Part shown: piece by piece, positions 1 to 36,412 of the stretch
Layout of the letters: the number at the start of each line of letters is the position of its first letter
Numbering within the stretch: position 1 is the stretch's first letter
DNA from: Sulfuritalea sp.
Lineage (GTDB): Bacteria > Pseudomonadota > Gammaproteobacteria > Burkholderiales > Burkholderiaceae_C
NCBI GenBank assembly: GCA_021737875.1
Contig: JAIPDD010000008.1
Span: 1-36,412 of the forward strand
Reading direction: 5' to 3'
Length of the DNA stretch: 36,412 nucleotides
Notes under the pieces: model-generated
Told to the model about the DNA's origin: nothing
Seen by the model: only the letters and a program-made list of their open reading frames with translations
Database searches by the model: none
Position numbers and translations under genes: made by a program

Positions 1-63
1 AACGACGAACTCAAGGATCTCGAGGACCAATGGCTCAAAGTCAGCGCCTTGCTAGAGGCCTAA
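1..63 (+). CDS. C-terminal end of a probable ABC-F ATPase (partial)
   Basis: Only the last 20 codons are present, read in frame 1 and ending with TAA at 61-63. The residues form a charged helix (ELKDLEDQWLKVSALLEA) resembling the C-terminal coiled coil of ABC-F ATPases of the Uup/YheS group, which often end in a motif of the type LE..WLE....LE. ABC-F proteins are cytosolic twin-ATPase factors acting on ribosomes. The rest lies left of the window, so no ATPase motif can be seen. The family call rests on the tail alone and is tentative. Confidence 0.4.
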   Translation, partial: NDELKDLEDQWLKVSALLEA

Positions 64-67
64 GGCC

Positions 68-313
<246 letters not shown>

Positions 314-469
314 AAATATCGGTGCATCACGCGAAGTTAAGGGGGAAATGCGTACTTTACGCGATCAAAACTGGAGTGAGATGAAAAAATTTTCAATCGC
401 TCTAAAGCAGTATTCACACGGGGTGCGCCTGAACTGCGGCTAGGATGCCATTCAAACAAGGAGACTCTC

Positions 470-1624
470 ATGCCTGTGATCACCACCATTGAAGACCTGC
501 GCATCTTGGCGCAAAAGCGGGTTCCCCGTATGTTTTACGACTACGCCGACTCTGGGAGCTGGACCGAGAGCACCTACCGCGCCAATGAATCTGATTTTCA
601 AGCCATCAAGCTGCGCCAGCGGGTTGCTGTCAACATGGAAAACCGAAGCACGGCCAGCACCATGGTGGGTCAAAAAGTGGCGATGCCCGTAGCCATTGCG
701 CCTACCGGCCTGACCGGTATGCAGCACGCGGACGGAGAAATCTTGGCTGCCCGCGCAGCCAAGGCCTTTGGTATTCCCTTTACCTTGTCGACCATGAGCA
801 TTTGCTCCATTGAAGAAGTGGCCCAGCACACTGGCAACCACCCCTTCTGGTTTCAGCTCTATGTGATGAAAGACCGGGCGTTTATCGAAGCGCTGATTGA
901 CCGCACCAAAGCAGCCAAGTGTTCCGCCCTGGTGTTAACGCTGGACCTGCAAATTTTGGGGCAGCGCCATAAGGATCTGAAAAACGGGCTGTCTGCACCG
1001 CCCAAACTAACCCTTGCCAACATGATCAATATCGCGTCTAAGCCGCGCTGGGCTTTGGGAATGTTGGGAACACCCCGCAGGCAGTTTGGCAACATCGTGG
1101 GCCACGTCAAAGGGGTCTCCAATATGGGATCTCTGAGCGAATGGACGGCTTCGCAGTTTGATCCCGCGCTCAACTGGGCCGATGTCGAATGGATTAAAAA
1201 GCGCTGGGGTGGAAAGCTGATTTTGAAAGGCATTCAAGACGTGGAAGACGCCCGTTTGGCGGTCAACAGCGGTGCCGATGCGCTGATTGTCAGCAACCAC
1301 GGCGGACGCCAACTGGACGGCGCCCAAAGCAGTATCAGCGCCCTGCCCACTATCGTCGATGCGGTTGGAAAGCAAATCGAGGTGCACATGGACGGAGGCA
1401 TCCGAAGTGGCCAAGATGTGTTAAAAGCCCGCGCTTTAGGTGCCCAAGGCACCTACATTGGCCGGGCTATGTTGTACGGTTTGGGTGCTATGGGCGAAGC
1501 GGGGGTGACCAAGGCCTTGGAGCTCATCCACAAGGAACTCGACCTGACGATGGCTTTTTGCGGACGCACCCAAATGGACACGGTCGATAAAAGCATCTTG
1601 TTGCCGGGCACGTTTCCGGTTTAA
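470..1624 (+). CDS. lldD: FMN-dependent L-lactate / alpha-hydroxy-acid dehydrogenase
   Basis: This 384-residue protein belongs to the FMN-dependent alpha-hydroxy-acid dehydrogenase family (LldD, glycolate oxidase, mandelate dehydrogenase). It would oxidise an L-2-hydroxy acid such as L-lactate to the 2-oxo acid, passing electrons to the respiratory chain or oxygen. Visible family residues are the N-terminal FYDYADSG (Tyr23-Tyr25), FQLY (Tyr131), the flavin lysine in LKG (Lys253), catalytic His277 in SNHGGRQLDG with Arg280, and the phosphate-binding DGGIRSGQD and GRAMLYG loops. Length is normal. The start is fixed by AAGGAG at 458-463, six bases before the ATG. The motif LDLQILGQRHKDLKNGLS is typical of proteobacterial lactate-dehydrogenase-type members, but the exact substrate cannot be read. 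dinB follows after 19 bases and may be co-transcribed. Confidence 0.9.
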   Translation: MPVITTIEDLRILAQKRVPRMFYDYADSGSWTESTYRANESDFQAIKLRQRVAVNMENRSTASTMVGQKVAMPVAIAPTGLTGMQHADGEILAARAAKAFGIPFTLSTMSICSIEEVAQHTGNHPFWFQLYVMKDRAFIEALIDRTKAAKCSALVLTLDLQILGQRHKDLKNGLSAPPKLTLANMINIASKPRWALGMLGTPRRQFGNIVGHVKGVSNMGSLSEWTASQFDPALNWADVEWIKKRWGGKLILKGIQDVEDARLAVNSGADALIVSNHGGRQLDGAQSSISALPTIVDAVGKQIEVHMDGGIRSGQDVLKARALGAQGTYIGRAMLYGLGAMGEAGVTKALELIHKELDLTMAFCGRTQMDTVDKSILLPGTFPV

Positions 1625-1643
1625 GCTCCGCTAGACTGGGCGG

Positions 1644-2903
1644 GTGACTTCTCAGAGCCCTTTTTCGCCGCCGATTCGCCGGATTGCCCACCTCGACATG
1701 GATGCGTTTTACGCCTCCGTCGAGTTGTTGCGCTACCCGCAACTCAAAGGCCTGCCAGTGGTCATCGGTGGGGGACGCAGGCGCGAAGATGATGTGCTCA
1801 GACGATTGCGGCAGACCTACCCCAAGGCAGACTGGTCAGAAGATCGTTTGAATCAGATTCCGATTGATTTCTTTCCCCGCATCAAGGGCTACGAAGGCCG
1901 TGGCGTCATCACGACAGCAACCTACGCCGCCCGCCAATTCGGCGTTGGCTCAGCCATGGGCTTGATGAAAGCAGCCAAGCTCTGCCCCCAAGCGATTTTG
2001 TTGCCGGTGGATTTTGACCAGTACCGCCATTTCTCACGCCGGTTTAAAAGCATCATTACCGACATCGCTCCGGTGATGGAAAACCGAGGGGTTGATGAGG
2101 TATTTATTGACTTTACCGACGTTCCTGGCGGGCAGCGCGAAGGCGGTCGGGTCTTGGCGCGGCTGATCCAAAAAGCCATTTTTGACGACACCGGGCTGAC
2201 CTGCTCGGTGGGCGTGGCGCCCAACAAATTGCTGGCAAAAATGGCCAGTGAATTCAACAAGCCCAACGGAATTTCGGTGGTGACTGAAGAAGATCTAGAA
2301 ACCAAAATTTGGCCTTTGGCCTGCCGCAAAGTCAACGGCATCGGGCCCAAAGCCGATGAAAAACTCAAAAGCCATGGCATTGATACCATCGGCCAATTGG
2401 CCCAGCAGGAACTCGGCTGGTTGATCGACACCTTTGGCCAAAAAACGGGGGCCTGGCTGCACGATGCGTCTTGGGGGCGCGATACGCGGCCCTTAGAAAC
2501 GGCAAGTGAGCCCGTGAGCATGAGCCGAGAAACCACCTTTGAGCGGGATTTGCACGCGGTACGGGACCGCGCTGAGCTCGGCGAGGTATTTACCCGCTTG
2601 TGTGCCCAAGTGGCCGGCGATTTACAGCGCAAAGGCTATGTGGGAAAAACGATTGGCGTCAAACTACGCTTTGATGATTTTCAGATCGTGACCCGCGACC
2701 ACACGTTGAGCAACTACACCGCTGACGCCACAGCGATTCGACAGGCCGCTGGCCTGTGCCTCAAACGCGCCCCCTTGCAAAAACGCCTGCGTCTCTTGGG
2801 TGTCAGGGTTGGCGCGCTGCTCAGCGAAGATGCGGCTAAGCTACGCACCATTGAACCGGAGAACCCCTATGACAGCACTGCACAGCTTTTCCCTGACGAT
2901 TGA
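1644..2903 (+). CDS. dinB: DNA polymerase IV (Y-family, translesion)
   Basis: This 419-residue Y-family polymerase performs error-prone bypass of DNA lesions. The palm motif HLDMDAFYASVE (Asp18 and Asp20) and the second acidic pair Asp151-Glu152 (GVDEVFIDFTD) are intact. GVAPNKLLAKMASEFNKPNG and the helix-hairpin-helix stretch KVNGIGPKADEKL follow, then the little-finger domain. About 40 residues (44-86, RRREDDVLRR...RIKGYEG) are inserted between the first strands and GVITTATYAARQFGV. They are absent from E. coli DinB, and I recall such an insert from Burkholderiales homologues. The C-terminal AQLFPDD may be a sliding-clamp binding motif. The start is a GTG. The end overlaps the next gene by 35 bases. 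Confidence 0.93.
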   Translation: MTSQSPFSPPIRRIAHLDMDAFYASVELLRYPQLKGLPVVIGGGRRREDDVLRRLRQTYPKADWSEDRLNQIPIDFFPRIKGYEGRGVITTATYAARQFGVGSAMGLMKAAKLCPQAILLPVDFDQYRHFSRRFKSIITDIAPVMENRGVDEVFIDFTDVPGGQREGGRVLARLIQKAIFDDTGLTCSVGVAPNKLLAKMASEFNKPNGISVVTEEDLETKIWPLACRKVNGIGPKADEKLKSHGIDTIGQLAQQELGWLIDTFGQKTGAWLHDASWGRDTRPLETASEPVSMSRETTFERDLHAVRDRAELGEVFTRLCAQVAGDLQRKGYVGKTIGVKLRFDDFQIVTRDHTLSNYTADATAIRQAAGLCLKRAPLQKRLRLLGVRVGALLSEDAAKLRTIEPENPYDSTAQLFPDD

Positions 2904-3711
2904 AAACCATGTCGCCCATCTGGTGCTCAACCAGCCCAAGGCGATGAACACCATGCATCCGCAGTTTTGGCGGGAACTCGATGGCGTTTTGACTGATTTA
3001 CACCGCAGTGGCGAGGCGCGCGCCTTGGTCATCAGCAGCACGGGGAAACACTTCAGTGCGGGAATGGCTTTGGAGACCTTTGGTGGCGCGATTCAAATGA
3101 ACGACGCAAGCCCTGAAGGTCGCGCTGCGGTGTTTGACACCCTCAGTGATATGCAAGCGACTTTCACCAAACTCGAAACCCTGCGCATCCCTGTGATCGT
3201 GGCGATACAGGGTGGCTGTATTGGTGGCGCGGTCGATATGGTGACGGCCTGTTGCATTCGCTACGCCTCAGCTGAGGCTTTCTTTTGCATTCAAGAAATC
3301 AATATCGGCATGGTTGCAGACGTGGGTACCTTGCAGCGCCTGCCCAAACTCATTCCCTTGGCCGTTGTCAAAGAGCTGGCTTATACGGGGCGGCGTTTAA
3401 CGGCGGACAAAGCCATGCACTACGGCTTGGTCAACGCGGTGTTTGAGTCGCCAGAGGCCACACTGCAAGCGGCAATGGAATGCGCCAAGGAGATTGCCAG
3501 CAAACCCCCGGTTGCGATCTGGGGGACCAAACAAGCCATTCACTATGCGCGCGACCATACAGTCGATGCGTCTTTGAAGCAAATGGGCTGGCTCCAAGCT
3601 GCCATTTGGAGTAACCGCCATGTGGGTGAAGCGGTAACGGCCATGAAAGAAAAACGCGCTGGGAATTTCCCTGCACTGAGCGATCTGTCCTCGTTCAGAG
3701 ATCTCGCTTAA
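2869..3711 (+). CDS. Crotonase family, dienoyl-CoA isomerase-like
   Basis: The protein has 280 residues when started at MTALHSFSLTIENHVAHL, 23 codons inside the tracked ORF. That ATG has CGGAG about eight bases upstream and matches the usual crotonase N-terminus; the longer ORF only reads the dinB tail out of frame. HFSAGMALE and QGGCIGGAVDM form the oxyanion hole. Asp123, Glu143 and Asp151 (GGAVDMVTAC, IQEINIGMVADVGTLQRLP) match the acidic residues of delta3,5-delta2,4-dienoyl-CoA isomerase (ECH1) rather than the two glutamates of enoyl-CoA hydratase. Likely role: isomerising unsaturated acyl-CoA during beta-oxidation. It overlaps dinB by 35 bases, suggesting translational coupling without an obvious functional link. 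Confidence 0.85.
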   Translation: MTALHSFSLTIENHVAHLVLNQPKAMNTMHPQFWRELDGVLTDLHRSGEARALVISSTGKHFSAGMALETFGGAIQMNDASPEGRAAVFDTLSDMQATFTKLETLRIPVIVAIQGGCIGGAVDMVTACCIRYASAEAFFCIQEINIGMVADVGTLQRLPKLIPLAVVKELAYTGRRLTADKAMHYGLVNAVFESPEATLQAAMECAKEIASKPPVAIWGTKQAIHYARDHTVDASLKQMGWLQAAIWSNRHVGEAVTAMKEKRAGNFPALSDLSSFRDLA

Positions 3712-3735
3712 GCCCTAGACACTTAGGCCCTAGAA

Positions 3736-4605
3736 CTACTGCCGCGCCATTCGGGTATTGCCGGGCAAAGCCTGCGGGTGGCTGGTGCGAAAGGGGTTGA
3801 TATCCAATCCACCACGCCTTGTGTAACGGGCATAGACGGTGAGTTTCAGGGGTTTGCAGCGGGTCCACATGTCCATAAAAATGCGCTCTACGCATTGCTC
3901 ATGGAACTCATGGTGGTTGCGAAAACTGACCAGGTATTGCAGCAAGCCTTCTTGGTCGATCGCCGCGCCGGTGTAGCTGATTTGAACGCTGCCCCAATCG
4001 GGTTGGCCCGTCACCAAGCAATTGCTTTTTAAAAGATGGCTCACCAGCACCTCGCTGACCGGGCCGTGGGCGCCGTCAGGGTCAGCGATGGTTCGCAGCA
4101 GATCTGGCGCAGGGGTATAGCGATTGCACTCAATATCCAGGCGGTCAAGGTTGAGGCCGTCGAGTTCATACACCGGTTCGCGGTCAAACATGTCAGGGCC
4201 GATCAGGCGCACACCCACCGACGATTGCACTGTTGCACCGCGCCAAACCGCCTCGTTCACATCGGCCTGCAAAAGCGCCAGCACCGCCTGCGCATCCGGA
4301 AACTGGGAGTTATTGAAGCTGTTGAGGTAAAGCTTGAACGATTTACTCTCAATGATGTTGGGGCTCTCACAGGGGATCGTGAAGTGCGCCAATGCCACTT
4401 GGGGCTTGCCGCGCAAATTAAGCCAGCTCAGCTCAAAGGCCGTCCACATATCGGCACCAAAAAATGGAGATGGCGCGCTGGCGTGAAGTCCAATTTCTTC
4501 CCGCTTGGCTGCACGGGCAATGGGGAACAACAAGGATGCGTCGTACCGGTCTGCATACGCAGACGCTTTGCCTAAGGGCGATTGCTCTGGCATATTCATT
4601 GCCAT
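3736..4605 (-). CDS. queF: NADPH-dependent 7-cyano-7-deazaguanine (preQ0) reductase, type II QueF
   Basis: A 289-residue protein of the long (two-domain) QueF type, which reduces preQ0 to preQ1 in queuosine tRNA modification. The QueF signature [11 protein letters not shown] begins at about residue 86. The catalytic cysteine is Cys196 in [13 protein letters not shown], with Asp203 as the partner acid. [10 protein letters not shown] and [11 protein letters not shown] are conserved C-terminal blocks. The start ATG shares one base with the yaaA stop (TAATG), so the two are probably translationally coupled; ATGs at codons 3 and 5 are alternatives. No preQ1 riboswitch-like leader is possible because the gene starts within the upstream gene. 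It converges on the crotonase gene, with 24 bases between the stops. Confidence 0.95.
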
Positions 4606-5384
4606 TACGTAGCCTCTTGCTTGCGGCGAAACACCAAGCGCTCCGGTGTTGACTCACGGGCCGCCCAAGCATAGCCATCAGCATCAAAGGCCCGTAATTG
4701 GTCTGGCGTTTGAACCCGGTGGTCGATGGCAAATCGCGCCATCATGCCGCGGGCCCGCTTGGCTGAAAAACTCACGATTTTGTAGGTGCCGCTTTTGTAT
4801 TCTTGGAACACGCATTCGACCACCCGCGCCTTGAGCGTTTTGGTCTGAACCGACTTGAAATACTCTTGAGACGCCAAGTTCACCACCACAGGCGAAACAT
4901 CGGCGCGCAAGCGGCTGTTGAGGTACTCCGAAATTTGACCGCCCCAAAATTGGTAGAGGTCTTTTCCATTGGCCGTTGGCAGCGTGGTTCCCATTTCGAG
5001 TCGGTAGGCTTGCATTAAATCGAGGGGCCGGAGAACTCCGTACAGGCCACTCAAAATACACAGATGGTCTTGGGCCCAGGCCAAGGAATCCGCATCCAAG
5101 TCACGCGCATGCAAACCGTCATACACATCGCCGTTAAAAGCCAACAGGGCTTGGCGGGCGTTTTTTGGCGTTGCACGGCTCGACCAGGCTTGGTAACGCG
5201 CCACATTCAGACCCGCCAGCGCATCGCTCAAATCCATGAGTTTGGAAATCTGCGGCGGTGAATAGCCCCGAAGCACATCGATTAAGGCCTTCGACTGTTT
5301 GACGAACAAAGGCGCGGTGTGTCCTTGGTCGCTCAAAGGCGTTTCGTAATCTAAGGATTTAGCAGGAGAAAGAACAAAAAGCAT
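4605..5384 (-). CDS. yaaA: YaaA (DUF328) peroxide-stress protein
   Basis: A 259-residue YaaA/DUF328 family member with the hallmark start [16 protein letters not shown], the block [25 protein letters not shown] and the conserved [13 protein letters not shown] near the C-terminus. In E. coli YaaA limits intracellular free iron and protects DNA during hydrogen peroxide stress, and the family has a DNA-binding fold. Length matches the family. It is first in a tight pair with queF (one-base overlap), 32 bases downstream of the TM2 gene on the same strand. No good Shine-Dalgarno sequence is visible before the ATG. Confidence 0.93.
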
Positions 5385-5416
5385 AGAGACTCAAAAGGAG
5401 ATAAAAATAATGCGGC

Positions 5417-5770
5417 TCATGTATTTGCGCCATACTTGTGATTGAAATCTACATCGCTCATAACCAGCAATAAAACCGCTTCAATCCAGCCGACCAAGGT
5501 CGGAATGAATGTCCAGCAAAAAAGCAGATAAATAAGCCCCCATCCCCACCGACCCAAATAAAACTTATGGATGCCGATGCCGCCCAAAAAGAGCGCAAAT
5601 AAGGCAGCCGCTAAACGACTTTTTCCATTCGGGGCCAAAGAACCCAAGGCGTTGGGCGCTGCCATTTGACGTACGCCGCATTTGGGGCAAATTTCAGCCT
5701 TTGCTTTGATGACAGAGCCGCAATCCGCACAAAATTTCTCATCAACCGCTTTTGAAATGAATTCAGTCAT
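5417..5770 (-). CDS. Zinc-ribbon plus TM2-domain membrane protein
   Basis: A 117-residue protein with an N-terminal zinc ribbon (CADCG at about 14-18 and CPKCG at about 28-32). A TM2 domain follows: the first membrane helix with LFLGGIGIHKFYLGRWGWG, then a second helix with IPTLVGWIEAVLLLV and the closing acidic motif DVDFNHKYG. TM2 proteins are small inner-membrane proteins of unknown biochemical function. The ATG is preceded by AAGGTGAGGT as ribosome-binding site. It is divergent from valS and probably starts the transcript continuing into yaaA and queF. Confidence 0.85.
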   Translation of the reverse strand: MTEFISKAVDEKFCADCGSVIKAKAEICPKCGVRQMAAPNALGSLAPNGKSRLAAALFALFLGGIGIHKFYLGRWGWGLIYLLFCWTFIPTLVGWIEAVLLLVMSDVDFNHKYGANT

Positions 5771-5903
5771 ACCTCACCTTAATCGAATCGACGACCGACC
5801 CAATGGATACCAAGCCGAGACACGACTGTACACGCCTCTGATTCGCCTTGGATTGCCAAGTTAAAATACAAACCAATCGCTTTCATCTCCCAACGGCCGC
5901 AAC

Positions 5904-8900
5904 ATGCGTGCCGTTTTTACTTGGCACACCACCCCAATGCGTACTCTCCCCCACAAAGTTGAACAACCTGGCTTGGACAGCCTGTCCAAATCGTTTGAGC
6001 CTGCTGCGCTTGAAGCCCATTGGGGGCCTGAATGGGAAAAACGGGGTTACGGCATCGCGGGGTTCAGAGGCACGCAAGCGCCCAAAGAAAGTGCGCCCAA
6101 CTTTGCCATTCAACTCCCGCCGCCCAACGTCACCGGCACCTTGCACATGGGCCATGCCTTCAACCAAACCATCATGGACAGCCTGACCCGCTACCACCGT
6201 ATGGCTGGATTCAATACCGCGTGGATTCCCGGTACCGACCATGCCGGCATTGCCACCCAAATCGTGGTGGAGCGCCAATTGCAAGGCCAAGGCATCAGCC
6301 GCCACGACATGGGAGCAACGCCTTTTGAGGCGCGCAAGAATTTTGTGAACAAGGTTTGGGAATGGAAGGAGCAGTCGGGCAACACCATCACCACCCAAAT
6401 GCGCCGTATGGGCGACAGCGTGGACTGGAGTCGTGAATATTTCACGATGGACCCCAAATTGTCCAAGACCGTGACCGAAACCTTTGTGCAGCTCTACGAG
6501 CAAGGCCTCATTTACCGCGGCAAGCGCTTGGTGAATTGGGACCCGGTGTTGCAAAGCGCCGTCAGCGATTTAGAAGTAGAGAGTACCGAGTCCGAAGGCA
6601 AGATGCACTACATCTTGTACCCTTTCGCCCAAGGCGAGCAGTTGGTTGATGGCGTCAAGCAAAAAGGCATGACGATTGCCACCACACGGCCCGAGACCAT
6701 GATGGCCGATGGCGCGCTGGCGGTTCATCCTGAAGACGAACGCTACAAGCACCTGGTCGGCCAAATGGTGGACCTGCCCCTTTGCAACCGCCAAATCCCC
6801 ATCATCGCCGATGACTTCGTTGACCGTGCCTTTGGCTCGGGCTGCGTCAAGATCACGGGCGCGCACGATTTCAACGACTACGCCTGCGCCCAGCGTCACG
6901 GCTTGCCCTTGATCACCATCTTCACCCTAGACGCCAAGGTCAATGAAAACGGTCCCGCCGTTTACCAAGGCCTGGACCGCTTTGCCGCCCGCAAAGCCGT
7001 CAACCGCGACCTCGAAGCCCGGAGTTTGATGCTGGAGATCAAACCCCACAAAATGATGCTCCCCATCTGCGCCCGCACCGGCCAAGTGGTGGAGCCTATG
7101 CTGACCGACCAGTGGTTTATTGCCATGAACCAAGTCAGCGCGCAAGACCCCAGTGGCAAAAGCATCGCCCAAAAAGCCATTGATGCCGTGGCCTCTGGAG
7201 AGGTGACTTTTGTTCCTGAAAACTGGGTCAACACCTACAACCAGTGGATGAACAACATCCAAGACTGGTGCATCAGCCGACAACTCTGGTGGGGCCACCA
7301 AATCCCCGCGTGGTACGACGAAGAAGGCAATGTCATCGTCGCTCGCAATGAAGCCGATGCCCAAGCCCAGGCGCCAGGAAAAAAACTGCGGCGCGACGAA
7401 GACGTGCTTGATACCTGGTACTCCAGCGCACTCGTGCCGTTTTCAACCACGGGTTGGAGCAACGCTGCCAGCGGGCATGCCGCGACCGGTAGCAGCGATT
7501 TGGCGAGCGTAGCGAGTATGAGCAAAACCGGTTCCGGCATGCCCGCTGGTGGCCCCCAAAGCGACTACAACCTTTACTTACCCAGTAGCGTCCTCGTCAC
7601 TGGCTACGACATCATCTTCTTCTGGGTTGCCCGAATGATCATGATGACCACGCACTTTACCGGCCGCGTTCCCTTCAAGCATGTCTACATCCACGGCTTG
7701 GTGCGTGACGCGCAAGGCAAAAAAATGAGCAAATCCGAGGGCAATGTATTGGACCCCGTTGATTTGATTGATGGCATTGCCTTGGAGCCTTTGCTTGAGA
7801 AACGCTCACAAGGTTTGCGCAAACCCGAAACCGCCCCGCAAGTCCAAAAGAATACCCAAAAAGAATTCCCAGAAGGCATTCCCGCCTATGGCGCCGACGC
7901 CCTGCGTTTTACCTTTGCTGCACTCGCGTCATTAGGTCGCAGCATCAACTTTGACAGCAAACGCTGCGAGGGCTACCGCAACTTTTGCAACAAACTCTGG
8001 AACGCCACCCGCTTTGTGCTGATGAACTGCGAAGGCCAAGACTGTGGCTTGAAAGAGCACACCAAGGCAGAGTGCGTTGTGGGCGGACCGGCCCACGGCT
8101 ATCTCGATTTCAGCCAGTCCGACCGTTGGATTGCATCGCGACTACAGCGCGTGGAAGCCGAAGTTGCCAAAGGCTTTGCGGAATACCGTTTGGACAACGT
8201 TGCCAATACGATTTATGAATTTGTGTGGAATGAATTTTGTGACTGGTACCTTGAAATCGCCAAAGTCCAAATCAACAGCGGAACGCCAGAGCAGCAACGC
8301 GCCACCCGCAGAACCTTGATCCGAACACTGGAAACTATTTTGCGTTTAGCGCACCCGGTCATCCCATTTATCACCGAAGAGTTATGGCAAAAGGTCGCCC
8401 CTGTGGCTGGGCGTGCAGGCCCATCCGTCAGCATTGCGGCCTACCCCGTGAGCCAACCCGAGCGCATCGATGAAGTCGCAGAAGCCCATGTTGCCCGGCT
8501 CAAACAACTGGTTGACGCATGCCGAAACCTGCGTGGGGAAATGAACGTTTCGCCAGCGACCCGTTTGCCTTTGTTTGTCTTGACCCAAAGCAGCGCTGAA
8601 ACCGCGTTTTGGAAATCAACGGCGCCCGTTTTACAAGCCTTGGCCAAACTCAATGAGGTGCGCTTGTTTGAAGACGAAGCGGCGTGGTCAGAGGCGGCCC
8701 AGGCCGCACCGGTTGCGGTGCTTGGCGATGCCCGCATTTGTCTGCACATGGAAATTGACCTGGCGGCCGAGAAAATTCGCTTGGGTAAAGAAGTCGTGCG
8801 CCTTGAAGGTGAGATTGCCAAGGCCCATGGAAAACTATCGAACGAGGCCTTTGTTGCCAAAGCCCCTCCTGCAGTGATTGACCAAGAGCGCAAGCGCATG

Positions 8901-8957
8901 GCTGATTTTGCAGAGACGGTGACGAAATTGCAGGAGCAGTTAAAGCGACTGGGTTAA
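5904..8957 (+). CDS. valS: Valyl-tRNA synthetase with in-frame palindromic insertion
   Basis: A class I aminoacyl-tRNA synthetase charging tRNA-Val. The HIGH-type motif is HMGH at residues 81-84 ([13 protein letters not shown]), [10 protein letters not shown] marks the catalytic core, and KMSKS lies at about 607-611 ([14 protein letters not shown]). The C-terminal coiled coil typical of ValRS ([22 protein letters not shown]...LQEQLKRLG) is present. At 1017 residues it is longer than the usual ~950. Much of the excess is a Ser/Ala/Gly-rich stretch at about 522-549, between [16 protein letters not shown] and [12 protein letters not shown], where homologues such as E. coli have a shorter loop. 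ATG 5937 is an alternative start; neither has a clear Shine-Dalgarno sequence. Confidence 0.96.
7468..7549. repeat. 82-bp palindromic element inserted in valS
   Basis: The left arm CCAGCGGGCATGCCGCGACCGGT (7468-7490) is the reverse complement of the right arm (7527-7549) except at two adjacent positions. The 36-base centre contains GGCGAGCGTAGCGAGT. The element sits inside valS without disrupting the frame and encodes a low-complexity Ser/Ala/Gly peptide. This looks like a small non-autonomous palindromic repeat (REP/MITE/RPE-like). No second copy was noticed in the window. Confidence 0.8.
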
Positions 8958-8987
8958 GGGCTAAGGGTTTAAGGGGTTAAGGCTTTA
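8954..8987. repeat. Short degenerate TTAAGG repeats between convergent genes
   Basis: The junction of valS and the tusA-like gene reads TTAAGGGCTAAGGGTTTAAGGGGTTAAGGCTTTAG, with four spaced copies of TAAGG. Both stop codons lie in or beside it. It is probably a degenerate slippage-prone spacer, and no terminator hairpin with a T-run is seen. Confidence 0.5.
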
Positions 8988-9224
8988 GCGCCGGCGCATC
9001 ACATGGCTGTGCTCTGCGCCCTGGGTGTGTTGCTCCAGCAAGGTATTGCCAGTTTGCTTGGCAAAGGCTTGGAAATCGCGAATGGAGCCCACGTCGGTAG
9101 AGACCACCTTGAGCACTTGACCGCTGGCCATTTCTGAGAGGGCTTTTTTCGCCTTCAAAATCGGAAGCGGGCAATTCAAGCCACGGGTGTCAATTTCTTT
9201 GTCAATGGTGAATTCAGGTTGCAT
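8985..9224 (-). CDS. TusA/SirA-family sulfur carrier protein
   Basis: A 79-residue protein with the TusA/SirA signature RGLNCPLPILKAKKAL. Cys18 in the CPxP motif is the expected persulfide-carrying residue. The rest (VLKVVSTDVGSIRDFQAFAKQTGNTLLEQ) matches the two-layer alpha/beta fold of the family. Such proteins relay sulfane sulfur for tRNA thiolation, molybdenum cofactor or other sulfur chemistry; which relay this one serves cannot be told. It follows the Nudix gene by 24 bases and cysM upstream on the same strand, so a small sulfur-related operon is plausible. The C-terminus ends in an unusual RRR. Confidence 0.9.
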   Translation of the reverse strand: MQPEFTIDKEIDTRGLNCPLPILKAKKALSEMASGQVLKVVSTDVGSIRDFQAFAKQTGNTLLEQHTQGAEHSHVMRRR

Positions 9225-9248
9225 GGTTTGCGGTGGTTGAGGGTTTCT

Positions 9249-9803
9249 TCAATCGTTGGTTTCTGGCGCTGGTTCTTGCGGTTTCGGCCATTCCATAAAT
9301 TCAGGCTTTAGACCCTTTGACGTGAGCCAATCCGCCAAGGCATAGCCAGTGCCAGACGGCCAGCATTTCAAGTTTTCTGGGGCCACCATGCGGTAATCGA
9401 CCAACTCCGGCGAAAGTCGAACCTCTCCGTGGCACACCGCATGAAACGCGATGATGACTTGGTTCATTCTTTGAAAGTCATACACGCCGATCAAGTTGAG
9501 CGCATCGGTAGTCAAGTTGGTTTCTTCTGCAATTTCGCGTTGTATGCCTTCTTGCGCAGTTTCACCGGCTTCCATAAAGCCGGTAATCAAGGCGTACATT
9601 TTTCCCGGCCACGCGGCGTTACGCGCTAACAAAATGTTCCCATCGACTTCCACCACCGCGGCCAAGACCGGTGTCGGGTTGTTCCAGTGGGTGTAATTGC
9701 ACGACGGGCAGCGCAAGCGCGACTTGTCCCCGCCGTCTTCGGCCTGGCTGATCCAAGCCAAAGGAGCGGCACATTGGGGACAAAATTTAAATGCATGGGT
9801 CAT
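9249..9803 (-). CDS. Zinc-ribbon Nudix hydrolase
   Basis: The tracked ORF (245 aa) overlaps cysM. The realistic start is the ATG at 9801-9803, giving 184 residues beginning MTHAFKFCPQCAAPL. An N-terminal zinc ribbon (Cys8, Cys11, Cys32, Cys35) precedes a Nudix box at about 75-97, GFMEAGETAQEGIQREIAEETNL. It matches Gx5Ex7REUxEExGU except for Asn in place of the last Gly. The ribbon-plus-Nudix layout recalls NudC (NAD-cap/NADH pyrophosphatase), but the NudC SQPWPFP motif after the box is absent, so the substrate is uncertain. It lies 17 bases after cysM, in the same direction. Confidence 0.85.
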   Translation of the reverse strand: MTHAFKFCPQCAAPLAWISQAEDGGDKSRLRCPSCNYTHWNNPTPVLAAVVEVDGNILLARNAAWPGKMYALITGFMEAGETAQEGIQREIAEETNLTTDALNLIGVYDFQRMNQVIIAFHAVCHGEVRLSPELVDYRMVAPENLKCWPSGTGYALADWLTSKGLKPEFMEWPKPQEPAPETND

Positions 9804-9820
9804 CGCTTCGTCTCTGGGCT

Positions 9821-10723
9821 TTAAGCGGGAAAAACACCCGTTGAAAGATAGCGGTCGCCGCGGTCGCAAACGATAAACACGATGGTTGCGTTGGATTCGC
9901 GCTTGGAAATTTCTTGTGCCACCCAACAAGCCCCAGCGGCAGAAATACCCGCAAAAATGCCTTCTTCGCGGGCCATGCGCCGACACATCGTTTCTGCATC
10001 GTCTTGGCTGACATAGACGAGCTCATCGACGTTGGCCGGATCGTAAATTTTGGGAAGGTAAGCCTGCGGCCACTTTCGAATACCTGGAATGCGCGAGCCC
10101 TCAGAGGGTTGGGCGCCGATGATTTGGATGGCGGGGTTTTTTTCTTTCAGATACCGAGACACGCCCGTGATGGTGCCGGTCGTGCCCATAGCACTGACAA
10201 AGTGGGTAATTTTCCCTGCCGTATCAGTCCAAATTTCTGGGCCCGTGGTTTCGTAATGAATGCGAGGGTTATCCATATTGGCAAATTGGTCTAAGACATG
10301 GCCCTTGCCCTCGGATTTCATCCTCTCTGCCAAATCACGCGCATGTTCCATCCCGCCGCTCTTGGGGGTCAGAATCAACTCCGCCCCAAAGGCCTTCATG
10401 GTCTGAACACGCTCAATAGACAAGTCCTCGGGCATGATGAGGACCATGCGATAGCCCTTGATGGCCGCAGCCATCGCAAGCGCAATCCCCGTGTTGCCCG
10501 ATGTTGCTTCAATCAAGGTGTCGCCGGGTTGAATCTCGCCGCGCTCTTCGGCCCGTTGAATCATGGACAAGGCCGGTCTGTCTTTGACGGAGCCAGCGGG
10601 GTTATTGCCCTCGAGTTTCCCGAGGACAATGTTGTGGCGTGACGCGTTGGTTTCAGAGCCAATGCGCTGCAAAGCAACCAAAGGCGTTTTTCCAATAACG
10701 TTTTCTAAAGTGGGGTAAATCAT
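9821..10723 (-). CDS. cysM: Cysteine synthase B (O-acetylserine sulfhydrylase)
   Basis: A 300-residue fold-type II PLP enzyme making cysteine (or S-sulfocysteine from thiosulfate) from O-acetylserine. The PLP-binding lysine is Lys47 in NNPAGSVKDRPA. The substrate loop is EATSGNTGIALA (about 72-83) and the PLP-phosphate loop is SAMGTTGTITG. QPSEGSRIPGIRKWPQAYLP is the CysM-type segment that distinguishes it from CysK. Length is normal for CysM. It heads the minus-strand run cysM, Nudix, tusA-like. It is divergent from the small secreted protein at 10780, with 56 bases between the starts. Confidence 0.95.
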   Translation of the reverse strand: MIYPTLENVIGKTPLVALQRIGSETNASRHNIVLGKLEGNNPAGSVKDRPALSMIQRAEERGEIQPGDTLIEATSGNTGIALAMAAAIKGYRMVLIMPEDLSIERVQTMKAFGAELILTPKSGGMEHARDLAERMKSEGKGHVLDQFANMDNPRIHYETTGPEIWTDTAGKITHFVSAMGTTGTITGVSRYLKEKNPAIQIIGAQPSEGSRIPGIRKWPQAYLPKIYDPANVDELVYVSQDDAETMCRRMAREEGIFAGISAAGACWVAQEISKRESNATIVFIVCDRGDRYLSTGVFPA

Positions 10724-10779
10724 GCGCTTAAATGTGCCACAATTTTCGAAGTACCCAAAACCCGTAAAGTGATGACCTT

Positions 10780-11103
10780 ATGACGCAGTCCACCCATCCC
10801 TCAAAGAGTTCCGCTTGGCATATTTTGCTTCTGGCCGCAGTGGCGCTGCTGCCCACTTTGTCCTTCGCAGAAATGAAACCCAAAATCTACAAAGTCATTG
10901 ACACCCAATGCGATATTTCTGAGCAAGAAATCGCCACGGGCGGGCAATTTGTTTGCCACTATATTTGCCGTGATGAAGGAAAGAGTAAGGCCGCTGTGGT
11001 TTATAGCAATTCCGGTTCAGGAAAATGCCGAACTCCCATCCCCAGGAAAATCAAAGTACCGGTGGAAGAAGTGAAAAAGGTCGAACCCCCTAAAGGGCAC
11101 TAA
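10780..11103 (+). CDS. Small secreted cysteine-containing hypothetical protein
   Basis: A 107-residue protein with an N-terminal signal peptide (SSAWHILLLAAVALLPTLSFAEM; SFA before a likely cleavage site). The mature part holds four cysteines (TQCDI, FVCHYICRD, GKCRTP), suggesting disulfides in the periplasm, and ends VEEVKKVEPPKGH. No known family is recognised. The spacing YKV...C and the terminal K-GH are shared with the minus-strand protein at 68-313. No strong Shine-Dalgarno sequence precedes the ATG. Confidence 0.65.
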   Translation: MTQSTHPSKSSAWHILLLAAVALLPTLSFAEMKPKIYKVIDTQCDISEQEIATGGQFVCHYICRDEGKSKAAVVYSNSGSGKCRTPIPRKIKVPVEEVKKVEPPKGH

Positions 11104-11195
11104 AGCGACAAGGCGGGTCCCTCACTCGAATAATTTTTTCGGCCTCAAAGTTTGCGTCTGAACTGTGACATAATTTAAGGCTTCACAAGTTACCT

Positions 11196-11280
11196 GCCCG
11201 GGTGGTGAAATTGGTAGACTCAGGGGACTCAAAATCCCCCGCCGCAAGGCGTGCCGGTTCGAGTCCGGCCCCGGGCACCA
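11196..11280 (+). tRNA. tRNA-Leu (anticodon CAA)
   Basis: An 85-nt tRNA including an encoded CCA. The acceptor stem GCCCGGG pairs with CCCGGGC before ACCA. The anticodon stem GGGGA/TCCCC encloses the loop CTCAAAA, giving anticodon CAA (reads UUG). A long variable arm (CGCCGCAAGGCG) marks a class II tRNA, and the T arm GCCGG-TTCGAGT-CCGGC is complete. The gene stands alone and is followed directly by an intrinsic terminator. No integrase or att duplication is nearby. Confidence 0.97.
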
Positions 11281-11288
11281 ATGACAAA

Positions 11289-11320
11289 GCCGCAAGATTT
11301 AACTCTCTTGCGGCTTTTTT
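11289..11320 (+). terminator. Intrinsic terminator of tRNA-Leu
   Basis: A perfect nine-base stem, GCCGCAAGA (11289-11297) and TCTTGCGGC (11306-11314), has an 8-nt loop and is followed by six T (11315-11320). It extends by A-T pairs at the base. This is the clearest Rho-independent terminator in the window and separates the tRNA from the mttB operon. Confidence 0.93.
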
Positions 11321-11334
11321 CATGGCGGTTTTAC

Positions 11335-11351
11335 GCAATTTTATAAATTGC
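11335..11351. promoter_or_regulatory. 17-bp palindrome upstream of the methylamine operon (candidate operator)
   Basis: GCAATTT-TAT-AAATTGC has perfect 7-bp arms around a 3-bp centre, about 140 bases upstream of the mttB-like start and just after the tRNA terminator. It is typical in size and symmetry for a dimeric helix-turn-helix regulator site. No regulator gene is adjacent, so the cognate protein is unknown. Confidence 0.5.
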
Positions 11352-11393
11352 TTCACTGGGCTTTTGGCAGACACTTTACTGGGGCTTACTGCA

Positions 11394-11399
11394 TAGAAT
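11394..11399 (+). promoter_or_regulatory. Candidate -10 element (TAGAAT) for the mttB operon
   Basis: TAGAAT matches the sigma70 -10 consensus at five of six positions and lies about 95 bases upstream of the mttB-like ATG, downstream of the palindrome. No convincing -35 hexamer is found at 16-18 bases, which would fit an activator-dependent promoter. Weak evidence. Confidence 0.25.
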
Positions 11400-11493
11400 T
11401 CACGACAGCAGCTGCCAGCTCACAGGGAATTTTCATGTGTGGGCCCAGTTTGATGAACACCCCAAGCAACGGTAAAACGTGGAGACTTCCAAT

Positions 11494-13053
11494 ATGTCAG
11501 ACGAAGCAACAACGCCAAGCAGCCCCTCAAGGCGTCGCACAGGCCGGGGTAGCGGCACAATTCGTGTCGCGCCCTCCACCACCCAATACCGCAACCTCAA
11601 GCACCGGTTTACGCCCACACCGATGGTCTCTGAGGACGAGTTGGAAGCCATCCACAACGCCTCGCTGACCATTTTGGAAGAAATGGGCATGGATTTCATG
11701 CACGAAGGCGCGCGCGAGATACTGAAAAAAGCTGGGGCCGACGTGCGTGCAGGTTCTGAGCGCGTGCGTTTTGACCGCAATATGATTCTTGAGGCGATCA
11801 AAACCTGCCCTTCAGAATTCACGCTGCATGCGCGCAACCCCGAGCGCAATGTTCACATCGGTGGAAAAAATTTGGCATTTGCCCAAGTGGCCAGTCCACC
11901 GAACGCCTCCGACATGCAAGGCGGTCGCCGCGCTGGCAACCAACGCGATTTCCGTAACTTGGTCAAGTTGGCCCAACGCTATGACGTGATCCACTGCTCT
12001 GGCGGCTACCCCGTAGAACCGGTCGATTTGCATGCCTCAATTCGGCATCTGGATTGCTTGTCCGATATTGCCAAGCTCACGGACAAGCCTTTTCACGCCT
12101 ACTCTTTGGGCAAGGAACGCAATGAAGACGGCTTAGAAATTGCACGCATTGCCCGGGGTATCACCAAAGAGCAAATGGACCGAGAGCCTTCCTTGTTCTC
12201 GATCATCAACAGCTCGTCACCTTTGCGCTTAGATACGCCCATGTTGCAAGGCATCATAGAAATGTCGGCCCGCAACCAAATTATTATTTTGACGCCCTTC
12301 ACCTTGGCAGGCGCCATGGCCCCAGTGACGATTGCTGGCGCGCTCGCACAGCAAAATGCCGAAGCATTGGCAGGTATTGCCTTTACCCAGCTGGTTCGCC
12401 CCGGAGCCCCGGTGGTGTACGGCGGCTTTACTTCGAATGTGGACATGAAAACGGGGGCGCCTGCGTTTGGAACCCCGGAGTACATGAAAGCAGTCCTGGT
12501 GGGTGGGCAGTTGTGCCGCAAATACGGCGTTCCCTACCGCACTTCCAATGTCAACGCCGCCAACACCGTGGATGCCCAAGCGGCTTACGAGTCGGTGTTT
12601 TCGCTGTGGGCCCTGACCCAGGCCGGTGGCAACTTCATCATGCATTCAGCAGGCTGGATGGAAGGTGGACTCACCGCGTCGTTTGAGAAATTTATTCTCG
12701 ACTGCGATCTACTGCAAATGGTCGCTGAGTTTTTAACGCCACTGGATGTCAGCCCGGCCGGTCTGGGGCTCGATGCCGTGCGCGAGGTTGGCCCCGGCGG
12801 GCATTACTTTGGCACCGCCCACACCTTGGAGCGTTTTGAAACCGCGTTTTACTCTCCCATCATCTCAGATTGGCGCAATTTTGAGACCTGGGAAGAAGCC
12901 GGTAAACCCACGGCGTACGAAAAGGCGAATTCCGTTTGGCAAAAAGAGTTGGCTGCTTACGAGCGCCCTCCTATGGACAAAGCCATTGAAGAAGAACTAG
13001 ACGCCTTTGTGGCAAAACGCAAATCTGAGGGTGGCGTACCCACTGACTTCTAA
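11494..13053 (+). CDS. MttB-family (non-pyrrolysine) amine methyltransferase homologue
   Basis: A 519-residue member of the trimethylamine methyltransferase (MttB, PF06253) family. Family blocks include EDELEAIHNASLTILEEMGMDF, FAQVASPPNASDMQGGRR, CSGGYPVEPVDLHASIRHLDCL, TPFTLAGAMAPVTIAGALAQQNAEALAGI and VREVGPGGHYFGTAHTLERF. The frame runs uninterrupted, so this is not a pyrrolysine TAG-readthrough enzyme. Characterised non-Pyl relatives such as MtgB demethylate quaternary amines (glycine betaine) onto a corrinoid protein. ATG 11494 is preferred, with GGAG nine bases upstream, over the tracked GTG. The dimethylglycine-dehydrogenase-like gene follows after 37 bases, which points to a betaine-type substrate. 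No corrinoid protein is encoded nearby. Confidence 0.85.
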   Translation: MSDEATTPSSPSRRRTGRGSGTIRVAPSTTQYRNLKHRFTPTPMVSEDELEAIHNASLTILEEMGMDFMHEGAREILKKAGADVRAGSERVRFDRNMILEAIKTCPSEFTLHARNPERNVHIGGKNLAFAQVASPPNASDMQGGRRAGNQRDFRNLVKLAQRYDVIHCSGGYPVEPVDLHASIRHLDCLSDIAKLTDKPFHAYSLGKERNEDGLEIARIARGITKEQMDREPSLFSIINSSSPLRLDTPMLQGIIEMSARNQIIILTPFTLAGAMAPVTIAGALAQQNAEALAGIAFTQLVRPGAPVVYGGFTSNVDMKTGAPAFGTPEYMKAVLVGGQLCRKYGVPYRTSNVNAANTVDAQAAYESVFSLWALTQAGGNFIMHSAGWMEGGLTASFEKFILDCDLLQMVAEFLTPLDVSPAGLGLDAVREVGPGGHYFGTAHTLERFETAFYSPIISDWRNFETWEEAGKPTAYEKANSVWQKELAAYERPPMDKAIEEELDAFVAKRKSEGGVPTDF

Positions 13054-13090
13054 GCTATCAAAACATTTTTCTGATTAAAGGAACCTGGAC

Positions 13091-15523
13091 GTGAAAACAA
13101 CAGCACAAGTGGTCGTTATTGGTGGCGGTGTCGTGGGATGCTCCGTGCTTTACCACCTGACCAAACTCGGTATGAAAGATGTGGTTTTGCTCGAGCGCGA
13201 CCAACTCACTTCGGGGTCGACTTGGCATGCAGCCGGCGGATTTCATACGCTCAACGGTGACCCCAACGTAGCCAAGCTGCAAACCTATACCGTCAATTTG
13301 TACAAAGAACTCGAAGAGGTCTCTGGACAATCGTGCGGTTTGCATTTGTCTGCGGGTCTGATGCTCGCAGACACCCCTGAGCGCATGGAGTTTTTAAAGC
13401 ACACCCAAGCCAAAGGCCGCTACCTCGGGATGGAAACCGAAATCATCTCGATGGCAGAAGCCAAAAAGCACTTTCCATTGCTCGATGAAAAACACTTTTT
13501 AGGCGCGCTCTACGACCCCAACGAAGGCCACTTGGACCCGTCGGGAACCACCCATGCCTATGCCAAAGCGGCGCGTTTGGGCGGCGCCACCATTGAGTTG
13601 CAAACCATGGTGGAAAAATTAGAGCCCCGTGCAGACGGTGGATGGAACGTGATCACCAACAAAGGCACCATTGTTGCGGAACATGTGGTGAACGCTGGCG
13701 GACTGTGGGCGCGTGAGGTCGGACGCATGGTGGGCATTGAGTTGCCAGTTTTGGCCATGGAACACATGTACATGATTACGGAAGACATTCCTGAAGTCAT
13801 GGCGTTCAACAAATCCAGCGGCAAAGAATTAGGCCATGTGATTGACTTTGGAGGCGAGAGCTACCTGCGCCAAGAGCGCAACGGCGTTTTGCTTGGAACG
13901 TATGAACGCGCTGGCAAGCCCTGGTCACCTAAAAACACACCGTGGTCTTTTGGCCAAGAGTTGCTGCAACCCGATATTGACCGCTTGTTGCCTTCTTTGG
14001 AAATTGCGTTTAAGCACTTCCCTATTCTGGAGAACACCGGTATCAAGCAAGTGATCAACGGGCCCTTTACCTTTGCGCCCGACGGCAACCCTTTGGTCGG
14101 CCCGGTCCAAGGTTTGTCTAACTTCTGGTGTGCCTGTGGCGTGATGGCGGGCTTTAGCCAAGGCGGTGGCGTCGGCTTGGCACTCGCCAACTGGATGGTG
14201 CACGGCGACCCAGAGTTTGACGTGTGGGGCATGGATGTCAGCCGCTATGGTGACTGGGCCAGCCGCACCTATACCAACGCCAAAGTACGCGAGAATTATT
14301 CCCGGCGCTTTCGTATTCGTTTTCCGAACGAAGAGTTGCCAGCGGCGCGTCCTTTGCAAACCACGCCTTTGTACGACCGCATGCTCTCGCAAGGCGCAGT
14401 TATGGGCGACAGCTGGGCGATGGAAACGCCGCTGTGGTTTGCACCCAAAGGCAGCAAGGCCGAAGACATTGTGTCTTTCCACCGCTCCAATGACTTTGAA
14501 CCGATCAAAGCCGAATGCAAGGCCGTTCGTGAAGCCGTTGGTATTACCGAGATTGCCAACTTCGCCAAGTACGAGATCACTGGGGTCGGCGCTGAAACTT
14601 GGTTGCTCAAGGTCATGACCAATGCCATGCCAAAAACGGGCCGCTTGGTCTTAACGCCGATGCTCAACCACAACGGCAAATTGATTGGTGACTTTACGGT
14701 GGCCAAAGCCGCTGACAACCGTTACCTGATGTGGGGTTCGAGCCAAGCGCAGGTTTACCACATGCGTTGGTTTGAACAAACGCTGCCCAAAGATGGTTCC
14801 GTCGTCATCAAACCCTACGGCATGAAGCTCGTTGGCCTGTCCATTGCTGGCCCCAAAGCCCGCGATCTGCTGGCCCGGGTGTGTGACGAAGACGTTTCTA
14901 ATGACGCCTTCAAGTTCATGGACTACCGCGAAATGGTGGTTGCCAATGTGCCCACCATGACCAACCGCATTACCTACACCGGTGACTTGGGCTATGAAAT
15001 TTGGGTCTCGCCTGAATATGAGCTGTGCCTGTATGAGGCCTTGATGGAAGCAGGAAAAGACCTCGGCTTGCGCAACTTTGGAATGCGCGCCCTGCTGTGC
15101 TTGCGCTTAGAGAAAAACTTTGGCACCTGGTACCGCGAATTCCGCCCCATTTACGGCGCGTTTGAAGCGGGTCTGGATCGTTTTGTCAAATTTGACAAGG
15201 GTGACTTTATCGGCAGAGCCGCTGCGTTAAAGGAAAAAGAAGAAGGCCCCAAACTCACCCGCATTTACATGGTTGTGGATGCCACCACAGCCGACGTGAT
15301 GGGCGACGAGCCGATTTGGCACCAAGACAAAGTCGTGGGCTGGGTCACTTCTGGTGGCTTTGGTCACTACGTCAATCAGTCATTGGCCCAAGGGTATGTG
15401 CCCACCGAATTATTGAGTGGGCCGGACTTGAGTTTCCAAATTGAAATCTTGGGGGATCGCCGGTCTGCCACCTTGCAGATGGACCCCCCGTTTGATCCCA
15501 AGGCTTTGCGCATGCGCATGTAG
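13091..15523 (+). CDS. Dimethylglycine dehydrogenase-like FAD oxidoreductase fused to GcvT
   Basis: An 810-residue two-domain flavoprotein. The N-terminal DAO-type FAD domain starts with VVVIGGGVVGCSVLYHL and has LTSGSTWHAAGG. His46 in that motif corresponds to the histidine that carries covalent FAD in mammalian dimethylglycine dehydrogenase. From about residue 430 there is an aminomethyltransferase (GcvT) folate-binding domain ending PPFDPKALRMRM. Expected reaction: dimethylglycine to sarcosine (or a similar N-methyl oxidation), with the carbon captured as 5,10-methylene-THF. The GTG start has AAGGA eight bases upstream. It lies between the mttB-like gene and soxBDAG; sarcosine dehydrogenase is the main alternative, but SoxBDAG next door makes that redundant. 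Confidence 0.88.
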   Translation: MKTTAQVVVIGGGVVGCSVLYHLTKLGMKDVVLLERDQLTSGSTWHAAGGFHTLNGDPNVAKLQTYTVNLYKELEEVSGQSCGLHLSAGLMLADTPERMEFLKHTQAKGRYLGMETEIISMAEAKKHFPLLDEKHFLGALYDPNEGHLDPSGTTHAYAKAARLGGATIELQTMVEKLEPRADGGWNVITNKGTIVAEHVVNAGGLWAREVGRMVGIELPVLAMEHMYMITEDIPEVMAFNKSSGKELGHVIDFGGESYLRQERNGVLLGTYERAGKPWSPKNTPWSFGQELLQPDIDRLLPSLEIAFKHFPILENTGIKQVINGPFTFAPDGNPLVGPVQGLSNFWCACGVMAGFSQGGGVGLALANWMVHGDPEFDVWGMDVSRYGDWASRTYTNAKVRENYSRRFRIRFPNEELPAARPLQTTPLYDRMLSQGAVMGDSWAMETPLWFAPKGSKAEDIVSFHRSNDFEPIKAECKAVREAVGITEIANFAKYEITGVGAETWLLKVMTNAMPKTGRLVLTPMLNHNGKLIGDFTVAKAADNRYLMWGSSQAQVYHMRWFEQTLPKDGSVVIKPYGMKLVGLSIAGPKARDLLARVCDEDVSNDAFKFMDYREMVVANVPTMTNRITYTGDLGYEIWVSPEYELCLYEALMEAGKDLGLRNFGMRALLCLRLEKNFGTWYREFRPIYGAFEAGLDRFVKFDKGDFIGRAAALKEKEEGPKLTRIYMVVDATTADVMGDEPIWHQDKVVGWVTSGGFGHYVNQSLAQGYVPTELLSGPDLSFQIEILGDRRSATLQMDPPFDPKALRMRM

Positions 15524-15534
15524 GAGCTGTCCTG

Positions 15535-16791
15535 ATGTCTCATTACTCGGCATGGTCTTTGTTGCGCAATGCGCTCAGTGGACACCAACATTGGGAGCGG
15601 GCTTGGCGAGACCCGCAACCGAAAAAAACCTATGACGTGATCATTGTCGGAGGGGGTGGGCACGGACTCGCCACAGCCTACTACCTTGCCAAAAACCATG
15701 GCATCAAAAATATTGCTGTGCTGGAAAAAGGCTATATTGGTTCGGGCAATGCGGGGCGCAACACCACCATCGTGCGTTCCAACTACATGATGCAAGAGAA
15801 CACCCCGTTCTACGAGCACTCCATGTCTTTGTGGCGTGACCTGTCGGCGGACTTGAACTACAACGTGATGTTTTCTCCACGCGGCTATTTGTACGTGGTT
15901 GTGTCGCCAAACGCACTCGATGCACAAATTCGCCGCGCCAACACCATGCGCTTGAACGGAATTCGCGCTGAAATTTTGACGCGTGAAGACGTGATGAAAG
16001 AAGCGCCCTACCTGGACTTTTCTGCCAACGCGCGCTTTCCCATTTACGGCGCCATGCTCCAACCCGATGCCGGAACGGCCCGCCACGACGCCGTGGTCTG
16101 GGGCTACGCCCGCGCAGCCAGTGACTTGGGCGTAGACATCATCCAAAACTGCGAAGTGCTGGATTACGAATGGTCGGGCGAGCGCATCACTGGCGTCAAA
16201 ACCACCCGCGGCGATATCAGCGCAGCCAAGGTAGGTATTGCAGTTGCGGGGAACACTTCTCCCTTGGCGCAAAAAGCCGGCTTAACGCTCCCCATTGAAA
16301 GCCACGTCTTGCAGGCCTATGTCACGGAGTCCATCAAGCCCATCGTGAACCACGTTGTTGTATGGTCGGCTTCGTATTTTTACTTTTCGCAGTCTGACAA
16401 AGGAGGCTTGGTGTTTGGCGGGCATATTGACCGCTACAACTCGTATGCCCAACGCGGCAATCTCGCCAATGTGGGTGAGGTGTCCCAGGCCTTGGTCAGT
16501 GCCATGCCTAGCGCAGCGCGTTTGCGAGTGTTGCGCCACTGGGGTGGCATCATGGACATGACACCCGATGGAAGCCCCATCATCACAACAACGCCCGTTG
16601 ATGGCTTGTACCTCAACGGCGGTTGGTGTTACGGCGGCTTCAAGGCCACGCCCGCTTCGGGTTGGTGTTTTGCCCACACCATTGCCAATGACAAAGCGCA
16701 TGACTTTAACGCTGGCTTCACCATGGACCGATTTGCAAAAGGCCGGTACATCGATGAAGCAGGCACCGGTCCTTACAACCATTTGCAATAA
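15535..16791 (+). CDS. soxB: Sarcosine oxidase beta subunit
   Basis: A 418-residue subunit of heterotetrameric sarcosine oxidase (SoxBDAG), which oxidises sarcosine to glycine, with formaldehyde passed to THF and oxygen reduced to peroxide. The dinucleotide fold YDVIIVGGGGHGLATAYYLAKNHG binds FAD. GTARHDAVVWG (His184) matches the histidine that covalently binds FMN in characterised beta subunits. GYIGSGNAGRNTTIVRSNY and RHWGGIMDMTPDGSPII are family blocks. AGGAG lies seven bases before the ATG, overlapping the end of the upstream gene. First of the canonical B-D-A-G order. Confidence 0.95.
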   Translation: MSHYSAWSLLRNALSGHQHWERAWRDPQPKKTYDVIIVGGGGHGLATAYYLAKNHGIKNIAVLEKGYIGSGNAGRNTTIVRSNYMMQENTPFYEHSMSLWRDLSADLNYNVMFSPRGYLYVVVSPNALDAQIRRANTMRLNGIRAEILTREDVMKEAPYLDFSANARFPIYGAMLQPDAGTARHDAVVWGYARAASDLGVDIIQNCEVLDYEWSGERITGVKTTRGDISAAKVGIAVAGNTSPLAQKAGLTLPIESHVLQAYVTESIKPIVNHVVVWSASYFYFSQSDKGGLVFGGHIDRYNSYAQRGNLANVGEVSQALVSAMPSAARLRVLRHWGGIMDMTPDGSPIITTTPVDGLYLNGGWCYGGFKATPASGWCFAHTIANDKAHDFNAGFTMDRFAKGRYIDEAGTGPYNHLQ

Positions 16792-16834
16792 GCAGCAAAC
16801 TCACCCTTAGTGACCCCCAAGAAAGCGCAGCACC

Positions 16835-17104
16835 ATGCTCAGAATTGACTGTCCCTATTGCGGCAAACGCGACCACGAAGAGTTCAGCTACTTTGGCGAT
16901 GCCACCAAACCCTACCCCGGCTTAGAGGTTGAAAACCACGATGCCTGGGTCGACACCGTGTACACGCGCAACAACCCCCGTGGAATTCACACGGAGTTTT
17001 GGCAACACACTTTGGGCTGCCGCCGTTGGTTGGTGGTGAAACGCCATACCGTGACGCATGACATTGAATCGGTCATCCCTGCGTCAGAAAGAACACTGCC
17101 ATGA
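16835..17104 (+). CDS. soxD: Sarcosine oxidase delta subunit (zinc-binding)
   Basis: An 89-residue delta subunit. The zinc ligands expected in the family are all present: Cys6 and Cys9 (CPYCGKRD), His58 and Cys62 (WQHTLGCRRW). The C-terminal block VVKRHTVTHDIESVIPA is also characteristic. It helps assemble the SoxBDAG tetramer. The stop codon overlaps the soxA start by four bases (ATGA), indicating translational coupling. The ribosome-binding site is weak (AAGAAAG). Confidence 0.95.
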   Translation: MLRIDCPYCGKRDHEEFSYFGDATKPYPGLEVENHDAWVDTVYTRNNPRGIHTEFWQHTLGCRRWLVVKRHTVTHDIESVIPASERTLP

Positions 17105-20100
17105 ACGCAAGTCAACACCCCGGCGGCGCTTTCCGCCTTGCTACTGGCGGGCGCATCGACCGAAGCCAAAAAGTGCGCTTTACCTTGGACGGAAAAACCA
17201 TTGAAGGGTTTGCAGGCGACACCGCAGCGTCAGCCCTCATCGCCCACGGCCAACACCTGGTGGCGCGCTCTTTCAAGTACCACCGCCCCCGTGGATTCAT
17301 GGGCGCAGGCGTTGAAGAAACCAATGCCCTGCTGACTGTTGGCCAAGACGGAACGCGCGAACCCAATATTGCTGCAACAGTGCTCGAAATAGAGCCAGGC
17401 CTTACCACCCAAACCCAAAATGCATGGCCGTCGGTGCGCTTTGATCTGATGGCGATCAACTCGGTCTTGTCGCCTTTTTTTGTGGCGGGCTTTTACTACA
17501 AGACATTCATGGGGCCAACCCGTGGTGCATGGATGCTTTATGAGCACTTCATTCGCAAAGCAGCTGGCTTAGGCGCCTCGGCCATTGATGCCGATGTCAA
17601 CCGCTATGACTGGCACAACGATTACACCGACGTCCTTGTCATTGGCTCGGGAGCCGCTGGTCTCAGTGCCGCCCTCAACGCAGCCCGCGCAGGGGCCGAT
17701 GTCATGCTTGTTGAGCAAGATTTCGAAATGGGTGGTGACTTGCTCAACCACAACGTTGACAGTGCGCAAGCAAAGTGGCTCAAGCAAACACTGCAAGACA
17801 TTGATGCCACTGGCAAAGTCAAACGGTTCACCCGTGCCACCGCGTTTGGCGTGTACGACGGCAATACTGTTGGCGTCATCGAGCGCTCTGCCCCTGGTGT
17901 GACCGATCCCGCCTTTGGCGTTCCGCGCCAACGCATGCGCACCGTTCGGGCTGCAGCCATCGTGATGGCGTGTGGTGCGATTGAGCGCCCGTTGGTGTTT
18001 GCTGGCAATGACAAACCCGGCGTCATGCTAGCCAGCGCGGTGTCTTCTTATGTCAACCGCTATGCCGTTGCCCCCGGAAAGAACGCGCTGTTTTGTGTCA
18101 ATAACGATGCCGCTTACCTTGGGGCCTTTGCCTTGGCGCGCAGTGGTGCAAGCGTTCACGTGGCAGACCTTCGGGCGTCGGTCCCTGAAGATCTGACCAG
18201 TCAAGCGCAGCAGTTGGGTATCACCCTTCACACCAGCACAGCGGTGACAGAGGTTCAAGGAGGCTTGCATGCCAAGTCATGCACCTTATCGCACTACGAC
18301 GCGACCAACGCAACAGTTCAAAGTGAAAAGTGCCGTTTAGCGATTGATCTGGTCGCGATGTCGGGCGGATGGACGCCCACGGTGCACCTGAGCTCCCACC
18401 GCAACGTCAAACCCATTTACCGCACGGATATCGCTTGCTTTGTCCCTGGCGCTTTTGATCGCGCCCAATTCGGCGCGGGCTCGATGGTGGGTGAACAAAC
18501 ATGGCGTGGTGCGATTGCATCGGGATGGCTTGCCGGTGCGCAAGCCGCTGGTTTTTTGGGACGCCAAGCCGCTGGGCCAGCCCCTGTGATGGACGACGCC
18601 ACCTCCATGGCGTTTGTTCCTGCGGGACCTTTGCGCGACGCCCAGTCCAAAGGCAAAGCCTTTATTGATTTTCAAAACGATGTCACCGTCTCCGATATCG
18701 AATTGGCGCACCGCGAAGGCTACCAATCGGTAGAGCACCTCAAGCGCTACACCACCTCGGGCATGGGAACCGACCAAGGCAAGACGTCGAACTTGAATGC
18801 CTTGACCCTGATGGCCGCCCAACGTGAAATGGATATTTCTGCGGTCGGTACAACCACATTTCGCCCGCCCTACACCCCGGCGTCCTTGGGCGCTTTGGCT
18901 GGCCGCAATATTGGCCCCCACTTCCAACCGGAGCGGCGAACGTCCATGCACGACTGGCATCTTGCGCATGGCGGCGTCAAGATGGAAGCGGGCTTGTGGC
19001 TGCGCCCCCTGTGGTACAGCACCCACGGCGCAACCTTGTCCGAGGCCTACAAAGTGGAGATGGACTTTGTGCGTGAAAAGGCAGGCATCGCTGACACCTC
19101 CACTTTGGGGAAAATTGATGTTCAAGGCCCCGATGCTGCAGAGTTTTTAGACCGCGTGTATGTCAATGGCTTCTCCAAACTTGCCGTTGGCAAAGCCCGC
19201 TATGGATTCATGTTGCGTGAAGACGGCATCGTGCTAGACGATGGAACAACCAGTCGCATCAGCCCGACCCAGTTCTTTATGACCACCACCACCGCACAAG
19301 CTGCTCGGGTGATGAGCCATTTGGAATTTTTATTGCAAGTCGTTTGGCCCGAGTTGCGGGTTACCGTGGCTTCGGTCTCCGACCAATGGGCTGCCATGAG
19401 TGTGGCAGGTCCCGAAGTGCGCAAGGTCTTAGAAGCGGCATTCCCCAACGTAGATTTCAGTACCGACGTTTTCCCCCATATGGGTGTGCTCGACACGGTT
19501 GGAACCGGCGCGTTGGCTGGTGTGCCTTTGCGCATTTTGCGTTTGACTTTTTCTGGCGAATTGGCCTACGAAGTTTTCACACCCACCCACCTGGGTTACC
19601 GCGTTTGGGAACACTTGCTTGCAAGTGGCAAACCATGGCAACTGCGCCCCTACGGCCTGGAGGCTTTGGGTTCTTTGCGGATTGAAAAAGGCCACGTGGT
19701 GGGCTCGGAAATGGATGGACGCACCACCTTGGATGACCTGGGTATGGGCAAGATGGCCAGCAAACTCAAACCCTTTTGGGGCGGGGCGCTGCGCCAAAGC
19801 GAAAACTTGCAGCGCACCAACCGGCCAACCCTGGTGGGACTGGAGGCCATTGGCAAAGACGATGCGCCGTCCAACGGTGCGATTTTGTTCTTTGCCGATG
19901 ACACGGTCCAAGGCCACGGCCGCGGTCATATCACCTCCACCACCTTTAGCAAATCCATGGGAAAAGCCATTGGCTTAGGCCTGCTAGAGGGTGGCACGGC
20001 CCATGTTGGCAAAGAAATTATTGCTGCCTCTCCCACGCAAGGACGCCAGTACCGACTGCGGGTGGTAGACCCTTGCTTCCTCGATGCAGAAGGAGTGCGT

Positions 20101-20112
20101 TACCGTGCTTGA
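17101..20112 (+). CDS. soxA: Sarcosine oxidase alpha subunit
   Basis: A 1003-residue alpha subunit. Order of domains: an N-terminal ferredoxin-like domain (VRFTLDGKTIEGFAGDTAASAL...ARSFKYHRPRG), which has no cysteine cluster and so should bind no Fe-S, as in known SoxA; a Rossmann domain from about 177 (DVLVIGSGAAGLSAALNAARAGADVMLVEQ) that binds NAD; and a C-terminal GcvT folate domain (from about 600, with FSGELAYEVFTPTHLGYRVWEHLL). The last domain transfers the sarcosine methyl carbon to THF as 5,10-methylene-THF. Length is normal. Overlaps of 4 bases with soxD and 8 with soxG tie the subunits together. Confidence 0.96.
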   Translation: MNASQHPGGAFRLATGGRIDRSQKVRFTLDGKTIEGFAGDTAASALIAHGQHLVARSFKYHRPRGFMGAGVEETNALLTVGQDGTREPNIAATVLEIEPGLTTQTQNAWPSVRFDLMAINSVLSPFFVAGFYYKTFMGPTRGAWMLYEHFIRKAAGLGASAIDADVNRYDWHNDYTDVLVIGSGAAGLSAALNAARAGADVMLVEQDFEMGGDLLNHNVDSAQAKWLKQTLQDIDATGKVKRFTRATAFGVYDGNTVGVIERSAPGVTDPAFGVPRQRMRTVRAAAIVMACGAIERPLVFAGNDKPGVMLASAVSSYVNRYAVAPGKNALFCVNNDAAYLGAFALARSGASVHVADLRASVPEDLTSQAQQLGITLHTSTAVTEVQGGLHAKSCTLSHYDATNATVQSEKCRLAIDLVAMSGGWTPTVHLSSHRNVKPIYRTDIACFVPGAFDRAQFGAGSMVGEQTWRGAIASGWLAGAQAAGFLGRQAAGPAPVMDDATSMAFVPAGPLRDAQSKGKAFIDFQNDVTVSDIELAHREGYQSVEHLKRYTTSGMGTDQGKTSNLNALTLMAAQREMDISAVGTTTFRPPYTPASLGALAGRNIGPHFQPERRTSMHDWHLAHGGVKMEAGLWLRPLWYSTHGATLSEAYKVEMDFVREKAGIADTSTLGKIDVQGPDAAEFLDRVYVNGFSKLAVGKARYGFMLREDGIVLDDGTTSRISPTQFFMTTTTAQAARVMSHLEFLLQVVWPELRVTVASVSDQWAAMSVAGPEVRKVLEAAFPNVDFSTDVFPHMGVLDTVGTGALAGVPLRILRLTFSGELAYEVFTPTHLGYRVWEHLLASGKPWQLRPYGLEALGSLRIEKGHVVGSEMDGRTTLDDLGMGKMASKLKPFWGGALRQSENLQRTNRPTLVGLEAIGKDDAPSNGAILFFADDTVQGHGRGHITSTTFSKSMGKAIGLGLLEGGTAHVGKEIIAASPTQGRQYRLRVVDPCFLDAEGVRYRA

Positions 20113-20707
20113 TTCAACTTTCCTACGCAGCCCCTTTACCGGGCACAATGCCGTTTCGCAGCCTGACAAGCAAGGTTTGGTTCAAGTGCATCTCCAGGCC
20201 CACGTCTTACCCAGCGTGACCCTCATCAGCACGTGGGTGCGTGGAGAAGCCAAGCTCGCGTCGACACTCAAGCAAGCATTGCAAGTGGCCATTCCACAGA
20301 GCACAGGAAAAACAGTGTCCTGTTCTCTTGGCTTATTGATGCGCACTGGGCCGCAAGAACTCATGCTCATTGGAACAAGGGATGAAGACATCCAAACGGC
20401 CTTGCGCGCGCATATAGTCGCCGACGTCGGTTCAGTCACCGATTTGAGCCAAGCGCGGTGCCGCATCCATGTCAGCGGAGCCAAGGCACAAGAAGCTTTG
20501 GGCAAGCTCTTCGCCCTGGACTTTCGCCAAGCTGCGTTTGCCTTGAATGACATCGCGCTGACGGGCCACCACCATGTGCCCTGCACGGTCCACCGCTTGG
20601 GGGATCAGTCGTTTGATCTCTATGTTTTCAGCACCTACGCCTTTGGGCAATTGGAGTCGCTTATCGATGCGTCGCGCGAATTTGGAGTCGATTTAAGTCT
20701 AAATTAA
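20105..20707 (+). CDS. soxG: Sarcosine oxidase gamma subunit
   Basis: 200 residues from a GTG at 20105, seven codons inside the tracked ORF. AAGGAG at 20090-20095 lies nine bases before this GTG, which decides the start and leaves an 8-base overlap with soxA. The gamma subunit is a GcvT-like small fold that stabilises the tetramer. Visible blocks are STWVRGEAKLASTLKQALQ, DLSQARCRIHVSGAKAQEALGKLFALDF and TVHRLGDQSFDLYVFSTYAFGQLESLID. Gamma is the least conserved subunit, but its position after soxA is canonical. Last gene of the methyl-amine block. Confidence 0.92.
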   Translation: MLDSTFLRSPFTGHNAVSQPDKQGLVQVHLQAHVLPSVTLISTWVRGEAKLASTLKQALQVAIPQSTGKTVSCSLGLLMRTGPQELMLIGTRDEDIQTALRAHIVADVGSVTDLSQARCRIHVSGAKAQEALGKLFALDFRQAAFALNDIALTGHHHVPCTVHRLGDQSFDLYVFSTYAFGQLESLIDASREFGVDLSLN

Positions 20708-20738
20708 GACAGCCAACGCATCCCTCTGATTCCCTTTA

Positions 20739-20764
20739 AGATAGCGAACAGTTTCACGCTATCT
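20739..20764. promoter_or_regulatory. Perfect 8-bp inverted repeat before the efflux genes
   Basis: AGATAGCG (20739-20746) and CGCTATCT (20757-20764) flank a 10-base spacer, in the 66-base gap between soxG and the RND adaptor. No T-run follows on either strand, so it is a poor terminator and a better candidate repressor site or 5' UTR stem. It ends nine bases before the adaptor ATG, where it could also hide the ribosome-binding site. Confidence 0.5.
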
Positions 20765-20800
20765 AAAGCAAATATGACAATATCGTTGGTTTCACGCTAT
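20751..20800 (+). repeat. 12-bp direct repeat around the RND adaptor start
   Basis: GTTTCACGCTAT occurs at 20751-20762 and again at 20789-20800, a spacing of 38 bases. The first copy overlaps the right arm of the inverted repeat and the second lies inside the first codons of the adaptor gene. Confidence 0.6.
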
Positions 20801-22009
20801 GTTCTGGGTGCTGTCGTCACACTCAGCCTCGTTGCATGTTCGGATAAAAAAGACGCTGAAAAAGCCGCGTCAGTTTCCGCACCTGCGCCCAGCGCGTCAA
20901 GTGCTTCTGCACCCGCTCCCACGCCAGCCGCCTCAGGCGCTTCCGCTGCTGCCCCACCGGGCCCGCCCGTAAGCGTTACCACGGTCAAAGCCGAACTGCG
21001 CGACATGGCTGTCGTATTGAAAGCCACTGGCACGGTGATGCCCTTAACCAGCGTTGATGTCAAAGCCCAGGCCAGCACCTTGATCAAAACGGTGCATATC
21101 AAAGAGGGGCAGTTTGTCAAAGCGGGTGACTTGATGTTCACCTTGGATGCGCGAAGCGATGAAGCCAATGTCGCCAAAGCACGTGCCCAATTGGCCAAAG
21201 ACCAAGCCACATTGGCCGATGCCCAGCGCCAATTTAAACGTTCACAGCAACTTTTTTCTCAAAACTTCATTTCGCAAGGTGCGGTTGACACCACCCAAGC
21301 CGTTGTAGAAGCCGCCACAGCGACTGTCGCAGCGGATCAGGCTGCGATCGATGCCGCTCATGTGGCATTGTCTTATGCCCAAGTACGGGCGCCCCATTCT
21401 GGGCGGGCGGGAGCTATCAGCGTGTCATCCGGGAGCGCCGTCCAAAGCAATGCCAGTACCTTAGTGACCATCACCCAACTCGACCCCATCGCCGTGGGGT
21501 TTAGCCTGCCGCAGCGCAACTTGGTCGATGCGATCGCAGCGCTCAAAGATGGAGGCGCTAGCGTGACTGCCACATTGGCCGATAACGGCGGCAGCTTCAA
21601 GGGCAAACTGAAATTCGTGGATAACACCGTGGACGCGGCCTCAGGCGCCGTCAAGGCCAAAGCCGTTTTCGCTAATAAAGAAGAGCGCTTGTGGCCTGGT
21701 GCTTTTGTTGAAATCTCGCAAACCGTCAGCACCCTCAAAGAGGCTGTGATCGTTCCGCAAGCTGTGATCATTCAAGGCGCGCGCGGGACAATTGTGTATG
21801 TGGTCGAAGATGGCAAGGCCGTCATGCGTCCCATCAAACAGCTCATGGGACAAAACGGCGAAGCTGCTGTCACGGGGCTCCAAGCGGGTGAAACCGTTGT
21901 CTTGGATGGCAAGCAAAATGTCCGCCCAGGCTCGGTGGTCGTCGAGCGGGCGAAAGATCCCAAGGCCAACGCTCCTGCGGGCGCGGCGTCAGGCAGCCGC
22001 GCACCATGA
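20774..22009 (+). CDS. RND efflux periplasmic adaptor (membrane fusion) lipoprotein
   Basis: A 411-residue HlyD/AcrA-type adaptor. The signal peptide ends in the lipobox LVAC (Cys22), so it should be lipid-anchored. A 40-residue Ala/Pro/Ser-rich linker (about 33-68) leads into the first barrel/lipoyl half (VDVKAQASTLIKTVHIKEGQFVKAGDLMFTLD). An alpha-hairpin rich in Ala/Gln (AKARAQLAKDQATLADAQRQFKRSQQLF) and the returning lipoyl/beta-barrel halves (YAQVRAPHSGRAGAISVSSGSAV) follow. It would link the inner-membrane pump to an outer-membrane channel. It overlaps the pump gene by four bases (ATGA). No outer-membrane factor is encoded here, so a TolC/OprM-like protein elsewhere is presumably used. 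Confidence 0.93.
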   Translation: MTISLVSRYVLGAVVTLSLVACSDKKDAEKAASVSAPAPSASSASAPAPTPAASGASAAAPPGPPVSVTTVKAELRDMAVVLKATGTVMPLTSVDVKAQASTLIKTVHIKEGQFVKAGDLMFTLDARSDEANVAKARAQLAKDQATLADAQRQFKRSQQLFSQNFISQGAVDTTQAVVEAATATVAADQAAIDAAHVALSYAQVRAPHSGRAGAISVSSGSAVQSNASTLVTITQLDPIAVGFSLPQRNLVDAIAALKDGGASVTATLADNGGSFKGKLKFVDNTVDAASGAVKAKAVFANKEERLWPGAFVEISQTVSTLKEAVIVPQAVIIQGARGTIVYVVEDGKAVMRPIKQLMGQNGEAAVTGLQAGETVVLDGKQNVRPGSVVVERAKDPKANAPAGAASGSRAP

Positions 22010-25000
22010 ATTTCTCCGAATTATTTATCCGCCGTCCGGTAATGACGGTGCTGCTCAACGTCGCGATTGTTGGAGCGGGTGTCATTGGTTTACAGAAAAT
22101 TCCGGTGGCGGCACTACCGAGCTATGACACCCCCATCATCAACGTATCGGCTTCCTTGCCCGGGGCCAACCCGGAAACCATGGCCAGTTCGGTGGCCTTG
22201 CCACTGGAAAAGCAGTTTCAAACGGTACCGGGTCTCAAAACGATTAGCTCCACCAGCACGCTGGGTAGCACTTCCCTGACCTTAGAGTTTGAAGAAGGGC
22301 GCAATATTGATGCTGCAGCGGTTGACGTTCAAGCCGCCCTTTTGCGCGCCCAACGCTCCTTGCCGCAAGACATGACTTCACCGCCAGCGTACCGCAAGGT
22401 GAACCCTGCGGATGCGCCGGTGCTTTTGATTTCCCTCACCTCTCCCTCGCTGACCCCGGCAGACCTGCAAGACTACGCAGAGCATTTAATTTCTCCCACC
22501 TTGTCTACGATTGACGGTGTGGCACAGGTCATTATTTACGGCTCTAAACGCTTCGCAGTGCGTGTGCGTGTGCAACCGGCAGCACTGGTGGCCCGCAATA
22601 TCGGCCTTGACGAAGTCAGTGCGGCGCTGCGCGCTGCCAACGTCAACACGCCCGTGGGAACCCTTGAAGGCCCCAAGCAGACGCTGGTCTTGCAAGCCAA
22701 TCGCCAACTCAAAAATGCCGCTGATTTTGCCAATCTGATTATCAGTAACAAGGGTGGCACACCCGTGCGCTTGCGCGACGTGGCCAAAGTAGAAAACAGC
22801 GTTGAGACGCTCAAAAGTTGGGCGACCTTCAATGGAGAAAACTCCATCACATTGGCCATCCAGCGCCAACCTGGTGCCAATACCGTGCGGGTGGTGGACT
22901 CCATACGTGCAGCGCTACCCGCATTGCAAAGCCAAATGCCGCAATCGATCAACCTGACGCCCATTAACGACCGCTCCCTGTCCGTTCGCGAAGCCTTGCA
23001 CGACGTGACCCTGACCTTGATGGGAACAATCGCCTTGGTGGTCTTGGTGATCTTTTTGTTTCTGCGCCGATTTGTCGCCACTGTCATTCCAACGCTTTCC
23101 TTGCCTATTTCTTTGATGGGTGCGGTGGCACTTTTGTGGGGGATGTCTTACAGCTTAGACAATATTTCGCTCCTGGGTCTCACGCTTGCGGTCGGTTTGG
23201 TGGTTGACGATGCGATTGTGGTTTTAGAAAACATCATTCGCCATGTTGAAGATGGGGAAGACCCGTTTCAGGCGGCCTTGGTGGGAGCGCGCGAAGTCGG
23301 ATTCACCATTGTTTCCATTTCAACGTCTTTGATTGCGGTTTTTATTCCTATTTTCTTCATGCCAGGCGTGATCGGCTTGTTGTTCCATGAGTTTGCAGTG
23401 GTCGTGGGTTTAGCGATTGTGGTGTCTGCTTTTGTGTCGCTGACTTTGGTCCCCATGTTGGCCAGCCGGTTCTTAAGTGATGAGGCCCATAAAAAACCAC
23501 CCGGCTCCTTGGTCCGCTTATTTGAGCGTGCATTTGACAAAACATTGGCCGCATACACGCGCGTTTTAGATTTGGCACTGAACCACCGCAAATTCATTTT
23601 GCTTGTGGCCGCGAGTACCTTTGTAGCCACCTTTTGGTTAGTCAGCGTGATTCCCAAAGGGTTTTTTCCCGAAGAGGATATCGGCCAAATTCAGGTATCC
23701 ACCGAGGCCAGCGAAGACATTTCATTTGCTGCCATGGTGCAGCTCCAAGAACGGGCCGCCGCCATTATTCGGGCGGATGCGAACGTCAAAGCGGTGAATT
23801 CGTTCAATGGCGGAACAGGTGGACAAAATTCAGGGCGCATGTTCATTACGCTGCATCCCAGCAGCGAACGCCAGCCTATCAAACAAGTGATTGAGAATTT
23901 ACGCAAGAAACTTCGGGGCGTCGCAGGGATCAATGTGTTTATGCGCCCAGTGCAAAACCTGCAACTCGGAGGACGCCAAAGTAAAGCCCAGTACCAGTAC
24001 ATTTTGCAAAGTGTGAAGGCCGATGAATTGAGCAGTTGGGCCACTAAGCTGCAAGAAAAGCTGCGTGCTGACCCCTTGTTTCGTGATGTCACCAGCGATT
24101 CACAGTTACGGGGTCTGCAAGCACAACTCAAAATTGACCGCGACATGGCCAACACCTTGGGCGTGTCCATTGATTCCATCCGCTCGGCTCTTTTCAGCGC
24201 TTTTGGTGAGCGCCAAGTGTCTACCATTTACCTGCCAACCGACAGCTACCAAGTCATCATGGAGGTCGCACCCGAGGCAAAACAGGATGAGCAGGCCTTG
24301 AATGGCATTTATGTGCGCTCTTCCTTTGGCACCTTGGTTCCCCTGTCGAGCTTTACCACGGTCGAGAGAACCGTGGGCCCGACATCTATCAACCACGTGG
24401 GCCAACTCCAAGCCGTGACTGTTTCCTTCAATCTTGCGCCGGGCACGGCTTTGGGCGATGCAACCGCGAAAATCGATGCTGCTTCTGAGGCGATTCAAAT
24501 GCCATCAAGCATCATCACCAGTTACGGAGGCGATGCGGCCGTCTTTAAAAACTCGCAAAGCAGCCAAGCGATCTTAGTCATTGCTGCCCTGGTCGTGATC
24601 TACATCCTGCTTGGGGTTTTGTATGAGAGTTACATCCACCCCATCACTATTTTAGCGGGGCTACCGTCGGCTGCCGTAGGCGCACTGGCTACGCTGATGT
24701 TGTTTGGCCAAGACTTGACCTTGATCGCCACCATTGGCATTGTGTTGCTCATCGGCATTGTGAAGAAGAACGCCATCATGATGATTGACTTTGCACTCGA
24801 GGCGCAGCGTCACCGTGGAATGACGCCCGCGCAAGCGATTCGTGAGGCTTGCATCCTTCGGTTTCGACCCATCATGATGACCACACTCGCCGCCTTGGTA
24901 GGAGCATTACCCATTGCGATGGGCATTGGTGCAGGTGCAGAGCTGCGCCAACCCTTGGGACTGGCGGTTGTGGGTGGTTTGGTTTTTTCTCAGGCGATCA

Positions 25001-25089
25001 CGCTATTTATCACGCCTGTTTTATATTTGGCACTCGACCGCTTGAGTGGCTCCGGGCCCATAGTGAACCCTGAGGTCGATTTTTCCTAG
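22006..25089 (+). CDS. RND multidrug efflux pump, MdtB/MdtC-like (HAE1 family)
   Basis: A 1027-residue proton-driven inner-membrane pump with 12 expected membrane helices in two repeats. The N-terminus FSELFIRRPVMTVLLNVAIVGAGVIGLQKIPVAALP, SASLPGANPETMASSVALPLE and the YRKVNPADAP block resemble MdtC/MuxC more than AcrB. The proton-relay aspartates lie in GLVVDDAIVVLENI at about 395-408, and the second-repeat lysine in GIVKKNAIMMIDFALEAQRHRGMTP. Length is normal. MdtB and MdtC normally work as a heteromer, but only one pump gene is present, so it probably forms a homotrimer with the preceding adaptor. Substrates cannot be predicted. Confidence 0.95.
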   Translation: MNFSELFIRRPVMTVLLNVAIVGAGVIGLQKIPVAALPSYDTPIINVSASLPGANPETMASSVALPLEKQFQTVPGLKTISSTSTLGSTSLTLEFEEGRNIDAAAVDVQAALLRAQRSLPQDMTSPPAYRKVNPADAPVLLISLTSPSLTPADLQDYAEHLISPTLSTIDGVAQVIIYGSKRFAVRVRVQPAALVARNIGLDEVSAALRAANVNTPVGTLEGPKQTLVLQANRQLKNAADFANLIISNKGGTPVRLRDVAKVENSVETLKSWATFNGENSITLAIQRQPGANTVRVVDSIRAALPALQSQMPQSINLTPINDRSLSVREALHDVTLTLMGTIALVVLVIFLFLRRFVATVIPTLSLPISLMGAVALLWGMSYSLDNISLLGLTLAVGLVVDDAIVVLENIIRHVEDGEDPFQAALVGAREVGFTIVSISTSLIAVFIPIFFMPGVIGLLFHEFAVVVGLAIVVSAFVSLTLVPMLASRFLSDEAHKKPPGSLVRLFERAFDKTLAAYTRVLDLALNHRKFILLVAASTFVATFWLVSVIPKGFFPEEDIGQIQVSTEASEDISFAAMVQLQERAAAIIRADANVKAVNSFNGGTGGQNSGRMFITLHPSSERQPIKQVIENLRKKLRGVAGINVFMRPVQNLQLGGRQSKAQYQYILQSVKADELSSWATKLQEKLRADPLFRDVTSDSQLRGLQAQLKIDRDMANTLGVSIDSIRSALFSAFGERQVSTIYLPTDSYQVIMEVAPEAKQDEQALNGIYVRSSFGTLVPLSSFTTVERTVGPTSINHVGQLQAVTVSFNLAPGTALGDATAKIDAASEAIQMPSSIITSYGGDAAVFKNSQSSQAILVIAALVVIYILLGVLYESYIHPITILAGLPSAAVGALATLMLFGQDLTLIATIGIVLLIGIVKKNAIMMIDFALEAQRHRGMTPAQAIREACILRFRPIMMTTLAALVGALPIAMGIGAGAELRQPLGLAVVGGLVFSQAITLFITPVLYLALDRLSGSGPIVNPEVDFS

Positions 25090-25098
25090 GCCAGGCGC

Positions 25099-25743
25099 CT
25101 ATTGCCAATGGCGATGTCCGCCGCCATGACCAAAGCGGACTGAAGGGCCGAACGGGAAAAGCACAGGCGGGTAATACGGTTGGAAAGACGGCTGGTAATG
25201 GAGCCTGCGCTGTACTGGAACGGTGATGTAAGTCACTGTGGGCTGTACGACAGTTGTTGTGACCTGGGGAGGGGGCAAACTACCAATCGGGGCGATCTGT
25301 AGCGCAATCGTGGGGCCTGGATCGTTGGGCGTTTGTACAGAATACTGCTTGCCCGCATATTCGTACACCACATTGAAAGCCACCGTTTTATTTTCATAAA
25401 AATTCTGTACTGTGCAGCGTTGCACATTTTCAATGCGAACGGCTGGATTTCCTTCTAGTCGGTCTCCCAATACAGCGCCACCTATGGCACCAATCGCGGT
25501 GGCAGCCGAACGCCCTGCCCCTTGACCGGCTGCATTGCCAAGAACGCCGCCAGCGATGGCACCGATCAAGGCACCCGCGCCGCTATTGGGTTGCTGAAAG
25601 CCGACTTGCTCTGTTGTGCATACTTGCCTAGGAACTGCCACCTGTTGTACTACAGGGGTGGATGCAATCACACGTCCAAGCTCTTGCGCCCCAATACCGC
25701 AAGCGCTTACGGCTGCCAAAAAGAGAAACGACCATTGCTTCAT
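25099..25743 (-). CDS. Glycine-zipper (17 kDa surface antigen-like) envelope protein
   Basis: 214 residues from the ATG at 25741-25743, chosen over the tracked start because GGAGG lies about seven bases upstream and a signal peptide begins there (MKQWSFLFLAAVSACGIGAQ). VSAC could be a lipobox; otherwise signal peptidase I could cut at GIGA. A glycine-zipper segment at about 55-95 (GALIGAIAGGVLGNAAGQGAGRSAATAIGAIGGAVLG) suggests membrane-inserted helices, as in the Rickettsia 17 kDa antigen family. The tail is rich in Pro, Tyr and His (FQPYYPPVLFPFGPSVRFGHGGGHRHWQ). It is likely an outer-membrane or periplasmic structural protein. It converges on the efflux pump gene. Confidence 0.85.
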   Translation of the reverse strand: MKQWSFLFLAAVSACGIGAQELGRVIASTPVVQQVAVPRQVCTTEQVGFQQPNSGAGALIGAIAGGVLGNAAGQGAGRSAATAIGAIGGAVLGDRLEGNPAVRIENVQRCTVQNFYENKTVAFNVVYEYAGKQYSVQTPNDPGPTIALQIAPIGSLPPPQVTTTVVQPTVTYITVPVQRRLHYQPSFQPYYPPVLFPFGPSVRFGHGGGHRHWQ

Positions 25744-25874
25744 AGGAAACCTCCAAAGAGTTAGCGCCTTAACGCAAGCAAGTCGGGAATTGTTGACACA
25801 GTCGTCGAACTTTACGCAAAGGCAACATCCAAGCGCAACGAAAAAGACGCCAGCATCCATGGATAATCCATGCC

Positions 25875-26591
25875 ATGCCAAACCGCTTTACGCCGCACCA
25901 CCGAGAGACGCTCCGAAAAACACCCCCATTGTTTTTTGCTTTGATCGGTTTGTTTATCTTTCTTGCCCTGATCCCCACGCTTTGGCCAGCATTAGACCTT
26001 CAAGCAGCCGCTTTATTTACCGGTAATCCACCAAAGGTAGCGGCAGCTCCTTGGTGGTGGGTTGAAATCATCAATTTGTATGTGCCACTGGCATTTCGAA
26101 TCATGGTTTTTACAGCATTGGCACTGTGGTTGGTGGCGACCTTGAAAGTACAGTGGTCGCAATGGCGATTGCCACTGGCTTTTGTTGTCCTTTCGGGCGC
26201 ATTGGGGCCGGGCTTGCTCGTGAACGCAGGGTTTAAAGACCACTGGCAGCGCGCCAGGCCTTACCAAGTCGAGAATTTTGGTGGGACCCAACAATTTACC
26301 CGCGCGGGCGTGATGACTGACCAGTGCAGCAACAACTGCTCATTCGTCAGCGGGCATGTTGCCTGCGGTTTTTTCTTTGCTTCACTAATGCTGCTTCATC
26401 GGCGCAGGCAAGTCGCTTGGGCGCTCATAGGCACCAGTGCGGGCCTGCTGATTGGCTTTGCAAGAATGGCCAATGTGGCACATTGGTTGAGCGATGTCTT
26501 GTGGGCTGCCCCGATTACTTTGCTGTGCAGTTGGGTGATTTGGAAAGTTTTGAGTCGAATTTACCAACCCAAGCCCACTTTATTTATTTAA
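25875..26591 (+). CDS. PAP2-family membrane phosphatase
   Basis: 238 residues with several membrane helices and the three PAP2 motifs. K(x6)RP is KDHWQRARP (Lys121-Pro129). The second motif is SFVSGH (Ser159-His161) with Val replacing the usual Pro. R(x5)H(x3)D is RMANVAHWLSD (Arg197, His203, Asp207). Such enzymes remove phosphate from lipids (lipid A, undecaprenyl diphosphate, phosphatidate) on the outer face of the inner membrane. The cysteines in DQCSNNCSFVSGHVAC are next to the active site. The substrate is not readable. The stop codon overlaps that of the convergent epimerase gene. Confidence 0.88.
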   Translation: MPNRFTPHHRETLRKTPPLFFALIGLFIFLALIPTLWPALDLQAAALFTGNPPKVAAAPWWWVEIINLYVPLAFRIMVFTALALWLVATLKVQWSQWRLPLAFVVLSGALGPGLLVNAGFKDHWQRARPYQVENFGGTQQFTRAGVMTDQCSNNCSFVSGHVACGFFFASLMLLHRRRQVAWALIGTSAGLLIGFARMANVAHWLSDVLWAAPITLLCSWVIWKVLSRIYQPKPTLFI

Positions 26592-27547
26592 GACCCTGCC
26601 AAGCCATCGAGGGCACTGGGATAGCGCAGTCGCAAGCCCAGTTCTTTTTTCATGCGTTGGTTTACAAGCCTGCGCGATTCGTTCATAAAGCTCAGCTGCA
26701 TGGCAGAAACTTCTTTTTGGAGTTCTTTTTTTGCCACGCGTGGGGGCCTAGGCAGGCCATACAGGTCCGCAGCGGCATCCAAGTACTGGCCCATCTTCCT
26801 ATCCGTATCGTCATTGATGTTATAGCTGCGTTGGGATTTTCCTCGCCACAAAGCCAAGAAACAGGCCCGAGCCAAGTCATCGGCATGGATATGGTTGGTA
26901 TAAACATCTTCATCATCATGCAAAACAGGCGAGCCTTTTTGCAAGCGAGCGAGCGGTGTTCCACCGTCGCGGTCATTGGCATAAATACCCGGTACCCGAA
27001 GCACACTGGCTTTTACCCCAGCAGATCGGCCCAAAAACCGAACTGTTGCCTCGGCATGGGCTCTTCGCTGCGCTCGGGGGGTTGTGGGTGAAATGGCTGC
27101 AGACTCCGTCACCCACGCCCCTTGGCAATCGCCATAGACGCCACTGGTCGATGCATAAACCAGAGCGTGAGAAGGCGCACGCAAACGCGTGGCCTGCGCA
27201 AAGGCGACCAAGCGGCCGTCCGACCCTCCCTCTGGGGTCGGTGGGGCCAAATACAAAATACGCTGGGCAAGACCTGCCAAACGCCGCAACTGCGCGACCG
27301 CGTCTAAGTTGCCCAACAACGGGGTGATGCCCACAGTACGCAAGTTCGCCATACGCGGGGCACTGGATGTCAAAGCCAAAACACGCACCCGAGGGGCAAG
27401 AAGTTGCGCCACGCGAAGACCCACATCACCGCAACCCACAATGAGCACTCGGCTTCTGCGAAACCGAGAAGGCAGCGCACCTAAAGGGGATTGGATTGAA
27501 GGCAAAATAAGGCCGTGTAAAAAAACAATGGCCCCTAGGATACCCAT
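26588..27547 (-). CDS. NAD-dependent epimerase/dehydratase-like protein (SDR)
   Basis: About 319 residues when started at the ATG at 27545-27547; the tracked ORF begins earlier, inside the divergent gene. The Rossmann motif is RVLIVGCGDVGLRVAQLL, followed by ILYLAPPTPEG, VYASTSGVYGDCQG and VLRVPGIYANDRDGG, the pattern of extended/atypical SDR proteins near YeeZ. HIHADDLARACFLAL is the usual C-terminal block. The catalytic YxxxK is not obvious, so enzymatic activity is uncertain. The 36 residues before the Rossmann strand include a hydrophobic stretch (MGILGAIVFLHGLIL) unusual for the family. A GTG or TTG start nearer RVLIVG is a real alternative. Confidence 0.8.
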   Translation of the reverse strand: MGILGAIVFLHGLILPSIQSPLGALPSRFRRSRVLIVGCGDVGLRVAQLLAPRVRVLALTSSAPRMANLRTVGITPLLGNLDAVAQLRRLAGLAQRILYLAPPTPEGGSDGRLVAFAQATRLRAPSHALVYASTSGVYGDCQGAWVTESAAISPTTPRAQRRAHAEATVRFLGRSAGVKASVLRVPGIYANDRDGGTPLARLQKGSPVLHDDEDVYTNHIHADDLARACFLALWRGKSQRSYNINDDTDRKMGQYLDAAADLYGLPRPPRVAKKELQKEVSAMQLSFMNESRRLVNQRMKKELGLRLRYPSALDGLAGS

Positions 27548-27552
27548 AAAAA

Positions 27553-28596
27553 ATGACCAGCAGCGCAACCTCTTTTTCAGTCTCCATCGAACCGAGCAAA
27601 GTGAACTTTTCATGTGCATCCGATGAAACCCTTTTGGCAGCCGGTATCCGTCAAGGTGTTGGACTGGCTTATGGATGCAAAGACGGCGCATGCGGTTCTT
27701 GCAAATGCAAAATGACCTCAGGATCGGTCACGCACGCCAACTTTCAACGCAAAGCCCTAAGCGAAGAGGAAGAAGCCAACCAGTTTGTTCTCACCTGCTG
27801 CGCCACACCGCAAAGCGATATCGTGTTGGAATCTCGCCAAGTCACGCAGATCGGGACACTCCCGATCAAAAAAATGCCAACCCGTGTGAGCAGCCTGGTT
27901 AAAAAATCGCCCGATGTCGTACTCATGCATTTGCAGCTGCCCGCCAACGACAGCTTTGCCTTTCGGGCGGGCCAGTACATTGAATTCATCATGCGTGACG
28001 GCGCACGGCGCAGCTACTCCATGGCCAATGCCCCGCACAATGGTGCCAGTGTTGAATTACACATCCGTCACATGCCCGGAGGCCGCTTCACCGACCTGGT
28101 GTTTGGCTCGATGAAGGAAAAAGACATACTCCGAATTGAGGGGCCCTTTGGCTCCTTCTACCTGCGCGAGGACTCCGACAAGCCCATGGTCTTTTTGGCC
28201 TCTGGAACCGGCTTTGCGCCCTTAAAAGCATTGTTGGAACATATGCAGCACAAGGGCATTGAACGTCCAACGACTTTGTACTGGGGCGGTCGCCGTCCTG
28301 CAGATTTGTATTTGCAAGACTGGATCACAACACAGCTGGCCCTCATGCCGCACTTGACATTCATTCCCGTGGTCTCAGATGCACTCCCCGAAGACCAGTG
28401 GAGTGGCCGCACCGGCTTTGTTCACCAAGCCGTGTTGGATGATTTTGCCGATCTATCCGCCTACCAAGTCTATGCCTGCGGTGCACCGATTGTGGTGGAC
28501 TCTGCAAGGCAAACGTTTTGTGCAAAAGCCCATCTACCAGAAGATGAATTTTTTGCTGACGCGTTTACGTCGGAGGCGGACAAGAAGCAGGCTTGA
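27553..28596 (+). CDS. [2Fe-2S] ferredoxin-flavin-NAD(P)H reductase (CDP-6-deoxyglucoseen reductase-like)
   Basis: A 347-residue electron-transfer protein. A plant-type ferredoxin domain (about 1-95) has Cys42, Cys47 and Cys50 in YGCKDGACGSCKC and the fourth ligand at Cys82 (LTCC). A ferredoxin-reductase domain follows, with the FAD motif RRSYSMAN, the NAD(P) motif SGTGFAPLKALLEHM and the terminal YACGAP block. The architecture matches AscD-type reductases and oxygenase reductase components. It would carry electrons from NAD(P)H to an unknown partner; no oxygenase or sugar-dehydratase gene is adjacent. The ATG lies five bases from the divergent epimerase start. The end overlaps the convergent permease gene by 32 bases. 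Confidence 0.9.
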   Translation: MTSSATSFSVSIEPSKVNFSCASDETLLAAGIRQGVGLAYGCKDGACGSCKCKMTSGSVTHANFQRKALSEEEEANQFVLTCCATPQSDIVLESRQVTQIGTLPIKKMPTRVSSLVKKSPDVVLMHLQLPANDSFAFRAGQYIEFIMRDGARRSYSMANAPHNGASVELHIRHMPGGRFTDLVFGSMKEKDILRIEGPFGSFYLREDSDKPMVFLASGTGFAPLKALLEHMQHKGIERPTTLYWGGRRPADLYLQDWITTQLALMPHLTFIPVVSDALPEDQWSGRTGFVHQAVLDDFADLSAYQVYACGAPIVVDSARQTFCAKAHLPEDEFFADAFTSEADKKQA

Positions 28597-29431
28597 GCTC
28601 ACTCAAGACAACCGCAAAAACAACAATGGCAGCGCCAATTGCTGCCCGCAGCGTCAAAACCTCGGAGAGCCACAACCACCCAAACAAGGCGGCAAACACG
28701 GGCTCCATGGCATAAATCACCGCAGCTTTATCCGCTGAAACATGGCGCTGTGCGAGCGCTTGAAGAAAAAACATGCCCGCAGAGGCAACGATACCCAGGT
28801 AGAGCAAGCCTACAAAAATTTCCCCATCCACGCGGGAAGGCAGTGTGAGAATACCGTCAACACCGCTACTCCAAACCATCCAAATACTGCCCATCAAGGC
28901 CATCCAAAACATCTGCGCGGTAGCCAATTGGGATGGAACGTGGGCTTTTGCCCGAGCTGATAGCAAAATCACGTAGATGGCATAGCCTAAAGCGCCCAAA
29001 ACAGTGGCCGAGTCTGCCAACAGGTGGGCTCCACCATCGTAAGACATTAACGCGATTCCCCCGCACGCGAGCGCCGCGGCAAACACCACCAACCAAGAAG
29101 GGCGCGCTCCGAGTGTGATCCCAAGCAGTGGCACCATCAACACATTCAAACTGGTAAGGAATGCGCTGCGGTTGGATGAAATAAATTCCAAACCGAAGGC
29201 TTGGGCCACGTATGTGATGAGTACCAAAGCGCCCAAAACACAACCCGTACGCCAAGTGTGGGCCGGAACGCGCAAGGCAAAAGGCGCCATGCACACAGCT
29301 GCAATTAAAAACCGAAGTGCGGAGACTTCAATCCCGCTCAAGGAAGCGGTTGCCACCTTCAAGACAGGGAAGGTTAAACCCCATACCAAGGTGGCAAACA
29401 AGAGCGCAAGGACGTAGCGATCGAGCCGCAC
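28565..29431 (-). CDS. DMT-superfamily permease (EamA family)
   Basis: A 288-residue membrane protein with about ten predicted helices in two EamA repeats: first repeat LALLFATLVWGLTFPVLKVATASLSGIEVSALRFLIAA; second ending SADKAAVIYAMEPVFAALFGWLWLSEVLTLRAAIGAAIVV, the typical E-P...E-L signature. Probable metabolite exporter of unknown substrate. The start is a GTG with no strong Shine-Dalgarno sequence. It lies 26 bases after livF on the same strand and may be read through from the liv operon. Confidence 0.9.
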   Translation of the reverse strand: MRLDRYVLALLFATLVWGLTFPVLKVATASLSGIEVSALRFLIAAVCMAPFALRVPAHTWRTGCVLGALVLITYVAQAFGLEFISSNRSAFLTSLNVLMVPLLGITLGARPSWLVVFAAALACGGIALMSYDGGAHLLADSATVLGALGYAIYVILLSARAKAHVPSQLATAQMFWMALMGSIWMVWSSGVDGILTLPSRVDGEIFVGLLYLGIVASAGMFFLQALAQRHVSADKAAVIYAMEPVFAALFGWLWLSEVLTLRAAIGAAIVVFAVVLSELKPASCPPPT

Positions 29432-29457
29432 GGGCAGGCTATCGGGACAAAGCCAAA

Positions 29458-30177
29458 CTACTCGCCCAAATACGCTGCACGTACCTTGGGGTCATTGAGC
29501 ATTTGCTTGGCGTCCCCGGTCATGGTGATGATGCCGGACTCCATCACATAACCACGGTTGGCGATAGACAAGGCGCGGCTTGCATTTTGCTCAACCAATA
29601 AGACAGTGACGCCTTGGGCAAAGACATCGCGCACCACTTCGAAAATTTTATCCACCATGATGGGTGACAAACCCATGGAGGGCTCATCCATCAGCAAGAC
29701 CTTGGGGCGGCTCATCAAGGCCCGGCCCATGGCCAGCATTTGTTGCTCACCGCCCGACATGGTGCCTGCGAGTTGGTCTCTGCGCTCTTTGAGGCGAGGA
29801 AAAATGGCAAACATCTTTTCAATATCGGCTTCAATTCCTTCTTTGTCGTCACGGATGTACGCGCCCATTTGCAAATTCTCAATGATCGACATGCGTGTGA
29901 ATACGCCGCGGCCTTCGGGAACCATCGCCAGGCCTTGCTTCACCAAGTCCCAAGGGCCTTGACCGCGAATGCTTTGGCCCATGTATTCAATGTCGCCAGC
30001 AGCCATGGGTAAGGTGCCCGTAATGGCCTTCATGGTGGTGGTTTTACCCGCACCGTTGGAGCCAATCAGTGAAACCAGTTCACCCTCGCGCACCTCAAAA
30101 TCCACCCCTTTGACGGCTTGAATCCCGCCATAGGACACTTTCAGTCCTGTTACCTTGAGCAATGTTTTGCCAGTCAT
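29458..30177 (-). CDS. livF: Branched-chain amino-acid-type ABC transporter ATPase LivF
   Basis: A 239-residue ABC ATPase of the LivF type. Walker A GSNGAGKTT is at 39-47, signature SGGEQQ at 141-146, Walker B LLMDEPSMGL at 161-170, and the H-loop region reads LLVEQNAS with Gln-Asn as is usual for LivF. It pairs with LivG to drive import through LivH/LivM. AAGGAAA lies six bases before the ATG. Last of the livHMGF set. The family imports Leu/Ile/Val but many relatives move amides, urea or aromatic acids, so the substrate is open. Confidence 0.95.
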   Translation of the reverse strand: MTGKTLLKVTGLKVSYGGIQAVKGVDFEVREGELVSLIGSNGAGKTTTMKAITGTLPMAAGDIEYMGQSIRGQGPWDLVKQGLAMVPEGRGVFTRMSIIENLQMGAYIRDDKEGIEADIEKMFAIFPRLKERRDQLAGTMSGGEQQMLAMGRALMSRPKVLLMDEPSMGLSPIMVDKIFEVVRDVFAQGVTVLLVEQNASRALSIANRGYVMESGIITMTGDAKQMLNDPKVRAAYLGE

Positions 30178-30229
30178 ATCGTTTCCTTGTCCGGCTCGGC
30201 GTGAACGCAGAGCACTTTGTTAGGTTGTG

Positions 30230-31024
30230 TCAGTGCCCACTGGTGCCTAAATAGGCCTCAATCACTTTGTCATTTTTCTGAACTTCAGCGGGCGTGCCTT
30301 CAGCGATCTGTTTGCCGTAATCGAGCACGGTAACCCGGTCGCACAAGCCCATGACGAGCTTCACATCGTGTTCGATCAACAAAATAGTACGGTTGTCATT
30401 GCGGATGCGGTCAATCAACTCGCGCAGCATGATTTTTTCAGTGGCATTCATTCCCGCAGCAGGCTCATCCAATGCAATCAACTGGGGATCGGTTGCCAGC
30501 GCTCTGGCTATTTCTAGTCGACGTTGGTCGCCGTAGCTTAAGGTGCGCGCGCGGTAATCGGCAAATTTTCCGATACCAACATACTCTAGGAGTTCGTGCG
30601 CACGTTCTGTAATAGCAGCCTCTTCGGCTTTGAACGAAGCGGTCCGAAACATGGCACCCAATAAACCAGAATGGGTACGAACATGGCGTCCGACCATGAC
30701 GTTTTCCAAGGCGGTCATCTCCGCAAACAAACGGATATTTTGAAACGTTCGTGCAATGCCCGCTTTAGCAACGGTATGAACCGCCGTGGGCTGGTAAGCC
30801 TTACCCGCCAATTCAAAGGAGCCCGTATCAGGCGTGTACAAACCGGTCAGCACGTTGAAAAATGTAGTTTTTCCAGCACCATTGGGGCCGATCAACCCAT
30901 AGACTTGGCCGCGTTCAATGGTGATGCCTACGTCGCTTAAGGCTTGCAAACCTCCGAAGCGCTTTGACACGCCAGAGACATGGAGAACGGTATCTTTCAC
31001 CGAATTTTTTACTGTTGTCGTCAT
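30230..31024 (-). CDS. livG: Branched-chain amino-acid-type ABC transporter ATPase LivG
   Basis: 264 residues from the ATG at 31022-31024. The tracked ORF starts five codons earlier at a TTG, which is less likely. Walker A is GPNGAGKTT (about 46-54), the signature helix reads LSYGDQRRLEIARAL, Walker B IALDEPAAGMN, and the H-loop LLIEHDVKLVMGL. The insert ARTFQNIRLFAEMTALENVMVGRH and the C-terminal KVIEAYLG are LivG hallmarks. It follows livM by 11 bases and precedes livF by 52. Confidence 0.95.
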   Translation of the reverse strand: MTTTVKNSVKDTVLHVSGVSKRFGGLQALSDVGITIERGQVYGLIGPNGAGKTTFFNVLTGLYTPDTGSFELAGKAYQPTAVHTVAKAGIARTFQNIRLFAEMTALENVMVGRHVRTHSGLLGAMFRTASFKAEEAAITERAHELLEYVGIGKFADYRARTLSYGDQRRLEIARALATDPQLIALDEPAAGMNATEKIMLRELIDRIRNDNRTILLIEHDVKLVMGLCDRVTVLDYGKQIAEGTPAEVQKNDKVIEAYLGTSGH

Positions 31025-31035
31025 GGTGATCCCGA

Positions 31036-32124
31036 TCAAGCTTTGGCGGCCGGTGGCAAAGATTTACCGTGCTCTGGCGTGGGCCACAAACCACGGGGAC
31101 GCAGCAGCATGATGCTGACCATGGCCAGAGCAATCAGCAATTGGCGCAAGATGGATGCGTCTAAACGACCACCAGTTAGTGATTGCAAAGGTCCAGCCAC
31201 ATAGCGCAGAACCTCAGGCAAAGCGGAAAGCAGCACCGCGCCCAAAATCACACCGGGCAAATGCCCCACACCACCAAGAACAACCATCGCAACAATCATC
31301 ACCGACTCCATCAAGCTGAAAGACTCGGGTGAAATAAAACCTTGAAAGGATGCAAACATGGCGCCGGAAACGCCCCCAAAGGTGGCTCCCATTCCGAATG
31401 CGGCGAGCTTCAAGTTGCGGGTATTGATGCCCATGGCTTTGGCGGCAATTTCATCTTCTCGAATTGCCATCCAAGCCCGCCCTACGCGGGACAACTCCAA
31501 GCGGTGGGATATCAAAATACTGACCAATACCAAAGCCAGGAACAGGTAGTAATACAGCGAAACCGACGCCAATTCAAACCCGCCAATCACCAGCTTCTTG
31601 CCTAAGTCAAATCCAAAAAAGTGCAAGGAGTCAATCTGGTTGATTCCTTTGGGGCCATTGGTGATATTGACAGGGTTATCCAAATTATTCAAAAACACAC
31701 GAATAATTTCACCAAAACCTAAAGTAACGATCGCAAGATAGTCGCCGCGCAAACGCAGGGTGGGCGCACCCAACAAAATTCCAAATGCGCCTGCAATTCC
31801 TGCAGCCAAGGGGATCACAAGCCAAAGAGGCGAATGCAAACCTTGTGGAAACATGGCAGCAATAGCAGGAAAGGTTTCTATCAAATGCGGAGAATTCAGC
31901 AGGCCAAACAGGTAAGCGCCAATCGCAAAAAAAGCGACATAGCCCAGGTCCAACAAACCGGCATAACCGACCACAATGTTCAAACCGACTGCAAGCAGCA
32001 CATACAGAAGTGCCATGTCCGCTATGCGGACCCACGCGTTGCCAAAGCCCTGTAAGAACACGGGTAAAACCAGCAGTGCAATTGCAGCTGCAACGATGAC
32101 CAAGAATTTTTGTTGTTGTTTCAT
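31036..32124 (-). CDS. livM: Branched-chain amino-acid-type ABC permease LivM
   Basis: A 362-residue permease with roughly ten membrane helices. The LivM blocks are VGLNIVVGYAGLLDLGYVAFFAIGAYL, LRLRGDYLAIVTLGFGEIIRVFLNN, NITNGPKGI and the EAA-like coupling loop RAWMAIREDEIAAKAMGIN. The C-terminus has RGLWPTPEHGK. AAGGAGGT, a full anti-Shine-Dalgarno match, lies seven bases before the ATG. It is 13 bases downstream of livH. Confidence 0.95.
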   Translation of the reverse strand: MKQQQKFLVIVAAAIALLVLPVFLQGFGNAWVRIADMALLYVLLAVGLNIVVGYAGLLDLGYVAFFAIGAYLFGLLNSPHLIETFPAIAAMFPQGLHSPLWLVIPLAAGIAGAFGILLGAPTLRLRGDYLAIVTLGFGEIIRVFLNNLDNPVNITNGPKGINQIDSLHFFGFDLGKKLVIGGFELASVSLYYYLFLALVLVSILISHRLELSRVGRAWMAIREDEIAAKAMGINTRNLKLAAFGMGATFGGVSGAMFASFQGFISPESFSLMESVMIVAMVVLGGVGHLPGVILGAVLLSALPEVLRYVAGPLQSLTGGRLDASILRQLLIALAMVSIMLLRPRGLWPTPEHGKSLPPAAKA

Positions 32125-32137
32125 AGCGGTGACCTCC

Positions 32138-33067
32138 TTATGCGCGGTCTGCTACGCGCTCACCTAGCAGTCCTGAAGGGCGCAAAGTAAGAACGACGAT
32201 AAGCACTATGAAGGCAAAAATATCAGAGTAATGGCTTCCCAAAACCCCGCCGGTGAGTTCACCGATATACCCTGCACCAATGGACTCAATGAGTCCCAGC
32301 AAAATTGCACCAACAACAGCGCCTGCTAAGTTTCCAATACCTCCAAACACGGCGGCAGTAAATGCTTTCAAGCCAGGCAAGAAGCCCATGGCATGCTGTG
32401 CAGTTCCATAATTCGAGGCGTACATCACGCCGGCGATAGCAGCCAACACTGCACCAATCACAAAGGTCGCTGAAATGACCATATCGGGTTTGACGCCCAT
32501 CAGGCCCGCAACGCGGGGATTTTCAGCGGTGGCGCGCATGGCACGACCGAGTTTGGTGTAGTTCACCAACCACATCAGTAGCGCCAAAGAAACTGCGGTT
32601 ACGCCCAAAATCATGACCTGTGTTGGCGTGATCACTGCGCCTGCGATGTTGATAGGCGTCGTAGGAAGCAAAGTGGGATAGGACTTGTAGTTAGGTTTCC
32701 AAATGATCATGGCCAAGGTCTGCAACAAGATGGACATGCCGATGGCGGTAATCAAGGGGGCTAACTTGGGGCTGTTGCGCAAAGGGCGGTAGGCCACTTT
32801 TTCAATAACAAAATTCAGTGTTGCCGCTACGATGCAAGAAATAAGGAGCGCGATCAGAAGAATCACGGGGCCTGGTGTACCCGGCATGGACTCTTGCATC
32901 ACGCCAATAATGCTCCAACTGGTGAGCGCTCCCACCATCATCACCTCACCATGGGCAAAATTGATCAAGTTGATAATGCCGTAAACCATGGTGTAGCCCA
33001 GGGCAATGAGCGCATACATGCTGCCCAGCACCAGGCCGTTAATGACCTGCTGTATAAAAATATCCAT
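32138..33067 (-). CDS. livH: Branched-chain amino-acid-type ABC permease LivH
   Basis: 309 residues from MDIFIQQVINGLVLGSMYAL; the ATG at 33065-33067 has CGGAG upstream and matches the usual LivH start. The tracked ORF adds 40 non-family residues. Family features are ALGYTMVYGIINLINFAHGEVMMVGA, YRPLRNSPKLAPLITAIGMSILLQ and the coupling loop GRAMRATAENPRVAGLMGVKPD. It is first in the livHMGF run. The usual periplasmic binding protein gene (livJ/livK type) is not found on either side. Confidence 0.95.
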   Translation of the reverse strand: MDIFIQQVINGLVLGSMYALIALGYTMVYGIINLINFAHGEVMMVGALTSWSIIGVMQESMPGTPGPVILLIALLISCIVAATLNFVIEKVAYRPLRNSPKLAPLITAIGMSILLQTLAMIIWKPNYKSYPTLLPTTPINIAGAVITPTQVMILGVTAVSLALLMWLVNYTKLGRAMRATAENPRVAGLMGVKPDMVISATFVIGAVLAAIAGVMYASNYGTAQHAMGFLPGLKAFTAAVFGGIGNLAGAVVGAILLGLIESIGAGYIGELTGGVLGSHYSDIFAFIVLIVVLTLRPSGLLGERVADRA

Positions 33068-33303
33068 AAAAAACATCTCCGAAGTTCTTGTGTTTGAACC
33101 GATTTGGCCGCGAACACTGGTGGCGTCACGCCATTGATAGCTATATGTCGGCCATCCCGATGGTTTCAGGTCTGCCGATTGTCGCAACCCGAGATTCTAA
33201 CGACCTCGCCAGAGAAAACCGGTTCAATAAGGCATGGGTTTACCCTAGAAAATGCGCAATCATCCAAACTGTTTACGCTTTTCATGGTGCATTAGTTTTT
33301 CTG
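33068..33303. other. Intergenic region upstream of livH
   Basis: This 236-base gap is the largest in the window. It must hold the liv operon promoter (minus strand) and the 3' end of the rarA transcript. The only clear structure is the palindrome at 33121-33133. No terminator with a T-run, no convincing sigma70 pair and no small ORF with family signal was seen. Confidence 0.5.
33121..33133. promoter_or_regulatory. 13-bp palindrome TGGCGT-C-ACGCCA upstream of livH
   Basis: A perfect 6-1-6 inverted repeat 53-66 bases upstream of the livH ATG. It fits the T-N11-A shape of LysR-type sites, and a LysR gene lies two genes away, but the link is only inferred. Confidence 0.4.
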
Positions 33304-34614
33304 CTATTGCTGCGGCTTAGTCTTGTGGTTGCGCGCTTTAAGCTCGCGCATTTTTTCTGCGATGCGAATTTCGAGGCCGCGCTCAACGGGCCGGTAAAAC
33401 TGCAGTTCTTCCAAGCCCTGCGGTAAATACTGCTCCCCTGCTGCAAACCCACCTTCCTCGTCATGGGCATAGCGGTAATTTGTACCGTATTCCAAATCCT
33501 TCATCAGCTTGGTTGGCGCGTTACGCAAGTGCATGGGGACTGGCCGACTGCCGTCTTTTTTGACCCACGCTTTTGCTTCGTTAAAGGCTTTGTAAACCGC
33601 GTTGGATTTGGGCGCCACAGCCAAATACACCACGCACTGGGCCAAAGTCAGTTCACCCTCGGGAGAGCCCAAGCGTTCGTACACATCCGAAGCGTCTAAG
33701 GCCATTCTCAAAGCCCGAGGGTCAGCCAAGCCAATATCCTCACTGGCCATTCGAATCATTCGGCGGGCCAGGTAACGCGGATCTGCACCACCATCGAGCA
33801 TGCGAACGAACCAATACAGTGCCGCATCGGGGTCGGAGCCGCGCACGGATTTGTGCAATGCCGAGATAGAGTCATAAAACTGCTCGCCACCCTTGTCATA
33901 GCGGCGCATACGCTCACCCAAAACCTTAAGCAACCATTCATCGCTGATGGCTTCGAGCCTATCTTGCTTGGCTGCAACTGCCAATGTTTCAAGCGTGTTG
34001 AGAAGCCGCCTGGCATCACCATCGGCATACCCAATCAAACGGTCAACCGCTTGCGCTTCAATGGCCGGCAAAGCAGAGTGCGCTTGGGCATGGACCACAA
34101 TTTGGCGTAAATCCTCTGGTGTCAAAGGCTGCAATACATAGACTGCCGCGCGTGACAACAAGGCTGAATTCACCTCAAAAGAAGGGTTTTCTGTGGTTGC
34201 ACCAATAAAGGTAAATAAACCGCTCTCTACGTGGGGCAAAAATGCATCTTGCTGGCTTTTATTGAAGCGGTGAACCTCGTCTACAAACACAATCGTTCGA
34301 CGCTGCTCGATGCCCTCACGCACGGTTTGGGCTTGCTCTACGGCTTCGCGGATTTCTTTGATTCCACCCAAGACGGCGCTGATGGTGATGAACTGCGCAT
34401 CAAACGCGTCCGCCATCAGCCGTGCGATTGTAGTTTTCCCAACCCCTGGCGGGCCCCACAAGATACAGCTGTGTGGCTGGCCAGACTCAAAGGCCAAGCG
34501 CAAAGCCATGCCGTCGCCCAGCAGATGCTGCTGACCAATGACTTCGCCAAGTGACTTAGGGCGTAAGCTTTCCGCCAAAGGCTGGTGCTTACTGGGGGTG
34601 AATGGTGTCGCCAC
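33304..34614 (-). CDS. rarA: Replication-associated recombination protein A (AAA+ ATPase)
   Basis: A 436-residue RarA/MgsA (Mgs1/WRNIP1) AAA+ ATPase that acts at stalled replication forks with SSB. Walker A is GPPGVGKT (54-61) and Walker B is [23 protein letters not shown] (from about 108). Sensor 1 is [19 protein letters not shown], followed by the family tetramerisation region with [18 protein letters not shown] and [17 protein letters not shown]. Length is normal. The start is GTG (34612-34614) without a clear Shine-Dalgarno sequence. It is not part of the liv operon in function; a 236-base gap separates them. Confidence 0.95.
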
Positions 34615-34679
34615 GCGCTAATCTCAAATAAAAGACAAAGTGTAGGCGAAGCCTTTGTAGCAAGGGCTTGCGAAAATTT

Positions 34680-35567
34680 TTAACATGACTCATCCGCCGA
34701 ATAAGCAGCTTGCTCCATTTGAACCGCCTCTACCAATTGCGTTTCAAGCAACGCAACTGCAGGTGCAAGCGTACCTGGCGCACGGTGCAAAGCGATTTCA
34801 ATTTCCGGCAACCGTGGCAGTTGGTGTTCTGCACCAAATACACGCCACTCCGGCGGGACCATGCTTTGCGCAACAACCGTCAGCGCTAACCCGCTAGAGA
34901 CAGCGATTTTCCCACCAGCGAAACTTTGGCTGGTATACGCAATCCGCCAGGGAATGCTGTCGGCATCTAATGCGCTAAGTGCATGTGCGCGAAAAACACA
35001 GCCATCAGGAAACAAAGCCAAGGGCAAAGGGGTCGATTCGAAAGCGCGGTGCTGGCGAGAACCCGCCCAAACCAAGTGTTCGGTTCGCAGCACTTTGCCC
35101 CGTCGGCGCTTAGGTTGGCGGGTGATTAAAGCCACATCCAAGTTCCCCGCTTCGACCCGGTCCAGAAGTTCACCACTTAACGCGCCAATCACCTCCAGTT
35201 GTACCCGGGGATAGGCATGCGCAAAATGGGTTAATACGCCTGGTAAAAATTGGTGGGCGTAATCATCGGGCATACCCAAGCGGACATGGCCCTGGGCATG
35301 GGGCTGGTTAAGTGCTACCAACGCTTCTTCATTGAGTCGAATCATGCGGCGGGCATATCCCAAAAGAATTTCGCCTTCGTCAGTGAGAACGATTTTCCGG
35401 CTGTCACGCAAAAGCAGCGCATGGCCTGACAGGTCTTCCAGCTTACGCAACTGCATGCTGACAGCCGACTGGGTTCGGCACAAGTACTGGGCCGCTCGGG
35501 TAAAGCTGCCGCTGTCGACCACCGCAGCAAAAGCCTGCAACAAAGCAAGATCAAGGTACTTCAACAT
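34680..35567 (-). CDS. LysR-family transcriptional regulator
   Basis: A 295-residue LysR regulator. The N-terminal winged helix-turn-helix LALLQAFAAVVDSGSFTRAAQYLCRTQSAVSMQLRKLEDLSGHALLLR is textbook, with a linker helix and a periplasmic-binding-like effector domain (VRLGMPDDYAHQFLPGVLTHF onward). The DDYA after LG is shared with regulators that act on amino acid or peptide uptake genes. It is divergent from a family 5 solute-binding protein with 157 bases between the starts, the common LysR-target arrangement. The effector is unknown. Confidence 0.92.
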   Translation of the reverse strand: MLKYLDLALLQAFAAVVDSGSFTRAAQYLCRTQSAVSMQLRKLEDLSGHALLLRDSRKIVLTDEGEILLGYARRMIRLNEEALVALNQPHAQGHVRLGMPDDYAHQFLPGVLTHFAHAYPRVQLEVIGALSGELLDRVEAGNLDVALITRQPKRRRGKVLRTEHLVWAGSRQHRAFESTPLPLALFPDGCVFRAHALSALDADSIPWRIAYTSQSFAGGKIAVSSGLALTVVAQSMVPPEWRVFGAEHQLPRLPEIEIALHRAPGTLAPAVALLETQLVEAVQMEQAAYSADESC

Positions 35568-35583
35568 AGGCGGACGCCCCTTT

Positions 35584-35600
35584 TATCAAAATATTTGATA
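35584..35600. promoter_or_regulatory. 17-bp palindrome in the LysR / binding-protein intergenic region
   Basis: TATCAAA-ATA-TTTGATA has perfect 7-bp arms, contains T-N11-A spacings and lies 16-33 bases upstream of the LysR ATG. It is a candidate site for autoregulation and divergent control of the binding-protein gene. Confidence 0.55.
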
Positions 35601-35621
35601 CAGAGCATAACAATTATTCGT

Positions 35622-35650
35622 TTGCATTCATCTTCTGAGACTCCTACATT
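35622..35650 (+). promoter_or_regulatory. Candidate sigma70 promoter for the solute-binding protein gene
   Basis: TTGCAT (35622-35627) and TACATT (35645-35650) are separated by 17 bases. They match consensus at 3/6 and 4/6 positions and lie 75-103 bases upstream of the ATG. This is a weak promoter, as expected if a LysR activator is needed. Confidence 0.35.
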
Positions 35651-35724
35651 GAAGCTGCGCTCCGAGTTTGGGGCGAATTTTTGCGATGAATACCTAACAC
35701 ACCCATACGAGGAGACAACGAAAA

Positions 35725-36412
35725 ATGACCCACCAAATCACCCCTGAAACAAGCTCTTTTGGTCTGGACCGCAGGCAAATGCTTGCAGGATCTGCGGCTG
35801 TTGGACTAGCCACTGCATTGGCACCCCTACCAGCGCAAGCACAAGACAAACCCAAAAAGGGTGGCGTTTTACGGCTTGGCATGGAAGGCGGCTCCGCATC
35901 CGATAGCCTTGATCCAAGAACCTACGCAGACTCGATTCCTATCTCCTACAGTTTGATGTTCTGGAATCAAATGGTCGAAATTGATGCCAAAGGCAATGCC
36001 ACGCCAGAGTTGGCTGAGAGCTGGGAGTCCAAAGCCGGTGCTGCTGAATGGATTTTCAACATCCGTAAAGGTATCACTTTCACGTCCGGTAAATCGTTAG
36101 ATGCCGATGACGTGATTTATTCCATTAACTTGCACCGCGGCGAAACAAAATCTCCAGCCAAAGGCATTTTGGAGCCCATCACAGAGATCAAAAAACTCTC
36201 ATCGCACCAAGTTCAAATCACGATGAAAACTGGCAATGCGGACTTGCCGTTTGTATTGTCCGATTACCACCTACTGATTGTTCCAAATGGAACCACTGAT
36301 TTCTCTAAGCCAGATGGAACTGGCGCTTACACCTTGGTTGAATGGCAACCTGGCGTACGTATCGTGGCCAAGCGCAAGGCCGGCAATTACTGGAAGGCCG
36401 GAAGGGGTAACT
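35725..36412 (+). CDS. Family 5 extracellular solute-binding protein (partial, runs off right edge)
   Basis: This gene is not in the supplied ORF track because it has no stop before the window end; 229 codons are visible. GAGGAG lies ten bases before the ATG. The N-terminus LDRRQMLAGSAAVGLATALAPLPAQAQD has a twin-arginine pair at 16-17 and an AQA cleavage site near 39, indicating Tat export. The mature part, GGVLRLGMEGG, YSLMFWNQMVEIDAKGNATPELAESWE, WIFNIRKGITFTSGKSLDADDVIYSI and DGTGAYTLVEWQPGVRI, is the classic SBP_bac_5 pattern of peptide/nickel/opine ABC importers. The transporter's permeases would lie to the right. A divergent LysR gene probably regulates it. Confidence 0.92.
   Translation, partial: MTHQITPETSSFGLDRRQMLAGSAAVGLATALAPLPAQAQDKPKKGGVLRLGMEGGSASDSLDPRTYADSIPISYSLMFWNQMVEIDAKGNATPELAESWESKAGAAEWIFNIRKGITFTSGKSLDADDVIYSINLHRGETKSPAKGILEPITEIKKLSSHQVQITMKTGNADLPFVLSDYHLLIVPNGTTDFSKPDGTGAYTLVEWQPGVRIVAKRKAGNYWKAGRGN

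Follow-up and report, generated by a model that had tools for sequence, protein, structure and literature searches.

A compact gene cluster in which a methyltransferase of the MttB superfamily stands directly ahead of a dimethylglycine dehydrogenase (DMGDH) and a heterotetrameric sarcosine oxidase raises the question of how an aerobic bacterium might begin to demethylate a quaternary amine. The window, that is the whole stretch of 36,412 nucleotides analysed here, belongs to a 2.17 Mb MAG of 154 contigs that is 82% complete, so absences from this genome are weak evidence. Its host is an aerobic, freshwater comamonad related to Rhodoferax, the label freshwater being taken from what related MAGs are called and where they come from, and not from the record of this sample. 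All six co-directional genes that a sequence-only reading had placed here, no two neighbours more than 43 bases apart, are present in the order it gave between 11494 and 20707 (Table 1), and the identities assigned to them are upheld by Pfam and NCBIfam profile matches. The intergenic distances from mttB to soxG are 37, 11, 43, −4 and −29 bases, and a GTG at 11479 is a possible alternative start for mttB-I.

Table 1. Genes of the six-gene operon and the tRNA gene upstream of it, with positions in the window
Feature	Position	Strand	Description
tRNA-Leu(CAA)	11196..11280	+	ARAGORN, Rfam tRNA; upstream boundary, outside the system
mttB-I	11494..13053	+	non-pyrrolysine MttB-superfamily (MtgB-like) quaternary amine:corrinoid methyltransferase, 519 aa
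DMGDH-I	13091..15523	+	GTG start; DMGDH-type flavoprotein with folate-binding GcvT domain, 810 aa
soxB	15535..16791	+	heterotetrameric sarcosine oxidase, beta subunit
soxD	16835..17104	+	sarcosine oxidase, delta subunit; PF04267, 4e-29
soxA	17101..20112	+	sarcosine oxidase, alpha subunit with GcvT domain
soxG	20084..20707	+	sarcosine oxidase, gamma subunit

The grouping of these genes as an operon is borne out by their order in relatives. Searching GTDB genomes with the MttB-I protein yielded 80 loci, and the gene order is kept in 24/24 of the Comamonadaceae loci examined, as far as their contigs run, so that the grouping is not chance. DMGDH directly follows mttB in Comamonadaceae-type loci wherever the contig extends, one of them (L040) stopping just past mttB. 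Genes of an RND pump (20774–25089) are co-directional with soxG and start after a gap of 66 bases; considered as a further part of the operon, they are placed outside the system because they adjoin the cluster in only one other full-cluster locus. A promoter scan of the region returned a number of sites about equal to that in shuffled sequences.

MttB-I is matched by the Pfam profile PF06253 (MTTB) at 684 bits (8e-206) over residues 14–514 of 519 and profile positions 1–500 of 500. Its frame contains the terminal stop only, with no in-frame amber codon, and so the protein has no pyrrolysine and is not a TMA methyltransferase; against the pyrrolysine MttB equivalog model it scores 305, under the cut-off of 525. 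Compared with solved structures it scores 406 bits against 4yyc, for which no literature was found, 355 bits against 2qne/9yce, the glycine betaine methyltransferase MtgB of Desulfitobacterium hafniense, and 152 bits against pyrrolysine MttB; the solved relatives are near enough for the fold to be assigned from them. The glycine betaine pocket of the D. hafniense enzyme (Tyr94, Asn199, Arg309, His345 and Phe353 in the published numbering, which runs one behind the 9yce numbering of the alignment) is a docking prediction made on an apo structure (PMC6855144). Compared with the anaerobic MtgB systems (D. hafniense, Methanolobus vulcani; PMC6855144), to whose protein superfamily it belongs, MttB-I keeps the docking-predicted Asn199, Arg309 and His345, but it carries Ala at the position of Tyr94 and Gly at that of Phe353 and stands in an aerobic context; anaerobic MtgB feeds methanogenesis or anaerobic respiration, whereas here oxidative demethylation would lie downstream. 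Ala also replaces the docking-predicted Tyr94 in the Comamonadaceae and Rhizobiales rows of the alignment, and the predicted-pocket tyrosine is absent from 16/16 members of the MttB-I tree group. In that tree the Comamonadaceae MttB-I group (88/96) is sister to Rhizobiales orphans (100/100) and lies apart from two further types, named after contigs C6 (100/98) and C70 (100/100) of the same genome. The Rhizobiales proteins are about 75% identical and are encoded without DMGDH or sox neighbours within 10 kb, a point that weighs against the pathway proposed below.

The later genes correspond to mammalian-type DMGDH and heterotetrameric sarcosine oxidase in domain layout and motifs, with the difference that here MttB precedes them instead of GbcAB or BHMT. 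DMGDH-I has the Pfam domains DAO+FAO_M+GCV_T+GCV_T_C and a STWHAAG motif with the flavin-linking HAAG, at His46, and it matches human and rat DMGDH at 617 bits as against 324 bits for bacterial dimethylglycine oxidase (DMGO). All four SoxBDAG subunits were found with diagnostic domains: SoxB (DAO; ARHDA motif at residues 182–186) and SoxA (Fer2_4+SO_alpha_A3+GCV_T) score above their NCBIfam cut-offs (TIGR01373, 648.7 bits against 529; TIGR01372, 1176.7 against 1164), while SoxD, with a CPYC...HTLGC zinc-ligand pattern (105 against 116.5), and SoxG, with a weak GCV_T match (TIGR01375, 80, 1e-22, against 144), score under theirs, each having this as the sole family matched. DMGDH normally feeds electrons to ETF, and SoxBDAG is the only enzyme of such a pathway expected, by its family, to use oxygen, MttB not doing so. 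The description of the cluster as an oxygen-using pathway would thus apply to the sarcosine oxidase step alone. Contig C91 (L139:6726-11251) encodes two more DMGDH-like flavoproteins, which are divergent and share 34% and 42% identity with DMGDH-I.

An MttB requires a corrinoid protein, a methyl acceptor or acceptor methyltransferase, and a reactivator, and neither a corrinoid protein nor an acceptor methyltransferase nor a reactivator is encoded inside the window. The six genes are consequently not the complete chain that they had been taken for, the corrinoid protein, the methyl-H4F partner and the reactivator being encoded on another contig of the genome, C23. This carries an MtgC-like protein (PF02310+PF02607, DIHDIG cobalamin motif) that scores 204, under the MtgC model cut-offs (370), and with it MtgD-like (PF00809, pterin-binding), MetF2-like (PF02219), DUF1638, RACo (PF14574) and PurU proteins. 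A GbdR-like regulator, a choline ABC transporter (ChoX, ChoW) and BetA are encoded there too, as is an open frame whose start and position alone suggest a betaine aldehyde dehydrogenase. Proteomics and mutants revealed a comparable gene set in Ruegeria pomeroyi (PMC12478193), which the C23 set matches closely. C23 and the mttB operon are separate contigs in the host genome, and mis-binning of C23 is possible from that genome alone but unlikely to matter, because in a Hydrogenophaga MAG (L039, contig C3; L137, L138) the corrinoid module adjoins mttB-DMGDH-soxBDAG, and because MtgC is found in 21/23 Comamonadaceae genomes bearing the MttB-I type. The Hydrogenophaga contig, of 47.7 kb, also holds betAB. 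Its MtgC match (G218:C3:40058-40756, L138) contains a single in-frame TGA, which may mark the end of the frame or be an error of sequencing or assembly.

The co-occurrence is also seen among genomes of the family, where 6/201 have MttB and 5/201 have MtgC, all five in common. MtgC is thus present in 5/6 MttB genomes as against 0/195 others (Fisher p = 2e-9, uncorrected for shared descent), the sixth MttB genome, in which MtgC gave no match, being a MAG that is 76% complete. On a marine Roseobacter plasmid (L125) an mttB gene adjoins soxBDAG and a DMGDH-like gene, and the combination is therefore not confined to this family.

Overall the operon probably forms one half, the substrate-specific one, of a pathway for B12-dependent N-demethylation in this aerobic freshwater comamonad. 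As the first step MttB-I would transfer a methyl group of a glycine-betaine-type quaternary amine to MtgC, from which MtgD would move it to tetrahydrofolate, and MetF2 would oxidise the resulting methyl-H4F to methylene-H4F, with RACo and the DUF1638 protein reactivating oxidised corrinoid. The dimethylated product would then go to DMGDH-I and the monomethylated product to SoxBDAG, leaving glycine, and the GcvT domains of both enzymes may also load one-carbon units onto folate. The gene identities, the conservation of the operon, the presence and co-occurrence of the corrinoid module, its linkage in one relative and the lack of a true GbcA are observed directly; what the enzymes do, on which substrate and in which direction methyl groups move is inferred.

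Glycine betaine as the substrate is plausible but not settled, because the genome has three types of MttB. It is the simplest reading because DMGDH-I and SoxBDAG fit dimethylglycine and sarcosine and because choline/betaine and GbdR-like genes adjoin mtgCD, and on balance glycine betaine itself is slightly favoured as what MttB-I uses. It goes no further than plausible because each of the three MttB types has a different flavoprotein, because MttB-II has a suite of its own, and because MttB-I departs from the predicted pocket at Tyr94 and Phe353. MttB-II (C6) is a relative of 4yyc (776 bits), and MttB-III is encoded on C70 and C142; MttB-II and the C70 protein retain the predicted-pocket tyrosine. 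Serine dehydratase and FolD genes adjoin the C6-type mttB. The second suite, which runs parallel to the first in this genome and is linked in relatives to C6-type mttB and FolD, consists of SoxBDAG-II, a hydantoinase-A-like protein and a flavoprotein nearest DMGO; its loci (L140 on C123, L118, L137:12757-18268) include a protein of 231–241 aa without a Pfam match. MttB-III is paired with an OYE-family flavoprotein, which by analogy recalls N-methylproline demethylation. This pair is present in two copies (L011:2333-5998 on C70, L012:454-4119 on C142) with proteins 97.9% and 96.2% identical and DNA 88.7% identical, and either the pair has been duplicated or one of the contigs comes from a related strain.

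Less probably, MttB-I could be a new specificity class among aerobic corrinoid methyltransferases, its pocket lacking Tyr94, that acts on some betaine besides glycine betaine, the three MttB types sharing MtgC as their only corrinoid hub and each passing its product to a separate flavoprotein, of the DMGDH, DMGO and OYE types. The explicit alternative, in which MttB-I is specific for some other quaternary amine, MttB-II is the true glycine betaine enzyme and DMGDH-I oxidises the N,N-dimethyl product of that other betaine, is rather unlikely. It gains from MttB-II, which keeps the predicted MtgB pocket including Tyr94, matches D. hafniense MtgB at 432 bits against 355 for MttB-I, and through its links to serine dehydratase, FolD, SoxBDAG-II and the DMGO-like flavoprotein resembles known glycine-betaine catabolic sets, and it gains also from the uniform lack of the tyrosine in the MttB-I group; yet that tyrosine comes from docking on an apo structure and not from experiment, DMGDH-I is the nearest to mammalian DMGDH among the host flavoproteins tested (617 bits against 510 and 249–256), and in Hydrogenophaga it is set I that adjoins mtgC, mtgD and the GbdR-like gene. 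That both suites work on glycine betaine or dimethylglycine under different conditions, set I with an ETF-linked DMGDH and set II with an oxygen-linked, DMGO-like enzyme, is distinctly unlikely, long-lived paralogues usually diverging in substrate, although one genome does hold the two flavoprotein types, nearest DMGDH and nearest DMGO, and the MttB-I and MttB-II types occur together in about 16/23 genomes (by score class).

Most improbable is removal of the first methyl group by a Rieske monooxygenase or a betaine-homocysteine methyltransferase with only a side role for MttB-I, for while the genome has one Rieske oxygenase (C51) and a C23 gene that NCBIfam names betaine-homocysteine S-methyltransferase (470 bits, cut-off 338), the former, its only ring-hydroxylating Rieske protein, reaches 63 bits against GbcA (cut-off 670) and is rejected as such, and the latter is more likely the homocysteine module of a methionine synthase, given its likeness to MtgE, its SAH riboswitch and its being the only PF02574 gene found in the genome. 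Genes of this kind have been described as the homocysteine-binding subunit MtgE (PMC12478193). The riboswitch (RF01057, Rfam, 51 bits) lies directly upstream of the C23 gene on the minus strand (L014:3640-3728). A search of the 82% complete MAG hence gives no true GbcA, and for bmt a BHMT-like gene that probably serves the methionine cycle. Five genomes of the family have strong GbcA-like genes, and none of the five has MttB; in the 23 relatives no hit is above cut-off, with GbcA-like Rieske proteins of about 280 bits in 4/23. Within the window a BenC/MmoC-like NAD(P)H reductase with an N-terminal 2Fe-2S domain is encoded at 27553–28596 (+); no oxygenase partner for it was found there, and as a candidate GbcB it is rejected at 94 bits (cut-off 500). 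Because MttB and MtgC co-occur and the host genome has no true GbcA, the first step is most likely a corrinoid-dependent demethylation, and the proposal that an MttB homologue performs that step in an aerobe appears probable.

The sequence-only reading had called such an arrangement not a textbook system. Demethylation of glycine betaine by MtgB-MtgC-MtgD in aerobes was however published in 2025, shown genetically in Ruegeria pomeroyi and established for aerobic marine bacteria of the Alpha-, Gamma- and Deltaproteobacteria, Sinorhizobium and SAR116 being among the other examples, with the genes for later demethylation often co-located and several MttB copies per genome (PMC12478193), and in view of this the operon is not a new kind of system. 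Held in common are the PF06253 methyltransferase, separate MtgC, MtgD and MetF2, a reactivator of the RamA/RACo type, DUF1638 and an MtgE-like protein, as are the nearby genes for later demethylation and the several MttB paralogues. In contrast to the published systems, mttB here is in a tight operon with DMGDH and soxBDAG, and mtgCD lie apart in the host genome. Loss of MetH as a companion trait is rejected, MtgC and MetH coexisting in three relatives (G083, G164, G187); the absence of MetH from the 82% complete MAG therefore says little, and the trend to MetH loss seen in the marine study does not hold here.

Comamonadaceae or freshwater betaproteobacterial occurrence is absent from the main text of PMC12478193, and literature searches on betaproteobacterial mtgC or a Comamonadaceae glycine betaine methyltransferase found nothing relevant. 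What is added here is the freshwater betaproteobacterial form, the tight six-gene operon and the splitting of MttB types by partner flavoprotein, through which B12-dependent betaine demethylation would be extended from marine bacteria to freshwater Comamonadaceae, a group in which the breakdown of phytoplankton-derived betaines is poorly assigned. One genome with one corrinoid protein, three MttB types and three flavoproteins also offers a natural experiment on MttB specificity. Among the other neighbours of mttB genes, an M24-family protein encoded directly after the C6-type mttB (L010:4398-5600) is partly like the DMSP lyase DddP (260 bits, cut-off 600), and annotated Xaa-Pro peptidase family genes adjoin mttB on a Roseobacter and a Sinorhizobium plasmid.

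Follow-up and report, generated by a model that had tools for sequence, protein, structure and literature searches.

In the marine bacterium Ruegeria pomeroyi DSS-3, MtgB, MtgC and MtgD move a methyl group of glycine betaine to H4F (Mausz et al. 2025, PMC12478193). Methionine synthesis there draws on MtgC and MtgD as well, which form a split methionine synthase with MtgE, and RamA together with DUF1638 is proposed to re-reduce the cobalamin; the locus numbers of mtgB, mtgC, mtgD and ramA are well separated (PMC12478193). In the acetogen Eubacterium limosum, the MttB paralogues MtpB, MtcB and MtyB are encoded in separate clusters and share one corrinoid protein, with MtqC, MtqA and RamQ as the partner set (PMC8604678). 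In the MttB-MttC complex (7xcl, 7xcn), the dimerization-loop region of MttB contacts the corrinoid protein (PMC9842639). Our literature search found no paper tying an MtgBCDE-type system to Rhodoferax or to fresh water.

Here we consider an MttB-family gene of a freshwater Comamonadaceae bacterium, located in a stretch of 36,412 nucleotides that we call the window. A preliminary description had labelled the gene an orphan and supposed that its methyl acceptor was either encoded elsewhere or replaced by another acceptor or a different chemistry. Based on gene content, family assignment, conserved linkage and co-occurrence, we are highly confident that the gene encodes the MtgB-like methyltransferase of a modular cobalamin-dependent betaine demethylase, whose partners are encoded on another contig, C23, of the same metagenome-assembled genome (MAG).

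Results

The gene at 11494-13053 (+) is an intact open reading frame of 519 aa, with an alternative GTG start at 11479. Its product matches PF06253 (MttB superfamily, COG5598) with 684 bits across the entire profile (positions 1-500 of 500), so that the MttB homologue recognized earlier from the sequence stands as a full-length family member. Comparison with PDB sequences places it nearest 4yyc (E = 1.6e-120), then the glycine betaine methyltransferase MtgB of the anaerobe Desulfitobacterium hafniense (2qne/9yce, E about 1e-105), with which it is colinear over nearly its whole length, and further from pyrrolysine MttB (7xcl, E = 1.9e-43). It shares with the latter the family and the expected mode of corrinoid docking; unlike it, the window gene has no pyrrolysine codon, and identity is about 27%. 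The frame is open, with Val353 at the pyrrolysine column (position 334 of MttB proper), and the TIGR02369 score of 305 bits is below the cut-off of 525. Together with the tree described below, these matches make it a non-pyrrolysine, mtgB-like quaternary-amine:corrinoid methyltransferase gene of what we call clade I. The closest relatives come from Comamonadaceae or Rhodoferax-like MAGs, most of them apparently of lake or reservoir habitat, and a plasmid search returned mainly distant relatives and a single Shinella match at 72%.

Directly behind mttB, at short spacing, lies the flavoprotein gene announced in the preliminary description (13091-15523, +), which proves to be of the dimethylglycine/sarcosine dehydrogenase (DMGDH) type, a DAO-FAO_M-GCV_T-GCV_T_C fusion by Pfam with a folate-binding GcvT half. 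The operon continues on the same strand with the heterotetrameric sarcosine oxidase genes soxB (beta subunit, 15535-16791; TIGR01373, 648.7 bits, above cut-off), soxD (delta, 16835-17104; PF04267, 4.4e-29), soxA (alpha, 17101-20112; TIGR01372, 1176.7 bits, above cut-off) and soxG (gamma, 20084-20707; TIGR01375, 1.2e-22). The small soxD gene, easily missed, is conserved in relatives and ends in a stop codon that overlaps the start of soxA; soxG, at 80 bits, is below the curated cut-off of 144 and is assigned with the help of its position in the sox operon. With that proviso for soxG, the oxidase set is complete next to mttB, and the operon reads mttB-dmgdh-soxBDAG. The DMGDH-like gene stands directly downstream of the mttB orthologue in 24 of 25 betaproteobacterial loci, the remaining locus ending 75 bp past mttB, and also behind the orthologue in families f51 and f74 and in one f55 genome. 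The flavoprotein is presumed to take the demethylation step that follows MttB. The fragmented state of the MAG might raise the thought of a non-functional remnant or a misassembled gene that has no physiological partner; this is scarcely credible for an intact reading frame in a conserved operon, with orthologues at 85-94% identity in numerous independent MAGs as well as in an assembly (L060) that does not carry the MAG label.

The preliminary description had stated that no corrinoid protein, RamA-type activator or second methyltransferase is encoded in the 36-kb window, and a Pfam scan of 28 of its proteins indeed returned no PF02310/PF02607, RACo or PF00809 protein. It had also called for a search of the whole genome for B12-binding MtaC/MttC-like proteins and RamA, and this changed the picture. 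The MAG (2.17 Mb, 154 contigs, 82% complete) was searched family by family. PF02310 has four matches in it: methylmalonyl-CoA mutase, IcmF, a weakly matching 550-aa protein and a 233-aa MtaC/MtgC-type protein on C23, the only MtgC-type corrinoid protein found by this search. The single PF14574 match (RamA) and the only PF02574 match (an mtgE-like gene) are on C23 as well. In the coordinates of L011, a part of C23 (C23 coordinate = L011 + 7999), the genes, on the minus strand unless stated otherwise, are the mtgE-like homocysteine methyltransferase gene (2480-3619); betA, betB and a choline-binding protein gene; the reductive activase gene ramA (8074-10119; PF14574/17651/17650); mtgD for the pterin-binding second methyltransferase (10146-11120; PF00809, 324 aa); metF (11057-12118; PF02219); DUF1638 (12887-13504; PF07796); and mtgC (13544-14245, equal to C23:21543-22244; PF02310 and PF02607), after which are listed purU, the one gene not on the minus strand, a GbdR-like regulator gene and proW- and proV-like transporter genes. 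By inspection, the cobalt-ligand motif DxHxxG of MtgC reads GDIHDIG. All members of an MtgBCD(E) set other than the MttB-family protein, namely MtgC, MtgD, RamA with DUF1638, and an MtgE-like protein, are therefore encoded on C23. The label of orphan does not hold, and the gene's lone appearance is an artefact of window size; the mttC/ramA pair elsewhere in the genome, named beforehand as the finding that would overturn the label, is present at the level of gene content.

The distribution of the genes in other genomes bears on whether the window MttB works with this MtgC. Among genomes with an orthologue (n = 41), MtgC was found in 39, RamA in 39 and at least one of the two in all 41. Of the 121 genomes of the host's own family, 4 carry the MttB orthologue, and these 4 alone also have MtgC (85-100% identity); one of them (G113) has no RACo match. 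Among 399 sampled genomes of Pseudomonadota, the 41 MttB-positive ones, spanning nine families, all fall within the 42 that are MtgC-positive, an overlap with a chance probability of 3e-55 (hypergeometric, kinship ignored). The one genome with MtgC alone, G263 (C15:78164-78844, 68% identity; no MttB homologue at 1e-30), possibly retained it for methionine synthesis alone. Two mtgC matches, G139:C3:40058-40756 and G246:C1:56052-56738, were reported with one TGA inside the matched stretch.

Physical linkage points the same way. On a Hydrogenophaga MAG contig (L037), an MttB-DMGDH-SoxB-SoxA-SoxG run, its MttB 85% identical to that of the window, begins ~1 kb from a GbdR-PurU-MtgC-DUF1638-MetF-MtgD-RamA cluster. 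Eight alphaproteobacterial genomes of family f51 carry the orthologue (66-68%) 15-23 kb from mtgC, and each of the two that we read has a DMGDH-like gene directly downstream of mttB and an mtgE-like gene between. Orthologues in Rhizobiaceae (73-77%) stand apart from DMGDH and mtgC, and in some genomes (L043, L046) the orthologue is a lone gene adjoining a large PAS/hybrid histidine kinase gene; this context thus gave no functional clue. We also considered whether the MttB that does adjoin mtgC in Rhizobiaceae is the window's counterpart, and rejected this; that protein is 43-44% identical and belongs to clade II.

Let us consider, then, an MttB that works without MtgC and passes its methyl group to free cobalamin, tetrahydrofolate, homocysteine or some other acceptor. 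The lack of mtgC in the window operon would fit, and some MttB-family enzymes do use free cob(I)alamin as methyl acceptor in vitro, such as MV8460 (PMC6855144) and, according to a citation in PMC8604678, MtcB. The near-perfect co-occurrence with MtgC and the linkage in L037 and the eight f51 genomes speak against such chemistry and led us to reject it. In addition, the corrinoid-contacting dimerization-loop region is at least as conserved as the remainder of the protein (45-48% against 38-42% identity between the window protein and its own paralogues), which would be in keeping with docking to a corrinoid protein. We consider this alternative very improbable. Of the two suppositions made earlier about the acceptor, that of an acceptor encoded elsewhere is favoured by the C23 gene set, the linkage and the co-occurrence, and that of another acceptor or chemistry has become needless.

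The question of which substrate is demethylated is less one-sided. A tree and alignment split the aerobic MttB proteins into clade I (43 rows, among them the window protein) and clade II, which comprises a paralogue on contig C6 of the MAG, the mtgC-adjacent rhizobial MttBs, 4yyc and paralogues on contigs C70 and C142. In the loop where MttB has its pyrrolysine, all 43 clade I rows have a one-residue deletion and an Asn, whereas the 12 others examined (clade II, MtgB and Pyl-MttB sequences) all have Lys; the window loop lies at 12550-12564, codons 353-357, with N357 in place of Lys. The betaine contacts of D. hafniense MtgB (Y94, N199, R309, H345 and F353) are themselves docking predictions; of these, the equivalents of N199, R309 and H345 are retained in the window protein and throughout the 43 rows of clade I; at the Tyr94 position, clade I has Ala or Ser (Ala in the window protein) and clade II has Tyr, and F353 is replaced by Gly. 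Judged from sequence, the clade I pocket is related to the MtgB pocket but distinct from it.

The missing Tyr94 and Lys and the shortened loop count against the main reading. Because the loop lacks one residue and carries Asn for Lys, clade I may tentatively be proposed as a separate substrate class, still MtgC-dependent, whose substrate is something other than glycine betaine and whose product feeds the adjacent DMGDH-like enzyme. The same corrinoid system would then serve clade I acting on another betaine or a methylated amino acid and the clade II protein of C6 acting on glycine betaine; clade II, which stands beside mtgC in Rhizobiaceae and beside folD and sdaA on C6, might be the true or main glycine betaine enzyme. 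The uniform pocket signature of clade I and the precedent of E. limosum, where one corrinoid protein serves several MttB paralogues with different substrates (PMC8604678), agree with such a division of labour. However, the DMGDH-like and sarcosine oxidase genes fit a route from betaine through dimethylglycine and sarcosine to glycine, the three predicted contacts mentioned above are invariant in clade I, and two MttB proteins are induced in R. pomeroyi on glycine betaine (PMC12478193). We regard another substrate as possible, if somewhat doubtful. Because of the downstream DMGDH-sox genes, glycine betaine is most likely the substrate of the window MttB.

Some features of the other MttB genes of the MAG may be recorded here. 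C70 (L013 2333-5998) and C142 (L014 454-4119) carry 96-98% identical pairs of MttB and an OYE-type flavoprotein, which represent either strain variants within the MAG or a duplication of recent date; the product of this MttB might be demethylated by the flavoprotein. On C6 (L012 122-5600), the clade II gene lies between sdaA/folD and a gene for an M24/DddP-like protein (260 bits, where the DddP cut-off is 600), and two f51 genomes have a similar gene after the DMGDH-like one. A weak MttB fragment of 22.5 bits at the end of contig C17 (L015 5913-6074) is possibly a fifth, truncated paralogue.

The search of the 82%-complete MAG returned no MetH cobalamin domain, an absence that, given this incompleteness, rests partly on relatives: among betaproteobacterial genomes with MtgC, only G139 and G145 have a MetH-like match. 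Nearly all other members of the host's own family have one. Contig C92 encodes a 350-aa core-MetE-like protein. Given that a classical MetH went undetected in the genome, MtgC and MtgD with the MtgE-like protein probably also make methionine in the host.

Discussion

In our preferred reading, with glycine betaine as the presumed substrate, the window MttB would move one methyl group from the quaternary amine onto the Co(I) corrinoid carried by MtgC, the shared partner, from which MtgD would transfer it to tetrahydrofolate for oxidation by MetF/FolD. RamA, perhaps with DUF1638, would re-reduce the corrinoid when it falls into the inactive Co(II) state. The DMGDH-like enzyme and SoxBDAG of the window operon would then carry out the next two demethylations, stepwise to glycine.

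By gene content, this arrangement resembles MtgBCDE of R. pomeroyi, with an MttB-family demethylase, MtgC, MtgD, MtgE, RamA, DUF1638 and metF, an mtgB unlinked from mtgC and mtgD, and no classical MetH. A separate mtgB locus is normal, since mtgB, mtgC, mtgD and ramA of R. pomeroyi themselves have well-separated locus numbers, and separate clusters served by one corrinoid protein are found in E. limosum too, although that acetogen uses other substrates. Unlike the marine system, the present one belongs to freshwater Burkholderiales, carries mttB together with DMGDH-like and soxBDAG genes in one operon, and has its own active-site loop.

The system type, glycine-betaine demethylation by MtgBCDE, is thus already known and is here extended to Burkholderiales. 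This removes a false lead, as no new methyl acceptor is needed, and the clade I-specific loop raises a concrete question on substrate range. Described for bacteria of the sea, the MtgBCDE scheme reaches freshwater Burkholderiales in which MetH mostly goes undetected; B12-dependent use of betaine may therefore be joined to the synthesis of methionine in freshwater Burkholderiales too.
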